DNA of 64,000 nt from Methylotenera sp. Its GTDB lineage: Bacteria > Pseudomonadota > Gammaproteobacteria > Burkholderiales > Methylophilaceae. Numbering within the stretch: position 1 is the first letter of the stretch; every line of letters starts with the position of its first letter. The DNA lies in NCBI GenBank assembly GCA_009693255.1, contig SHXQ01000004.1, forward strand, positions 1-64,000. Reading direction: 5' to 3'. Position numbers and translations under genes: made by a program. The notes under the pieces were generated by a model, which worked only from the letters and a program-made list of their open reading frames with translations, did no database searches and had not been told where the DNA came from. Below, piece by piece: positions 1 to 64,000 of this stretch.

Positions 1-16
1 CCCGCACGCCCTACCA
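1..16 (+). tRNA. 3' end of a tRNA-Lys-like gene (cut by window edge)
   Basis: The first 16 bases match the last 16 of the complete tRNA-Lys at 2021-2096 except at one T-stem position, and include the acceptor 3' strand, discriminator A and encoded CCA. The base change (cccgc for ctcgc) implies a different but still pairable T-stem, so this is probably a second tRNA and not an exact duplicate. The rest lies outside the window, so its anticodon is unknown. Confidence 0.7.
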
Positions 17-22
17 ATACAC

Positions 23-64
23 AAGCGGCTTCTAGGGCATATCCTTAGAGGCCGCTTTCATTTT
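23..64 (+). terminator. Rho-independent terminator after the first tRNA
   Basis: An inverted repeat (aagcggc...tcta / tagag...gccgctt) with a short loop is followed by a T-rich tract (tttcatttta). It lies directly downstream of the tRNA 3' end, as expected for a tRNA terminator. The stem has one mismatch and one bulge. Confidence 0.6.
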
Positions 65-269
65 ATAGTCTCACAGACTACGCATAGACTACACAAGCAA
101 TTAGTCGATCTAGCGGTGGTTTTCATGGTATAAGTGATATTAATATAGACCATCAGATACAAAGAAATTTAATAATGAAGTCTAGCAGAGCATTCTGAAT
201 TCTTTAGGCTGGACTTCCCCCGATTTAGTAGACAGTTGATAATGTCTGAAATCACTAAAAGGAAGTTAA

Positions 270-923
270 ATGAGAGGCATCATGCTTGCAACACTATCCC
301 TTGCATTGTTGCTATTGATCACATTTCCAGCTCAAGCAGCTGCCTTAATGGGATTCAAAGATAGCGCAATGTTAATGAGTGAGTTCTCGACAGATAAAAA
401 AGAACTCATGCTGAACTATTCCCCCGCAGTGGGTCATGCCTTTGGCATTGAAACTATGTGGATGAGAGGAGGGAAGCAAACTAATCTCATTACTAACGTC
501 AATTACACAGGGCTCATCAAACGCTGGAATATGCCTAAGGGTCAAGCCAACTTATGGTTTATGACTGGTATAGGAGAAGCTTCTGGGGACTCTCGTGGAT
601 TTTCTTATTCACCCAGCGTTCAGTTTGATTATGAAACGACACGTCTCTATTTCTTGGCTAAAGCCAGAATGGTACGTGCCCCGCATATTCAATATGACAC
701 CTACAGCGTCCAAGGTGGTTTTTCTTTTTACGAAACAGGTTTTGAGGAGACTCAGCCTTGGTTTGTCATCGAAGCACGCACAACAGAAAACATGTCGACA
801 CATAATGAGATTACGCCAGCACTTAGATTAATCAATCAAAACTATTTTGTTGAGTTGGGTGTTACAAACCCATGGGATAGAGACTTACGCACACCCAAAC
901 TCAATTTAATGCTTACTTTTTAA
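270..923 (+). CDS. Predicted outer-membrane beta-barrel protein of a metal cluster
   Basis: A 217-residue protein with a clear signal peptide (hydrophobic stretch about 5-20, probable cleavage after AQA). The mature part contains no cysteine, alternates polar and hydrophobic/aromatic residues, and ends in Phe, as outer-membrane barrels do. The ATG at 270 is preceded by an AAAAGGAAG ribosome site; a second ATG at 282 is possible. It is followed after 12 bases by a MerP-like gene, so it probably serves metal passage or sensing at the outer membrane. I do not recognise the family. The localisation is inferred, not shown. Confidence 0.6.
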   Translation: MRGIMLATLSLALLLLITFPAQAAALMGFKDSAMLMSEFSTDKKELMLNYSPAVGHAFGIETMWMRGGKQTNLITNVNYTGLIKRWNMPKGQANLWFMTGIGEASGDSRGFSYSPSVQFDYETTRLYFLAKARMVRAPHIQYDTYSVQGGFSFYETGFEETQPWFVIEARTTENMSTHNEITPALRLINQNYFVELGVTNPWDRDLRTPKLNLMLTF

Positions 924-935
924 TAAGGAATCATC

Positions 936-1271
936 ATGAAGAAACTATTTGTTATCGCAGTATTAGCAATTTTTACCAACACAGCATTCGCTGCAACTTC
1001 TATTCACGCAGAGGTAAAGGGTATGGTCTGCGCATTTTGTGCAAAAGGTATTAATAAGAAATTGCGTGAATTGGATTCTACTCAAGATGTTTGGGTAGAC
1101 TTAAAAAGCCGTATGGTTGTGGTTGAAATTAAAGACCAAAAGACGATGAGCTTAGAGGCTTTCACAAAGTTAATTAAAGACGCTGGATACGATGTCACAA
1201 GTGTTGAATATATTAACAAGACGCTCGTTGAAATTAAGTCTGATCATACCCGTATGAAAGAGGTGAAGTAA
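936..1271 (+). CDS. Periplasmic MerP-like heavy-metal-associated (HMA) protein
   Basis: 111 residues: a signal peptide (about 1-19, cleavage after AFA) followed by one HMA ferredoxin-like fold. The metal motif is MVCAFC, with Cys32 and Cys35, against the usual GMTCxxC. MerP-type proteins bind Hg(II) or other soft metals in the periplasm and pass them to a MerT-type inner-membrane transporter. The next gene, whose start overlaps this stop by one base (TAATG), is MerT-like, so coupled translation and a donor/transporter pair are likely. The C-terminal 25 or so residues (VEIKSDHTRMKEVK region) extend past the domain. The substrate cannot be read from sequence. Confidence 0.8.
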   Translation: MKKLFVIAVLAIFTNTAFAATSIHAEVKGMVCAFCAKGINKKLRELDSTQDVWVDLKSRMVVVEIKDQKTMSLEAFTKLIKDAGYDVTSVEYINKTLVEIKSDHTRMKEVK

Positions 1272-1669
1272 TGAGTGTTAACCCTCGAATGTTATCGATG
1301 AAGAAAATGCTGGCGGTGAACTGGTTAATTCTTTTTACGAGCAGTGCAACGCTTATTTGTTGTGCTATTCCAGCTCTGTTAGTCAGCCTAGGCTTAGGAG
1401 CGGTATTGATTGGATTGGTTAGCAACGTGCCGCAGCTAATTTGGATTAGTGAGCATAAGCCTCTTGTTTTTGGTATTGCAGGTACTTTATTAGTGCTGGC
1501 AGGGCTGATGCAGTGGCGTTCTTCGAAGCTACCTTGCCCTGCAGATAAGCAATTGGCTGAAGCTTGTATGAAAGCAAGAAAGATGTTGAATGTGATTTAT
1601 GGCATCTCGTTACTATTTTTTGCAGTAGGGTCTTGGTTTGCTTTTGTTGCGCCTTATTGGCTCGACTAA
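1271..1669 (+). CDS. MerT-like inner-membrane metal transporter
   Basis: 132 residues with three predicted membrane helices (about 15-35, 38-58/66-82 and 107-126). A vicinal pair Cys30-Cys31 in the first helix is followed by IPALLVSLGLGA, the hallmark of MerT-type mercuric transporters, and a second pair, Cys89 and Cys99, lies in the loop before the last helix. MerT moves Hg(II) delivered by MerP into the cytoplasm for reduction by MerA. No merA, merR or metal ATPase is visible in this window, so the physiological metal and the fate of the cargo are open. A start further in, at MLSMKK, is possible. Confidence 0.75.
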   Translation: MSVNPRMLSMKKMLAVNWLILFTSSATLICCAIPALLVSLGLGAVLIGLVSNVPQLIWISEHKPLVFGIAGTLLVLAGLMQWRSSKLPCPADKQLAEACMKARKMLNVIYGISLLFFAVGSWFAFVAPYWLD

Positions 1670-1726
1670 TCCAAACTAAGTATTAAGAGTTTGTCGTTAT
1701 AAAGTTTTTAACCTTAGAAGAAAATC

Positions 1727-1912
1727 ATGCATGAAGTTTTTAATGGAACAATTCCTATGCACGCTATTGCAATGTGCATCTTGATGAATGTTGCTTTGGT
1801 GTTATCAATCGCAGCATTAATTAAATATTTAATAAAAGGAAAATGTGGTTGCTCTTGCTGTAATGGCAAAAAAGAAAGCTCTGGCACTGAAGGTAATTCT
1901 TGCTGTAAATAA
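1727..1912 (+). CDS. Small membrane protein with cysteine-rich tail
   Basis: 61 residues. One hydrophobic helix (about 13-37, including Met11, His12, Met16, Cys17, Met20) is followed by a basic hinge and a soluble tail with Cys40, 42, 44, 45 and a terminal Cys59-Cys60. The basic residues after the helix suggest that the Cys tail is cytoplasmic. It is the last gene of the metal cluster, 57 bases after the MerT-like gene. The layout recalls small Hg transport proteins such as MerF or MerE, which have Cys pairs at a membrane face, but MerF has two helices and I cannot assign a family. A cytoplasmic soft-metal acceptor is a reasonable guess. Confidence 0.6.
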   Translation: MHEVFNGTIPMHAIAMCILMNVALVLSIAALIKYLIKGKCGCSCCNGKKESSGTEGNSCCK

Positions 1913-1920
1913 TTAGTAGC

Positions 1921-1943
1921 CATGTGTTTTACATGACCTTTTT
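1921..1943 (+). terminator. Weak terminator-like hairpin after the metal cluster
   Basis: A five-base stem (catgt/acatg) with a five-base loop is followed by acctttttg. It sits just after the last metal-cluster gene and before the tRNA-Lys promoter, where a stop is expected, but the stem is short. Confidence 0.35.
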
Positions 1944-1985
1944 GTTGCATTAATTTCTTTAGCAGACGGTGCTTTTGTATTTTGC

Positions 1986-1991
1986 TATACT
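1986..1991 (+). promoter_or_regulatory. -10 element of tRNA-Lys promoter
   Basis: TATACT preceded by TG at the extended -10 position (TGCTATACT), 29 bases upstream of the tRNA. No good -35 hexamer is seen at 16-18 bases. The separate promoter implies that the tRNA is not just read through from the metal cluster. Confidence 0.4.
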
Positions 1992-2020
1992 TCCACCTGT
2001 TGTTTAGAATCAACTTTTAT

Positions 2021-2096
2021 GGGGTGTTAGCTCAGCTGGTAGAGCAGCGGACTCTTAATCCGTTTGTCGCGAGTTCGACCCTCGCACGCCCTACCA
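2021..2096 (+). tRNA. tRNA-Lys (anticodon CTT)
   Basis: A 76-base cloverleaf: acceptor ggggtgt/acgccct, D-arm gctcagctggtagagc, anticodon stem gcgga/tccgt around loop ctCTTaa, T-arm gcgag-ttcgacc-ctcgc, discriminator A and encoded CCA. Anticodon CTT reads AAG lysine codons. Confidence 0.93.
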
Positions 2097-2232
2097 ACAC
2101 TATAGCAATGCTGGAAAATATGAATTGTTGTCATTTGTTTTGCAAAAGCATCATTAAGAACCCCTTAATCTATGGCTGTTATCCTAGCGCCATTGATTCC
2201 AAATTCACTCATCTGATTCGGAGCATTTAATC

Positions 2233-2850
2233 ATGCTGATGGCGCAGGGCTTAGCGTGCTTGCGTGGTGACCACCTGCTATTTAAAAACGTTGGCTTTGA
2301 ACTGAAAGCGGGCGGCTTGCTGTATGTGTTAGGTGAGAACGGCAGTGGTAAAAGTAGTTTATTGCGCATGTTGTGTGGGCTATTAATGCCAGGAGCGGGT
2401 GCAGTGTTTTGGGGCAACAAAAAAATCAAAGAAGATGCCGAAAATTATTTGCCGAACTTAACGTATATTGGCCATTTAAATGGCCTTAAAGATGACCTCA
2501 CGGCATTGGAAAACTTGCAAATTTCAGCGCGTTTGGCGGGCAATGATGTGAGTAGCCAAGAATCGTTAGCCGCACTTACGGCGATAGGTATAGCGCGTTG
2601 CGCAGACTTACCCGTACGCGTGCTTTCGCAGGGGCAAAAAAGGCGTGTGGCGCTGGCCATGCTTTGGTTAACGCAAAGTCAATTATGGATTTTAGACGAA
2701 CCTTTTACCGCGCTGGATGTCGCTTCCACTGAGGTGTTAGCGTCGCGACTTGGGGCGCATATGGCCAATGGTGGCATGACGATTATCACCACGCACCAAG
2801 ATGTTTCGATTAGTGCACGCGCCACTCAAACTTTAAGGCTTAGCGTTTGA
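2233..2850 (+). CDS. ccmA: Heme exporter ATP-binding subunit CcmA
   Basis: A 205-residue ABC ATPase of the CcmABCD complex. With CcmB and CcmC it uses ATP hydrolysis to release holo-CcmE in System I cytochrome c maturation at the inner membrane. Seen: Walker A GENGSGKS (34-41), signature LSQGQKRR (about 130-137), Walker B LWILDEP (about 151-157) and a switch His (TTHQD). The length is normal. It is the first gene of an unbroken ccmA-I operon with overlapping or close junctions. The start follows a gcggag-like site; ATG 2239 is an alternative. Confidence 0.95.
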   Translation: MLMAQGLACLRGDHLLFKNVGFELKAGGLLYVLGENGSGKSSLLRMLCGLLMPGAGAVFWGNKKIKEDAENYLPNLTYIGHLNGLKDDLTALENLQISARLAGNDVSSQESLAALTAIGIARCADLPVRVLSQGQKRRVALAMLWLTQSQLWILDEPFTALDVASTEVLASRLGAHMANGGMTIITTHQDVSISARATQTLRLSV

Positions 2851-3539
2851 AAACGGCCAAAAAAAATGCTTGGACAAACGCGTGGCTCACGGTACTTAAG
2901 CGTGATCTTTTGTTGGCCTTACGTAGACGGTCTGATATTGCCACAACGCTATTTTTCTTTGTGATTGTTTCTAGTCTTTTCCCGTTAGGTATTGGCCCTG
3001 AAGCGGCGGTGCTAAGTAGTATTGCACCCGGCGTATTATGGGTGGCGGCATTATTGGCTGGCATGATATCTCTTTCACGATTATTCTCAGCAGATTTTAC
3101 CGACGGTACTTTAGAACAAATTCTGCTTGCGCCTCAACCACTGGCCTTACTGGTGACGGCAAAAATTCTAGCGCATTGGCTAGTGTGTGGCTTGCCGGTG
3201 GTACTGCTGGCACCGTTGATTGGTTTGCAATACGCCTTGCCTAATGAGGCGCTATTGGTATTGGTTTATTCATTATTGCTCGGTACCCCAGCCTTAAGTT
3301 TAATTGGCGCTATTGGCGCGGCGCTTACGCTAGGCGTGCGGGGCAGTGGTTTGTTGGTGGCGTTGTTGGTGTTGCCATTGTATATCCCTGCACTTATTTT
3401 TGGCGCTGGTGCAGTGGCGGCTAGCCAGCATGGCATGAGTGCAGAAGCACATCTTTCATTGTTGGCAGCCTGTTCTTTATTGTCCTTAGTGTTGGCGCCT
3501 TTAGCGACCGCAGCTGCCTTACGTATTTCTGTAGAGTAA
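2847..3539 (+). CDS. ccmB: Heme exporter membrane subunit CcmB
   Basis: A 230-residue integral membrane permease with about six helices, the CcmB partner of the CcmA ATPase. The N-terminal KRDLLLALRRRSD segment is typical of the family. Translation appears to begin at TTG 2847, overlapping the ccmA stop, which implies translational coupling; no ATG lies near the conserved N-terminus. CcmC follows after 7 bases. Confidence 0.92.
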   Translation: MKTAKKNAWTNAWLTVLKRDLLLALRRRSDIATTLFFFVIVSSLFPLGIGPEAAVLSSIAPGVLWVAALLAGMISLSRLFSADFTDGTLEQILLAPQPLALLVTAKILAHWLVCGLPVVLLAPLIGLQYALPNEALLVLVYSLLLGTPALSLIGAIGAALTLGVRGSGLLVALLVLPLYIPALIFGAGAVAASQHGMSAEAHLSLLAACSLLSLVLAPLATAAALRISVE

Positions 3540-3546
3540 ATTTGAT

Positions 3547-4290
3547 ATGAACATTAACTGGTTTAAATATTCTTCTCCACAAACTTTTTACCCCTTAGCC
3601 GGAAAAATGATTCCTTGGTTTACTTGGTTAGCGGTGGTGTTGGCGATGGCTGGTTTATATGTGAGTTTTGCCATCGCGCCGACTGACTTTCAACAAGGTG
3701 AGGCTTATCGCATTATCTTTGTGCATGTGCCTGCGGCGTGGATGTCGATGGTGATTTATATTGCGATGGCGGGTTGGGCGGCAGTAGGTTTGGCGCTGAA
3801 TGCGCGACTATCTGCTATGATGGCGCAAGCCTTAGCCCCTACCGGTGCCATTTTTACGCTGCTGGCATTGGTAACAGGATCATTATGGGGTAAACCGATG
3901 TGGGGCGCGTGGTGGGTATGGGATGCGCGTTTAACTTCTGAGCTGATTTTATTATTCTTATATTTAGGCTTTATGGCCTTGCAGTCTTCTATTGATGACC
4001 CGCGTCGGGCAGATCGCGCTGGGGCATTATTGGCTTTGGTGGGCGTGGTCAATGTGCCGATTATTTATTTTTCAGTGAAATGGTGGAATACCTTGCATCA
4101 AGGGTCAACTATTAATATGGGCGTAGCCCCTAAAATGGCCGCTACCATGTTGCTTGGTATGTTGCTCATGGCGTTGGCTTTTTGGGTGTACACCGTTGCA
4201 GTAGCATTGATGCGGGTGCGTTGCATTATATTGGAGCGTGAGTGCAGTACAGACTGGGTTAAAGAATTATCAACAGGAGGACAAGCATAA
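3547..4290 (+). CDS. ccmC: Heme-handling protein CcmC
   Basis: A 247-residue membrane protein of the heme-handling family, with six helices. The periplasmic tryptophan-rich WWD motif is visible as GAWWVWDARLTSE (about 120-132), flanked by conserved histidines in FVHVPAAW and the NTLHQGS segment. CcmC presents heme to CcmE for covalent attachment. Its stop shares one base with the start of ccmD (TAATG). The length and motif are canonical. Confidence 0.95.
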   Translation: MNINWFKYSSPQTFYPLAGKMIPWFTWLAVVLAMAGLYVSFAIAPTDFQQGEAYRIIFVHVPAAWMSMVIYIAMAGWAAVGLALNARLSAMMAQALAPTGAIFTLLALVTGSLWGKPMWGAWWVWDARLTSELILLFLYLGFMALQSSIDDPRRADRAGALLALVGVVNVPIIYFSVKWWNTLHQGSTINMGVAPKMAATMLLGMLLMALAFWVYTVAVALMRVRCIILERECSTDWVKELSTGGQA

Positions 4291-4454
4291 TGCAGTGGGC
4301 GAGTTGGTCAGCGTTTTTCAATATGGGTGGCTATGCATTCTATGTGTGGTTTTCTTTTGGGCTTACCGCACTATGTGTGGTTTGGGAGGTCCTAGCGCTG
4401 CGCAAACGTAGTCAACAGGCTTTGCGTTTATCTCAATTATTGGCACAGAATTAA
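4290..4454 (+). CDS. ccmD: Heme exporter small subunit CcmD
   Basis: A 54-codon gene starting at ATG 4290 inside the ccmC stop (TAATG) and ending at TAA 4452-4454. The product begins MQWASWSAFFNMGGYAFYVW, has one helix (about 15-36) and a basic tail (LRKRSQQ). CcmD is a short single-span protein that holds CcmC-heme-CcmE with CcmAB. Position, start coupling, size and the MGGYAFYVW motif all fit the family. Ribosome site CAGGAGG at about 4273-4280. Confidence 0.9.
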   Translation: MQWASWSAFFNMGGYAFYVWFSFGLTALCVVWEVLALRKRSQQALRLSQLLAQN

Positions 4455-4463
4455 GGATCAAGA

Positions 4464-4922
4464 ATGGCTTTAAAAGCACGACACAAACGTTTTGTATTAA
4501 TTGGCATTGGCTTGGCATTAATAGGTTTGGCCGCCATGCTTATTTTGAATGCATTTCAAAGCAATATGGTGTTCTTTTACACGCCTACGCAAGTTGCCAA
4601 AGGTGAAGTGCCGCATAATATCGGCTTTCGCATCGGCGGTTTGGTTGAGGTCGGCAGCATTAAGCGTGGTGACGATGGCTTAACGGTTAATTTTGTGATT
4701 ACCGATACTGCCAAGACCGTGCCTGTAATCTACAAAGGCGTTTTGCCTGACTTGTTTAAAGAAGGTAAAGGTGTGGTTGCGCAGGGTAAGGTGGGTACGG
4801 ATGGTTTATTTGTGGCCAGTGAAGTATTGGCCAAGCATGATGAAAATTACATGCCACCAGAAGCGGCCGCCGCCTTAAAAAGCGCTCAAGAGCAAAGTAA
4901 AACTTTGGTCATGCCTAAGTAA
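4464..4922 (+). CDS. ccmE: Periplasmic heme chaperone CcmE
   Basis: 152 residues: an N-terminal signal anchor (about 9-31) and an OB-fold domain. The covalent heme attachment site is visible as [10 protein letters not shown], with His125 and axial Tyr129. CcmE takes heme from CcmC and gives it to the CcmF/H ligase. The C-terminal tail after residue 135 is variable, as usual. The start lies 9 bases after ccmD with an AAGGATC ribosome site. Confidence 0.95.
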
Positions 4923-4963
4923 GTAAAATTAAAAGACAGCAAAATTATTAAAAGGATGTACAC

Positions 4964-6940
4964 GTGATTCCCGAAATTGGTCATTTTTCTCTAATTTTAG
5001 CGTTGCTAGTTTCGCTAATATTAGGCAGTTTTCCTATTATTGGTGCTGCCCGTGGCAATGCGGTATGGATGGGGCTGGCTAAACCGTTAGCGAGCGTTCA
5101 GTTTATTTTGATAGCCTTTGCTTTTCTTTGCTTGGTCTACGCATTTGCATTTATGGACTATTCAGTCTTATACGTTGCCAACAACTCCAATTCTAAGCTG
5201 CCTTTGCAGTTTCGTATCGCCGCGGTGTGGGGTGGTCACGAAGGTTCATTATTACTATGGTCGCTTATTTTAAGTATTTGGACTGTTGCGGTCAGCCTAT
5301 TTTCTAAGCACCTCCCCGATGACATGCGTGCGCGGATTTTAGGCGTAATGGGGCTCATCAGCGTTGGCTTTTTGTTATTCATGCTGATGGCGTCTAATCC
5401 TTTTGAGCGCTTAATTCCTGCTGCTTTAGATGGGCGTGATCTCAACCCGCTATTGCAAGACCCCGGCATGATTTTTCATCCACCGATGTTATATATGGGC
5501 TATGTGGGTTTTTCTGTGGCCTTTGCTTTTTCAATTGCGGCATTGCTCGGTGGCCAGTTAGACGCGGCTTGGGCGCGCTGGTCTCGCCCTTGGACAATAC
5601 TGGCATGGATATTTCTGACTGTGGGTATTATGGCCGGCAGTAACTGGGCATATTATGAATTAGGCTGGGGCGGTTGGTGGTTTTGGGATGCGGTAGAAAA
5701 TGCCTCATTCATGCCTTGGTTAGTCGGTACGGCGCTTATACACTCATTAGCGGTCACCGAAAAGCGCGGCAGCTTTAAAGCGTGGACAGTGTTGTTGGCG
5801 ATTTGCGCTTTTTCTTTAAGTTTACTCGGTACTTTTTTAGTGCGTTCAGGCGTGCTCACCTCGGTACATGCTTTTGCCACAGACCCTAGACGGGGTATTT
5901 TTATCCTAGCATTTTTGGTGATCGTCATTGGCGGCTCATTATTATTGTTTGCTTGGCGCGCTTCAACAGTCGGCCGTGGTGGTAAGTTTGACGTAGTGTC
6001 ACGCGAAAGCTTTTTACTAGCAAACAATGTGCTGCTGGCGGTAGCGGCAATGTCTGTGCTACTCGGCACCCTCTACCCCTTATTTTTAGATGCGCTTAAT
6101 TTAGGCAAAATTTCAGTAGGTCCTCCCTATTTTGATGCGGTATTTGCACCGCTGATGGCACCGGCCATTTTCTTAATGGGCGTTGGTCCGATAGCGCGTT
6201 GGAAAGACGCATCACTACCAGGAATGGCCATGCGTTTACGTTGGGCATTTGGCATTAGTCTTGCGACAGCAGTGATTCTACCTTTGATGCTAGGTAACTT
6301 CACGCCGATGATAGGCTTGGGTTTATTTTTAGCTTTTTGGGTTTTTGCCAGCAGTGCCGAGTTGGTCTATCAGCGTTTAGCTAAATCAGATTTGCCATTG
6401 ATGGGCCGCATTAAAGCTAATTCACGTTCCTGGTGGGGCATGGTGATTGCGCATTTAGGCATTGCGGTGTTTGTGTTAGGGCTGACCATCGTCAAAGGCT
6501 TTGAATCTGAAATTGCCGTCAAAATGTTACCAGGTGATGTGGCGCATTTAGCGGGTTATGACTTTACCTTTGATGGTGTAGTTGATCACAAAGGGCCAAA
6601 TTACGAAGCCAGTCACGGTCAAATTCATGTCACTAAGAATGGTGTGTTGCGCACTATATTAGAACCAGAAAAAAGACTTTATACTGTGACCAATATGCCG
6701 ATGACTGAAGCGGGTATTAGCCCGCACCTCATTCATGATTTATACGCATCATTGGGTGAGCCGCTAGAAGGTGGTGCTTGGAGCGTGCGAATCTACCATA
6801 AGCCTATGGTGGAATGGGTTTGGTTTGGTTGTTTAATGATGGCATTCGGTGGGTTTTTGGCCTTGACTGATAAACGTTACCGTTTAAAAAGACGTGCTCC
6901 TAGTAAAGCGGCCAACAGTAGTAAAGCGGCCAAAATATGA
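4964..6940 (+). CDS. ccmF: Cytochrome c heme lyase subunit CcmF
   Basis: A 658-residue polytopic membrane protein of the CcmF/NrfE family that joins heme from CcmE to apocytochrome CxxCH thiols together with CcmH and CcmI. The WWD domain is seen as GWGGWWFWDAVENASFMPW (about 233-251), with further conserved segments WGGHEGS and HPPMLYMGY. It starts at GTG with a good AAAGGATG site. The stop overlaps ccmG (ATGA). The last codons contain a 14-base direct repeat coding SKAAN/SKAAK, which looks like harmless tail drift. Confidence 0.95.
   Translation: MIPEIGHFSLILALLVSLILGSFPIIGAARGNAVWMGLAKPLASVQFILIAFAFLCLVYAFAFMDYSVLYVANNSNSKLPLQFRIAAVWGGHEGSLLLWSLILSIWTVAVSLFSKHLPDDMRARILGVMGLISVGFLLFMLMASNPFERLIPAALDGRDLNPLLQDPGMIFHPPMLYMGYVGFSVAFAFSIAALLGGQLDAAWARWSRPWTILAWIFLTVGIMAGSNWAYYELGWGGWWFWDAVENASFMPWLVGTALIHSLAVTEKRGSFKAWTVLLAICAFSLSLLGTFLVRSGVLTSVHAFATDPRRGIFILAFLVIVIGGSLLLFAWRASTVGRGGKFDVVSRESFLLANNVLLAVAAMSVLLGTLYPLFLDALNLGKISVGPPYFDAVFAPLMAPAIFLMGVGPIARWKDASLPGMAMRLRWAFGISLATAVILPLMLGNFTPMIGLGLFLAFWVFASSAELVYQRLAKSDLPLMGRIKANSRSWWGMVIAHLGIAVFVLGLTIVKGFESEIAVKMLPGDVAHLAGYDFTFDGVVDHKGPNYEASHGQIHVTKNGVLRTILEPEKRLYTVTNMPMTEAGISPHLIHDLYASLGEPLEGGAWSVRIYHKPMVEWVWFGCLMMAFGGFLALTDKRYRLKRRAPSKAANSSKAAKI
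6902..6933 (+). repeat. 14-base direct repeat at the ccmF 3' end
   Basis: The sequence agtaaagcggccaa occurs at 6902-6915 and 6920-6933 (18-base period), coding the duplicated SKAA tail of CcmF. It is probably a small in-frame duplication. Confidence 0.6.
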
Positions 6941-7464
6941 AACGCGGCTTGATCCCTTTTGCAATCTTTTTGGTGGTAGTGGGATTTCTTTTCAAGGGCT
7001 TGTTCCTTGACCCCCGTGAAGTGCCTTCGCCACTGGTGGGTAAGCCTACGCCACAATTTAGCCTGCCACGTTTAGATAACCCAGCAACAATATTTTCGCC
7101 TAAAGAGATGTTGGGCAAAGTATGGCTATTTAATGTGTGGGCCTCATGGTGCGGCGCGTGTCGTGATGAGCATCCAATTTTAGTGGAATTAGCTAAAACA
7201 GGGTTTGTGCCTGTTATCGGTATGGATTACAAAGATACGCGCCCAGAAGCGCAGCAATGGTTAGATCAGGGCGGCAATCCATATAACTTGGTTGCGGTAG
7301 ATGCCGATGGACGCGTGGGGATTGAATATGGCGTGTATGGCGTGCCTGAAACCTATGTGATTGATAAGGCGGGGATGATTGCTTATAAGCAAATTGGCCC
7401 AGTGACTTATGATGCTTTACGAGACAAAATTATTCCTTTAGTGAAAAGGTTGCAAGCACAATGA
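6937..7464 (+). CDS. ccmG: Thiol:disulfide oxidoreductase CcmG/DsbE
   Basis: 175 residues: an N-terminal membrane anchor (about 6-24) and a periplasmic thioredoxin fold with active site WASWCGAC (Cys72, Cys75) and the cis-proline loop GVYGVPETYVID. It keeps apocytochrome or CcmH cysteines reduced before heme ligation. ATGA overlaps couple it to ccmF upstream and ccmH downstream. Confidence 0.94.
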   Translation: MKRGLIPFAIFLVVVGFLFKGLFLDPREVPSPLVGKPTPQFSLPRLDNPATIFSPKEMLGKVWLFNVWASWCGACRDEHPILVELAKTGFVPVIGMDYKDTRPEAQQWLDQGGNPYNLVAVDADGRVGIEYGVYGVPETYVIDKAGMIAYKQIGPVTYDALRDKIIPLVKRLQAQ

Positions 7465-7922
7465 AGTTAACCCCCGTCGTTTGCTTAATCGTTATTTTAG
7501 GCTTATTGCAATCGGTAAGTTTATGGGCGCAAGAAGCCCAACCATTGCAAGCTAATGCGGCAGTAGAGGTGCAGGTAGAACGGCTTTCTACACAATTGCG
7601 CTGCTTGGTTTGCCAAAACCAAACCATTGCCGATTCGCATGCGGAGCTTGCGCAAGATTTGAAGCAAGAAATACGTGCCATGGCGGCCAAAGGCATGACA
7701 GATCAAGCCATTATTGATTATTTGGTAGCGCGTTATGGCGACTTTGTACGCTATAAACCACCCTTTAACCCAGTCACCTCTTTGTTATGGTTAGGCCCTT
7801 TCGGCTTATTGTTAGCCGGTGGCTTTGGCTTATTTGTGATGTTGCGCAGACGTCAAACAATGACGACTGATGCACCATTGAGTGCAGATGAAGCGCGACA
7901 AGTGAGTGAGCTATTAAAGTAA
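7461..7922 (+). CDS. ccmH: Cytochrome c maturation protein CcmH
   Basis: 153 residues with a signal peptide (cleavage near LWA), the redox motif LRCLVC (Cys48, Cys51), the family segment QNQTIADSHAELAQDL and a C-terminal membrane helix (about 108-130). This is the short CcmH/CycL form that reduces apocytochrome disulfides. The separate ccmI gene follows after 28 bases, so E. coli's fused CcmH is split here. Confidence 0.93.
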   Translation: MKLTPVVCLIVILGLLQSVSLWAQEAQPLQANAAVEVQVERLSTQLRCLVCQNQTIADSHAELAQDLKQEIRAMAAKGMTDQAIIDYLVARYGDFVRYKPPFNPVTSLLWLGPFGLLLAGGFGLFVMLRRRQTMTTDAPLSADEARQVSELLK

Positions 7923-7950
7923 GTCAATTTAAGTCAATTAAGGATTCAGA

Positions 7951-8727
7951 ATGTTGGTATTTTTTGCGATAGTCATTTTGTTACTGGTCATGGTGCTCAC
8001 TTTTATGGTGCGGCCTTTAATGTGGCCCAGTGCGGTGGTAAGAACTGATGGCAATGCCGCGAAACGAGATATTTTTCGTCAACAGTTTGATGAGATTGAG
8101 CAAGATAAAATAACCGGTATGCTCGATACGGATCAATACAATATTGCAAAAACTGAGCTAGAGCGTCGTATGTTGGATGAGCTGGGCAGCACAGAAAAAG
8201 TAGCCGCGGTGGCTAAGCCAGACGTACGACTGGCCTTTACGCTTATCATCATCATCCCTATTCTTGCTATTTATATTTACCTTGTGGTTGGTCGCCCCAT
8301 GGCGATGATTCCGGCTGCCGGCATGCCTGCTGTTGCACTAGAGACAACTATGCCAGTAGCACCAAAAGCCTCTCCTGCTAGTGCGGCCAATATTCGTGGC
8401 ATTATCAGTTTAGCGCCGGCATTAGCCAGTAACATAGACCCGGCAGCCACGGTATTTATTTTTGCCCGTGCTACACAAGGCGTACCAATGCCACTTGCTA
8501 TTGCCCGCACCACCGTAAAAGAGTTGCCATATACTTATCGGCTAGATGATAGCACTACGCTCATGTCAGACATCAAGCTTTCACAAGCGAGCGAAGTAGT
8601 GGTGGTAGCAAGAATTTCTAAAGGTGGTGATGCCAAAGCGAAAGCGGGTGATTTGCAGGGTATCTCTACCGCGGTTAAACCTAATGGTATGACGGTAAAT
8701 ATTGAAATCAATCAGATGTTGCCATAA
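7951..8727 (+). CDS. ccmI: Short CcmI-like protein without the TPR region
   Basis: 258 residues. The N-terminus is CcmI-like: helix 1 (about 1-19), a cytoplasmic segment with RDIFRQQFDEIEQDKITGMLD and ELERRMLDE, and helix 2 (about 92-112). The C-terminal part from about 150 (GIISLAPAL... VFIFARA... PYTYRLDDSTTLMSD...) resembles the CcmI C-terminal domain. The TPR repeats that normally separate these and bind the apocytochrome C-terminus are absent: only a 30-residue Ala/Pro linker lies between. It is about 150 residues shorter than usual. No frameshift or stop suggests decay. Confidence 0.8.
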   Translation: MLVFFAIVILLLVMVLTFMVRPLMWPSAVVRTDGNAAKRDIFRQQFDEIEQDKITGMLDTDQYNIAKTELERRMLDELGSTEKVAAVAKPDVRLAFTLIIIIPILAIYIYLVVGRPMAMIPAAGMPAVALETTMPVAPKASPASAANIRGIISLAPALASNIDPAATVFIFARATQGVPMPLAIARTTVKELPYTYRLDDSTTLMSDIKLSQASEVVVVARISKGGDAKAKAGDLQGISTAVKPNGMTVNIEINQMLP

Positions 8728-8740
8728 TTCAATTTAAATG

Positions 8741-8775
8741 AAAAATTCAGTAGCAATTCTGCTGCTGAATTTTTA
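8741..8775. terminator. Bidirectional terminator between ccmI and tRNA-Arg
   Basis: A long hairpin (aaaaattcag-tagca / tgctg-ctgaattttt, loop attc) with one mismatch has an A-run on the left and a T-run on the right. It can terminate the ccm operon on the plus strand and the tRNA-Arg transcript on the minus strand. Confidence 0.8.
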
Positions 8776-8777
8776 AC

Positions 8778-8854
8778 TGGTGCGCCCGGCGGGAGTCGAA
8801 CCCACGACCTTTGGCTTCGGAAACCAACACTCTATCCAGCTGAGCTACGGGCGC
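8778..8854 (-). tRNA. tRNA-Arg (anticodon CCG)
   Basis: The reverse complement reads gcgcccg-ta-gctcagctggatagagc..., anticodon stem ttggt/gccaa around loop ttCCGaa, T-arm with ggttcgactc, then the matching acceptor strand, A and CCA. 77 bases including CCA. It reads CGG codons. Confidence 0.93.
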
Positions 8855-8982
8855 AATTAATTTCGGCATTATACCAAACCATTGCGTGTTATGCCCTTTT
8901 ACATTGGGTAAGTCCTTTTACCTTCAGTTAAAGTGCGGGTATAATCTTGCCAATATAAAACCACCCTTAGGAATTAACTGAT

Positions 8983-9537
8983 ATGAGTAATGAATATAAA
9001 GGTTCTACGTTTTGGCAACTAATTCTGGTTATTCCAGGTACTATTTTAGCCTTCACTTTAATTATTTCTTTAATTGCTAAAACGTCTGGTGTCGTTAGTG
9101 CACCTGCGGAGGTGGTTGTGGAGTCAGCTGCTGCGACGGCGCAAGTTGAAGAAAACATTAAACCTGTTGCAACGGTTGAAGTTGCAGCCGCAGATGCTGG
9201 CCCACACGTAGATAAAAGTGGCGAAGAAGTGGTGAAAGCAGTGTGTGGTATGTGCCATACAGCAGGCTTAATGAATGCTCCTAAAATTGGTGATAAAGGT
9301 CCATGGGCGCCTCGTATTGCGCAAGGCTATGATGTGCTAGTCAATCATGCGATTAACGGTATTCGTGCGATGCCAGCACGTGGTGGTAACCCAGCATTGA
9401 CCGATGGTGAAATTGCCGGTGCAGTGGCTCATATGGCCAATGCCAGTGGCGCTAGTTTTAAAGCACCAGCGCCTAAGGCGGCAGAAACTGCAGCGCCAGC
9501 TGAAGCTAAACCAGCTATGCCGGCAGCAGAGAAATAG
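8983..9537 (+). CDS. Membrane-anchored c5-type cytochrome c
   Basis: 184 residues. An uncleaved N-terminal helix (about 10-32), an Ala/Val/Pro-rich linker (to about 75), a single cytochrome c domain with heme site CGMCH (Cys88, Cys91, His92) and probable axial Met130 in GIRAMPARGG, then an Ala/Pro/Lys-rich tail (about 155-184). This fits the cytochrome c5/CycB-like electron carriers that shuttle between respiratory complexes in the periplasm. It depends on the Ccm operon next door for heme attachment. A terminator follows. The exact electron partners are unknown. Confidence 0.85.
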   Translation: MSNEYKGSTFWQLILVIPGTILAFTLIISLIAKTSGVVSAPAEVVVESAAATAQVEENIKPVATVEVAAADAGPHVDKSGEEVVKAVCGMCHTAGLMNAPKIGDKGPWAPRIAQGYDVLVNHAINGIRAMPARGGNPALTDGEIAGAVAHMANASGASFKAPAPKAAETAAPAEAKPAMPAAEK

Positions 9538-9620
9538 AAGCTAAATGAGACGAGTGTAGGTTTTAGTCACATTTAAATTAATCGCTCGTTTTAATACAAA
9601 GCATGACAAAAATCAAAAAT

Positions 9621-9648
9621 CCACTTAGTCTCATAAGTGGTTTTTTAT
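9621..9648 (+). terminator. Rho-independent terminator after the cytochrome c gene
   Basis: Stem ccactta/taagtgg with loop gtctca, followed directly by ttttttatt. It lies 84 bases after the cytochrome stop and before apaH. Confidence 0.85.
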
Positions 9649-9664
9649 TGCAGGCGACACATTA

Positions 9665-10510
9665 ATGGCAATCTATGCAATCGGCGATATTCAAGGTTGT
9701 TACCATGCTTTTCAGGCATTGCTAGCACGTATTGAGTTTAATCCAGAAATCGATGAGCTTTGGCTGGTCGGCGATTTAATCAACCGTGGCAATGGCTCAC
9801 TTGAGGTGTTGCGTTGGTGTTATGCACATCAAGATAATTTAAAAGTGGTGTTGGGCAATCATGACTTACATGCTTTAGTTGTGGCGGCGGGTTTTGTTAG
9901 AGCACACAAAGGCGACACTCTAGATGCATTGCTTGAAGCAGATGATAAAGATGAGTTGCTAGCTTGGTTACGCCATCAACGACTGGCTTATCAAGCGGAA
10001 CCAACACCGGGCGAGCACTATTTAATGGTCCATGCTGGCTTACTACCACAATGGACAACGAAACAAACTATGCGCTATGCCGCTGAAGTAGAGGCTGCGC
10101 TACAAGGCGAAAGCCACTTAGATTTTTTAGCGCATATGTATGGTAACTTGCCCAATTGTTGGCATGATGACTTAACTGGCATTGACAGGCTACGGGTGAT
10201 TACCAACGCCATGACGCGATTACGCGTATGTACTTTACAAGGTAAAATGGAGTTTCAGTTCAAGGGGGAATTAGCCGATGTACCCCAAGACTTTACTCCT
10301 TGGTTTGATGTACCTAATCGTGCAGCGCAAGATGTACAAGTGATTTTTGGCCATTGGTCTGCAGTGGGACTGCAACAAAGATCCAATGTCTATGCGCTCG
10401 ATACCGGCTGTTTATGGGGCAGACAACTGACGGCGATGAACCTACAGACAAAAGAAATCATGCAAGTGCAGTCGCACCCGCTGGATAAGCCCCTCAAATT
10501 AAAGGGCTAA
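9665..10510 (+). CDS. apaH: Bis(5'-nucleosyl)-tetraphosphatase, symmetrical
   Basis: A 281-residue metallophosphatase of the PPP family that splits Ap4A into two ADP and removes RNA NpN caps. Motifs: GDIQGC (7-12), GDLINRG (36-42), GNHD (64-67), a later HAGLLPQW and GHWSAVG. The length is normal for ApaH. Its last 12 bases overlap the 3' end of the convergent acyltransferase gene, with no room for a terminator between them. Confidence 0.95.
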   Translation: MAIYAIGDIQGCYHAFQALLARIEFNPEIDELWLVGDLINRGNGSLEVLRWCYAHQDNLKVVLGNHDLHALVVAAGFVRAHKGDTLDALLEADDKDELLAWLRHQRLAYQAEPTPGEHYLMVHAGLLPQWTTKQTMRYAAEVEAALQGESHLDFLAHMYGNLPNCWHDDLTGIDRLRVITNAMTRLRVCTLQGKMEFQFKGELADVPQDFTPWFDVPNRAAQDVQVIFGHWSAVGLQQRSNVYALDTGCLWGRQLTAMNLQTKEIMQVQSHPLDKPLKLKG

Positions 10511-11299
10511 TTTTTTAGTAATGAGCGATTGAATGTATCGCGTTAAGTCACGGCGGTTTTTATCTTGATCGGCTAATTCAGCCGTAACAATTGGCGCCAA
10601 AAAATGTAGTTCAATGACAGGGTTTTTTTGTAATAGCACTTGTTGTATTGACTGCGCCATCGTTGTATCACCAGCATAAGCCACTTCGGTATTGATGCTG
10701 CCATCTGTACGCGGATAGCGAATGGCAACCGGCCAAATGATCGAGTGTGCGTCTATGGCAGACTGAATCACACTGCCTTTGAAGGGCATGATTGCAGTGC
10801 CGTCGGTGGTGGTGCCTTCTGGAAACAGACACAGGTTGTCACCGGCTTTTAAACTGCGTGTAGTGATGTCGACAATGCGTGTTGCATGATGTCGTTTGCC
10901 ACGCTCTAGAAAGATTGCATTGCCTTTGCTGACGAGGTAACCAAACACGGGCCAACTTTTAATGTCGGATTTAGCGAGAAAAGTGAGCGGTAAAATACTG
11001 TTGATAGCATGAATATCGACCCACGAAATATGGTTGGCGATAATCATGTGGTTACTTGCCGTTTTGTATGATGGCGGACTGTGACCCAAGCTAATCACGC
11101 TGACGTTAAAAATATCCAGTAAATGTGTACACCACCATTTAATGAGGCCTAATTTGAAATGCTTGGTGCCCACAGGAAACATTAAAGTTACGACAAACAA
11201 CCCAAATAAGGTATGCGCAGCCACGCGACTAATTCTAAAGTAGCGCGTGGCTTGGTTGGTACGTATATTATTTTTGTTAACTAATGGCAAAGTGTCCAT
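10499..11299 (-). CDS. olsA: 1-acyl-glycerol-3-phosphate acyltransferase-like (probable OlsA)
   Basis: A 266-residue PlsC-superfamily enzyme with an N-terminal membrane segment (about 28-45), the HX4D motif NHISWVD (His90, Asp95), and FPEGTTTDG (about 159-167) for acceptor binding. PlsC-like proteins acylate lysophosphatidate; OlsA members O-acylate lyso-ornithine lipid. It lies 32 bases downstream of an OlsB-like gene in the same direction, which favours ornithine lipid synthesis. An ordinary PlsC role is the alternative, since no other plsC is seen in the window. Confidence 0.75.
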   Translation of the reverse strand: MDTLPLVNKNNIRTNQATRYFRISRVAAHTLFGLFVVTLMFPVGTKHFKLGLIKWWCTHLLDIFNVSVISLGHSPPSYKTASNHMIIANHISWVDIHAINSILPLTFLAKSDIKSWPVFGYLVSKGNAIFLERGKRHHATRIVDITTRSLKAGDNLCLFPEGTTTDGTAIMPFKGSVIQSAIDAHSIIWPVAIRYPRTDGSINTEVAYAGDTTMAQSIQQVLLQKNPVIELHFLAPIVTAELADQDKNRRDLTRYIQSLITKKLAL

Positions 11300-11331
11300 C
11301 GATACAGCGCATGCTCTCAGAAATAATCTGC

Positions 11332-12120
11332 TTATTTAAAAAAGTGTGCAGTGTATCTGGGGTTGATTCTAGATAGCGGTAACATTACCAGCATATCGGC
11401 CGTGTTGAAATAGGGATCCCATGCAGGTTCACCACAAATATAGGCGCCAAGACGTAAATAACCCTTAATTAAAGGCGGGCAGGCTACCTGCATATCGGTG
11501 CGTAGCGTGTCGTTGAGTAATGGATTGCGCGGAAAAACACGGTATTCAAGGGGAGATAAATAATCCTCTGCTAATCTGCGATACAAGCTTGCTGCGGCAT
11601 GGCCACCGTCAGACATACTCACGCTACCGCAACCTATCATGTATTCGTAGTTGTGAATTTGCATGTATTTAGCCAACCCAGCCCACAGCATAGTAATGGT
11701 GCCGCCATTACGGTAATTTTGGTGTACACAAGCACGGCCAACTTCTACGGTGCGGTCAAACAGATGCGTTAACCGGCTTAAATCAAACTCGCCAGCAGAG
11801 TAGTAACCGCCCGCTTCATTGGCGCTTGATGGGCTTAAAATGCGGTAGGTGCCTATCACTTGATTGGTATTGCTATCACGCACAATCAGGTGATCGCAAT
11901 ATTGATCAAAGCCATCAACATCCAAGGCGCCGGTGCCTAAAAGTTGCGCGCCCATTTCTACAGCAAATACTTTGTAGCGTAAGCGTTGCGCTTCTTCAAT
12001 TTCAACTTGGGTGCGTGCCAGACTAATGCTTAGGCGTCTTTGGTCGGGTACGGATAGGTCAAGGTGCTTACGGTTGTGTTCAATTGTATCACTGGTTGAT
12101 AGCAACTTTTTGCTTAACAT
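11332..12120 (-). CDS. olsB: OlsB-like N-acyltransferase
   Basis: A 262-residue GNAT-fold enzyme of the acyltransferase family that includes OlsB (3-hydroxyacyl-ACP to ornithine) and the N-acyl amino acid synthases. Seen: RLRYKVFAVEMGA near residue 45, FDQYCDHLIVRD, GTYRIL, EVGRACVHQNYRNGG and a PLIKGYLRLGAYICGEPAWDP C-terminal motif characteristic of the family. The ribosome site AGGAG precedes ATG 12120. Paired with the downstream PlsC-like gene it probably makes ornithine lipids, phosphorus-free membrane lipids often induced by phosphate limitation; phoBR lie about 10 kb away. The acyl acceptor is inferred. Confidence 0.75.
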   Translation of the reverse strand: MLSKKLLSTSDTIEHNRKHLDLSVPDQRRLSISLARTQVEIEEAQRLRYKVFAVEMGAQLLGTGALDVDGFDQYCDHLIVRDSNTNQVIGTYRILSPSSANEAGGYYSAGEFDLSRLTHLFDRTVEVGRACVHQNYRNGGTITMLWAGLAKYMQIHNYEYMIGCGSVSMSDGGHAAASLYRRLAEDYLSPLEYRVFPRNPLLNDTLRTDMQVACPPLIKGYLRLGAYICGEPAWDPYFNTADMLVMLPLSRINPRYTAHFFK

Positions 12121-12300
12121 TGGATATCTCCTTTTAAATTAAGGAGACTTTAATGATTCAACATTAAATTATAGTGACAGAAATATGACTGTTTATTGAC
12201 AGTATTTTTACAGTAGGCTGAAATTTACAAGGTCAGCCCCAGAATGTTGTGGTTAACCTCTCTGGTGTTAAGCGCCTTAGGTTAGCTGTGGTAAATGCAT

Positions 12301-12753
12301 TTAATGCGATACGCGTGTTGTGCCGCCACTTTCTATTAAACGGACTTTATCGCCGGCTTTAAATTGCTCGTCAGCCTCTTGTACGATGGCAACTAAAGCA
12401 CCACCATCAACTTTCACGGTGATTTCTAAGGCGTCTTTGCGCGTTAGTCCTTCTTCAAGGGCTGAGCCCGCCAGCCCACCCACTACAGCGCCTATCACGG
12501 CGCCAACGATATTGCCATCACCATTGCCAAGCGAGCTGCCCGCAACGCCGCCAACAGCTGCACCTGCTACTGTGCCTATCGGTGTTTTAGTGCCTTCAAG
12601 TTTTACTTGGCGCACACTTTCTACTACGCCTGTTTTAACGGTTTGCACTCTGCGCGCTTCATCGCGACTGTAAACGGCGCCAGAGTTAGAGCTGGCGCAA
12701 GCGCCGAGCACTAAGCTGAGTAAGCCTATGGTCAATAATTGTGTCGTTTTCAT
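12301..12753 (-). CDS. SlyB/PcpA-like glycine-zipper outer-membrane lipoprotein
   Basis: 150 residues with a lipoprotein signal (lipobox LGAC, Cys19), a glycine-zipper region of small residues (about 61-100, repeated GxxxG such as GAAVGGVAG and GAVVGGLAG) and a small C-terminal beta domain (about 108-148). The 17-kDa antigen/SlyB family sits in the outer membrane and takes part in envelope stress responses. It is monocistronic here. The 180 bases upstream of olsB (12121-12300) hold nothing else that I can support. Confidence 0.85.
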   Translation of the reverse strand: MKTTQLLTIGLLSLVLGACASSNSGAVYSRDEARRVQTVKTGVVESVRQVKLEGTKTPIGTVAGAAVGGVAGSSLGNGDGNIVGAVIGAVVGGLAGSALEEGLTRKDALEITVKVDGGALVAIVQEADEQFKAGDKVRLIESGGTTRVSH

Positions 12754-12802
12754 TTGATTATCCTTTAAAAAAGGTATCTTTAATTAAGCTTTAAATGCGG
12801 AC

Positions 12803-13744
12803 TTATTCAACTTTAGTTTCATTCACTAGGGCTTGTGTGTAAATGGCTTCTATCTCAGCACGGGTCGGTTTATGGTTTTGGCCGCCACGACTTTCAATTT
12901 TAATCGCGCCCATGGTTGACGCTAATCTTCCGCAGGTTGGCCAATCCCAACCTTTGCTTATGCCGTAAAGTAAGCCAGCACGGTAAGCATCACCACAACC
13001 GGTAGGGTCAACGATGCTCATGGCTTTAACGCAGGGAATATCAAAGCGTTGACCATCGGCATAAATTTGCGAGCCAGAGCCGCCCAGCGTAACGATGAGT
13101 GCTTTTACTTTCAGCGCCAGTTGATCTAACGATAAGCCAGTTTTGTCTTGAATAATTTGTGATTCATAGTCATTGACGGCTAAGTAATCAGCCATGTCAA
13201 TGAATTGCAGCAACTCTTCACCATTAAACATAGGCAGACCTTGGCCAGGATCAAACAAAAATGGAATGCCCGTATCAAAACATTCGCGTGCATGTTGAAA
13301 CATGCCATCACGACCATCAGGTGCAATAATTGCCAATGTGACATTGGCAGCATCATTGACACTGTTCTGATGTGAGGCGATCATCGCGCCAGGGTGGAAG
13401 GCGGTAATTTGGTTATCATCAATATCAGTGGTGATAAATGCTTGTGCAGTAAAGCTGTTGGGGATAGTTTTGATATGGGCTGCATTTAGATTGTTATGCT
13501 TAATCCACTTTGAGTAGGTAGAAAAATCTTCACCCACGGTGGCCATAATCAATGGATTACCTTCCAGTAATTGCAAATTATAAGCAATGTTGCCCGCGGT
13601 GCCACCAAACTCACGGCGCATTTCTGGCACATAAAATGCCACACTTAGGGTGTGAATTTTATCCGGCAGAATATGGTTTTTGAATTGATCTTGAAACACC
13701 ATAATGGTGTCGAAGGCGAGTGAGCCGCAAATAAGGGTATGCAT
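12803..13744 (-). CDS. PfkB-family sugar/nucleoside kinase
   Basis: A 313-residue ribokinase-fold kinase. Motifs: N-terminal GSLAFDTI, FGGTAGNIAYNLQLL (substrate contact, about 46-60), and the C-terminal DPTGCGDAYRAGL, with the anion-hole GCGD and its catalytic Asp. The arrangement is closest to adenosine-kinase-like bacterial PfkB proteins, but the substrate (adenosine, ribose or another sugar) cannot be fixed from sequence. Neighbours give no pathway clue. Confidence 0.82.
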   Translation of the reverse strand: MHTLICGSLAFDTIMVFQDQFKNHILPDKIHTLSVAFYVPEMRREFGGTAGNIAYNLQLLEGNPLIMATVGEDFSTYSKWIKHNNLNAAHIKTIPNSFTAQAFITTDIDDNQITAFHPGAMIASHQNSVNDAANVTLAIIAPDGRDGMFQHARECFDTGIPFLFDPGQGLPMFNGEELLQFIDMADYLAVNDYESQIIQDKTGLSLDQLALKVKALIVTLGGSGSQIYADGQRFDIPCVKAMSIVDPTGCGDAYRAGLLYGISKGWDWPTCGRLASTMGAIKIESRGGQNHKPTRAEIEAIYTQALVNETKVE

Positions 13745-13831
13745 GAGAGCTAGGCTAGGGGTTAAAAGAACATTATCTTATTTTTTGCCTATGGCAGGCA
13801 AGTAACTTAGAGGCAAATTTGCGGGTTGAGT

Positions 13832-14395
13832 TTATTGCGTTGGTGCGCCGTCAATCAATATTTTGGCGGCTTTTTTTGCATAAGTCATGGCGCCAGAACC
13901 GCGCTTCATTTGCTCGGCTTGTACTGCACCTTCAAATAACAAGGAAAGTTGTAGGGCTAAACCATCCGCATCTTGGATGTGGGCTTCGCTTGCTAAGTTG
14001 CTGATATATTGCCTAAATTGGCGTGATTGCTTAGACGATAATTGATGCACGGGGTTATCTTCATTGGGAAACTCGGCAGAGGCTTTAATAAATCCCATGC
14101 CAATAAAGTCGGGCGAGGTGACCCATTCTTCAATGAAGTCAAAAAGCTTTTGTATTTTGTCGCTAGGTTTTTTGGCTTGGCTATTAAGCTTATCGTTCAA
14201 CCAATTTTGAAAATCTTGATGGCTATGGGTGAGCACCTCAAGAATCAGTAATTCTTTACTACGAAAGTATTTGTAGAGCGTCATCTTGGTGGTGCCAGCT
14301 ACCGCAACAATGGTGTCGACACCGGTCGAGTTAATCCCTTGTGTTTGGAATAAAGTGGTGGCAGTTGCCAGTATTTTTGCACGTAGGATAGACAT
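13832..14395 (-). CDS. TetR-family transcriptional regulator
   Basis: 187 residues. The N-terminal helix-turn-helix (about 1-47) carries ILATATTLFQTQGINSTGVD and the recognition-helix region TTKMTLYKYFRSKE; the rest is the ligand-binding domain, ending MTYAKKAAKILIDG. It has its own promoter just upstream (TTGCAA-17-TATAAT) with the -10 only six bases from the ATG, so the mRNA is probably leaderless. A perfect palindrome in the spacer suggests autorepression. The neighbouring upstream gene encodes a second copy of this ligand domain on a membrane anchor. The ligand is unknown. Confidence 0.88.
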   Translation of the reverse strand: MSILRAKILATATTLFQTQGINSTGVDTIVAVAGTTKMTLYKYFRSKELLILEVLTHSHQDFQNWLNDKLNSQAKKPSDKIQKLFDFIEEWVTSPDFIGMGFIKASAEFPNEDNPVHQLSSKQSRQFRQYISNLASEAHIQDADGLALQLSLLFEGAVQAEQMKRGSGAMTYAKKAAKILIDGAPTQ

Positions 14396-14401
14396 GGTTT
14401 T

Positions 14402-14430
14402 ATTATACTAATCTGTATACAGGCTTGCAA
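14402..14430 (-). promoter_or_regulatory. TetR promoter with palindromic operator in the spacer
   Basis: On the minus strand TTGCAA (14430-14425), 17 bases, then TATAAT (14407-14402). The 10-base perfect palindrome CTGTATACAG (14413-14422) lies inside the spacer. Only AAAACC separates the -10 from the ATG at 14395, placing the expected start of transcription at or next to the A of the start codon. Confidence 0.65.
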
Positions 14431-14444
14431 TCATTATTTTTTGG

Positions 14445-15221
14445 CTAATTTTTAGAATTAGCCATTAACATAGGGGTGAAATTGCAGCGCACTTTTTCTA
14501 GATAACTATTCGCCGTCGCTAAATCACTGAGATTGGTCGGTAGTTTGCCACCCACGACATTCTCTAAATAAATCGTTTTATCTTTGTCTGGAATTTGCAG
14601 TGCTTCTAGAAATTGGCAAGTGCCATTGCGCATTTGTTCATATTTGGCATACATGGTGGATGCATCTTGCGCGCTCAAGTTTTTGCTGTTTAGTGGCGCT
14701 GTAACTGCTACTGATCTTATATAGCCGCCACGGCCGGTATTCGCCCATGTGGTTTTTTGAGGATTGTTTTGCGTGAGTATCGGCAACAAGGCCATGCCGA
14801 TGCCAATAAGTAAGACTAAACTTGCCGCAATGCCGTAAATGGAAGATTGCGTGCGGAAGGTTTTTAACAGGCACCATTGTTTTTGCGTTTGCGTCAAAAT
14901 TAGCGCATTTGCCGCTTTTTTTGCATGCGCTAAACTTCCGCCCCCGGGATGATCAATCTCTTGTTGGGCGGCGTTAAGTGCAATGAACACAATATGCTCA
15001 GCCAGCACGGTTGGCTGGCTCGCCCCCAATGCAGTCGCCTGCTTGGCACAATAGCTAATCAGTTGCAGCTTGGGCGTGGTGTGCGGTGTCATTTTCACCT
15101 GAATTTCAGGTGCGGCTAACCAGTCCTCCAAAATGTCGAATAGGCTGAGTATCCGACCTTGTGGCGTGTTGCTAGATTTCTCCAGCATATTAATGAGCCA
15201 TTGAGAATCAAAGATATCCAT
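14445..15221 (-). CDS. Membrane protein with a detached TetR-type ligand domain
   Basis: 258 residues. Residues about 15-110 align with the C-terminal ligand domain of the adjacent TetR regulator (RILSLFDILEDWLAAPE against KIQKLFDFIEEWVTSPD; GSLAHAKKAANALI against GAMTYAKKAAKILI), but no DNA-binding domain precedes it. A basic stretch and one membrane helix (about 128-150) follow, then an outward domain of about 105 residues with Cys202 and Cys246. The positive-inside rule puts the TetR-like part in the cytoplasm. It sits 27 bases after hemJ and 49 before tetR, all in one direction. I know no described family with this architecture. It may sense, sequester or pass on the regulator's ligand. 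Confidence 0.75.
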   Translation of the reverse strand: MDIFDSQWLINMLEKSSNTPQGRILSLFDILEDWLAAPEIQVKMTPHTTPKLQLISYCAKQATALGASQPTVLAEHIVFIALNAAQQEIDHPGGGSLAHAKKAANALILTQTQKQWCLLKTFRTQSSIYGIAASLVLLIGIGMALLPILTQNNPQKTTWANTGRGGYIRSVAVTAPLNSKNLSAQDASTMYAKYEQMRNGTCQFLEALQIPDKDKTIYLENVVGGKLPTNLSDLATANSYLEKVRCNFTPMLMANSKN

Positions 15222-15248
15222 ATCATTAAATGTTGGCTAGGTCTGCGC

Positions 15249-15659
15249 TTAGAAAGGCTTAACAACAACCAGTATGACAACAATGCTGAGTACCATGACC
15301 GGCAGTTCATTAAACCAGCGGTACCATACGTGGCTACGCTGATTTCTATCGTGTTTGAAGTCATTGACCAGTTTTCCGCAATAAAAATGATAACCAATGA
15401 GCACGGCAACAAGTGTTAATTTTGGGTGCATCCAACGACCAGAAATACCATAGCCAAGCCACAACCAAAGCCCGAATACAAGGGCTAATATAGCCAGTGG
15501 CAACATAAAGCAGTATAGTTTTTGCTCCATTAGTTTTAGCCGGTCAGAGGTGGCAGTGTCCGTTACCATGGCGTGATTGACTAACAATCTGGGCAAGTAA
15601 AATAGCCCAGCAAACCAGCTGGTCACAAAAATAATATGTAGTGATTTAATCCAAAGCAT
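15249..15659 (-). CDS. hemJ: HemJ-type protoporphyrinogen IX oxidase
   Basis: A 136-residue protein with four membrane helices of the HemJ (UPF0093) family, which oxidises protoporphyrinogen IX in heme synthesis. Seen: LHIIFVTSWFAGLFYLPRLLVNH at the N-terminus with conserved His8, the loop WMHPKLTLV with the conserved Lys, and a YRWFNELP C-terminal segment. The length is normal. It lies between tlpA (21-base gap) and the TetR-domain membrane protein (27-base gap), so they are probably co-transcribed. Confidence 0.88.
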   Translation of the reverse strand: MLWIKSLHIIFVTSWFAGLFYLPRLLVNHAMVTDTATSDRLKLMEQKLYCFMLPLAILALVFGLWLWLGYGISGRWMHPKLTLVAVLIGYHFYCGKLVNDFKHDRNQRSHVWYRWFNELPVMVLSIVVILVVVKPF

Positions 15660-15680
15660 TATTGAGCGTCTCCGTTTTGA

Positions 15681-16178
15681 TCAGCGCAGCGCAGCGCTGA
15701 GCAATTGATCTAATTTAACAAAATCTAATGCCCCTACCGAGCGTTGCAAAAGCTTACCTTGTTTATCGTAAATAAACAGTGTTGGCGTTAAATTTACCCC
15801 GCCGAATTTTTCAACCATTTCCGACAATCCATCATGCATCACTGGGAATGGAATCTCTTTTTTGGTCACATAATTAAGCACTTGTGCCGGCGGGTCGTCA
15901 GGCATGGCGATGGCAATTAATTCAAGCCCCTGGGCATGGTAAGCATTATAAATGCGCACTAATTCCGGCATCTCCTTAATGCAACTCAGGCAATCAGTAG
16001 CCCAAAAATTTACCAACAGCACTTTGCTTTTTAAGTCTGCCGCAGCAATTTTTTTGCCGCTGAGCGTGGTAAAAACAACATGAGGTAAATTATTTTTAGC
16101 CTGCAGTTGAATAGCAAAAAATGCCAGTAAGCCAATAATAACTATTGCTAACAGTGTTTTTTTCAGAGAATCAGACAT
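15681..16178 (-). CDS. TlpA-family thioredoxin-like protein
   Basis: 165 residues: an N-terminal anchor (about 7-26) and a periplasmic thioredoxin fold with active site TDCLSC (Cys63, Cys66) and cis-Pro loop GVNLTPTLFIYD. TlpA-like proteins reduce periplasmic disulfides, for example in cytochrome oxidase copper centres or cytochromes. It heads the tlpA-hemJ set. The 239 bases upstream (16179-16417) hold a 7-base inverted repeat at 16199-16218 and the promoter of the next gene. Confidence 0.88.
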   Translation of the reverse strand: MSDSLKKTLLAIVIIGLLAFFAIQLQAKNNLPHVVFTTLSGKKIAAADLKSKVLLVNFWATDCLSCIKEMPELVRIYNAYHAQGLELIAIAMPDDPPAQVLNYVTKKEIPFPVMHDGLSEMVEKFGGVNLTPTLFIYDKQGKLLQRSVGALDFVKLDQLLSAALR

Positions 16179-16372
16179 CTGTGCAGTGTATCGCGTTCAA
16201 TTGATTAGTCTATCAATTTCATTAACCAGCCCATTGATTTTTTTAGGTTTGGTGTCGCCAATGAGGCATGCATGATGGGCATGACTAGGTTTGCAGAGTT
16301 GGCAAGGGCTGCGAAAGTATTTTTGTCAGTAACCATAAAGCTATTGCGCTTATTTGTAGGGTTTCATCATGT

Positions 16373-16378
16373 TATAAT
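16373..16378 (+). promoter_or_regulatory. -10 element upstream of the FAD/Fe-S dehydrogenase
   Basis: A perfect TATAAT 40 bases before the ATG at 16418. No convincing -35 hexamer is found at 16-18 bases, so it may need an activator. Confidence 0.45.
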
Positions 16379-16417
16379 CTGACCATCAATAGTTAAGCTA
16401 TTTATCAAAACAAGAAA

Positions 16418-19400
16418 ATGAACGCACCTCTACCTAGCGATATTCAGAACGCAGAGTCGATACCTGCTTCGCGCTTGCGCGAAATTCCTTACAATTACAC
16501 CTCATTTTCAGACCGTGAAATCGTCATCCGCTTCTTAGGGGAAGATATTTGGCAGGCGTTAAATGAATTGCGCAGTGAGCGTAAAACGGGTCGTAGTGCA
16601 CGCATGTTGTTTGAGGTGTTGGGTGATTTGTGGGTGGTCTCTAGGAACCCTTACTTGCAAGATGATTTGCTGGGAAATCCAAAGCGCCGCAAAGCTTTAA
16701 TTGACGCCTTGCAGCATCGTATTGCCGCCATTGACGAGCGTAATGCGGGCGGTACGTCTAATGCAAAAGTACAGAAAATGGTGGTCGCTGCCCAGCAGGC
16801 GGTGGATAAATTTGCCGAAGATTTCCGTCAAACTTATGATTTGCGTAAGAAAGCATTGAGTAAGTTAAGCAAAATTACCCGAAAAGATAACGTGCAGTTT
16901 GATGGATTAGCCAGAGTTTCGCACGTGACTGATGCAACCGACTGGCGTGTTGAATATCCGTTTGTGGTGCTGAACCCCGATAATGAAAAAGAAATTGCCG
17001 CATTGGTGCGTGCCTGTATTGAGTTAGGGCTCACTGTGATTCCGCGTGGTGGTGGTACCGGCTATACCGGTGGAGCGATCCCGCTCACGCCTATGTCGGC
17101 TGTAATTAACACCGAAAAGTTAGATCGACATACCGGCGTACAAATGCGCACACTGCCTGGCGTGGCTAGGCAAGTGGCCACCATTGAATGTGGCGCAGGG
17201 GTAGTGACGCGTCGTGCAATGGAAGCGGCAAGCGATGCTGGTTTAGAGTTTGCTTGCGATCCAACTAGCGCTGATGCGAGTTGTATTGGTGGTAACGTGG
17301 CCATGAATGCCGGCGGCAAAAAAGCCGTGCTATGGGGTACTGCCCTAGATAATCTCGCCTCTTGGCGCATGGTGACGCCAGATGCACAGTGGCTTGAAGT
17401 CGAACGCTTAGATCACAACTTGGGAAAAATTCATGATATAGCGATGGCGCGCTTTAAAATAAGCCGTTACGACATGGATATGAAAACCTTGTTAGGTGAG
17501 CCCGAAATATTAGAAATTGCTGGGCCGAGCTTTCGTAAAGTCGGCTTAGGTAAAGATGTCACGGATAAATTTCTATCTGGCTTACCTGGCATACAAAAAG
17601 AGGGCTGTGATGGCTTAATTACCAGCGCTACCTTTATTCTGCACCGCATGCCTAAGCATGTGCGTACGGTTGCATTAGAGTTTTTTGGTAATGTTTCACG
17701 CGCGGTGCCCGCCATCGTCGAGATAAAAGACTACTTAGATGCCACGGCAAAAAAAGACCCCTTAGTGCTGATGGCAGGCTTAGAGCACATGGATGAGCGC
17801 TATATTAAAGCGGTGGGCTATGCCACTAAAGCGGCACGTCAACAGCGCCCCAAAATGGTATTGATCGCTGATATTGCTTCTGATGATGAAAACGCGGTAG
17901 GCGAAGCTGCGTCGCACATCGTGCGGTTATGTAACGCCCGTGACGGTGAGGGCTTTATTGCGGTGTCGCAAGAGGCGCGCAAAAAATTCTGGTTGGATCG
18001 CGCCCGTACAGCGGCCATTGCCAAACACACCAATGCATTTAAAATCAATGAAGATGTGGTGATTCCATTGCCGCGCTTAGGCGATTATTCTGATGGAATT
18101 GAGCGCATTAATATCGAGCTTTCGATTCAAAATAAACTCAAGTTGCTGGATGCTTTAGAAGTCTTTATGCAGGGCGATTTGCCTTTGCAAGCGGATGAAG
18201 ATGGTAATGCGGATGAGCAAATGGTGAAATCCAAGCAAGCGATGGCGCTACAGCTATTAAGCGAGCTGCGCGCACGTTGGAGTTTAATTTTAAATCATTT
18301 AGATGCCCCAATCTCTGTGCTTGCCTCAAGTCTTGGTGACGCGACCAGTCAACTTAGTCAATACGAGAATGTATTCCGTGCCGTGCAATCTTACGATTTA
18401 CGCATTTCTTGGAAGCGTGAACTTAAGCGGCCAATCGCCGATATTTTTGCTGGGCGCGAGTATCAGAAAATACTTGATCATTGTGATGAGATTCACAAAA
18501 CCGTACTTAAAGGTCGCGTATTCATTGCCTTGCACATGCATGCAGGTGACGGCAATGTGCATACCAACATTCCGGTCAATTCTGATGATTACCAGATGAT
18601 GCACGCCGCACACGACGCTGTGGCGCGGGTTATGGCGCTGGCAAAAGGTTTGGGTGGCGTGATTTCAGGTGAGCATGGTATTGGTATTACCAAAATGGAA
18701 TTTGTGGAGGCCTCTACTATTGAGGCGTTTACTAAGTACAAAAATAAAGTAGACCCCAACGGTCACTTTAATAAAGGTAAGCTATTGGCAGGGTCTGGCC
18801 TAGAAAATGCTTATACCCCCAGCTTTGGCTTACTTGAGCAAGAATCTATCATCATGGAGCAATCTGCCATAGGTGAGATTGCAGACTCGATTAGTGATTG
18901 TTTGCGTTGTGGTAAATGTAAACCGGTGTGTACAACGCATGTGCCACGGGCAAACTTGCTGTATAGCCCGCGCAACAAAATCTTAGGCACATCATTGTTG
19001 ATTGAAGCCTTTTTATATGAAGAGCAAACGCGGCGCGGCATTTCGCTCAAACATTTTGATGAGTTTAATGATGTCGCCGATCATTGTACGGTCTGTCATA
19101 AATGCCTAAATCCGTGCCCGGTGGATATTGATTTTGGTGATGTTTCTGTTGCCATGCGTAATTTTTTACGCGAGCAAGGTAAAAAACAATTCAACCCAGG
19201 CACGGCGTTGGGGATGGCTTTTTTGAATGCAACTGACCCTGCAACGATAAAGCTACTTCGCACTTTCATGGTTGGCATTGGCTATAAAGCGCAAGGTTTT
19301 GCACACAGTTTGGCTAAAAAGTTTGGCTTGCTAAAAGATAAAATTAGACCGCCGGCAACCGTAGGTAAACCTAATATTCAAGCGCAGGTCATTCATTTCA

Positions 19401-20308
19401 TTAACCGACCTATGCCGAAAAAAATGCCGACTAAAACGTCACGGGCATTATTGGGTATAGAGGATGACCGCATGATTCCGGTCATCCGTAATCCGCAAAA
19501 AGTGACGGAATATTCTGAGGCGGTATTCTACTTTCCGGGTTGTGGATCGGAGCGTTTGTTCTCAAATGTGGGCTTAGCCACACAAGCGATGTTGTATGAA
19601 GTAGGCGCTATTACGGTGCTGCCACCCGGCTATTTATGTTGTGGTTACCCACAAACGGCGAGTGGCAATCATGATAAAGGCCAAGAAATCACCACAGACA
19701 ACCGTGTGCTGTTCCACCGCGTGGCCAATACGCTCAATTACCTCGACATCAAGACGGTCATTGTGTCTTGCGGCACTTGTATGGATCAGCTGCAAAGATA
19801 TGAATTCGAGAAAATATTTCCGGGTTGCAGATTGTTGGACATACACGAATATCTCATGGAAAAAGACATGAAGCTCAGCGGCATTACTGGGACTAAGTAT
19901 ATGTACCACGACCCATGCCATACGCCGATGAAGACTTACAAGCCGCTGGAAGTGACCAACAAGCTTATGGGGCAAGACGTGCAATTGAACGATCGTTGCT
20001 GTGGCGAAGCCGGTACGTTTGCGGCAGCGCGCCCAGATATTGCCACGCAGGTAAAAATGCGTAAGCAAGAAGAGTTGGAAAAAGGCATGGATAAGCTAGG
20101 TCTAACGGTAGGTGCGCCAGAACAGAAAGTGAAAATTCTGACTTCCTGCCCAAGTTGCTTGCAAGGATTAGCGCGCTATGGCGAAGATACCGGAATTGAA
20201 GCGGATTATATTGTGGTTGAAATGGCGAAGCATATTCTGGGTGAAAATTGGATGCAAGAGTATGTGGAGCGCGTGAATAAGGGTGGTATTGAGAAGGTGC
20301 TATTGTAG
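16418..20308 (+). CDS. Giant FAD-linked oxidase/Fe-S oxidoreductase (DUF3683 type)
   Basis: 1296 residues combining three parts in one chain. An N-terminal DUF3683-like region (about 1-150); a VAO-type FAD domain with GGGTGYTGG (about 210), [13 protein letters not shown] and [12 protein letters not shown]; and a GlpC-like iron-sulfur part with [11 protein letters not shown] (about 829), [11 protein letters not shown] (about 890) and two CCG motifs, CCGYPQ (about 1073) and CCGEAG (about 1193). The layout matches GlcD/DLD-like FAD enzymes fused to their Fe-S partner, which oxidise D-2-hydroxyacids such as D-lactate or 2-hydroxyglutarate and pass electrons to quinone. The substrate is not determined. 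It is monocistronic. Confidence 0.85.
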
Positions 20309-20350
20309 TCATCAATAGCCTTCAATCATTAACGAAAGTGGAGCGACTGG

Positions 20351-21067
20351 CTAAAAAGGCAAGAATATAGCCGTTGCCAAATTTTGCATCACCCGTGCAA
20401 TAAGCCGTTCAGATTTTTCTGCTAAAGTAATGGCATATAAGTCGGTACGGCCTATCATCTTGCCAAACTCACGCTCAAAAGATAAATTCCTATCTTTATC
20501 GTTGATTTCATTGCTTAGTAAATAGAGTGTCCCCGCTTCATCGCGCGCGTTCGACAGTTTCCATGCCGCTATTTCTATGTTTCTAGCGACGTTATAGATA
20601 TGTTGTGGGTTTACTGTGTCGGTGAGGTAAAAGTCTCTTTTACCGTCATGCGCTTGCAGTAGCATTGTTTGTAGCCCAACAATAAAAGGCAGCACGCGAT
20701 CGCCACTATATTCAGGCTTAAACGCTAAGAAGATAGCTTCAGTGCCTTGTTTATTATCAATCTCTTTAAATAAATTGTGATGTTGTTGTTCGCCATCAAT
20801 AACCCATATCGCCATTTTCTCGGCATTATCAGAGGTGCTTTTTGCCAGTTCGTGCGGGTTGCGCTTGTAGAGCTTGATCATTAAATGACGCAAACTTTGC
20901 ATGTTTTCTGATATTTCAACATCAGTCATGCGGTCAAAATCTCCCTTGGCTAATTGGTTACCCGAACTTTTATCACTACGCTCGGGAACAGGTTTATTTT
21001 CTACTGGGCTATTGAGTGCACAGGCGACTAAGCCGCCTGCCATTAAAAGGGTAACAATGATTCTCAT
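20351..21067 (-). CDS. PhoR-coupled lipoprotein of unknown function
   Basis: 238 residues with a lipoprotein signal (lipobox LVAC, Cys16) and a mostly helical mature part. Its start overlaps the phoR stop by four bases (ATGA), so it is translationally coupled to the sensor kinase and is the last gene of phoB-phoR-x. I do not recognise a domain; conserved-looking segments are LRHLMIKLYKRNPHEL and YNVARNIEIAAWKLSNARDE. A role linked to the PhoR signal in the periplasm is possible from position only. Confidence 0.6.
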   Translation of the reverse strand: MRIIVTLLMAGGLVACALNSPVENKPVPERSDKSSGNQLAKGDFDRMTDVEISENMQSLRHLMIKLYKRNPHELAKSTSDNAEKMAIWVIDGEQQHHNLFKEIDNKQGTEAIFLAFKPEYSGDRVLPFIVGLQTMLLQAHDGKRDFYLTDTVNPQHIYNVARNIEIAAWKLSNARDEAGTLYLLSNEINDKDRNLSFEREFGKMIGRTDLYAITLAEKSERLIARVMQNLATAIFLPF

Positions 21068-22407
21068 GTTGTGGTGGCCAATGCAACGTGCACAATTCTT
21101 GATTTAGGAAATACCGCGCTAAAGGTGCTACCCAAACCTAATCTACTCGAGATTTCCAGCTTGGCTTGATGGCGAATGAGAATATGCTTAACGATAGATA
21201 GCCCTAGGCCGGTGCCGCCAGTTTCTCGACTACGGCTTCTATCGACACGATAAAAGCGCTCGGTAAGGCGCTCAATATGTTGCAATTCAATGCCAATGCC
21301 GGTGTCGCGCACTGAGAATACAGCTTCCCCATCACGTAAGCCCCAGCTAATAAATATCTCACCGTGCCCCTTGGTTTTATTTTCTGGGGTGTAACGTATT
21401 GCATTACTCACTAAATTGCTAAAGGCACTACGCAGTTCATCAATTGCACCGCTTAAGTTGAGTGTAGCGTCGACATCAAGGTGAATTTTGTGTTTGGTCT
21501 TTTTTAGCCCTTGGCTTAAACCTATGGCATCGTTTTGTACTGCTTCTAACAATTGGGCAATATCAATCTCGCTATCGTCAGGATTGCCGGTATTGCTTTC
21601 TATGGTCGACAGGGTGAGTAAATCTTCAATAATTCGGCGCATGCGTATGGTTTGTTCTTCCATCAGGGCAAAGTAGTGCTTCAGGCTTGCTGGTACCGCA
21701 CCATCCATATCGCTAAGGGTTTCTAAGAACCCACCCACTACCGTTAATGGGGTGCGTAGCTCATGTGAAACGTTGGCAATAAAATCACGGCGCATGATAT
21801 CTACTTTTTCGAGTTGCGTCATATCTCGACTAATTAATAATTTTTGTTGGTTAGCGAAGGGGACGAGCTGAAGTTCCAGAATCAATTCAGGATTTCGCCA
21901 AGACTGTAGTTTAAAAGGGAGGTCGTATTCGCCGTTATATAAGTAGGCAATAAAATGGCTGTCACGAATTAAGTTGACGATAGGTAGGTTTTTATCGGTA
22001 GTTAAATTAAGGCCAAGCTGCTTTTCCGCATTCGGTGTGCACCATTCAATAGCGTTGCCAGCACTGAGTATCACCAAGCCATCTGGCATGGCACTGGTGG
22101 CAAGGTTAAAAAGTTCTAATGACGAATTTAATTTGGTCTGGATTAACTTGTTATTACGCTCATATTTCAGGAGCATAGTAAAAATATCTTCCCATAAACC
22201 AAACCCTTCAGGGATTACTTTAAGATCGGGGGCTTTAAACCAGATTCGTAATTGGTGAAGCCAAAAAATATGGCTGCTGAGATAGAGTAAAAGGCCGGTA
22301 GAAAACACCAGCAATGCCGCTGTCGCGCCACTGATTAGCCATAAAAAGAGACTAATGACAATAAGTGCGCAAACAAATAAGCCAGCTTTCCAACGAATAT
22401 CTAGCAC
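21064..22407 (-). CDS. phoR: Phosphate regulon sensor kinase PhoR
   Basis: 447 residues: two N-terminal helices (about 7-50), a PAS-like domain (about 95-195), the H-box FIANVSHELRTPL with His215, and a HATPase domain with N-box LVSNAIRYTPEN and GGTGLGLSIVKHIL. PhoR phosphorylates or dephosphorylates PhoB in response to phosphate flux through Pst. It starts at GTG. A 91-base gap separates it from phoB, and a lipoprotein gene is coupled to its stop. No pst genes are in the window. Confidence 0.92.
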   Translation of the reverse strand: MLDIRWKAGLFVCALIVISLFLWLISGATAALLVFSTGLLLYLSSHIFWLHQLRIWFKAPDLKVIPEGFGLWEDIFTMLLKYERNNKLIQTKLNSSLELFNLATSAMPDGLVILSAGNAIEWCTPNAEKQLGLNLTTDKNLPIVNLIRDSHFIAYLYNGEYDLPFKLQSWRNPELILELQLVPFANQQKLLISRDMTQLEKVDIMRRDFIANVSHELRTPLTVVGGFLETLSDMDGAVPASLKHYFALMEEQTIRMRRIIEDLLTLSTIESNTGNPDDSEIDIAQLLEAVQNDAIGLSQGLKKTKHKIHLDVDATLNLSGAIDELRSAFSNLVSNAIRYTPENKTKGHGEIFISWGLRDGEAVFSVRDTGIGIELQHIERLTERFYRVDRSRSRETGGTGLGLSIVKHILIRHQAKLEISSRLGLGSTFSAVFPKSRIVHVALATTT

Positions 22408-22498
22408 TGATTGATTTTCAATAAATTGACATGCTTAATTATAGCTAGGAATTGCAAGCCTAGACGATATTTATAGCTGAATTAAGCACAATAAAAAC

Positions 22499-23191
22499 TT
22501 AATCATTTCTATTTGATAATCGGTAACCAGCGCCGCGCACAGTTTGAATCAAATCCTCGTGACCTGAAAGGGACAGTGCGTTACGTAAACGCCGAATGTG
22601 CACATCTACGGTACGGTCTTCAACAAATACGCGGTCGCCCCATACTTTGTCCAATAATTGGCTACGTGTATGCACGCGCTCGGCATTAGTCATGAAAAAA
22701 TGCAATAACCTAAATTCGGTTGGACCTAAATCGAGGGTTTTTTGGTTGCCAGTCACGCGATGTGTCGTTGGGTCTAAGCATAAGCCATTGACTTCAATCG
22801 GATCGTCAGTCATTTGTGGCGCGCGACGGCGGAGTACCGCCTTAATTCTAGCGTTAAGTTCACGCGGACTGAATGGCTTGGTGACATAGTCATCAGCCCC
22901 AACTTCTAAGCCGCGAACTTTATCGTATTCATCACCCCTTGCGGTGAGCATAATAATGGGAATGGATTTTGTGTGCGTATCAGATTTCAATTTACGCGCA
23001 AATTCCAAGCCATTCATGCCCGGCAGCATCCAATCTAACAAAATTAAATCAGGAATAGTTTCACGCATCAAGTTTTGCGCAATCTCCACACTGAGTGCCC
23101 GTATGGCATTGTGCCCAGCTTGTGTAATATTAAGGGCAAGCAACTCTTGAATTGCTGGCTCATCTTCAACAACGAGTATATTGGCTGGCAT
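22499..23191 (-). CDS. phoB: Phosphate regulon response regulator PhoB
   Basis: A 230-residue OmpR-family regulator: receiver domain with ILVVEDEP, phospho-acceptor Asp53 (LLDWMLPG), MLTARGDE and VTKPFSPRE; C-terminal winged helix with EFRLLHFFMTNAERVHTRSQLLD and RTVDVHIRRLR. Standard length. It activates phosphate-starvation genes with PhoR downstream. I looked for a Pho box in the upstream region and saw none that I would defend. Confidence 0.94.
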   Translation of the reverse strand: MPANILVVEDEPAIQELLALNITQAGHNAIRALSVEIAQNLMRETIPDLILLDWMLPGMNGLEFARKLKSDTHTKSIPIIMLTARGDEYDKVRGLEVGADDYVTKPFSPRELNARIKAVLRRRAPQMTDDPIEVNGLCLDPTTHRVTGNQKTLDLGPTEFRLLHFFMTNAERVHTRSQLLDKVWGDRVFVEDRTVDVHIRRLRNALSLSGHEDLIQTVRGAGYRLSNRND

Positions 23192-23308
23192 ATTTTCCCT
23201 TATGTCACTTCATCTACATTTTATAAGAAGTGAGTTTATGGCCTAAATGTGAAATATTTATGACAAATATTAAATGCATGCATAAGTAAATTGCCATTTT
23301 TTTTTATT

Positions 23309-23325
23309 TGTTACACTATGTAACA
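23309..23325. promoter_or_regulatory. Inverted repeat upstream of the MFS transporter
   Basis: Perfect 7-base arms tgttaca-cta-tgtaaca, 45 bases before the transporter start and within an AT-rich promoter region. It has the form of an operator for a dimeric repressor (GntR-like symmetry). The regulator is not identified. Confidence 0.45.
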
Positions 23326-23369
23326 TAATAATAATATATAAAAAATAATACTTCATTAAAGATGGTGGC

Positions 23370-25046
23370 ATGGCAAACTTTTTATCTAAAGAACACATTA
23401 CAGCAAATACTCATTTTAATCGCTGGTTAGTTCCACCGGCTGCCTTGGCCGTGCATTTATCCATCGGCATGGCGTATGGATTTAGTGTGTTTTGGAAGCC
23501 CTTAGGTAAAGTGCTGATGGGAGAAGATGGTACACCACTTAAGGCTTGTGCAGCTGGAGCCGCAACATTTGCAGATAAATTAAGCGGCACGGCAAAAGCC
23601 TTGTTTGCTACCGATTGTAATTGGACGCAGTTTGACTTGGGTTGGATGTTTACCTTATTTTTTGTTTTGCTAGGCTGCTCGGCAGCGCTATGGGGCGGCT
23701 GGTTAGAGCGTGAGGGGCCACGTAAGGCCGGCTTGGTTTCGATGTTGTTATGGTGTGGTGGCTTGCTTATTTCAGCCTATGGCGTATATACGCACCAGTT
23801 ATGGCTTATGTGGCTAGGTAGCGGTGTGATTGGTGGTATTGGCCTAGGTTTGGGTTATATTTCACCTGTTTCGACCTTGATTAAATGGTTTCCTGATCAT
23901 CGCGGTATGGCGACAGGCATGGCGATTATGGGTTTTGGTGGAGGGGCGATGATAGGCTCACCACTAGCGACTAAACTCATGGCTTATTTTGCAACACCAA
24001 GTAGTGTCGGTGTTTGGCAAACGTTTGTAGCGCTTGCCGCTATTTATTTTGTATTTATGCTATGCGGTGCCTTAGGCTATCGCGTGCCGCCAACAGCGTG
24101 GAAGCCTGCTAATTGGACGCCATCAGCAATACAAAGCAATGCCATGATTTCATCTAAGCATGTGCATCTTAAAAACGCCCATAAAACCCCACAGTTTTGG
24201 CTATTATGGTTGGTGCTATGTATGAATGTGTCTGCAGGGATAGGCATTATTGGTGCGGCTGCGCCCATGCTACAAGAGACATTCGGTGGGGCGTTGCTAG
24301 GTTTGCCTGATATTGGTTTTGCGGATATTAAAAAAGATGAAGTATTGACTGCCGCCGCCGCCGCTGTGGGGGCAGGTTTTGTGGGTTTGATTTCATTATT
24401 TAATATTTTTGGTCGTTTTGCTTGGGCGACTTCATCGGATAAATTAGGCCGTAAGCGCACTTACTACATTTTCTTTGTGCTAGGTGCCATCATGTATTGC
24501 ACCGCCACTTATGTGTCCGGATTCAAATCACTGGCTTTATTTGTGGCTAGCTTTTGTGTCATTGCCTCTATGTACGGGGGTGGTTTTGCCACAATTCCCG
24601 CCTATTTGGCGGATATGTTTGGCACGCAATTTGTCGGTGCGATTCACGGGCGCTTGCTGACTGCATGGTCTACGGCAGGAATTTTAGGGCCGGTTGTGGT
24701 GAATTATATGCACGATACGCGCTTAGATGCAGGGGTACCGTTTGATCAAATTTATGCCCCTATTTTTGTGGTGTTAGCAGGTCTGCTGGTGGTTGGTTTT
24801 ATTGCTAACGCGCTAGTAAAACCGGTCGCTGAAAAGTTTTACATGACCGATGCAGAGCTGGCAGCGGAACGTAGTCTTGCCCATGAAAAATTAGCCACCA
24901 CAAGTAGTGGCAATAGCTCAATTAATAACGATAGCTCGGCGGCGAAGCGCCCCATGTTAGTGATTATGGCTTGGGCTTTGGTGTTCATTCCAATCAGTTA
25001 TGGCGTTTGGAGTACGATGCAAAAAGCGTGGGGCCTGTTTCATTAA
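23370..25046 (+). CDS. OFA-family MFS transporter with extra C-terminal helix
   Basis: A 558-residue transporter of the oxalate/formate antiporter family, about 12 helices plus extras. Seen: N-terminal LSIGMAYGFSVFWKPLG, the loop-2/3 signature WGGWLEREGPRKAG, RGMATGMAIMGFGGGAMIGSPLA, and the second-half DKLGRKRTYY. Residues about 525-555 (PMLVIMAWALVFIPISYGVWSTMQKAWGLF) form an additional helix resembling the separate small subunit often encoded next to such transporters. The substrate (formate, oxalate or another small acid) is open. It is monocistronic, with a possible operator upstream. Confidence 0.82.
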   Translation: MANFLSKEHITANTHFNRWLVPPAALAVHLSIGMAYGFSVFWKPLGKVLMGEDGTPLKACAAGAATFADKLSGTAKALFATDCNWTQFDLGWMFTLFFVLLGCSAALWGGWLEREGPRKAGLVSMLLWCGGLLISAYGVYTHQLWLMWLGSGVIGGIGLGLGYISPVSTLIKWFPDHRGMATGMAIMGFGGGAMIGSPLATKLMAYFATPSSVGVWQTFVALAAIYFVFMLCGALGYRVPPTAWKPANWTPSAIQSNAMISSKHVHLKNAHKTPQFWLLWLVLCMNVSAGIGIIGAAAPMLQETFGGALLGLPDIGFADIKKDEVLTAAAAAVGAGFVGLISLFNIFGRFAWATSSDKLGRKRTYYIFFVLGAIMYCTATYVSGFKSLALFVASFCVIASMYGGGFATIPAYLADMFGTQFVGAIHGRLLTAWSTAGILGPVVVNYMHDTRLDAGVPFDQIYAPIFVVLAGLLVVGFIANALVKPVAEKFYMTDAELAAERSLAHEKLATTSSGNSSINNDSSAAKRPMLVIMAWALVFIPISYGVWSTMQKAWGLFH

Positions 25047-25140
25047 ACCTTATTCGCTAGACCATTTTTACGCAAGCATGTGGCAGATATGCGGTAAAAT
25101 ACGGCTTTATGTCATATGCCGTAGCGATTAAGGATAAAGT

Positions 25141-25590
25141 GTGAGAGAGATTGAAAAGAATTTAGATGGGACAGGTCTACGCATTGGTGTGGTGCTGTCA
25201 AGGTTTAATAGTGATATTGGCGATGGCTTACTTAGTGCATGCACAGCCGAGCTTTTAACGCTAGGTGTCGCCACTGAGGCGATTACTGTGGTGACTGTAG
25301 CAGGTGCATTAGAAACACCATTAGTGTTACAACATATGGCGATGAGTGAGAAGTTTGATGCCCTTGTTGCCTTGGGGGCAATTATTCGCGGCGAAACCTA
25401 TCACTTTGAGGTGGTTGCCAACGAATCTGCGCGAGGAATTTCTGAAGTGCAATTCAACACTGGCATTCCTGTTGCTAATGCCGTATTAACTACTGAAGAC
25501 GATGATCAAGCGATAGCGCGCATGCGTGTAAAAGGCGCCGAAGCGGCACAAGTGGCTATTGAAATGGTCAATTTGATTAGAGCGCTATAA
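25141..25590 (+). CDS. ribH: 6,7-dimethyl-8-ribityllumazine synthase
   Basis: 149 residues. The riboflavin-pathway enzyme that condenses 5-amino-6-ribitylaminouracil with dihydroxybutanone phosphate. Seen: [10 protein letters not shown] near the N-terminus, VAGALETPL (phosphate and substrate site), [18 protein letters not shown] with the catalytic His, and [13 protein letters not shown]. It starts at GTG after an AAGGAT site. The stop shares a base with nusB (TAATG). No FMN riboswitch is seen in the 94 bases upstream. Confidence 0.95.
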
Positions 25591-26129
25591 TGGCTAATCG
25601 TGAGTTAACAGACGTAAAGCAAAAACTGACTAGCTTAGTTGCAGGTAGCGATGAAACTAAAAAAACGCTAGGCAAGAAACCGGTAGCTAAGAAAAATACC
25701 GGTAAGAATCGTAGAAAATCACGTGAATTAGTACTTAAAGCAGTTTATCGTGGCATGTTGAATGCATCTGACTTGGCTTCAGTTTTCCGTGACATGGCAG
25801 AAGATCCTGACTACAACAAGGCGGATGAGGCTTATTTTAAATTCCTGCTGGAGTCTGTGACCAATCATGTGCATGCGCTTGATGAGAAGATGGCCAGCTT
25901 TATTGATCGAAAAATTACTGAATTAAGTCCGGTAGAACATGCAATATTACGCATTTCTGGTTGTGAACTGATGTTTGATATGAGCATCCCGTATCGCGTT
26001 GTGATTAATGAAGGTGTGGAGTTGGCTAAAATATACGGCGGCACAGATGGGCACAAGTATATCAATGGTGTTTTAGATAAGCTGGCGCTTGATGTGAGGA
26101 CTGCTGAGGTTAAAAATATTAAAAAATAA
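25590..26129 (+). CDS. nusB: Transcription antitermination factor NusB
   Basis: 179 residues. The NusB helical core starts near residue 47 ([17 protein letters not shown]) and includes [31 protein letters not shown] and the C-terminal [29 protein letters not shown]. NusB binds boxA RNA with NusE for rRNA antitermination. The first 45 or so residues are a Lys-rich extension not seen in E. coli NusB; an internal start is possible, but the TAATG coupling to ribH supports the long form. Confidence 0.93.
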   Translation: [179 protein letters not shown]

Positions 26130-26137
26130 ATAGCATA

Positions 26138-26637
26138 ATGGACCATAACTCTCTTATTTACTCAAGCAGCTTGAGCGACACAATTCAATTGGCGTAGCAT
26201 TGTCAGCAAAGCGTGATAATAACCGCCTATTGGGAATTATTTTATTTGGGGCGAAAGAAATCACCAATGCCGATGGCGGCACCATTTACACGGTGACTGA
26301 CGATAAGCATCTCAAGTTTGCAATCATGAGTAATAAAACACTCAACATTGCCATGGGGGGGTACGACAGGGGTGGGTATTTCGTGCCAGCCGGGTGATGG
26401 ACATTGCCGACATTCTTTGAGGCGCTTACCTCAAAAGATAGACCCTACAAAAAAGCAAAAACGCTGACGGAGTCATTATCTATTTTAGGTAAGATGAAGT
26501 TGGATCATCATATAGATTCAGACCTATTTGATATTTTTATCCGCGACAAAATTTATTTAAAATATGCGCATCGATTCTTGGAGCCTGAGAAAATAGATGA
26601 TGTGGATGAAGAAAAAATCCCAGGCTATCAGCCTTAA
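26138..26637 (+). pseudogene. Decayed GAF-HD-GYP c-di-GMP phosphodiesterase
   Basis: Two homologous blocks remain. 26161-26355 codes the start of a GAF domain (LERHNSIGVALSAKRDN..., TNADGGTIYTVTDD, ...LNIAMGG). After a 7-G run one extra base shifts the frame; in the other frame it reads MGGTTGVGIS, as the domain should. About 26397-26634 codes the C-terminal end of an HD-GYP domain (MDIADI, then FEALTSKDRPYKKAKTL, MKLDHHIDSDLFDIFI) with another single-base shift near 26411-26420 and an in-frame TGA at 26395. The central HD-GYP catalytic core is deleted. It cannot make an active enzyme. Confidence 0.85.
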
Positions 26638-27410
26638 TCGACCGTTGCCGTTATGGCATGGCTTTTACAGCCGAACTGGTCACAACTTAAATAGCTACCC
26701 TGTTCATACCAGTCACCTAATACCCAGCGTGTGATGTGATGCCCATCTAATTGAATGCTATGTTGATTGGGTCTGTGTGTGTGCCCATGAATCAGCAGTT
26801 CTGGGTAATGATATTTTTTCAGCACCTGTGTAACAGCGTCATGGTTAACATCCGTAATCTCTGCTGATTTCTGCGATTTTTCATGCGTACTACGTGCTCT
26901 AATCGATTGTATTTGGGTTTTTCTTGATGCCAATGGTAAGTCTAAAAAGTCGGCCTGCCATTTTTGGTCACGGACGAGTAGGCGAAATTCCTGGTAGGCG
27001 AGATCATCGGTACATAAGGCATCGCCATGGCTCAAAAGTACCGGTTTACCATGCAAATTAATTAAGCTAGGGTCTTGTAGCAAGGTGATATTAGCGGCGC
27101 TACAAAATTTAGATGAAATTAAAAAATCACGATTACCATGCAAAAAATAGAGTTTCACGCCGGCATTAGCTAGTGCACGAAAAGCAGCAACAACCGCTTG
27201 ATGATCGACGTTATCAAGCTCGTCATCGCCAGCCCAGTATTCAAATAAGTCGCCCAAAATATAGAGGGCATGGGCTTGCGCAGCGGTGTTTTTTAGAAAG
27301 CTTAAAAAGGCCATAGTAATATGCGGACGGCTTGCGCACAGATGTAAGTCAGAGATAAATAGGTCTGGCCTTGTCGTGCTTGAGCCTGATTTATCTCCGA
27401 GGTTTTTCAA
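26634..27410 (-). CDS. lpxH: UDP-2,3-diacylglucosamine diphosphatase LpxH
   Basis: A 258-residue calcineurin-like phosphoesterase that makes lipid X in lipid A synthesis at the inner membrane face. Motifs in order: ISDLHL, GDLFEYW, HGNRDFLI, LSHGDALCTDD and IHGHTHRPN. The start is weak: TTG 27410 without a clear ribosome site is the only in-frame start before the first motif. The 3' end overlaps the HD-GYP remnant by four bases. Confidence 0.92.
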   Translation of the reverse strand: MKNLGDKSGSSTTRPDLFISDLHLCASRPHITMAFLSFLKNTAAQAHALYILGDLFEYWAGDDELDNVDHQAVVAAFRALANAGVKLYFLHGNRDFLISSKFCSAANITLLQDPSLINLHGKPVLLSHGDALCTDDLAYQEFRLLVRDQKWQADFLDLPLASRKTQIQSIRARSTHEKSQKSAEITDVNHDAVTQVLKKYHYPELLIHGHTHRPNQHSIQLDGHHITRWVLGDWYEQGSYLSCDQFGCKSHAITATVD

Positions 27411-27469
27411 GAGAAAGTGAGTATATTGAACATTATTGTAGTGGGGACTATTGACTTAATAATGCTTGT

Positions 27470-27961
27470 TTAGCTGCGCGTAGCACTTTCAATCACTACA
27501 TTTTCAACTGGGACATCTTGGTGACCATTGCGCGTGGTGGTGGTCACTTTTTTGATTTTATCAACGATATCCATCCCAGCCGTTACTTTGCCGAAGACGC
27601 AGTAACCCCATCCACTACTGGTTGGCGCGCTGTGGTTTAAAAAGTCATTGTTGCCCACATTAATAAAAAATTGATTGCTAGCCGAGTGTGGTGCTGATGT
27701 TCGTGCCATGGCGATGGTGTATTGGTTGTTACTCAGACCATTATCCGCTTCATTCTTAATTTCATCGGCTGACTCTTTTTGTTTCATAGTGCCGTCAAAT
27801 CCGCCACCTTGAATCATAAAGCCATCTATGACGCGGTGGAAAATAGTGCCATCATAGAATCCACCGTCTACATAATGTAAAAAATTAGCAACGGTAATCG
27901 GTGCGTTAGTAGCGTCAAGTTCTAAAGTAATTTCGCCAAAATTGGTAAGTAGTTTAACCAC
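27470..27961 (-). CDS. ppiB: Cytoplasmic peptidyl-prolyl isomerase (cyclophilin B)
   Basis: A 163-residue cyclophilin without a signal peptide. It has the family motifs [17 protein letters not shown] (catalytic Arg), ANQFFIN-type segment [16 protein letters not shown] and WGYCVFGKV. It starts at GTG 27961 after an AAGGAT site. With the secreted paralogue upstream it forms a ppiA-ppiB pair in the usual order upstream of lpxH. Confidence 0.93.
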
Positions 27962-28019
27962 AAAATATCCTTAATTTATTAAAGTGTAAATGATAAGCAT
28001 CAAAGAAAATAAGCCTAAT

Positions 28020-28607
28020 TTATAGGGGCTTATTATTTAATTTAATCTGGTGAATTAGAATTGTTAATCTTGGAACGTCAGAATAAGGGCCCGCATTCTT
28101 GGTTGGAGCAGCGCCAATTTCGCGCACAACATCCATGCCTTTCAGGACGCGGCCAAATACACAGTAACCAATCAGCTCAGGGTCTGAACCTTGAAAATTA
28201 AGCGGTATATTATTTTCTAAGTTAATAAAAAATTGTGCGGTAGCTGAGTCAGGATCGCTAGTTCTTGCCATGGCAATGGTGCCAGTTTCATTGAGTAAGC
28301 CGTTAGCGGCCTCGTTGATCACTGGTGCTAAGGTTTGTTTTTCTAACATATCTGCTGAGAAGCCGCCGCCCTGAATCATAAATCGATTAATCACACGGTG
28401 AAAAATAGTCTCTTTATAAAAACCAGAGTCGACATATTTCATAAAGTTAGCCACTGTTTTAGGTGCTTTTTCTGGGTAAAGCTCAACGACAAAATTACCG
28501 CGGTTGGTTTCAAAGGTAAATTGCGGGTTAGCGGCTAGCGCAGCCCCGTTGATAAGCCCCGCGCTAGCTATAAAGGCCAACATTAAAACATAGTGAATGT
28601 GACGCAT
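28020..28607 (-). CDS. ppiA: Periplasmic peptidyl-prolyl isomerase (cyclophilin A)
   Basis: A 195-residue cyclophilin with an N-terminal signal peptide (cleavage near ALAANP) and the same catalytic blocks as its neighbour ([38 protein letters not shown]). It assists folding of exported proteins by proline isomerisation. 58 bases separate it from ppiB. Confidence 0.92.
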   Translation of the reverse strand: MRHIHYVLMLAFIASAGLINGAALAANPQFTFETNRGNFVVELYPEKAPKTVANFMKYVDSGFYKETIFHRVINRFMIQGGGFSADMLEKQTLAPVINEAANGLLNETGTIAMARTSDPDSATAQFFINLENNIPLNFQGSDPELIGYCVFGRVLKGMDVVREIGAAPTKNAGPYSDVPRLTILIHQIKLNNKPL

Positions 28608-28690
28608 GTTATTCCTTAAAATTAAACAATAGAATTGAAGTGCATTCTAATTTGAGATGATTAATAGCGGGCGGACTTGTTGCCAATGAC

Positions 28691-29917
28691 TTAAGTTGAG
28701 CCTTCGGAGATGATTCTCCAAGTATTATCTTCCTGTATCCAGTATTGGCGTTTCTGCATTTTATTGCTTAATGTTGGGCTTCTGAAGTCTTGTGTAAAAT
28801 CAACCACCACCAATTTTTTATCTGTATCTGGGTAGGCAAACATACTGATGTTGCTTAATGAGATATCTACTTTTGGTTTGTTTTCTTGCACTCTAAATTT
28901 ATGCGCTGCCCATTGTTGATAGTTGATGCCATCGTTGGAGAATGCGTGGGAGTAGTGCGATAGATATTGACTGGTATTTTGCGATTTCCAGTCAGCCAGC
29001 CAGGTGTCGATTGCGGCTTGTAGGGTTTGCTTTTCAGCGTTAGATTGATCTGCATCTGACCATTTTAAATGGTTAGCAATAATGACCGGTGTCTTACCTG
29101 TTTGCAATATCGGGGCGAGTGCTTTTAAGTCCTGGTTAGTCAATACTACACAGCCATCACTGGCGTTTGGCGGACGGCTATAAGTGCCACTAGGTGTGCC
29201 ATGCACCCAAATTCCAGAGCCACTCCTATTGTGTTGCGCATCCCATTCATTGGGGTAATTGAGTGGATAAGCACCATCCCCATACATGTCGGCTAAGGGC
29301 TGCGTCAGTTTTTGTTTGGCAAAATAAACACCAATAGGCGTACGTTTATCACCCTCAGATTTTTTATCGACGCCATTTTTTCCTACGGTGACATAGTAGT
29401 CAGCAACATAACTTAATTTATCGCCATTATTTTTATATAAATATAAGCGCGATTTATCCGTATCAACCACAATGACATGGCTTTGTTGTTCATTTGGGGA
29501 TAAAAGTAGCTCGGGAACTTTATCTAAATTTTCATCCGATAAATAACGGTCAATACGGACCCGCGCTTCAGCTTGCAGGTCTTTAATGGCTTCAGTTTGA
29601 TCGGCGTTTGCATTACCAAAAGCTTGCAAGTTTTGAGCTTGCGCCATGAGTAAATCGCCACGCACTAGATAAGCCAGTTTGAAATTAGGAATCGTCCTAA
29701 TGAGTTCATCTACGGTGTTTAAAGCTTGCTGGTTTTTACCTTGCGTTATTTCCAACAAGCTTTTTGCGAGCAAGTTCTCGCTTAGCGCCGTCAATTGGCT
29801 AAGCTTGGGTTTGTGCAATAAGTTGCTCAAGCTGTAGCTGTTGATTGCCGTAGCATTCCACGGCATCAATGTAATCGCCGCTAAAAGTGTGTAGGTTAAA
29901 ACTTTATTCAGAAACAT
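28691..29917 (-). CDS. L,D-transpeptidase (YkuD) with N-terminal helices and NTF2-like tail
   Basis: About 408 residues; ATG 29917 is preferred over the adjacent TTG. Signal peptide (about 1-25), a helical TPR-like part (to about 100), and a YkuD domain (about 146-275) with HVIVVDTDKSRLYLY and the catalytic HG...SDGC pair (about His239 and Cys256). The last 110 residues (from about 290) look like an NTF2/SnoaL-type domain. Such enzymes form 3-3 peptidoglycan crosslinks or attach proteins. The same kind of C-terminal domain occurs in the next gene upstream, suggesting joint work at the cell wall. Confidence 0.85.
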   Translation of the reverse strand: MFLNKVLTYTLLAAITLMPWNATAINSYSLSNLLHKPKLSQLTALSENLLAKSLLEITQGKNQQALNTVDELIRTIPNFKLAYLVRGDLLMAQAQNLQAFGNANADQTEAIKDLQAEARVRIDRYLSDENLDKVPELLLSPNEQQSHVIVVDTDKSRLYLYKNNGDKLSYVADYYVTVGKNGVDKKSEGDKRTPIGVYFAKQKLTQPLADMYGDGAYPLNYPNEWDAQHNRSGSGIWVHGTPSGTYSRPPNASDGCVVLTNQDLKALAPILQTGKTPVIIANHLKWSDADQSNAEKQTLQAAIDTWLADWKSQNTSQYLSHYSHAFSNDGINYQQWAAHKFRVQENKPKVDISLSNISMFAYPDTDKKLVVVDFTQDFRSPTLSNKMQKRQYWIQEDNTWRIISEGST

Positions 29918-30031
29918 CAATTAACAGATTACCTTTTAAAAACTTACATGCTGAAATTAAGAAGCGGCGGTTAAGCTAAAATTAAAACATTGTTATGGCA
30001 CTTTGCCTTAGCTAGCCAAATTTCTTACAAC

Positions 30032-31030
30032 TTAATTATTTGCAAGCTCTTGTTGGATGTACCAGTTATCACCTTCTTTTTTCATGACCAGCGTTTTAGT
30101 GGTGTAAATTGGCTTGCCATCAGCACGATAGGCTTGCTTGAAGCGTACTTTAGCGTTGTTGCCATCTATAGTGTTGATATTAAGGCTGGATAAATTAACG
30201 CTGATTTTGGAGGGCTTAGTAATACGCTCTTTACGTTGTTGTTCCCATTGTTTACGGCTTTCACCCTTGGTCGGCTGGAAATTAGCGCCGTAACTAGCAA
30301 AGTATTGGTCAAGATTTTTTGATGACCAAGCTTGCGCCCAGTTATTGACCGCTGAAGTTAAACTATCTTCACTGCTTTTTGCAACATCAACACTCGCTTT
30401 TGTTGTTGGGTCATCCACTTTTTTCACGTCTGTTGAACGCGCAGGGCTGGTCGCTTTTGAACTTGTTTTAGCCGGCTCTTTGGAGGCAATGGTGGTTTTG
30501 TTGCCGGTACCAAACAAGTCTTTGATGAGCGACAATTTGCTTTGAGCGCGGGTATTGCTGGTATCAAGTTGTAACGCTTTGTCGTAAGCTTCAGACGCCA
30601 TACGGGCATAAATGTCACCCAGGTTTTCATGGGCAGTTGCATAGGTCGGGTGGGTTTTAATGGCTGTTTCAAGGGCTTTTCTGGCTTTATCAAACTGACC
30701 TTGGTCTGCATAAAGTACAGCTAGATTGTTGTATGGCTCTGGCAAGTTAGGAAATTTCTCAGTAACATCTAGAAAGCTTTTAATCGCATCATCGCGGTGA
30801 CCCTGTTCAGCCAATAAAACACCCTTCATGAACAATGCCTGCGCATTTTTTGGGTTAGCAGTAATGTAAGTATTTAATCGCTCTATGGCAGAGGCAGCTT
30901 GGCCTTGGTCTGCCATTTGTGAGATATCTTTCAGCTCATCTGCATGTGCAGGGGACATTAATAGGCTAACAGACAAAATCAGTAGTGACTTGGTCATTAT
31001 GGACTTTAGCAAGGTAATAAATTTATTCAT
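30032..31030 (-). CDS. Secreted TPR protein with NTF2-like C-terminal domain
   Basis: About 332 residues if translation starts at MNKFITLL (31030); a longer form from 31066 is open but would push the signal peptide inward. Signal peptide ending MSPAHA, about four tetratricopeptide units (to about 180; for example ALFMKGVLLAEQGHRDDAIKSF), a Ser/Thr/Lys-rich low-complexity linker (about 180-230), then a domain beginning AVNNWAQAWSSKNLDQYFASY that resembles the tail of the L,D-transpeptidase. It lies 114 bases upstream of that gene, same strand. Likely an envelope assembly partner; no enzymatic motif is seen. Confidence 0.75.
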   Translation of the reverse strand: MNKFITLLKSIMTKSLLILSVSLLMSPAHADELKDISQMADQGQAASAIERLNTYITANPKNAQALFMKGVLLAEQGHRDDAIKSFLDVTEKFPNLPEPYNNLAVLYADQGQFDKARKALETAIKTHPTYATAHENLGDIYARMASEAYDKALQLDTSNTRAQSKLSLIKDLFGTGNKTTIASKEPAKTSSKATSPARSTDVKKVDDPTTKASVDVAKSSEDSLTSAVNNWAQAWSSKNLDQYFASYGANFQPTKGESRKQWEQQRKERITKPSKISVNLSSLNINTIDGNNAKVRFKQAYRADGKPIYTTKTLVMKKEGDNWYIQQELANN

Positions 31031-31204
31031 TGTGATATACTTTTTTGTTAACTGACAAAGTGTCATTCTATCAATAGCCTAGCCAACCTCCAATAGCTTA
31101 TTTAGGTGTAATGCACTATATTTCGCAATAATTTTCTAAATCATCCGCATTTTAATTAGTATTTAATATAATTAACCATTCAACCCTTACACTACCGTTA
31201 GATT

Positions 31205-32626
31205 ATGCTAAAAATTTACAACACTCTCGCGCGTGAAAAGCAAGTATTTACGCCAATTATTGCCGGAAAAGTGAGCATGTATGTATGCGGCATGACCGTC
31301 TATGACTACTGCCATTTAGGTCACGCTCGCGTGATGGTGGTGTTTGATATGGTCAGTCGTTGGTTGCGTGTTTCTGGCTATGCTGTGAAATATGTGCGTA
31401 ATATTACCGATATTGATGACAAAATCATTAAGCGGGCTAACGAAAACAAGGAAACCATTGCTCAATTAACGCAGCGTTTTATCCATGCGATGGACGAAGA
31501 TTCAGTTCAATTAGGGGTAATACGGCCCGATATTGAGCCTAAAGCGACAGACTTTATTGAGGGGATGATAGGCATGATATCTGCCTTGGTTGAAAAAGGC
31601 TTTGCTTATGCGGCAGATAACGGTGATGTATTTTATGCGGTCAAGAACTTCGATGGCTATGGTAAGTTATCAGGAAAGTCGCTAGAGGATTTGCGCGCTG
31701 GTGAGCGTGTGGAAGTGGATACGCATAAAAAAGATCCCATGGATTTTGTGTTGTGGAAATCGGTAAAGCCTAATGAGCCAAGTTGGGATTCGCCTTGGGG
31801 AAAAGGTCGCCCAGGCTGGCATATCGAATGTTCTGCCATGAGCTCACATCATCTTGGCGAACGCTTTGATATTCATGGCGGTGGCCAAGATTTGCAGTTC
31901 CCACACCATGAAAATGAAATTGCGCAATCAGAAGCGGCGCATAGCCACGATGGTAAGTCCTGCCAAATGGTGAATTACTGGATGCATAATGGCTTCGTGC
32001 GTGTGGATGATGAAAAAATGTCTAAGTCATTAGGCAATTTTTTTACCATACGGACTGTGCTAGAAAAATATGATGCAGAAGTGGTGCGGTTCTTCATTTT
32101 ACGGGCCCATTATCGTAGCCCGCTTAATTATTCGGACCAACATTTAGATGATGCTAAGTTAGCGCTCACCCGATTGTACACCGCCTTGCGCGGTCATCAT
32201 ATGGTCAGCGCTGAAGCCATTGATTGGCAGCACGCGCAGGCGGCACGATTTAAAGCGGCACTGGATGATGACTTTAATACGCCAGAGGCCATGGCGGTAT
32301 TGTTTGATTTGGCCAATGAAGTGAATAAGACCAAGTCTGTAGCCGTAGCCGCATTGCTCAGAAATTTGGCGGCTATTTTGGGGCTATTGCAACGTGATGC
32401 GAATGAATTTTTGCAGGGCGTTGGGCAGGTTAGCAATATCCAGTCGAATGCTGTTGAAATGAATCAGCCGTTCGATAGCGATGTGATTGATCGTAAAATT
32501 TTAGAGCGTATAGCCGCAAAAAAAGCTAAAAATTTCGCAGAAGCGGACCATATCCGTAAGGCGCTGGCTGAGGCAGGGATTATTCTAGAAGATACGCCAC
32601 AAGGTACGACATGGCGCCGTGCATAA
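31205..32626 (+). CDS. cysS: Cysteinyl-tRNA synthetase
   Basis: A 473-residue class I synthetase. Zinc and cysteine binding begins at Cys28, the HIGH-type motif is HLGH (37-40) within [11 protein letters not shown], further signatures are [14 protein letters not shown] and [11 protein letters not shown], and KMSKSLGN lies near 271. The C-terminal anticodon region is complete. 37 bases later argJ starts. Confidence 0.96.
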
Positions 32627-32662
32627 TTTTTAAAATAAAAAATAGATAGAAGGAAATTAGCT

Positions 32663-33889
32663 ATGCCAGTGAACTTAACTGCCCCGCAAGCCTCGTCCCT
32701 ACTGCCTGTCAGAGGTGTTAAATTAGGATTTTCTGAAGCGCATATGCGCAAAGCAAATCGTAAAGACGTGCTGGTAATGACATTGGTAGAAGGCAGTAAA
32801 GTGGCGGGCGTCTTTACTTTGAATCAGTTTTGCGCGGCACCTGTGATTTTGTGTAAAGATTTTCTTGCGCAAAAACCAGGCGTTCGAGCGTTGTTGGTGA
32901 ATACCGGTTGCGCAAATGCGGGGACAGGCGAAGATGGCTTAAATCGCGCCAAGCAAACTTGTGATGCCTTGGGCAATTTACTACACTTGCAAGCCAATCA
33001 AATATTGCCCTTTTCTACCGGGGTTATTTTAGAGCCCTTGCCCGTAGAAAAAGTGATTGCAGGCTTACCTGCCGCCATTGCTAATTTAAAAGAAGATAAT
33101 TGGTTGCATGCCGCTGAAGCGATTATGACCACGGACATTGTTGCTAAGGGGACCTCGCGCCAAATTCAACTTGGCGGAAAAACCATCACCATTACTGGGA
33201 TTAGCAAAGGCTCTGGCATGATACACCCCAACATGGCGACCATGCTGGGTTACATTGCAACCGATGCCGCCGTTAGCCAGTCTGCACTTGAGAGTATTAT
33301 TCATTACGCGGTCAACAAGTCATTCAATTGCATCACCGTGGATGGCGATACATCAACCAATGATAGTTTGATTCTGATGGCAACTAATCTTGCGGCTAAT
33401 GCTGAAATTACGGAAGCTAGCAAGGACTTTATCACTTTGCGCGATGCGTTAACTGAGGTGGCGATTGAGCTGGCTCAAGCGATTGTGCGTGATGGCGAAG
33501 GCGCGACAAAGTTCATGACGGTCACTATTGAAGGGGGGCGTGATGTCGCTGAATGTCGAAAAGTGGCTTATGCGATCGCACATTCGCCCTTGATTAAAAC
33601 TGCTTTTTTCGCATCTGACCCTAATTTAGGGCGTATTTTGGCGGCAATTGGTTATGCGGGTGTTGAGCGATTAGACGTGAATGCACTCAAGCTCTATTTA
33701 GGCGAGGTGTTGGTGGCTGAAAATGGGGGGCGAGCGCTAGCTTACCAAGAAGAACAAGGATCTGCCGTGATGAAAGAGCAGGAAATTTTAGTGCGTGTTG
33801 ATTTGGCAAGAGGTCACGCTAGTTGCACAGTATGGACGTGTGATTTTTCTTATGATTATGTCAAAATTAACGCAGATTATCGATCTTGA
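32663..33889 (+). CDS. argJ: Arginine biosynthesis bifunctional protein ArgJ
   Basis: A 408-residue ornithine acetyltransferase/N-acetylglutamate synthase. The precursor cleaves itself before the nucleophile Thr193 in [26 protein letters not shown] and the C-terminal [15 protein letters not shown] are diagnostic. It recycles acetyl groups in arginine synthesis. Its last bases overlap the start of the Nudix gene, so the two are probably coupled. Ribosome site AAGGAAATTAGCT. Confidence 0.95.
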
Positions 33890-34895
33890 TACGGTAAAGC
33901 CCTTGTTAGCAAGCCCTATCACGCATGCCGCAGTAGGCGTTATCCAGCGTAGCGACGGCTTGGTGCTACTGGCTGAGCGGCCATCAGGCAAGACTTGGGC
34001 GGGCTATTGGGAATTTCCAGGCGGCAAGATAGAAGATGAGGAAACCCCACAGCAGGCGCTAAATCGTGAGTTGCAAGAAGAATTAGGTATCACCGTAAGA
34101 TCCTCTTATCCGTGGCTCACACGGTCTTTCGATTATCCAGAGAAATATGCGGCGACTGGCCACTTGGAGTCACCGGCGAAAACGGTCAAACTCCATTTTT
34201 TTGTTATCACTGAATGGCTAGGCGAGCCAGCCGGTCTAGAAAATCAAGCCATTAGTTGGCAACGCCCTGACATGGTGACGGTTTCTCCCTTGCTCCCCGC
34301 TAACGCCCCTATATTCAAGGCGCTGACTTTACCTTCAATCTATGCCATTAGTCATTTAAGTGCATTGGGCGATGCTTTGTTTTTTACGCGATTAAAAGCC
34401 GCTTTGGATGGGGGCTTGAGGATGATACAGCTGCGTGAAAAGCAGCTTACGTTGGCAGATTTACCGCTATTTGTTGCGCGGGTCATTAAAATGGCAACTG
34501 CATACCAAGCTAAGGTTTTGCTAAATTCAGGTATGTCATATTTAAATGCGGACTCAGCGCAGGAGTTAACAGCAGCGGGGACGCATTTTACTGCGCAAGA
34601 TTTGATGCGACTGCAAGTTAAGCCAGAAGGGGTCTTGAGCGGCGCCTCTTGCCATAACAGCCAGGAACTGGAAAAAGCAGCCGCCCTGGGACTGGATTAT
34701 GTCATTTTGTCACCAGTGCAAGCCACGCAAAGTCATGCGGAGGCTATTCCCCTGGGATGGGGTAAATTTAGCGCATTAATTGCAGATTACCCATTACCAG
34801 TCTATGCGTTAGGGGGCATGCAGGCGACTGATTTGCATACCGCTAGATTGCATGGTGCACATGGGATTGCCATGCTGCGCGACATTTGGCGTTAA
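33858..34895 (+). CDS. Nudix hydrolase fused to a ThiE-like domain
   Basis: About 345 residues when started at MSKLTQ (33858); ATG 33852 is also possible, and the frame stays open further back inside argJ. The N-terminal MutT-like domain has Nudix box [24 protein letters not shown] (GX5EX7REUXEEXGU); the C-terminal half has thiamine-phosphate-synthase fold segments ([28 protein letters not shown]). The fusion is known across beta- and gammaproteobacteria. The first half probably sanitises 8-oxo-dGTP; the second half's role is not settled, since it departs from true ThiE at substrate residues. Confidence 0.85.
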
Positions 34896-35368
34896 TACGC
34901 GGCTTGCACCATCGCGCTCACATTTTGTTTGAAAAAGGCTTTATTTTTTTTCTTAAAAGTGAGCACAAACTTTACTTGCTCTCCTGCATTGAGGGGCTTT
35001 TTTAGGTCAAATAACATTAAATGAAACCCGCCAGGGCTGAGCTGGTAAGGTTTGCCAGCCTTGAGCGCTAAAGTCTCTAGCATGCGCATTTTCATTACGC
35101 CATTTTCCATCGACATATTGTGAATTTCTATACTATTGGTGACGTCGCTTTCTATGCTAATAAGCATGACATCCTGCCGGCTTAAAAAAGTCATATAAGC
35201 CGCGCCTACATCTTGCCCAGGACTGCTTGGGCGCACCCATGCGTCTTGTATTAAGACCAGTTCTTTGCTTGAGGCGAGCGCTAAAACTTGCACAGAAAAG
35301 GCGCTTAAGCAGAGCAGTAAAAATAATGCGTAATAATTTAAATTGGGGGAACTAAGACTTTTCATCAT
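34892..35368 (-). CDS. PCu(A)C-type periplasmic copper chaperone
   Basis: 158 residues with a signal sequence (about 10-30) and a cupredoxin-like PCuAC domain. The copper(I) motif H-M-x(n)-M-x(n)-H-x-M is present as IHNMSMENGVMKMRM and GGFHLML. Such proteins deliver copper to the CuA or CuB centres of cytochrome oxidases. It converges on the Nudix gene with a 4-base overlap. No partner Sco gene is visible nearby. Confidence 0.87.
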   Translation of the reverse strand: MMKSLSSPNLNYYALFLLLCLSAFSVQVLALASSKELVLIQDAWVRPSSPGQDVGAAYMTFLSRQDVMLISIESDVTNSIEIHNMSMENGVMKMRMLETLALKAGKPYQLSPGGFHLMLFDLKKPLNAGEQVKFVLTFKKKNKAFFKQNVSAMVQAAY

Positions 35369-35396
35369 TCAACTTATTTTGTTAAAGGTCGTCATT

Positions 35397-35585
35397 CTAG
35401 AATTCGTCAGTCAGGTGTTCAGGTTTGATCTCTTCTGGAATGGTGTAGCCTTCGCTTGCCCACAGGCCTAAATCAATGAGCTTGCAACGCTCGCTACAAA
35501 AAGGCCGGAAAGCATTGCTAGGCGAAAATTCCGATAAATTACTGCACTTTGGACAAGCCACTAAACGTTTTTTTACAGGTTGCAT
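35397..35585 (-). CDS. yacG: DNA gyrase inhibitor/zinc protein YacG
   Basis: A small zinc-binding protein with CPKC near the N-terminus and CSERC further on (CxxC-x15-CxxxC), followed by the family motif [15 protein letters not shown]. YacG binds GyrB and inhibits gyrase. I start it at ATG 35585 (62 residues); an in-frame TTG at 35609 would overlap zapD and gives no better ribosome site. It belongs to the conserved pilD-coaE-zapD-yacG run. Confidence 0.88.
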
Positions 35586-35596
35586 ATGACTTGCCG

Positions 35597-36355
35597 TTAT
35601 AAGTTGCAAAGGGTTAGCGAGAAGCTGACATCATCATCATATTTTTGTAGTTTTTGAGCAGAATCAAGGGCGTTGAAGCGGATATTTATTGCGTATTTAT
35701 TGGCACTTACTTCTGGAAAGCAGTTGAGGTTGTCGTCCAACACAATCCTTAACATTTGTGCTGGTTTGGCACCAGCCAGCATTTTTTGGTAAGTGCCACT
35801 TGGTGCAATCAATTTGCTAGAGATGCCACTGCCGCGCAAAATATGCAAAATAATGCCGATAGCATCATGCATCGCTAATAGTGGTTTAAGCCAGATTTTA
35901 AAATAAGCTCTGCGACTGCCTTCACCAAGGTTAAGCCAGTAATGATAGGAAGGGAGATCAAATTCACATATGCCTCCAGGAATGCCGGCGCGCTGTTTAA
36001 TGCTCATTAGCCACTCATTGGCCCGCAACGTTTGGCCTAATTTAGTGTTTTCGCTGCGTAATACCTCTGCGGCAACCTCAATATCCTGCAAAATCGTTTC
36101 TAGTGTATTCGCAGCAATGGCTGGATTGCCAAGCAGTGTACGCATGGCATTTTTTTGTCGATCCAACTCATGCAATAGATCTAATCTCAGTTCTGCACGG
36201 TCAATAACATCTAAGATTTGTAACAGCACAATGAGTGCATTGTGATGATGATATTCGTGGCCCGCTTCAATATTGTATAAAAGTTTGGCAAACAAATCCT
36301 CTATGCGAAGTAATGTGCGTATACGCTCGTTAAAGGGATAATCATAGCTAGGCAT
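35597..36355 (-). CDS. zapD: Cell division protein ZapD
   Basis: 252 residues of the ZapD family (DUF1342) that crosslinks FtsZ filaments at the division ring. Recognised from [19 protein letters not shown] at the N-terminus, [13 protein letters not shown] in the middle and the arrangement with coaE and yacG. The length is normal. 85 bases separate it from coaE. Confidence 0.92.
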
Positions 36356-36440
36356 GTTGGATGATGAGGATCACTAAATTATTAGCCAAGCAGCGCTATG
36401 TGTCATGAATAAAGAGGCGGTGGTAAGTTAAGCTGAATTA

Positions 36441-37064
36441 TCAAATGTATTTACTAACTATGCAAGTTTTAATGAATTTTTTGTGAATTTTAGTCACATT
36501 TGCTTGTAATTCTGCCAGAGATCCATTGTTTAAGATAACTGCGTCGGCAAGAGATAGTCGAACGGTTCTGCTTACCTGCGCTGCCATCATTGTTTTAACG
36601 GCCAATTCAGTCATTTGACTTCGCGCCATAGCGCGTTTAATTTGCTTGGCTTCGTCACAGTCAATGACTAAAACTGTATCTACCACACTGTCATAGCGAT
36701 TGTTTTCAAAAAAAAGTGGGATGACCAGAATCTGGTAGCTAGGGTGTAAATTAATTTCATTGTCATGCAGTTGTTTTATCGCGCGTTGATAGATCGCTGG
36801 GTGGAGTAAGGCTTCAAGTTTTAGCCGCTCTTGCGGATGTTGCAGTACATGCTCACGTAACTTTATGCGGTTTAATGTGTTATCTTTATTTAGGAAATCG
36901 CCACCAAAAATACCTACAATGTCTGTCAGCAGGGGTTCTCCAGTTGCCGTGAGTGCATGTGCAATCACATCTAGATCCACGATAGGCACCCCTAGGGCTG
37001 AAAATTGCCTTGCGACTTCGCTTTTGCCAGAACCTATGCCGCCTGTGAGTGCAATGATAGTCAT
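36441..37064 (-). CDS. coaE: Dephospho-CoA kinase
   Basis: 207 residues. P-loop GGIGSGKS (8-15), DLDVIAHALT, lid-region residues near RMARSQM and family segment LVIPLFFENNRYDSVVDTVLVIDCDE. It carries out the last step of coenzyme A synthesis. It begins four bases after the pilD stop, hence co-transcription. 3' end at a T/A-rich stretch. Confidence 0.94.
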   Translation of the reverse strand: MTIIALTGGIGSGKSEVARQFSALGVPIVDLDVIAHALTATGEPLLTDIVGIFGGDFLNKDNTLNRIKLREHVLQHPQERLKLEALLHPAIYQRAIKQLHDNEINLHPSYQILVIPLFFENNRYDSVVDTVLVIDCDEAKQIKRAMARSQMTELAVKTMMAAQVSRTVRLSLADAVILNNGSLAELQANVTKIHKKFIKTCIVSKYI

Positions 37065-37068
37065 GAAA

Positions 37069-37938
37069 TTAAGCTAAATAATAGCTAGCAAGTTGAGGCC
37101 CTAAAAACAGCGCCGCGATTCCAGCGATTGTCAGAAATGGGCCGAATGGCATCGGTATATCGCGGCCGCGCTTAGCGAATACAATGAGGCTTATGCCGAT
37201 GGTGGCACCTAAAATAGAGGAGAGTAAAATGACTGCGGGCAACAACTGCCAGCCAAACCAAGCACCAATGGCGGCTAGTAATTTAAAGTCACCGTAGCCC
37301 ATGCCTTCTTTGCCTGTGACTAACTTAAATAGCCAGTAGATAGACCATAATGTTAAGTACCCTGCAATCACACCGATCACGGCAGAGTTTAAGTCAGTAA
37401 AGCCATGATTTAGATTGAAGAGCAAGCCTAGCCATAGCAAGGGTAGGGTGATGTCATCCGGTAAGAGTTGCGTGTCAAAATCAATAAAAGTAAGTGCAAT
37501 GAGTGCGAAGGACAATACCCAAGCAAAAAGTGTCGTGCTGGTGTAACCAAATTTCCAGCTTACTAAGCCGATTAACACGCCTGTCAGCAATTCAATCAAT
37601 GGGTAGCGGAGGCTTATGGTGACCTGACAGTGATTACATTTGCCTTTTAAAAATAAATAACTGATGATTGGGATGTTTTCTACTGCGGTAATCCTATGGC
37701 CGCAGCTAGGGCAGGCTGAGCGTGGCTTAGCGAGCGTGCAGTGATTGATTTTAGGTGTATCTTTGCCCTGCAGTTCAAGGCAGTTATTGTGCCATTCGCG
37801 CTCCATTATTTTGGGGAGTCTGTGTATCACAACATTCAAAAAACTACCGACCATTAAGCCAAAAATAACGGACAAGGCAATGAAAATGATCGTGCTTTGC
37901 TGTAATGCGACAGAAATATCAGTAAATCCGCTGAACAT
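37069..37938 (-). CDS. pilD: Type IV prepilin peptidase PilD
   Basis: A 289-residue polytopic aspartic protease. A cytoplasmic zinc site of two CxxC pairs (CPSCGHRI and CNHCQ), FLNVVIHRLPKIMEREW, and the two catalytic Asp motifs FIDFDTQLLPDDITLP and GYGDFKLLAAIGAW are all present. It cleaves and N-methylates type IV pilins and type II secretion pseudopilins. Substrate genes (pilA, pilB, pilC) are not in the window. Confidence 0.94.
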   Translation of the reverse strand: MFSGFTDISVALQQSTIIFIALSVIFGLMVGSFLNVVIHRLPKIMEREWHNNCLELQGKDTPKINHCTLAKPRSACPSCGHRITAVENIPIISYLFLKGKCNHCQVTISLRYPLIELLTGVLIGLVSWKFGYTSTTLFAWVLSFALIALTFIDFDTQLLPDDITLPLLWLGLLFNLNHGFTDLNSAVIGVIAGYLTLWSIYWLFKLVTGKEGMGYGDFKLLAAIGAWFGWQLLPAVILLSSILGATIGISLIVFAKRGRDIPMPFGPFLTIAGIAALFLGPQLASYYLA

Positions 37939-38140
37939 GGCAATCCTTAAAATTTAGCCTGTTGATAGGCTGATGCGGGTTAAGTTATCAACTAAACGCA
38001 TCATCGCATCGTTAAATGTTTGTGGCAACTGGTGCTTGCTTGATCGCGCTTAAGGTTTAAGCTAATAAAATTAACAGATAAGCCCTTGAAAATTTTGCAA
38101 ACAGCCGCAAATACTCAAGTAGATATTTAACGCAGCAAGA

Positions 38141-38146
38141 TATAAT
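38141..38146 (+). promoter_or_regulatory. -10 element upstream of the 38175 gene
   Basis: TATAAT 28 bases before ATG 38175, with a purine-rich ribosome site (AAGGAAGTAGGAAAG) between. The -35 is not convincing. Confidence 0.45.
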
Positions 38147-38174
38147 GAGCACAATAAGGAAGTAGGAAAGCAAA

Positions 38175-38543
38175 ATGACTAATACCAATCGACAAAATGC
38201 AATTGAGCTATTAACAACAGAATTAAACCGACCTGAGTGGGACGAACCTATTGTTTGTCGCGTTGAGGTTGATTTGCCTGCATGGCTCTCTCAATTGGCC
38301 GGGGGTCGTGATTGGGAAGTCTACTCAGAGGCCGAGGAGGAGACTTGCATTAGCTTTGCCATGCGCCAAGGATCTAAGTTAACGTCAAAGCTCGCTGAAG
38401 TAACTTTGTATCATAATGGTTATGCTATTGTGGATGTAGATGGCAGATTCTTGTTTGACGGTTCTCTCACTTCAGGCGCCAACGATTGCGCGCATTTGAC
38501 GTATTACCACGCGGATAGTGGCGAGAAGATTACACTGAATTAA
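38175..38543 (+). CDS. Small acidic protein of unknown function
   Basis: 122 residues, no signal peptide or membrane segment, acidic (many Asp/Glu, with an EAEEETC run near 55-60). A good ribosome site and -10 element show it is real. It looks like a single alpha/beta domain; I do not recognise a family. Neighbours (pilD upstream and divergent, ispB convergent) say nothing firm about its role. Confidence 0.65.
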   Translation: MTNTNRQNAIELLTTELNRPEWDEPIVCRVEVDLPAWLSQLAGGRDWEVYSEAEEETCISFAMRQGSKLTSKLAEVTLYHNGYAIVDVDGRFLFDGSLTSGANDCAHLTYYHADSGEKITLN

Positions 38544-38566
38544 ATGACTAAACCACGCGATAAGGG

Positions 38567-39568
38567 TTAATAATTTCTCGACACGGCGAATTTTGCCAAG
38601 GCTAGCATGGCTTGTTTGTAGGGAGAGTCTGCAAAGTGTGCAATGGAGGCGCAGGCTAGGTCAGCTTCTGTTGCCGCAACTTTTCGCACATGCAGTAACG
38701 CCCCAGTACGCTCAACAGCATTCAGCACCGCGGCTAAGTCATTTAGGCCGCCATGTTCAATAGCATGCTTGATGGATGCGGTTTCAGCTAAGGTGCCATG
38801 ACGCATGGCGTACAATAGCGGCAAGGTGGGTTTGCCTTCACTTAAATCATCGCCTAGATTTTTACCAATTTCAAGGCTATTACCGCTTAAATCTAAGACA
38901 TCATCAATCAGCTGAAAAGCAGTGCCTAGATGCATACCGTATAGGCCCAATGCTTTTTCGTCTGTTGCAGTGGCATCGCTGATAATGGCGCCCAGCTGTG
39001 CTGCGGCTTCAAACAATTTGGCGGTCTTGTAATGAATAACTTTTAGATAGGCGTCATCTGAAATATCAGCGTTGTGCACGTTGAGCAGTTGTAAAACCTC
39101 GCCTTCTGCGATGATGTTCGTTGCGTGACTCAGCACTTCCATGGCACGCATATTTCGTACGGCTACCATCATTTGAAATGCGCGTGAATAGACAAAATCG
39201 CCGACTAGCACGCTGGCGGCATTACCAAACAAAGCGTTAGCGGTATTTTTCCCGCGCCGCTTGGATGATTCGTCGACCACGTCGTCATGCAGCAAGGTGG
39301 CGGTATGAATAAACTCAACCACGGCGGCAAGTTGGTGGTGCTCAACTTTAATCTCACCAAGTAGCCCGGCAGAGAGTAGTACCAGCATAGGGCGCAAACG
39401 TTTTCCGCCGCTATGGATAATGTAATGCGCCACTTGATTCACCAGAGTGACCTCTGAGTATAGCGAGTGTTGAATAACACCATTAACCACTTCAATATCT
39501 GCTAATACACAAGATTGTATGGCTTCTAGTGGTGTAGAATCGGCTGGGTTGTTATGTTGTATAAGCAT
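38567..39568 (-). CDS. ispB: Polyprenyl (octaprenyl) diphosphate synthase
   Basis: A 333-residue trans-prenyltransferase making the ubiquinone side chain. First Asp-rich motif LLHDDVVDESSKRRG, second AFQLIDDVLDLSG, plus GGKRLRPML at the N-terminal side. Position divergent from rplU-rpmA-obgE is conserved in many proteobacteria. Chain length (C40 likely) is inferred. Confidence 0.93.
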   Translation of the reverse strand: MLIQHNNPADSTPLEAIQSCVLADIEVVNGVIQHSLYSEVTLVNQVAHYIIHSGGKRLRPMLVLLSAGLLGEIKVEHHQLAAVVEFIHTATLLHDDVVDESSKRRGKNTANALFGNAASVLVGDFVYSRAFQMMVAVRNMRAMEVLSHATNIIAEGEVLQLLNVHNADISDDAYLKVIHYKTAKLFEAAAQLGAIISDATATDEKALGLYGMHLGTAFQLIDDVLDLSGNSLEIGKNLGDDLSEGKPTLPLLYAMRHGTLAETASIKHAIEHGGLNDLAAVLNAVERTGALLHVRKVAATEADLACASIAHFADSPYKQAMLALAKFAVSRNY

Positions 39569-39728
39569 GCTTGGTATCGCTATAGTAAACCTTAATAATT
39601 AACCGATATTTTAACATAAGCAATTTTTGTTTATAGTAGCAGGAGCTAACTGTCAGCACATTAATTAGTTAAAGTTGTGATGAATTGCAGATCGCGTCAT
39701 AATTTTTGATTTAGCTTGCGATTATGGT

Positions 39729-39756
39729 TTGCTTTGCTAGATTATATGCGTATAAT
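39729..39756 (+). promoter_or_regulatory. rplU-rpmA promoter
   Basis: TTGCTT (39729-39734), 16 bases, TATAAT (39751-39756), 38 bases before the rplU ATG. It lies in the 225-base gap between ispB and rplU. Confidence 0.6.
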
Positions 39757-39793
39757 GCCGAGTTCTTTAGAAAGCGTAATTTAAGGCTCAATC

Positions 39794-40159
39794 ATGTATG
39801 CAGTAATCAAAACTGGTGGTAAGCAATATCGCGTCATTGCAGGCGAAAGATTAAAAGTTGAAAAATTAGAAGTTGAAGTTGGCGGTACTGTTACGCTAGA
39901 TCAAATTTTAATGGTTTCAGATGGCAGCACAACGACCATCGGTTCACCCATTATTAACGGCGCAACCGTTAAAGCTACTGTGCTTTCACATGGCCGTGGC
40001 GACAAGGTGATGATTTTCAAATTCCGTCGTCGTAAACATTATCGTAAAACACAAGGCCATCGCCAAAGTTTTACTGAAATTCAAATCGGTGAAATTTTAG
40101 CTGCAAGTCAAACTGCTGCTAAACCAGCAAAAGATAAAGCTGCTAAAGCTGCAGTATAA
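39794..40159 (+). CDS. rplU: 50S ribosomal protein L21
   Basis: 121 residues. [18 protein letters not shown] and the basic [19 protein letters not shown] segment are diagnostic. About 18 residues longer than E. coli L21, with an Ala/Lys tail ([15 protein letters not shown]). First gene of rplU-rpmA. Confidence 0.96.
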
Positions 40160-40192
40160 TTGCAGCAATAAATAAGACTTAAGGATTAAATC

Positions 40193-40453
40193 ATGGCACA
40201 CAAAAAAGCAGGCGGTAGTTCACGTAACGGTCGCGACTCCCACTCACAACGACTTGGTGTTAAAGCCTTTGGCGAAACAGTCGTGACAGCAGGTAGCATT
40301 ATCGTGCGTCAGCGCGGTACAAAAATGCATGCTGGTGAAAACGTAGGTATGGGTAAAGATCATACTTTGTATGCAAAAGCAGATGGTAAAGTGTTTTTTG
40401 CAATTAAAGGTGCATTAAAGCGCCATACTGTAAGCATTATTGTTGCTGCGTAA
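40193..40453 (+). CDS. rpmA: 50S ribosomal protein L27
   Basis: 86 residues beginning [16 protein letters not shown], with [23 protein letters not shown]: standard L27, whose N-terminus reaches the peptidyl transferase centre. A terminator follows within 20 bases. Confidence 0.97.
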
Positions 40454-40472
40454 GTTAAAGTAACTATATTCA

Positions 40473-40502
40473 AAGCCTCATCGTTTGATGGGGCTTTTTT
40501 AT
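40473..40502 (+). terminator. Terminator after rpmA
   Basis: Stem aagcctcatc/gatggggctt around loop gttt, followed by ttttttattt. It separates the ribosomal genes from obgE. Confidence 0.8.
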
Positions 40503-40630
40503 TTGGTAAACATGTCACATGTGAGCATGGGGCTTTAGTACCGGTTATTCACAGCTAAGGCCTTGACGGTCTTGCAAGAATGATGGGATAAGTTAAGTTT
40601 TTAGGGTTAAAATCCTTCGTGCGAAGGTAA

Positions 40631-41755
<1,125 letters not shown>

Positions 41756-41756
41756 A

Positions 41757-42890
41757 ATGAAGTCTTTCGAATTCAAATCTCTGCTTTTAGATACAAAGGT
41801 GATTGTAGTTAAGGTAGGCTCTAGCCTAGTCACCAATGATGGCAATGGTTTAGATCAAGTGGCTATTGCCGCATGGGCAACGCAAATTGCTACATTGGCG
41901 CGTCAAGGTAAGCAAATTGTTTTAGTTTCAAGTGGCGCTGTGGCTGAAGGCATGCAGCGTTTAGGCTGGAAAAAACGTCCGACCGCAGTCAATAAATTGC
42001 AAGCTGCGGCAGCCGTCGGTCAAATGGGTTTGGTGCAAATGTATGAAAGTTGCTTTAGCAAACATCAATTGCATACGGCGCAAGTGCTACTGACACATGA
42101 TGATTTAGCCGATAGAAAACGTTACCTCAATGCACGCAGTACGCTGCGTACATTATTAGACTTAAAAGTAATTCCCATCATCAACGAGAATGACACGGTG
42201 GTGACCGATGAAATTCGGTTTGGGGATAACGATACTTTAGGCTCATTGGTGGCAAATTTGATAGAGGCTGATGCCTTAGTGATTTTAACTGATCAGCAAG
42301 GGCTCTATTCCACAGATCCACGTAAAGATAAAGAGGCCACATTCATACAGCACGCTACCGCCGGTGATAGTGCGCTAGAAAAAATGGCCGGTGGGGTAGG
42401 TAGCAATGTCGGTACCGGTGGTATGTTAACCAAGATACTGGCGGCTAAACGGGCTGCGCGCAGTGGTGCTCATACAGTGATTGCCTCAGGGCGTGAAAAG
42501 GATGTGCTGGTTCGACTGGCCGCGGGTGAAATCATTGGTACCCATTTGCAAGCAACCGAGATGAAAACAACGGCGCGTAAACAGTGGTTGGCCGATCATT
42601 TGCAACTCCGTGGCAAATTAAGCTTAGATGCGGGCGCAGTAAAAGTGATTCAGCAAGAAGGTAAAAGTTTATTATCGATTGGCGTCACGGCTGTTGAAGG
42701 TAACTTTGAGCGCGGAGAAGTCGTGGCATGTTGTGATGCCGATGGCGCTGAAATTGCCCGTGGGCTAGTGAATTACTCTTCAGCCGAGGCGTTACGTATT
42801 ATGCGTAAGCCAAGTGCTGAGATTGAAAAAATATTGGGCTATGTAGAAGAGGCAGAACTCATACATAGAGATAATTTGGTATTACTATAG
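41757..42890 (+). CDS. proB: Glutamate 5-kinase
   Basis: 377 residues from ATG 41757, just after the obgE stop; the frame is open upstream but that would overlap obgE. An amino-acid-kinase domain ([57 protein letters not shown]) plus a C-terminal PUA domain (from about 280). First step of proline synthesis, feedback-inhibited by proline in the family. Confidence 0.95.
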
Positions 42891-42946
42891 TTTTAGCATT
42901 GGTTATTTATAAGCATGGTGCTAAAAGAAATGTATAAGGAATGTCG

Positions 42947-43447
42947 ATGAAAAAACAACCATTAGTAGCCATTATTATGGGATCAGATAGCGACTGGCCT
43001 ATTATGAAGGCGGCAGCACAAATGCTAGCTGACTTTGATATTGCCTATACTGCACAAGTCGTTTCAGCGCATCGCACGCCCGATTTAATGTTTAGCTTTG
43101 CCGACGGTGCGGCTAAAAAAGGCTATCAAGTCATTATCGCTGGAGCGGGCGGCGCAGCGCACTTGCCGGGCATGGTGGCAGCTAAAACAACGTTACCGGT
43201 TTTGGGTGTGCCTATCCCTTCTAAGCATTTGCAAGGCCAAGATTCACTGCTATCTATTGTGCAAATGCCCAAAGGCATTCCTGTGGCTACTTTTGCTATT
43301 GGTGAAGCAGGTGCTGCTAATGCCGGCTTGTTTGCGGCTTCTATATTGGCAAATCAAGATGCCGGATTAGCGCAAAAGCTAGCAGAATTCCGTGCGAAAC
43401 AAACCGATAAAGTACAGTTAATGGTGTTAAGTGATCAGCCTCAATAG
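42947..43447 (+). CDS. purE: N5-carboxyaminoimidazole ribonucleotide mutase PurE
   Basis: About 166 residues. [21 protein letters not shown] and [12 protein letters not shown] are the class I PurE motifs, with catalytic Ser and His. ATG 42947 is chosen because its AAGGA ribosome site sits six bases upstream; ATG 42941 would abut it. Pairs with purK 32 bases on in de novo purine synthesis. Confidence 0.94.
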
Positions 43448-43479
43448 TCGTATTCATTAATCCAATATAAATTCAATCT

Positions 43480-44646
43480 ATGACCCATCAAACTGCACAT
43501 CAAAACACAGTAATTTTGCCACCAGCAATGCTGGGCATGTTGGGTGGCGGCCAGTTGGGTCGATTCTTCGTCATCGCTGCCCATGAAATGGGTTATAAAG
43601 TAACGGTGTTAGATCCAGATGCCAATAGCCCAGCAGGTAAAATTGCGGATGCGCATATTTGTGCGGCATTTGATGATAAAGCCGCTTTATTAAAGCTAGC
43701 GAATGCTTGTGCGGCCATCAGTACTGAGTTTGAAAATGTGCCAGCCGATTCGCTGTCATTTTTAGCGCAAACTAAACCTGTGCTGCCGAGTGCTTATAGT
43801 GTCGCCATTGCCCAGCATCGCGTGAGTGAAAAGAACTTTCTTAAGCATGCTGGTTTGCCTGTGGCGCCATATGCAGTGATTAACGAAATAGATGATTTAC
43901 CTGATGATGCTAGTGATATTTATCCAGCCATTTTAAAGGTTGCGCGTTTTGGCTACGATGGCAAAGGCCAGACCAGAGTAAAAGATCAGCATGAAGCACA
44001 ATTGGCTTTTGTCGCCTTTGAACGTGAAGAATGCGTGTTAGAGAAAATGCTCAAGCTTGATTACGAAGTTTCTGTTGTACTGGCACGCGATGTGCGTGGC
44101 AATGTGGCGACGTTTCCTACGGCAGAGAATAGCCACTTGAATGGCATACTGGATGTTTCCATTGTGCCGGCGCGAGGTAGTGATACCATTAGCCACCAAG
44201 CGCAAAAATTAGCAGTGATGGTTGCAGAGAAATTAGCTTACACCGGGGTATTGGGGGTGGAGTTTTTTGTCTGTAATGGCGAATTGCTGGTCAATGAAAT
44301 GGCGCCGCGCCCCCATAATTCTGGCCATTACACGATAGATGCCTGTGTGACCAATCAATTTGAGCAGCAAGTGCGTGTGATGACTGGGTTGCCATTAGGC
44401 AGTGCTAGACAACATAGCCCAGCCGTAATGGTTAATTTGTTAGGCGATATATGGCCTGCGGATGACGCCGCGGCGCCAGAGTGGCAACTGGCCTTAAATA
44501 ATCCGCAACTTAAACTGCATATGTACGGCAAGCATGAGGCACGTTCAGGACGTAAAATGGGACACTTTACCATGATTAACGTCAGTCGTGATGAGGCGCT
44601 TAAGCAGGCAATGCAGATCCGTGCGGAGTTAAATATTGGGGACTAG
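43480..44646 (+). CDS. purK: N5-carboxyaminoimidazole ribonucleotide synthase PurK
   Basis: A 388-residue ATP-grasp enzyme that carboxylates AIR with bicarbonate. MLGGGQLGRFF at the N-terminus, RFGYDGKGQ (ATP-binding loop) and NEMAPRPHNSGHYTIDAC are diagnostic. A bidirectional terminator follows. Confidence 0.95.
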   Translation: MTHQTAHQNTVILPPAMLGMLGGGQLGRFFVIAAHEMGYKVTVLDPDANSPAGKIADAHICAAFDDKAALLKLANACAAISTEFENVPADSLSFLAQTKPVLPSAYSVAIAQHRVSEKNFLKHAGLPVAPYAVINEIDDLPDDASDIYPAILKVARFGYDGKGQTRVKDQHEAQLAFVAFEREECVLEKMLKLDYEVSVVLARDVRGNVATFPTAENSHLNGILDVSIVPARGSDTISHQAQKLAVMVAEKLAYTGVLGVEFFVCNGELLVNEMAPRPHNSGHYTIDACVTNQFEQQVRVMTGLPLGSARQHSPAVMVNLLGDIWPADDAAAPEWQLALNNPQLKLHMYGKHEARSGRKMGHFTMINVSRDEALKQAMQIRAELNIGD

Positions 44647-44685
44647 TATTTTTCTAAATTGAGTGGGATTGCATTCAATTAAGCA

Positions 44686-44718
44686 ATAAAAAAGCCGAAC
44701 ATTTGTTCGGCTTTTTTA
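44686..44718. terminator. Bidirectional terminator between purK and rpsT
   Basis: Perfect stem aaaaaagccgaac/gttcggctttttt with loop attt; A and T runs on both sides serve the convergent purK and rpsT transcripts. Confidence 0.9.
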
Positions 44719-44731
44719 ATATGACGGCTAA

Positions 44732-45094
44732 TTATACAGTTTTAGCTTTTGGCGCTGCTTTAGCCTTAGGTGCTGCCTTAGCTTCTACTTTAGCCTTAGG
44801 CGCAGCTTTTGCTGCCGTTACTGGTACGCTACCAGACATTGCCTTAATAGCTGCATTTAAGCGACTTTTATGACGTGAAGCTTTGTTTTTATGAATTATT
44901 TTTTTGTCTGCAATGCTGTCGATCACGCTTACGTTTTCACTGTAAGCTGCCGTAGCTGCTGCTTTATCACCAGCTTCTACTGCTTTAATAATTTTTTTAA
45001 TCGCGGTACGCAAAGTAGAACGCAAACTTGCATTGTGAGCGCGTTGCTTAACTGCTTGACGAGCACGTTTTCTTGCTTGTGCGGTATTTGCCAT
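44732..45094 (-). CDS. rpsT: 30S ribosomal protein S20 with extended tail
   Basis: 120 residues. The S20 core ([26 protein letters not shown], ..[14 protein letters not shown]) ends near residue 87, the usual length. The remaining 33 residues are an imperfect Ala-Pro-Lys repeat ([15 protein letters not shown]), probably disordered and basic. Divergent from murJ, the usual arrangement. Confidence 0.95.
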
Positions 45095-45280
45095 CTGAGA
45101 TTTTTCCTAAAAGCTATTCAAAATACGAAGCCCATAATAATAGCGATTTTATAAAACTATTGCAAGTTAAAATAGCGTAAATATCATTGGCATTTACTAC
45201 GGGAGAGTTGCTGGCATGTTAAAATCTCACAATATGTGGTTAATCCATCAATTTTATTGTAATTTTAGAAGAAATCTCGC

Positions 45281-46837
45281 ATGAATTTACTCAAAGCGCT
45301 GGCTAAAGTCGGCAGCATGACTTTTATGTCTCGCATATTAGGTTTTGTGCGAGATACACTCATTGCGCGGGTATTTGGTGCGGGCATGTTAAGCGATGCG
45401 TTCATCGTGGCCTTCAAAATCCCCAACTTATTACGTCGGGTTTCTGCTGAAGGCGCTTTTAGCCAGGCTTTTGTGCCCATATTGGCGGAATATAAAAGCC
45501 AGCGTAGCTTTGATGAAACGCACGGCCTGATTAATCGCGTGGCCACATGGTTGGGTTTGATTCTGGTGGGCGTGACTTTATTAGGCATGTTGGCTGCGCC
45601 TTTGATTGTCGCCTTAATTGCGCCAGGATTTACTGCTGACCATGCCAAGATGCAACTTACGGTTGAGTTGTTGCGTATTACCTTCCCCTACATTTTCTTT
45701 ATCTCGCTAGTTTCAATGGCAGGTGGCGTTCTCAACACCTATAACAAATTTGGCATTCCAGCCTTTACCCCGGTTTGGCTCAATGTCTCGATGATTGCTG
45801 GCGTATTGTTTTTTGCTGATTATTTTGCAGAGCCAATTAAAGTGCTTGCTTGGGCGGTATTTTTTGGCGGATTCTTACAGTTGATGTTTCAAATTCCATT
45901 TTTAAAGAAAATTGGTTTATTGCCCAAGTTTGAACTTAGGCGGGCGGATGGTAGCCATGATGAAGGCGTGTCTCGTATTTTAAAGCTCATGGGGCCCGCC
46001 ATGCTAGGAGTTTCAGTGGCGCAAATTTCACTGATTATCAACACGGTTTTCGCTTCCTTTTTAAAAACAGGCAGCGTCAGTTGGTTGTATTACGCCGATA
46101 GATTAATGGAGTTCCCCACCGGCGTTCTAGGTGTGGCCTTAGGTACGATATTGTTGCCCAGTTTATCCAAAGCTTATGCCAGCCAAGACGATAGCGAATA
46201 TTCGCAGTTGTTAGATTGGGGCTTGCGCTTAACCTTTATTTTAGCCGCGCCTGCAGCCGTTGCTTTAGCGGTACTGTCTGCACCGTTAGTGATTGCTTTA
46301 TTCCATTACGGAAAATTTACCGGATTAGACGTACTCATGACGCAGCAAGCATTGGTCGCTTACAGCCTAGGTTTATTGGGCTTAATTTTGGTTAAAATTT
46401 TAGCGCCAGGGTTTTATGCACGGCAAAACATCAAAACGCCGGTTAAGATCGCCGTGTTTACCCTAGTGACAACGCAGTTGATGAATTTAGTCTTTGTTTT
46501 TGGCTTGGATTTGAAGCACGCCGGTTTGGCGTTAGCCATTGGCTTAGGCGCCTGTATTAACGCTTCATTGTTGTATTATCATTTGCGTAAAGCCGGCATC
46601 TATCAATTGCAAGCTGGCTGGTTGATGTTTTTAGCTAAATTAGCGCTGGCCTTAATGGTGATGGCTATTGCCCTTTATTTGGCTAAGGGCGACACCGAGG
46701 CATGGCTAAATTTTAGTTTGATAAAACGGCTGCTGTATATCAGCGGCCTAGTATCGTTGGGTGCAATCAGTTATTTTGCCACATTAATGTTACTAGGCTT
46801 TAGGCCGCGAGATTTCATCCGCAAGGTGATGCATTAA
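45281..46837 (+). CDS. murJ: Lipid II flippase MurJ
   Basis: A 518-residue protein with about 14 membrane helices of the MOP superfamily. [47 protein letters not shown] and [23 protein letters not shown] are hallmarks. It moves lipid II to the periplasm for peptidoglycan synthesis. Its stop directly abuts ribF. Confidence 0.95.
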
Positions 46838-47731
46838 ATGCAGGTTTTTAGGCACTTTCCAACAGCACAGCAGTTGCCGTGTGCACTTGCGATAGGTAAT
46901 TTTGATGGAATGCATCTAGGGCATCAGGCGCTATTGCATAAATTGGTCGAAACCGCCAAAGCGCTTAATATCAGTGCCGCGGTCATGACGTTTGAGCCAC
47001 ACCCACGTGAGTTTTTTGCCGCACAAAGCGCACCAACCCGGCTCAGTTCTTTGCGTGAAAAGCTGGAGTATTTTGCCGAAGCAGGGATTGAAAAAGTGTA
47101 TGTGTGTCGTTTTAATCAGGGTCTGGCAAACCTGAGCCCACAACAATTTATGCAAACTATTTTGCGAGACTCACTCAATGCCGAATCCATTTTAGTCGGT
47201 GATGATTTCAGGTTTGGTGCAATGCGAGCGGGTTCTATTGCTGATTTTATCGAGGCTAAATTTAATCTGGTGAGTTTGCCGCAAGTGGATTTAAATGCTG
47301 TCAGAGTGTCTAGTACGCGTGTACGTAACGCCTTGGCGACAGGTGATTTGCCAGTGGCGACGCAGTTATTAAGCCGTCCTTACAGCATTAGTGGAAAAGT
47401 GGTGCATGGTGCAAAACGTGGTCGAGAATTAGGTTTCCCCACCGCCAATGTGCACATGTGGCATGAGCGTCCAGCCTTAACAGGCGTGTATGCGGTAAAA
47501 TTAGACAGATTGAATGGTGTGGCTAATTTAGGCGTACGACCGACTATTTCCGGGCTGTCTAAATTGATTCTTGAAGTGCATGTGATTGATTTTAATGGTA
47601 ATTTGTATGGAAAGCACGTGCACGTTGAATTTCTACATAAAATACGTGATGAAATGAAGTTTGACAGTTTGACTGCCTTGAAAGCGCAGATTGCCAAAGA
47701 TGTAGCTGTTGCAAGAGATTTTTTTGAATAG
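46838..47731 (+). CDS. ribF: Bifunctional riboflavin kinase/FAD synthetase
   Basis: 297 residues: an N-terminal FMN adenylyltransferase domain (IGNFDGMHLGHQALL with the GxHxxH nucleotide site, MTFEPHPREFF, VGDDFRFGAMRAG, VSSTRVRNAL) and a C-terminal kinase domain (GKVVHGAKRGRELGFPTAN, GVANLGVRPT). Makes FMN and FAD. The start directly follows murJ. A long perfect hairpin lies right after the stop. Confidence 0.96.
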   Translation: MQVFRHFPTAQQLPCALAIGNFDGMHLGHQALLHKLVETAKALNISAAVMTFEPHPREFFAAQSAPTRLSSLREKLEYFAEAGIEKVYVCRFNQGLANLSPQQFMQTILRDSLNAESILVGDDFRFGAMRAGSIADFIEAKFNLVSLPQVDLNAVRVSSTRVRNALATGDLPVATQLLSRPYSISGKVVHGAKRGRELGFPTANVHMWHERPALTGVYAVKLDRLNGVANLGVRPTISGLSKLILEVHVIDFNGNLYGKHVHVEFLHKIRDEMKFDSLTALKAQIAKDVAVARDFFE

Positions 47732-47759
47732 ATCATTCCGACGTGTTGTCGGAATGATC
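47731..47759. other. Perfect 12-base hairpin between ribF and ileS
   Basis: gatcattccgac-gtgtt-gtcggaatgatc starts at the last base of the ribF stop codon and ends 23 bases before ileS. A T7 run follows only after seven more bases, so it is not a textbook terminator; it may be an mRNA-processing or partial attenuation site. Confidence 0.7.
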
Positions 47760-47782
47760 ATAGAGATTTTTTTGAGATTTAA

Positions 47783-50596
47783 ATGACTGAAGAAAATAGC
47801 CCGTATAAATTAAACCTGCCTGAAACTACTTTCCCTATGCGGGGTGATTTAGCTAAGCGTGAGCCTGCATGGCTAAAGGAATGGACGGACAAGAAGCTCT
47901 ATGAGCGCATTCGTCAATCGCGCAAAGGTAAAACAAAATTTATTCTGCACGATGGCCCACCGTATGCCAATGGTGACATTCATATTGGCCATGCTGTGAA
48001 TAAAATTCTTAAAGACATTATTGTGAAATCTAAAACCATGAGTGGCTTTGATGCCCCTTATGTACCAGGTTGGGATTGTCATGGCTTGCCCATTGAGTTG
48101 GTGGTAGAAAAAAATCACGGTAAAAACATTGATCCCGCTAAATTTCGCGAGCTTTGTCGTAAGTACGCCGCTGAACAAGTTGAGCGTCAAAAGAAAGACT
48201 TTATCCGTCTAGGTGTGTTGGGCGATTGGCATAACTCATATCTAACGATGGATTTTAAAACTGAAGCTGACATCATGCGTGCGCTTGGTGAGATTTATAA
48301 AAATGGCTATTTGTACCAAGGCAGTAAACCTGTGCATTGGTGCGTAGATTGCGCTTCAGCCTTGGCTGAGGCTGAAGTTGAGTATGAAGATGTCAACTCA
48401 CCTGCGATAGATGTCGGGTTTAAGGCGCTCGATAACGCGGCCTTAAGTCAAGCATTTGGCACGCAAGTGACAGACGACGCATTTGCCGTGATTTGGACGA
48501 CGACCCCATGGACTTTGCCGGCTAACCAAGCCGTTTCGGTCAATGCTAATCTCACTTATGATTTAATTAAAACGAGTCGCGGTGTGTTGATTTTGGCGCA
48601 TGATTTAGTGAAAGCCACCTTGGATCGGTATGGTGAAGTGGATACGGTACTACTGGGTAGTTGCCAAGGTTCAGACTTAGAAGTACTAGTTTTGCAACAT
48701 CCATTCGACAATCGCCAAGTGCCTATGATTTGTGGTGACCACGTCACTACCGAGGCCGGTACTGGTTTGGTGCACACCGCTGCTGCGCATGGTAACGACG
48801 ACTGGTTGGTGATGCGCGCTAATTTCCCTAATGAAAAGCCGCGTGTGTTAATGGGTGGTGATGGTAAGTTTTTTAATAGTGAGTTGGTTGAGTTTGCGGC
48901 GATACGCGGCCTAACAAGGCAGGAGGCGAATAAACTTATCCTGGCGGCGATGCAAGAAAGTGGACACTTGCTAGCAAGTGCGCGGATGAATCACAGCTTT
49001 CCACATTGCTGGCGGCATAAAACGCCACTCATGCAACTAGCGACCCATCAATGGTTTATTGGCATGTATGCGCAAGACGCCGCTGGCATTAGTCTGCGTG
49101 ATTACGCTAATAAAGCGGTGGATGCCACTGCATTTTTCCCCTCTTGGGGGAGGGCGCGCTTAGAGGCGATGATTAAAAATCGTCCTGATTGGTGTGTGTC
49201 ACGCCAACGTAATTGGGGCGTACCTATGCCATTCTTTGTGCATAAAGAGAGCGGTGAACCGCACCCGAAAACTGCAGACTTGCTTGAAAAGGCAGCGCTG
49301 CTAGTCGAGGCGCGTGGCGTAGAAGCCTGGTTTAGCTTGGATGGCGCAGCCTTTTTAGCCGAGCATGCGGCAACAAACGCGGCGGATTATAAGAAAGTCA
49401 CGTATACATTAGATGTATGGTTTGATTCTGGCGCTACGCATGCGTCTGTTTTGAAGCGTCGTCCTGAATTACAGTTCCCAGCGGATTTGTATCTTGAGGG
49501 CTCAGACCAACATCGCGGCTGGTTCCAATCAAGCTTACTCACCGGTTGTGCAATTGATGGTCGTGCGCCTTATGAAGCTTTGCTCACGCATGGCTTTGTG
49601 GTCGATGGCGCTGGCCACAAAATGAGTAAATCTAAAGGTAATGTTGTGGCACCGCAAAAGGTGATGGATACTTATGGCGCAGATATTTTGCGCTTATGGA
49701 CCGCCTCGACGGATTACTCTGGCGAACTAACGATTTCAGATGAGATTTTAAAGCGCGTGGCAGAAAGTTATCGCCGTATTCGCAACACCATGAAATTCTT
49801 ATTGGCTAATATCGCCGATTTTGATACCAATACAGATATGTTGCCCGTGAATGAGTGGTTGGAAATTGACCAATATGCTTTGTATCTAACGCATCAACTG
49901 CAAACAGAAATTTTGGCAGATTACGATAACTATGAATTTCATTTGGCGGTACAAAAATTTGTCAGCTTTTGCTCAGAAAATTTAGGTGGATTCTATTTAG
50001 ATATTTTAAAAGACCGCCTTTACACTACCGGTGAATCCTCACATGCACGACGCGCGGCACAAAGCGCATTGCATCACATTACGCAGACCATGATGCGCTT
50101 GATGGCGCCGATTCTTAGCTTTACGGCGAACGAGATTTGGCAAACGCTAGCCATCGATGCGGATAAAACAGTATTTGAAGATGTTTGGTATGCATTGCCA
50201 GAGCACGGCTTAACTGCGGAGCGCCTAAGTGCATGGGGCTTAATTGTCACAGCGCGCGGGCAGGCGGCAAAAGAAATTGAGCTGTTGCGCGCCGTAGGCT
50301 TGGTAGGCTCATCGCTACAAGCAGAGTTAGATTTTTATACCACAGATGCAAGCTATGAAGCGCTCAATAGTCTAGGCGATGATTTACGGTTTGTGATGAT
50401 TACTTCAAGTGCTCGGGTATATCGGATGCCTGGTGACACAGCGCAAAAAATTCTAGTGACGCCAAGTAGCTATATTAAATGTGACCGCTGCTGGCATTAT
50501 CGTGCAGACACTGGCCGAGATCCTGCGCATCCGCAACTATGTGGGCGCTGTGTGAATAACTTATTTGGTGCTGGAGAGGCGCGTAGTCATGCGTAA
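47783..50596 (+). CDS. ileS: Isoleucyl-tRNA synthetase
   Basis: A 937-residue class I synthetase with HIGH (67-70), a complete CP1 editing domain ([29 protein letters not shown]), [10 protein letters not shown] near 613 and a C-terminal zinc finger (CDRCWHY and CGRCVNN). Bacterial type. lspA overlaps its last 8 bases. Confidence 0.97.
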
Positions 50597-51044
50597 ATGG
50601 CTAGCCATTAGTGCGCTTGTGATCGTAATCGACCTCTATACCAAGCACTTAATACAAGACGTTTTTGTTTATGGTGACATCCGCACTATCAACCGCTTTT
50701 TTGATCTGGTACGTTATCACAACGAAGGCGCCGCTTTTAGCTTGTTAGCCCATGCCGGCGGTTGGCAGAAATGGTTTTTTAGTACCATCTCAATCGTGGC
50801 GATTGTGGTGATCACTTACCTTATTCGAAAATATCATACGGAGAAACTTTTCTGCTTAGGTTTGGCTCTAGTGTTAGGTGGCGCAGTCGGCAATCTGTAT
50901 GATCGTTTCACCTTAGGCTATGTGGTAGATTTTTTAAACTTTCACTATCAAAGTTACTATTGGCCAGCGTTTAATGTGGCGGATAGTGCAATTTGTGTTG
51001 GGGTCGGCTTGTTGCTACTGGATAGTTTTAAAAAACCAAAGTAG
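50589..51044 (+). CDS. lspA: Lipoprotein signal peptidase II
   Basis: 151 residues from ATG 50589, which overlaps the ileS stop; the frame is open a little upstream. Four membrane helices and the motifs [31 protein letters not shown] and FNVADSAI carry the two catalytic Asp residues. It cleaves prolipoproteins, such as the SlyB-like one here. Confidence 0.95.
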
Positions 51045-51077
51045 TTAGTAGCCCTCTGACAAGATCGGGAATCAAGT

Positions 51078-51716
51078 ATGCCAGATTGGAAAAAGCTCAT
51101 AGAAGGAAAAATTGCCCTCGCTAAACGAGGCGCACCGCCTAGTCGCGCCAAAGCCAATAACCGTATTCCTGCGGGGCAAACACAAGTTAAAAATTTCCCG
51201 GTGCTTGATATGGGAATCAAACCGAATATCACTCAAACTGAATGGTCGTTACGGGTATTTGGCTTGGTAGAAAAAGAGCTCAATATCGACTGGGCTACTT
51301 TTCAAGCACTGCCACAAGTCATCAATACCTCAGACTTTCACTGCGTGACACGGTGGAGTCAATTAGACATGGATTGGCAAGGCGTCCGTGCGCAAACTAT
51401 TTTGGCGCTAGCCACACCGTTAGATTCAGCTAAATTTGTTACCTTACATAGTTACGATGGCTACACCACCAATATTGCGCTAGAAGCTTTGCTGGATGAT
51501 GACGTGATAGTTGCGCATTCAGTGTTAGGGGCACCACTCACACGTGAACATGGTGGCCCGGTGCGCATGGTCGTGCCTAAACGCTATGCTTGGAAAAGTG
51601 CAAAGTGGCTAAAAGGTATTGAGCTGCATGCGGAAGATAAACCTGGCTTTTGGGAAGTACGTGGTTATCATAACGATGCCGACCCTTGGCTAGAGCAGCG
51701 CTTTTCGGATGAATAG
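51078..51716 (+). CDS. Sulfite-oxidase-fold molybdopterin enzyme (YuiH-like)
   Basis: A 212-residue single-domain protein of the oxidoreductase molybdopterin-binding family. The molybdenum ligand is probably Cys89 in TSDFHCVTRWS; LDMDWQGV, LHSYDGYTTN and GGPVRMVVPKRYAWKSAKWL are family blocks. No signal peptide, heme or dimerisation domain is seen, so it is a compact cytoplasmic relative of sulfite oxidase/MsrP. The substrate is unknown. 33 bases after lspA, possibly in the same transcript. Proximity to the sulfide:quinone reductase cluster is suggestive only. Confidence 0.8.
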   Translation: MPDWKKLIEGKIALAKRGAPPSRAKANNRIPAGQTQVKNFPVLDMGIKPNITQTEWSLRVFGLVEKELNIDWATFQALPQVINTSDFHCVTRWSQLDMDWQGVRAQTILALATPLDSAKFVTLHSYDGYTTNIALEALLDDDVIVAHSVLGAPLTREHGGPVRMVVPKRYAWKSAKWLKGIELHAEDKPGFWEVRGYHNDADPWLEQRFSDE

Positions 51717-51802
51717 TCATTGATGACGTTGCCCTTTCATTCAGCGCAATCTTTTCTGGGCGGATTGCCCGTGGCTAATTGCCCGCTAGCCATCCAATAG
51801 CA

Positions 51803-52220
51803 TTAGATTTTTTTAAGTAAAGTTTCAAACACTTCAATCGGCACGGGTTTACTAAACAAATATCCTTGGTAATGCGTACAGTCACACGCTAACAGGTGTT
51901 GTCGTTGCTCCGCCGTTTCTACCCCTCAGCAATCACAGTGAGGCCCAAGCTACGCGCCATGTTAATGATGGCATGGATAATCACTTTGTCGCTACTATCC
52001 GTCACAATGTCACGCACAAATAACTAGTCTACCTTCAATTCATTTAAGGGCAACTTCTTGAGGTAGTGCAAAGAGGAATAGCCGGTACCAAAGTCATCTA
52101 ATAAAAAGAGAACCCCTATTTTACTGAGCGCATCCATTTTAATAATGATGTCGTCGACATTATTTAGCAACATACTTTCGGTCAGCTCTAGCTTGAGTCG
52201 CGGTTTTAAGGTTATTAAAA
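51803..52220 (-). pseudogene. Decayed EAL-domain (c-di-GMP phosphodiesterase) gene
   Basis: Read on the minus strand it codes the C-terminal two-thirds of an EAL domain: LKLELTESMLLNN, VLFLLDDFGTGYSSL, HYLKKLPLNELKVD, VIIHAIINMARSLGLTVIAEG, then VETAEQRQ...GYLFSKP and the natural stop at 51805-51803. An in-frame TAG replaces the Gln/Arg codon after KVD (near 52026), and one missing base in a G-run (near 51928) breaks the frame between VIAEG and VETAEQ. The N-terminal part with the EAL motif is gone. This fills most of the gap between 51717 and 52281. Confidence 0.88.
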
Positions 52221-52281
52221 CGTATTGAATTATTCAAGTGATTATTACTTAGTGGTAAAAAAGTAAATCACAGTGAGTAGC

Positions 52282-52620
52282 TTATTCTTCTGCAGTAAAT
52301 AGCTTGCCAATACTTGCTTGCTCAGTCATGCGCGTGCCTATCTTCCCGCACACTAATTCACAAAGTTCGTACACGCTCGGATCGGCAATGCTGTAAAACA
52401 CGCAGTTGCCACGTGGTTCACGTTTAACTAGGCCATATTGATCAAGCAAAGAGAGGTGTTTAGAAATATTGGCTTGCGTGCCGCCTGATAATGCTGTCAG
52501 TTGGCTGACATTTTTTTCACCATCTTGCAGTGCATTCAGCACTTTTAGTCGCGTAGGTTCAGCCAGTGCCTTAAAGTATTTAGCTATATGCTGTAGTACT
52601 TTATCATCAAGTTTACTCAT
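52282..52620 (-). CDS. ArsR-family repressor
   Basis: A 112-residue winged helix regulator: ALAEPTRLKVLNALQDGEKNVSQL, recognition helix region GTQANISKHLSLLDQYGLV, beta-wing EPRGNCVFYSI. It lacks the ELCVCDL metal site of ArsR/CadC. Its three cysteines, Cys73 in the wing and Cys87/Cys91 in the last helix, could sense thiols, persulfide or metals. Divergent from an RND pump-SQR gene set; a 10-base perfect inverted repeat in the shared 112-base region is the likely operator. Unlike SqrR/BigR, no Cys lies near residue 41. Confidence 0.87.
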   Translation of the reverse strand: MSKLDDKVLQHIAKYFKALAEPTRLKVLNALQDGEKNVSQLTALSGGTQANISKHLSLLDQYGLVKREPRGNCVFYSIADPSVYELCELVCGKIGTRMTEQASIGKLFTAEE

Positions 52621-52671
52621 ATCTTAATACCTGTTATGGTCTAGTTAAATTAATTATACACTAGATATGTA

Positions 52672-52700
52672 TTGACTATATAACAGTATGGTTATATAGT
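52672..52700 (+). promoter_or_regulatory. Promoter and ArsR-type operator of the RND-SQR cluster
   Basis: TTGACT (52672-52677), 17 bases, TATAGT (52695-52700). The perfect inverted repeat actatataac-agtatg-gttatatagt (52675-52700) spans from within the -35 to the end of the -10, so a bound repressor would exclude RNA polymerase. The arsR gene itself probably uses TATAAT at 52658-52653 on the minus strand. Confidence 0.75.
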
Positions 52701-52732
52701 TAGTTGTTGGTAGGTGTAAAGTTGGCTTTGGC

Positions 52733-53815
52733 GTGGTGGTGAGGAAAATAGGATTGACTAAACAATATCAGTGGTTATTTGTTTCGATGCTGCGCTGTAC
52801 TGGCGTTGCCTTTTTAAGCTTGGCGTTATCAGCGCCAGCGACTGCGGCTAGCTTAGCTACAACAATGGTTAAGCAATTAAACAGTGCACCTACCTTTACC
52901 GCAGAAGGTGTTGTTGAGGCGATTAGAGGTAGTGTGATTGCGCCACAGGTGCCTGGCAGCATTACTGCCTTAGCCGTTAAAGTGGGCGATCATGTTAAAG
53001 CGGGTCAATTACTAGCACGGATTGATACGCGTATGGCAACGCAGCAAGCCATAACCAACCAAGCACAAGTCATGGCAGCGCAAGCGCAGCTAAGTGCGGC
53101 CCGCAAAGAGTATGAGCGCAAGAATAGGCTTTATGAAAAGCAATACATTAGCCAAGCAGCGCTGGAACGCGCTGAATCAGATTACAAAACAGCGGAAGCA
53201 CAAACTAAAGCGCAACTTGCGCAAACTGGGTTGTCTGACGTGCAGACAGGCTTACATACCATCAATGCGCCTTATGCAGGTGTCATTGCCGAAGTGATGA
53301 CCGAAGTGGGCGGCATGGCCATGCCAGGTCAGCCGTTGCTAGCCATCTATGATCCCAGTGAATTTCGCGTTACGGTGAATGTGCCACAAAGCCAATTAGC
53401 CAACTTAAAGGCAGGCGCTAGTGTAGAAGTGCAGATTCCTGCTGCCGCAGAAGCGTGTAGAAAATTAAGCAGTACGCATATGACGATACTGCCAATGGTG
53501 GACCCGGTGAGTAATATGGTGCAGGTACGCCTTACTTTGCCGCAGCGCTTAACTAGCCTTAGCCCTGGCATGTTCGCCCGCGCTATGTTGCCAGTTGAAG
53601 CTGTAAAAGGTGCAGGACAGATTCTTGTGCCCGCCAAATCGGTCATTAGACGTAGTGAATTAGTGGCGATCTATGTGGTTGATCAACAAGGCCGTCCGCA
53701 GTTAAGGCAAGTTCGGCTAGGTCGTCAGCAAGGCGAAAATGTTGAAGTTTTTGCCGGCTTGAACGTGGGCGAGTTAGTCGCACTAGACCCAATCGCCGCA
53801 GCGAATTTTAAGTAA
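52733..53815 (+). CDS. RND efflux periplasmic adaptor (membrane fusion protein)
   Basis: About 360 residues with an N-terminal signal (cleavage near APATAA), lipoyl halves (VVEAIRGSVIAPQVPGSI, VKVGDHVKAGQLLARID, and HTINAPYAGVIAEV), a helical hairpin (about 100-155, Ala/Gln/Lys-rich) and a beta-barrel/proximal region (ILPMVDPVSNMVQVRLTLP). The start is uncertain: GTG 52733 or a TTG at 52754 with a GAGGA site. First gene of the pump operon. Confidence 0.88.
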   Translation: MVVRKIGLTKQYQWLFVSMLRCTGVAFLSLALSAPATAASLATTMVKQLNSAPTFTAEGVVEAIRGSVIAPQVPGSITALAVKVGDHVKAGQLLARIDTRMATQQAITNQAQVMAAQAQLSAARKEYERKNRLYEKQYISQAALERAESDYKTAEAQTKAQLAQTGLSDVQTGLHTINAPYAGVIAEVMTEVGGMAMPGQPLLAIYDPSEFRVTVNVPQSQLANLKAGASVEVQIPAAAEACRKLSSTHMTILPMVDPVSNMVQVRLTLPQRLTSLSPGMFARAMLPVEAVKGAGQILVPAKSVIRRSELVAIYVVDQQGRPQLRQVRLGRQQGENVEVFAGLNVGELVALDPIAAANFK

Positions 53816-53825
53816 GGTCATTTTC

Positions 53826-56800
53826 GTGACTACGCTAAATCAAGAAAAAATAAATAATCAGGCGCTAGCGCCACGGTCATTGGGGGTGTCTGGACGTATC
53901 GCTCGGTATTTTCAATCGGCGCAAATTACGCCATTGATTGCCTTGGTGGCATTGTTGTTAGGCCTATTTGCGGTGCTGGTCACCCCGCGTGAAGAAGAGC
54001 CGCAAATCAACGTGACCATGGCCAATGTGCTGATTCCATTCCCTGGCGCATCGGCAAAAAATGTAGAACAAATGGTGGTTGTGCCGGCAGAGCAAGCGTT
54101 GTCACAAATTGCCGATATCGAACATGTGACTTCGGTTTCACGCCCTGGCATGGCGGTGATTACCGTGCAGTTTCAAGTGGGTGTGCCGCGTACTGAAGCC
54201 TTGGTGCGCTTATACAATATCATTCAATCTAATCAAGACTGGTTACCCAAAAATCTTGGCGTAGGGGATCCTATTATTAAGCCTAAGGGCATAGACGATG
54301 TGCCTATTTTAACCGCCACTTTATACACCAAAAATAGTCAGCAAGGGGCTTATGAGCTTGAGCGCGTAGCCCATGCCTTAGAGGCTGAAATCAAGCATGT
54401 AAAAGGGACTCGCGAGGTTGTGACGCTAGGTGGACCAGGTCGTGCGGTAAATATTGATATTGATCCAGCGCGAATGGCCGCAGCGAATATCACGATTACG
54501 GATATGCGCCGCGCCCTGCAATCGGCAAATCTGGGTGCGCCACTGGGTGAAGTGACGAATGCTAATCAATCTATTGCGGTCGAAATAGGTCAGTATTTTT
54601 CCGACGCTAAAGATATCGCCGCATTAGTGGTTGGGTTACATCAAGGCCAACCGGTTTATCTTGGTGAAGTGGCGAGCATTAATGATGGACCGCCACCTGC
54701 AGAGCGCTATGTTTGGTTTAGCGAAGCTGGTAATAGCAGCGCTGAATATCCGGCCGTAACCTTAAGCGTTACCAAAAAGCCCGGCCAAAATGCAGTAGCC
54801 GTGGCTGATGCGGTGATTAAGCAAATTGATGGCTTAAAAAATGTACTGATTCCCGCCGGTGTTGAAGTCAATATCACTAGAAATTATGGTGAGACTGCGA
54901 ATGAAAAAGCCAAAAAACTCATCCAAAAGTTAATTTTTGCTACCTCAGCGGTGGTTCTGTTGGTGTTTGTCGCATTGGGTCGTCGTGAGGCAGCAATTGT
55001 AGGAACGGCAGTGGTATTGACCTTAACTGCCACATTATTTGCTTCGTGGGCTTGGGGATTCACCCTCAATCGCGTGTCCTTATTCGCTTTAATTTTCTCT
55101 ATAGGCATTTTGGTAGATGACGCCATTGTGGTGGTTGAAAATATTCATCGGCATATGAAATTAACACCAACAGCGAGCCTGACGGAAATTATTCCATTGG
55201 CGGTAGATGAAGTGGGTGGACCCACCATTTTAGCGACCTTGGCGGTCATTGCGGCATTGTTGCCTATGGCTTTTGTCAGCGGCTTGATGGGGCCGTATAT
55301 GAGCCCGATCCCGATTAACGCCAGCATGGGCATGTTGATTTCTCTGGCGGTGGCATTCATGATCACGCCCTGGTTATCTGGTCTTTGGCTACGCCATGCA
55401 TCGCATGAAGATGCGCTTAGCGCAAAAATAGCGCCACTATTTACACGGCTATTTAGCCCATTTTTGCATGAAACACAGGGCAAAAAGAATAGGCGTAAAT
55501 TAGGCTTGGCGATAGTCGGGCTGATTGTTATTTCGCTAGCACTGCCAGTGACCAAGTTGGTGGTGATGAAAATGCTACCCTTCGATAATAAATCTGAATT
55601 TCAGGTCATCGTGGATATGCCGGCCGGCACGCCTCTAGAAACCACTGCCAGCGTCTTGCATGCCATGACCGCTTATTTATCTAGCGTAGCTGAGGTGAAA
55701 AATTATCAGGCTTACGTGGGCCTTGCCGCGCCGATTAATTTTAATGGCTTGGTGCGTCAATACTATCTTAGAAGTGGCGATGAGGTTGGCGACATACAGG
55801 TGAATTTGGTCGATAAACACCATCGTAGCGAACAGAGTCATGCCATTGCTGGTCGTGTGAGACCGGCATTACAAAAGATTGCGCTAACCATGGGCGCTAA
55901 AGTTAAAGTGGTTGAAGTGCCGCCTGGCCCACCGGTCATTTCACCGATAGTGGCTGAAATTTACGGCCCAGACGATGCGAGTAGATTAAAACTGGCAGGG
56001 CAGGTGCGCCAAGTGTTCAATCATAGCACTAGCATTGTAGATACCGATGATAGCGGCATCGCCGATGCGAGAAAAATTGAGTTGGTGGTTGATAAGAAAA
56101 AAGCTGCATTACTCGGCGTTTCACAAGCGACCATTGTGAGTACTTTACGTACCGGTTTGGCGGGCGAAGACGTGACTTATCTGCATGATGCTAGCAAATA
56201 CCCGGCGGGTACCCGCTTACGTCTGCCAGTATCGGCCCAAGGCGATCTTGATGCCTTGCTCAAGCTATCTGTGGCTAGCGCAACCGGAAAATTAGTACCA
56301 ATACGTGAATTAGTCGCGATAGCAGACACTTTGCGTGAACAGCCGATTTTTCATAAAGATCTACTACCGGTGAATTATGTGGTGGGCGATATGGCCGGAA
56401 AACTGGATAGCCCGCTTTATGGGATGTTCAGCATGCGTGATGCAGTGAGTAAAATTCAAGTGCCTGGCGGTAGTCAATTGGGTGAGTATTTCATTAGTCA
56501 GCCCGAAGACAACCAACGTGGCTATGCCATCAAATGGGATGGTGAGTGGCAAGTGACTTATGAAACCTTTCGCGACATGGGCGCCGCTTATGCCATCGGC
56601 TTGATATTGATCTATCTATTGGTGGTTGCACAATTTGGTTCATATTTGACACCGCTTATTATTATGGCGCCTATCCCGCTGACTATTATTGGCGTCATGC
56701 CAGGACACGCCTTGCTGGGTTCGCAATTCACCGCGACATCGATGATCGGTATGATTGCCTTGGCTGGAATTATTGTCAGAAATTCTATTTTATTAGTCGA

Positions 56801-57050
56801 CTTTATTAACTTAGAAGCCGCTGCAGGCAAGCCATTTAAAGAGGCGGTGGTGAACTCTGCCATCATTCGTGCACAACCTATTGTACTCACGGCTTTATCA
56901 GCCATGCTGGGAGCTTTTTTTATTCTGGATGACCCCATTTTTAACGGCTTAGCCATTTCCTTGATATTTGGTATTTTGGTGTCAACACTGCTGACCTTAA
57001 TCGTGATTCCCTTGCTTTACTTTGTCGCTTATCAACATAAATTTAATTAG
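53826..57050 (+). CDS. RND-family efflux pump permease
   Basis: A 1074-residue inner-membrane proton-driven exporter with the two-fold RND layout: helix 1 near 35-50, a large periplasmic loop, helices 2-6 with the TM4 proton relay in GILVDDAIVVVENIHRH, a second loop and helices 8-12. No Met-rich CusA-type metal relay is evident, so the substrate is not obviously copper. It starts at GTG 53826. Gene order with adaptor, DUF2892 and TolC gives a complete tripartite pump under ArsR control. Confidence 0.9.
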   Translation: MTTLNQEKINNQALAPRSLGVSGRIARYFQSAQITPLIALVALLLGLFAVLVTPREEEPQINVTMANVLIPFPGASAKNVEQMVVVPAEQALSQIADIEHVTSVSRPGMAVITVQFQVGVPRTEALVRLYNIIQSNQDWLPKNLGVGDPIIKPKGIDDVPILTATLYTKNSQQGAYELERVAHALEAEIKHVKGTREVVTLGGPGRAVNIDIDPARMAAANITITDMRRALQSANLGAPLGEVTNANQSIAVEIGQYFSDAKDIAALVVGLHQGQPVYLGEVASINDGPPPAERYVWFSEAGNSSAEYPAVTLSVTKKPGQNAVAVADAVIKQIDGLKNVLIPAGVEVNITRNYGETANEKAKKLIQKLIFATSAVVLLVFVALGRREAAIVGTAVVLTLTATLFASWAWGFTLNRVSLFALIFSIGILVDDAIVVVENIHRHMKLTPTASLTEIIPLAVDEVGGPTILATLAVIAALLPMAFVSGLMGPYMSPIPINASMGMLISLAVAFMITPWLSGLWLRHASHEDALSAKIAPLFTRLFSPFLHETQGKKNRRKLGLAIVGLIVISLALPVTKLVVMKMLPFDNKSEFQVIVDMPAGTPLETTASVLHAMTAYLSSVAEVKNYQAYVGLAAPINFNGLVRQYYLRSGDEVGDIQVNLVDKHHRSEQSHAIAGRVRPALQKIALTMGAKVKVVEVPPGPPVISPIVAEIYGPDDASRLKLAGQVRQVFNHSTSIVDTDDSGIADARKIELVVDKKKAALLGVSQATIVSTLRTGLAGEDVTYLHDASKYPAGTRLRLPVSAQGDLDALLKLSVASATGKLVPIRELVAIADTLREQPIFHKDLLPVNYVVGDMAGKLDSPLYGMFSMRDAVSKIQVPGGSQLGEYFISQPEDNQRGYAIKWDGEWQVTYETFRDMGAAYAIGLILIYLLVVAQFGSYLTPLIIMAPIPLTIIGVMPGHALLGSQFTATSMIGMIALAGIIVRNSILLVDFINLEAAAGKPFKEAVVNSAIIRAQPIVLTALSAMLGAFFILDDPIFNGLAISLIFGILVSTLLTLIVIPLLYFVAYQHKFN

Positions 57051-57062
57051 GAGAGTTTTAAA

Positions 57063-57272
57063 ATGACTTCATGGAAATTAGTCCGTATCCTCGCCGGTTT
57101 GTTAATTCTGCTGTCGCTAGCGTTAGGCGTGGCTGAAAACCCACTTTTTGTAAGCAAATATTGGCTGTATTTTACCGCTTTTATTGGGCTTAATTTGCTG
57201 CAAAGTGGCTTGACCAATTGGTGTTTGATGGAAAGCATCTTACGTAAATTAGGCGTTCGCGCAGGTTGCTAA
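57063..57272 (+). CDS. DUF2892 (YgaP-like) small membrane protein
   Basis: 69 residues with two helices (about 10-24, 31-50) and a C-terminal Cys (VRAGC). The family includes the membrane part of the sulfurtransferase YgaP and often accompanies rhodaneses and sulfide oxidation genes; NPLFVSKYWLYFTAFIGLNLLQSGLTNWCLM is the conserved core. 12 bases after the permease with a GGAGAG site. Confidence 0.85.
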   Translation: MTSWKLVRILAGLLILLSLALGVAENPLFVSKYWLYFTAFIGLNLLQSGLTNWCLMESILRKLGVRAGC

Positions 57273-57274
57273 CG

Positions 57275-58678
57275 ATGGGCACTCGCATGCTAAGCGCTAG
57301 ACGCTCGATGCGTTATTGGATGTTGCCACTATTATTCATCGTTGGGCAAGCGCATGCCTTGGATTTATTGGGGGCATGGCAGGCGGCGCTTAGCCAAGAC
57401 CCAGTGTTTGCGGCAGCGCGCGCAGCAGCGAGGGTTGGGCGCACAAAAATCTTGCAAGCTACGGCGCTTAAAGGCCCGCAAGTCACGCTTAATGCGGGCG
57501 TGGCAGGGGTGAGCAATGACAATAAGATTACGGATGCACAGTTTTCTAATGCACAATTTGCTGGTGGCGCGACAGGCACAAATGGCACGACCGACTTTCT
57601 GACTAAAACCGATGGCGGTCTTGATTTAAACGTCAATCTGCGTGCTGAGATGCCCTTGTATGATGTAGCCAAAATCAGCGCCGCATCGCAACTGAATAAA
57701 CAAGCGGCTTTGGCTGAAGTCCAGTTAATAGCAGAAGCACAACAGTTAATGTTACGGGTCTCACAGGCGTACTTTGATGTATTGCTGGCGACAGACGCGC
57801 TGCAAGCCCTCAAGGCGCAACAAACAGCACTAGCCGAAGCGCTCGCTAGCGCAAAAGCCCGCTTTAAAGAAGGCGATGCGGCGATTATTGATACGCATGA
57901 AACCCAAGCGCGGGCCGATATGCTGAGCGCACAAGTATTGGAAGCTGAAAGTAATGTTCATCTCACGCGTGCGGCGTTGGCGGATATTTCTGGCAACCAA
58001 GAGGCGTCTTTATCTCAGTTGTCTAATAAGGCTAATTTTCAGCAGTATGCGGGCGGCGATTTACAAAGCTGGTTGACCCGAGTGCAAACCAATAACCCAC
58101 AGTTACAGGTGCAACAATTGCAGCACGATATTGCGCAACTCGAAAGTGGTAAGTTGCAGTCTAAATACGCACCTATGCTAAATTTAGTGGCGCAGGTGGG
58201 GAGTGAGCGTTTACAAGGCTTAGCGGGTAGTGATGCCGATGTGACTAATCGACAGTTAAGCCTAGGGGTGCAGTTGACTATTCCCCTTTATAGCAGTGGC
58301 ATGCGTGATGCACGTTACCAAGAAGCTTTAGCCCTAGAAAATCAGGCGCGCAGCCAAACCGATGTGGTTAAGCAGCGTGCCGTGCAAGCGGCAAGATCAG
58401 CATGGATGGCGGTCACGGTTGGGCAAGGGCAGGTCAAGGCTTTAGAACAGGCACAGCACTCGGCTGAGGTTAAACTAGATTCCACCCGCTTAGGCCGTGA
58501 TGTAGGCGACCGCACTACGCTGGATGTGCTAAATTCCGAGCAAGAGCTGCACACTACCCGATTGGCACTTTATCGTAGTAAATATCAAGTATTACAGGCT
58601 TTGCTTAATCTTTCAGCGGCGGCTGGCGAGTTAGACGAAGCCCGTTTACATGAGATTAATCAAGCACTCAGTCAATAA
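57275..58678 (+). CDS. TolC-family outer-membrane channel
   Basis: About 467 residues from ATG 57275 (an in-frame TTG at 57266 would overlap the previous stop). Signal peptide ending AHA, then two coiled-coil repeats; LDLLGAWQAALSQDPVFAAARA at the N-terminus and NNPQLQVQQLQHDIAQLESGKLQSKYAPMLNLVAQ in the middle are typical of TolC/AggA type I export channels. Completes the pump. Confidence 0.9.
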   Translation: MGTRMLSARRSMRYWMLPLLFIVGQAHALDLLGAWQAALSQDPVFAAARAAARVGRTKILQATALKGPQVTLNAGVAGVSNDNKITDAQFSNAQFAGGATGTNGTTDFLTKTDGGLDLNVNLRAEMPLYDVAKISAASQLNKQAALAEVQLIAEAQQLMLRVSQAYFDVLLATDALQALKAQQTALAEALASAKARFKEGDAAIIDTHETQARADMLSAQVLEAESNVHLTRAALADISGNQEASLSQLSNKANFQQYAGGDLQSWLTRVQTNNPQLQVQQLQHDIAQLESGKLQSKYAPMLNLVAQVGSERLQGLAGSDADVTNRQLSLGVQLTIPLYSSGMRDARYQEALALENQARSQTDVVKQRAVQAARSAWMAVTVGQGQVKALEQAQHSAEVKLDSTRLGRDVGDRTTLDVLNSEQELHTTRLALYRSKYQVLQALLNLSAAAGELDEARLHEINQALSQ

Positions 58679-58687
58679 CTTTATTAA

Positions 58688-59983
<1,296 letters not shown>

Positions 59984-60004
59984 GTTTTGGGCTGTAGTAT
60001 GATT

Positions 60005-60031
60005 AACGCACTGAATTCAATTCAGTGCGTT
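60005..60031 (+). terminator. Hairpin terminator after sqr
   Basis: A near-continuous palindrome aacgcactgaatt-c-aattcagtgcgtt followed by tctagtgtt. A very stable stem, but the T-run is weak. It marks the end of the pump-SQR transcript. Confidence 0.6.
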
Positions 60032-60099
60032 TCTAGTGTTAGTGAGTTACAAGCAGTCATTCATATTGCATCTTCAATTCGATTGAAAAGGCCGTTATC

Positions 60100-60615
60100 A
60101 TGAACAGTAGCCAAACCCCAGAAAAAGCCAATGATGCCGTAGATCAAGAATACGAGCCATCCTTAGAAAATGCCTTAAAAAAATCCAAGCAAACTGACGC
60201 CAGCCCACACGATTTACTTAGTAGCGCTGATAGGCAAAAACCGCCAAGTACATTAGGCTTTATTGATGGGGCGATTAGACTGGAGCAGTCTATTAAGCGA
60301 GATTTGATTGAAGCGGCACATCATATGAATGAAACTGGCAAAGAGCTGAAAGATTGGCTAGGCTTTGATTTGATGCTCATTAAAAATGAACTGTGGAAAA
60401 ACTTCACAGAAGCTACCGATAAAACTACGCTAGAGCTATTGAAACTGAAAAATATTGCGGCTAATGCCGAGTATCACACGGGTGAGATTATTGGCTTAAG
60501 TACTTTAATTTGTGATCATTGCCAGGCTGCCTTAAATTTTCACAAATCTGGGCATATTCCCCCTTGTGGTAAATGCCATGGTAGCAGTTTTCATCGGCAA
60601 AAGTTTGTGGCTTAA
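60100..60615 (+). CDS. Zinc-ribbon protein (DUF1451 type)
   Basis: 171 residues: a charged N-terminus, a helical middle (about 55-130, LIEAAHHMNETGKELKDWLGFDL) and a C-terminal zinc ribbon CDHCQ-x18-CGKC. It resembles YbeL-like DUF1451 proteins of unknown function. Cytoplasmic, no signal. Single gene. Confidence 0.8.
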   Translation: MNSSQTPEKANDAVDQEYEPSLENALKKSKQTDASPHDLLSSADRQKPPSTLGFIDGAIRLEQSIKRDLIEAAHHMNETGKELKDWLGFDLMLIKNELWKNFTEATDKTTLELLKLKNIAANAEYHTGEIIGLSTLICDHCQAALNFHKSGHIPPCGKCHGSSFHRQKFVA

Positions 60616-60656
60616 ACGGCTATAAAAAATAAAGGCAACACTAAGATGCCTGTATT

Positions 60657-61604
60657 TTAGTGCTTTTTAGCTAACACTTTATGCGTCAATTCAACCAGTA
60701 GCAGGAAAATTGCACCAACAATTAAGCCAATAATCGCATCGACTACTAGTGGCGTTATCAGCGCTAATGCCTCACCAATTAAGCCCAAGCCTTGCACTAT
60801 GGCGGCAACGTATTCAGCCCAATGATGTAGCACAGGTATGCCATGCCCAATAATGCTACCGCCCACCATAAACATGGCAAGCGTGCCGACAACCGACAAG
60901 GTGCGCATTAACCTAGGCGCAAAAGCCAATAGATATTTGCCGACGTTACGTTGAAGTTGACGGTACAAACTTTTGCCATTTTTTAGCATTAAATATAGCC
61001 CAAGGTCATCTAGCTTAACAATGCCCGCAACCAAACCATATACCCCCACCGTCATCACCATCGCCACGATAGCGACTACAGAAGCTTGCTGGTTAAAGCT
61101 AGCTTCTGCTACTGTGCCCAGCGCAATCACAATAATTTCTGCGGACAAAATAAAGTCGGTACGAATAGCGCCTTGGATTTTTTCTTTTTCTAGGGCGACT
61201 AAATCTACTTTGGCATCTGTGATAGCCTTGGCTAGCTCAGCATGGTGTGACAGCGCTTGCTGTGGGCTATGCAGTAGTTTGTGCGCGACCTTTTCAAAAC
61301 CCTCAAAACATAAATAAGCGCCACCCGCCATGAGTAATGGTGTAATGACCCAGGGTGCAAAATAGCTAATTGCGAGTGCGCTAGGGACTAATATCAGTTT
61401 GTTGAGAAATGATCCTTTAGCCACCGCCCATACTACCGGTAGCTCACGCTCAGCATGTACACCTGAGACTTGTTGAGCATTAAGCGCTAAATCATCACCC
61501 AATACCCCCGCTGTTTTTTTGGCGGCAATTTGTGTCATCACCGACACGTCATCGAGTATCGTCGCAATGTCGTCTAAGAGTGCTAATAAACTGCCTGCGG
61601 CCAT
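60657..61604 (-). CDS. DUF808 (YedI-like) inner-membrane protein
   Basis: 315 residues, about six helices; the N-terminus MAAGSLLALLDDIATILDDVSVM and YLCFEGFEKVAHKL are characteristic of DUF808/YedI. Function unknown in the family. Starts four bases after the regA stop, so probably transcribed with regBA. Confidence 0.87.
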   Translation of the reverse strand: MAAGSLLALLDDIATILDDVSVMTQIAAKKTAGVLGDDLALNAQQVSGVHAERELPVVWAVAKGSFLNKLILVPSALAISYFAPWVITPLLMAGGAYLCFEGFEKVAHKLLHSPQQALSHHAELAKAITDAKVDLVALEKEKIQGAIRTDFILSAEIIVIALGTVAEASFNQQASVVAIVAMVMTVGVYGLVAGIVKLDDLGLYLMLKNGKSLYRQLQRNVGKYLLAFAPRLMRTLSVVGTLAMFMVGGSIIGHGIPVLHHWAEYVAAIVQGLGLIGEALALITPLVVDAIIGLIVGAIFLLLVELTHKVLAKKH

Positions 61605-61608
61605 GTTT

Positions 61609-62163
61609 TTATTTAGTCCTTAATGGGGTTTTGTTTAGTTTTCTTTGCAATGTGCGTCTATGCATATTTAAGCTACGTGCGGTGGCCGATATATTGCCAT
61701 CATGCTCGGTTAATACACGCTGAATATGCTCCCACTCTAGGCGATCAATAGAAAGTGGATTGGCTGATAATTCAACGTCGGTATCACCGGATTTTTTGCC
61801 AAACGCCTCCACAATTTCATCCGCATCTACTGGCTTAGCAAGGTAATGCGTTGCGCCCAATTTAATAGCTTCTATTGCTGTTGTAATGCTAGCAAAACCA
61901 GTCAGCACCACTATGCGCATACCGGCTTGTAAACTGGCGAGCTGACGGACCAATACCAGCCCTGAATGACCCGCCATTTTTAGATCAACCACGGCATATT
62001 CTGGTGCTTCTAGCTGCGCCAACTCAAATGCAGTTTCGGCACTATTAGCCGTGGTGACTAAAAAGCCGCGTTTAGTCATGGCTGGGGCGAGCACGCTTAA
62101 AAAATCGGTATCGTCATCGACTAAAAGTAGCGTAGGTTTTTCGTCTGTTGTCGCTGTACTCAT
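61609..62163 (-). CDS. regA: Redox response regulator RegA/PrrA/ActR
   Basis: 184 residues: a receiver domain with LLLVDDDTDF, phospho-Asp60 (YAVVDLKMAG), VLTGFAS and HYLAKP, a linker, and a Fis-type helix-turn-helix (RLEWEHIQRVLTEHDGNISATARSLNMHRRTLQRKL) almost invariant in RegA/PrrA proteins. It activates respiration, carbon or nitrogen genes under low oxygen. It overlaps regB by four bases (ATGA). Confidence 0.93.
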   Translation of the reverse strand: MSTATTDEKPTLLLVDDDTDFLSVLAPAMTKRGFLVTTANSAETAFELAQLEAPEYAVVDLKMAGHSGLVLVRQLASLQAGMRIVVLTGFASITTAIEAIKLGATHYLAKPVDADEIVEAFGKKSGDTDVELSANPLSIDRLEWEHIQRVLTEHDGNISATARSLNMHRRTLQRKLNKTPLRTK

Positions 62164-63464
62164 TGTGCAACCTTCAATTTGGCTAATGGCAGTTTGACGC
62201 TGGTCAGTACACCGCCTTCTGCGTGGTTGTTCAAACTTAACTCACCGTCATAACGCGCCAATGTGGTTTGCGTTAAATAGACGCCCAGTCCCATGCCTTC
62301 TTCATTTTTAGAGGTAAAAAATGGCGTGCCTAATTGTCTCTTGGTTTCTGTACTTAAGCCGCGCCCAAAATCACGTATCTGTATTGTGAGCAATTTTTCA
62401 GTCCAATCAGCCTCAAATACAATACGCTCAGGTGATTCATCGGCGGCATTATCCAGCAAATTTAAAATCGCTTGGGTGAGGGTTCTGTCTATTAAAATCA
62501 TTGGGTCAAATCCACTGCTAGGCATAGTCACTAGCAATTCTGTCGCTGGCCGCGTATCGCGCCAGCGCTGAATAGCCTCTAATATAAATTCGCTTATGGG
62601 CAAGCCATGCCCTGATTCCGCCCTTGTTTGGCCAGCGTTACGGGTAATAGACGATAAAATTTCTTTGCAGCGCGACACTTGTTTTTGCAATATCTCAAGT
62701 TGCTTTAAAAGTTCAGGTTGGCTTGCATATTCTTGGCTAAGTTCTTTACTCACCACCGCCATGGTGGCGAGTGGTGTGCCTAGCTCATGGGCGGCGCTGG
62801 TGGCTAAGGTGCCCAAGGCCAGCATGCGTTCACTTTCTAACGCTTTTTCACGCACTGCAGCAATGGTTTTATCGTAGTCACGCAAGTTTTGTCCAATACG
62901 CGCAATAAAAATGGCCACAATAATTGAGCTTACGACAAAGCCTATCCACATGCCAACTAAATGAATATCTAACTGCACGGCACTTTGCCCATCCACATGC
63001 GCATGTAAATGCAAATGCGAAAGCGGCACATGGTAAAACATCAGCAAGGTATAACAAGTAATGCTTAAACTTGCTACTGCCCAAGCGTAAGCCGCTCGTA
63101 AAGCCACTGCCGCAACAGTAACCGGCAGTAAATACATCCAAATAAATGGATTGCTATAACCGCCGCTAAAATAAAAAAGCACGGAAAGCGCGGCAATGTC
63201 TCCTAACAGCTGCAGCAGTAATTCCTGCTGCGTGATGGCTTGGTGCGTTTGCTGAGTGTGCTTGAGTCGCCACCATGCCACCAAGCTGAATAAGCCTAAC
63301 GCCACAATCGCCAGTGACAAAGGCAACACAGGCAAAGGCACAGAGGTCTGGCGCAAAATAAAAATGACCAAACTTAAACACACCATCACCACACTGCGGA
63401 GCATGATTAAACGCTGCATGTTTAAGCGTGTTGCATTAAAAAGTGATGGTTGGTTGGCTAGCAT
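62160..63464 (-). CDS. regB: Redox sensor histidine kinase RegB/PrrB
   Basis: 434 residues: six N-terminal membrane helices, the quinone-site loop GGYSNPF (101-107), H-box SAAHELGTPLATM with His226, the redox box with Cys266 (QVSRCKEILSSI) and a HATPase domain (NLLDNAADESPE, GMGLGVYLTQTTL). A His-rich periplasmic loop (His150, 152, 154, 156) is notable. It senses quinone/redox state and controls RegA. Divergent from the outer-membrane gene at 63623. Confidence 0.93.
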   Translation of the reverse strand: MLANQPSLFNATRLNMQRLIMLRSVVMVCLSLVIFILRQTSVPLPVLPLSLAIVALGLFSLVAWWRLKHTQQTHQAITQQELLLQLLGDIAALSVLFYFSGGYSNPFIWMYLLPVTVAAVALRAAYAWAVASLSITCYTLLMFYHVPLSHLHLHAHVDGQSAVQLDIHLVGMWIGFVVSSIIVAIFIARIGQNLRDYDKTIAAVREKALESERMLALGTLATSAAHELGTPLATMAVVSKELSQEYASQPELLKQLEILQKQVSRCKEILSSITRNAGQTRAESGHGLPISEFILEAIQRWRDTRPATELLVTMPSSGFDPMILIDRTLTQAILNLLDNAADESPERIVFEADWTEKLLTIQIRDFGRGLSTETKRQLGTPFFTSKNEEGMGLGVYLTQTTLARYDGELSLNNHAEGGVLTSVKLPLAKLKVAQ

Positions 63465-63540
63465 GTTATGGGTCGTCAGTATGGCAGGTAATTAAGCCAC
63501 ATTATAAAGCCTACGCGAAAATAATTATTAATTCCTACCT

Positions 63541-63555
63541 GCGACAATTTGTCAC
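63541..63555. promoter_or_regulatory. RegA/RegR-type box between regB and the next gene
   Basis: gcgac-aattt-gtcac; the reverse strand reads GTGAC-N5-GTCGC, matching the GNGRC...GNCGC half sites described for RegR/RegA binding (two mismatches in the central positions of the full RegR consensus). It ends just before the weak -35 of the plus-strand promoter, a class II activator position. Confidence 0.5.
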
Positions 63556-63556
63556 A

Positions 63557-63585
63557 TTCCTTAGCATTTTCATTTCACCTATAAT
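63557..63585 (+). promoter_or_regulatory. Activator-type promoter of the 63623 gene
   Basis: A poor -35 (TTCCTT, 63557-63562), 17 bases, and a perfect TATAAT (63580-63585), 38 bases before the ATG at 63623. The weak -35 next to the RegA-like box suggests activation. Confidence 0.5.
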
Positions 63586-63622
63586 CGCATGCATTAATAA
63601 TTTCTAAATGAAATGAATCGTT

Positions 63623-64000
63623 ATGAATAAGTCCATCTTAGCATCGACGCTACTTGCAGTCCTTACCGGTGTTGCTTCTCCCGCAGCCTTTTCTTATTGT
63701 GGCGGTGCTTTTTGTACCATGAACACTAACTGGGATGTACAAGGTGTTTGGGATAAACCAGGCATTCGCCTTGATTTACGTGCCGAGTTTATTAATCTTG
63801 ATCAACTACGAGCCGGTACTAAAAATGTTAGTCCTGCAGGCCTACTCAATACGCATGATGAAACACGAACATTGAACCGAAATTTTGTAGGCACTCTGGA
63901 TTGGAGTATTAACGATGACTGGGGCGTGACTTTTCGTGCCCCGCTGGTTAATCGGGCTCACAATCACATCCATAATATAAGCGACGGTGCTGGTGGAGTT
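63623..64000 (+). CDS. Outer-membrane-like protein, 5' part (runs off window)
   Basis: 126 codons are visible with no stop. Signal peptide about 1-24 (VASPAAFS), then a Cys pair (YCGGAFC) and a region with alternating pattern (GIRLDLRAEFINLDQL, NFVGTLDWSINDDWGVTFRAPL) like a beta-barrel. Unknown family. Its promoter carries a RegA-type box, suggesting redox regulation. Confidence 0.6.
   Translation, partial: MNKSILASTLLAVLTGVASPAAFSYCGGAFCTMNTNWDVQGVWDKPGIRLDLRAEFINLDQLRAGTKNVSPAGLLNTHDETRTLNRNFVGTLDWSINDDWGVTFRAPLVNRAHNHIHNISDGAGGV

Follow-up and report, generated by a model that had tools for sequence, protein, structure and literature searches.

We describe a gene of the Methylophilaceae, here called X, whose product combines the C-terminal domain of a TetR repressor, stripped of its DNA-binding head, with a single membrane helix and a predicted periplasmic domain carrying two invariant cysteines, and which is encoded beside a complete TetR repressor. 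The arrangement is conserved and, as far as we have seen, previously undescribed. X probably carries an outside signal to this repressor, whose predicted targets relate to methanol oxidation. Regulators of the TetR type are among those most often met in bacteria, and the usual view of them is as soluble sensors of small molecules. If our reading is true, a TetR together with a headless, membrane-anchored relative would offer such regulators a route to sensing the periplasm.

The X-tetR locus

The window, the whole stretch of 64,000 nucleotides of Methylotenera sp. that was analysed, contains X within a compact set of genes on the minus strand (Table 1). The order tlpA-hemJ-X-(srpbcc)-tetR-pfkB is conserved among the named loci, as the preliminary description had anticipated for tlpA, hemJ, X and tetR. 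In the window the gaps are 21 bases between tlpA and hemJ, 27 between hemJ and X and 49 between X and tetR, the last of which holds the tetR promoter. hemJ and tlpA lie immediately upstream of X in 74 of 78 named loci, and hemJ does so in the remaining four. In many relatives a divergent gene for an exported SRPBCC protein (Polyketide_cyc2, MxaD-like) stands between X and tetR, with the operator dyad described below in the shared region. Judged by spacing alone, X at this type of locus (group A) probably shares its transcript with tlpA-hemJ and not with tetR. The conserved neighbours of X include no sigma factor, and we know of no part played by the pfkB-family kinase gene in the X-TetR system.

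Table 1. Coordinates of gene X, its parts, its neighbours and the predicted control elements in the window
Feature	Position	Strand	Description and basis
Gene X	14445-15221	minus	258 aa, ATG start; HTH-less TetR-like domain, membrane helix and two-cysteine extracytoplasmic domain
TetR C-terminal (ligand/dimerisation) domain, X residues 1-112	14886..15221	minus	AlphaFold2, alignment, hhalign
Single membrane helix, X residues 125-150	14772..14849	minus	AlphaFold2 model and hydropathy
Compact extracytoplasmic domain, X residues 184-258	14448..14672	minus	Restricted to the X family; model and searches
Invariant Cys202 codon	14616..14618	minus	Alignment of 28 diverse members
Invariant Cys246 codon	14484..14486	minus	Alignment and model
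tetR, partner repressor, 187 aa	13832..14395	minus	TetR_N HTH (Pfam PF00440, E 8e-13) and C-terminal domain
Predicted operator TATACAGATTAGTATA	14404..14419	minus	Dyad TATAC-N6-GTATA in the tetR promoter; phylogenetic footprint
tetR -10 box TATAAT	14402..14407	minus	Overlaps the operator; read from sequence
tetR -35-like TTGCAA	14425-14430	minus	Spacing of 17 to the -10 box
hemJ-like gene (UPF0093), conserved neighbour	15249..15659	minus	Pfam PF03653; synteny; 27 bases before X
tlpA-like thioredoxin-fold gene, conserved neighbour	15681..16178	minus	Pfam PF08534/PF00578; synteny
pfkB-family kinase gene after tetR, conserved neighbour	12803..13744	minus	Pfam PF00294

A TetR domain without its head

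BLASTP aligned X residues 8-108 with residues 65-181 of the neighbouring TetR, which belong to its C-terminal domain (E = 5e-9). Profile-profile comparison (hhalign) of X N-domains with partner TetRs gave a probability of 98.2% (E = 5e-14) and with unrelated TetRs 97.7%; the X C-terminal domain, taken as a negative control, reached 1.4%. With an HMM of the X family the top match was the TetR crystal structure 3jsj (E = 2e-4), and Pfam TetR_C_31 matched 4 of 28 X members (1e-4). Searches of Pfam, NCBIfam and PHROGs and a single-sequence search of the PDB with X itself returned no named family. AlphaFold2, run on X sequences alone, predicted the N-domain with confidence (pLDDT mostly 90-98), and the leading PDB matches of this model in Foldseek were nearly all TetR structures, the best being SCO4454/3g7r, with no single match at E < 0.001. 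The best PDB sequence match of the partner TetR was likewise 3g7r. Sequence, profile and predicted structure thus concur and confirm the assignment of residues ~8-112 to a TetR C-terminal domain lacking the helix-turn-helix (HTH). This origin had been proposed in the preliminary description, together with the loss of the HTH and the joining of a membrane helix and an outside domain with two cysteines, and all three were borne out; the relation to TetR ligand domains also held up in the profile comparison by which it was to be challenged.

No N-terminal HTH (PF00440) or other HTH was matched in X by Pfam or NCBIfam. Aligned with TetRs, X begins in the middle of helix 4, which indicates that the DNA-binding head is missing as a unit. 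A frameshifted or lost HTH 5' of X was ruled out, since hemJ ends too close to the X start to leave room for one.

The alignment assigned the N-domain of X the end of helix 4 and helices 5, 7, 8 and 9, with a shortened segment between helices 5 and 7. About 9-17 residues present in the partner TetRs are gone from this segment, including KASAEFPNEDNPVHQLS, the most conserved stretch of those proteins. A complete TetR ligand pocket with helices 5-7 was not found in X, whose model is without helix 6. The best kept part of the domain is helices 8 and 9, the pair that builds the dimer bundle of TetR proteins. Given that X lost the segment with KASAEFPNEDNPVHQLS and kept the dimer helices, it is unlikely to sense the same ligand as TetR, as had earlier been suggested.

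A membrane helix and a two-cysteine outside domain

The predicted helices of X span residues 7-16, 20-36, 52-65, 70-90 and 96-123, followed by 125-150. The last of these is the one hydrophobic helix of the protein (~125-150), and in the model helix 9 (96-123) runs almost continuously into it. Beyond the membrane helix, a disordered stretch (153-178) leads to a compact domain of ~75 residues. In most members the N-terminal side of the hydrophobic helix is the more positively charged, and the topology is therefore predicted to be N-inside, with the TetR-like part in the cytoplasm and the last domain in the periplasm.

The sole residues invariant across 28 diverse X members are C202 and C246. Both are also invariant in every paralogue group and lie on two neighbouring short strands of the model, an arrangement consistent with a disulfide, which may be merely structural. 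Most close pairs of X genes gave a dN/dS of about 0.1-0.25, indicating purifying selection, and X evolves ~3 times faster than TetR.

X and tetR are lasting genetic partners

tetR lies on the same strand just downstream of X in 74 of the 75 loci long enough for the check (79 X loci were named in total). The lone exception is L155, where tetR is farther off, behind a large inserted gene. Absence of X beside tetR in all relatives had been named as grounds for discarding the idea, and is thus not what these loci display. Across 52 genomes of the genus, X and tetR-A are both present in 46 and both absent from the same 6; these are raw counts that ignore kinship, and the 46 include one genome (G035) with X at a contig edge and a tetR match from another group.

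Two further paralogue groups (B and C) were found, in which X again adjoins its own tetR. In group B the X-tetR spacing is -8 to +14 bases in nearly all cases, a tight coupling as expected of co-produced partners, and some pairs adjoin SRPBCC or PQQ-dehydrogenase genes. Group C pairs are divergent from mxaRSACKL or lie directly downstream of a xoxF-type gene. Paralogous X genes in these other settings are again accompanied by a tetR from the same subfamily, which makes tetR, and not tlpA-hemJ, the neighbour that stays constant. The proposed functional link of X to TetR is supported by all three groups, whereas the tlpA/hemJ neighbourhood is not shared by the paralogous pairs, several of which lie beside methanol-oxidation genes. 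A lasting genetic partnership of X and TetR is well supported.

Distance-based co-evolution (mirror-tree) gave a partial r of 0.26 for X-TetR, lower than the 0.41 for X-PfkB, and the signal is thus not specific. A tandem single-chain read-through model of X and TetR (stops replaced by glycine, natural linker) reached a pTM of 0.54, a value that includes no interface score, and in the PDB it matched nothing but single TetR chains.

Distribution and ancestry of X

X was found in 126 of 187 Methylophilaceae genomes (87 of the 119 good ones) and in 19 of 24 genera, among them Methylotenera, Methylophilus, Methylovorus and Methylobacillus; the genera listed without it are small-genome lineages. Samples of the order, class and phylum (~400 genomes each, one per species) yielded only ordinary TetRs and no X outside the family. 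The outside matches aligned to the TetR-like part of X only, and some of their neighbourhoods were inspected. In the sampled genomes the outside domain occurred nowhere except inside X.

In the tree all X form one clade with 99/99 support, separate from all TetRs, which implies that the duplication is old. XA/TA and XB/TB fall into matching groups, which indicates duplication as pairs. A single origin of X that predates the division into paralogue groups is most likely, with X and tetR duplicated jointly thereafter. The duplication posited in the preliminary description stands insofar as X is a TetR-like paralogue; its local origin does not, since the tree shows an old, family-wide clade, and a recent duplication of the adjacent tetR was ruled out as the source of X.

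Two individual loci were noted besides. In one (L253 5768-8599) a xoxF-type gene is followed directly by a group-C X, an operator lies in the space separating the two, and the tetR of this X is convergent. In the other (L063 2968-3786) an orphan group-B X without an adjacent tetR is found between two helicase genes.

A predicted operator and a probable link to methanol oxidation

In 74 of 76 named loci the 200 bases preceding tetR contain the dyad TATAC-N6-GTATA, against none of 76 for a control pattern. A PQQ-alcohol-dehydrogenase-like gene is preceded by the same dyad in 22 of 23 genomes of the genus (controls 0); the chance expectation of the dyad, assuming independent bases, is 0.0007 per 400 bases. 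At the latter gene in the window's own genome the site is the palindrome AAGTATACaaccatGTATACTT. The same genome carries an mxaRSACKL-type operon (L250 6539-12060, C7); the operator TATACAGGTGTGTATA precedes it by 141 bases and falls in the interval from mxaR to fabA. Dyads also precede mxaR-type genes in seven other genomes, a tally rather than a fraction. SRPBCC genes have two dyad copies upstream, again as observations of individual sites and not as a fraction, and in some paralogous pairs the dyad stands directly before X. Over whole genomes the dyad exceeded its control only mildly (190 matches, with 125 for the control, in 52 genomes), and single unconserved sites were therefore not counted as targets.

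The existence and placement of the dyad are well supported, and it is very probably bound by TetR. The sites point to a repressor that would control its own gene and methanol-oxidation accessory genes. The MxaRSACKL genes are described as providing methanol dehydrogenase with accessory functions and as core genes of the family that form several clusters in each genome (PMC4109929). In the literature examined we found no explanation of how the methanol dehydrogenases of the Methylophilaceae are controlled. These bacteria are abundant freshwater methylotrophs, and the predicted regulon would touch their methanol oxidation.

Proposed mechanism and its alternatives

Dimer helices without a head, a membrane anchor, an outside domain and an adjacent TetR of the same subfamily together suggest that X is a transmembrane partner of TetR. 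We propose that it acts as a headless heterodimer with the repressor at the membrane and thereby relieves repression, and give this scheme as a whole an even chance of being right. The cytoplasmic part of X is an old TetR paralogue that lost its head and kept the two dimer helices, 8 and 9. Any change in the two-cysteine domain of the periplasm would pass mechanically through the membrane helix to helix 9, as the almost unbroken course of the two helices would allow. The heterodimer would be unable to hold the two-fold operator, and the genes for TetR, the PQQ-dehydrogenase-like protein and the SRPBCC/MxaD-like protein and the mxaRSACKL maturation operon would be derepressed. Whether TetR is held by X or released would depend on the periplasmic signal, for which the condition of the methanol-oxidation machinery in the periplasm, the metal of that machinery and the thiol state are candidates. 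Direct binding of X to TetR is the firmer part of the scheme and appears probable. That X antagonises rather than assists TetR is at or just short of an even prospect; it is the simplest action, since the dyad needs two heads and the heterodimer would be headless on one side. Speaking against the scheme are the unspecific co-evolution signal, a genome that keeps the PQQ-dehydrogenase-like gene and its dyad but in which tetR-A and X were not detected, the orphan group-B X and, in group A, the probable transcription of X with tlpA-hemJ.

The main rival has X bind TetR as a tether to the membrane or as a co-repressor, with repression or the stability of TetR depending on it. The same co-occurrence and pairing would be seen, and sequence does not fix the sign of the effect. 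TetR dimers normally use two heads, however, and the operator found is a full dyad to which a headless heterodimer would bind poorly, while TetR is complete in itself without X; we consider this reading unlikely. Slightly less likely again is that X works by itself as a periplasmic sensor or assembly factor, with its TetR-like domain serving homodimerisation only and its link to TetR reflecting common regulation without contact. The faster evolution of X, its own conserved outside domain and the position of group A X after tlpA and hemJ would fit such a role, but paralogous X in other settings stand again beside a same-subfamily tetR, and the group B genes nearly overlap.

X might instead report the periplasmic thiol/disulfide state to TetR through C202 and C246. 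The invariance of both cysteines in all groups, their modelled proximity on neighbouring strands and the TlpA-like gene two genes upstream in group A speak for this, yet a permanent structural disulfide would explain the same conservation and groups B and C are not beside tlpA, which makes it improbable. A role of X in binding the small ligand of TetR at the membrane, so as to buffer or report it, is very improbable. Its domain, although derived from a ligand-binding domain, lacks the helix 5-7 segment in which the partner TetRs have their best conserved motif, and what X conserves are the dimer helices and the outside domain.

Relation to known systems

Against the TetR family (SCO4454/3g7r, DicD/YjdC, NemR), of which the partner TetR is an ordinary member, X residues 8-112 correspond to the C-terminal domain in sequence and predicted fold; X differs in having no DNA-binding head, a short helix 5-7 segment, and an added membrane helix and extracytoplasmic domain. 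Membrane-integrated one-component regulators of the CadC/ToxR type have a cytoplasmic DNA-binding domain, one membrane helix and a periplasmic sensor domain. X resembles them in its cytoplasmic part and, by model and hydropathy, in its single membrane helix and outside domain. In contrast to these receptors, no cytoplasmic DNA-binding domain of its own was found in X by Pfam, NCBIfam or alignment, and X must act through another protein.

Transmembrane anti-sigma factors, membrane-held antagonists encoded next to their regulator, have a cytoplasmic binding domain, one membrane helix, an outside sensor and a gene beside that of the held regulator; X would resemble them in this, with a putative binding domain and a putative sensor. 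The target of X would instead be a TetR repressor and its binding domain a paralogue of that target, and there is no homology. Id proteins, the headless partners of HLH proteins, likewise keep the dimer surface and lack the DNA-binding part, and the sequestration of Mlc by PtsG at the membrane resembles the proposed action of X in that a membrane protein pulls a repressor off DNA. Neither is homologous to X, which would join both ideas in one bacterial protein.

Our literature searches, which fell short of most subscription journals, found no membrane-anchored or headless TetR, in agreement with the initial impression that no system of this kind had been described. We tentatively suggest, at somewhat less than an even chance, a new class of transmembrane signalling in which a repressor is controlled by a dimerising, membrane-anchored, headless paralogue, which ties a periplasmic state to transcription with no kinase, protease or DNA-binding domain of its own. 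In the Methylophilaceae such a system would supply part of the regulation of methanol-oxidation accessory genes that has so far been missing. With the operator and the gene pair at hand, cultured Methylotenera and Methylophilus strains allow this reading to be tested directly.

Further observations on operator sites

In relatives of Methylotenera mobilis (L255 5993-6050, L230, L299) the promoters of SRPBCC (MxaD-like) genes carry two dyads 24 bases apart; at L255 the divergent gene encodes a thioredoxin-like protein and is followed by one for a CcdA/DsbD-like membrane protein. In many Methylotenera genomes a dyad separates a cupin (ribosomal oxygenase-like) gene from one for a molybdopterin oxidoreductase (L233-L238, L294, L300, L303, L307). 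A recurrent site, TATACAGTAATGTATA or its GGAATG variant, was seen ~50 bases upstream of queA (L224, L226-L228) and may represent a target, or else no more than a promoter that is conserved.

One genome (G171, C80/C81) keeps the PQQ-dehydrogenase-like gene with its dyad on two near-identical contigs, and tetR-A and X were not detected there. In the protein encoded by this gene in the window's genome (G000:C6:8096-9511, L257) and in its relatives (L263-L291), Gly replaces the first Asp of XoxF, which we take to be the catalytic one. The motif reads PHDVWGYD against PHDEWDYD in XoxF, with the Gly found in every relative examined, and this quinoprotein, whose gene lies under the predicted operator, may lack catalytic activity or be otherwise unusual.
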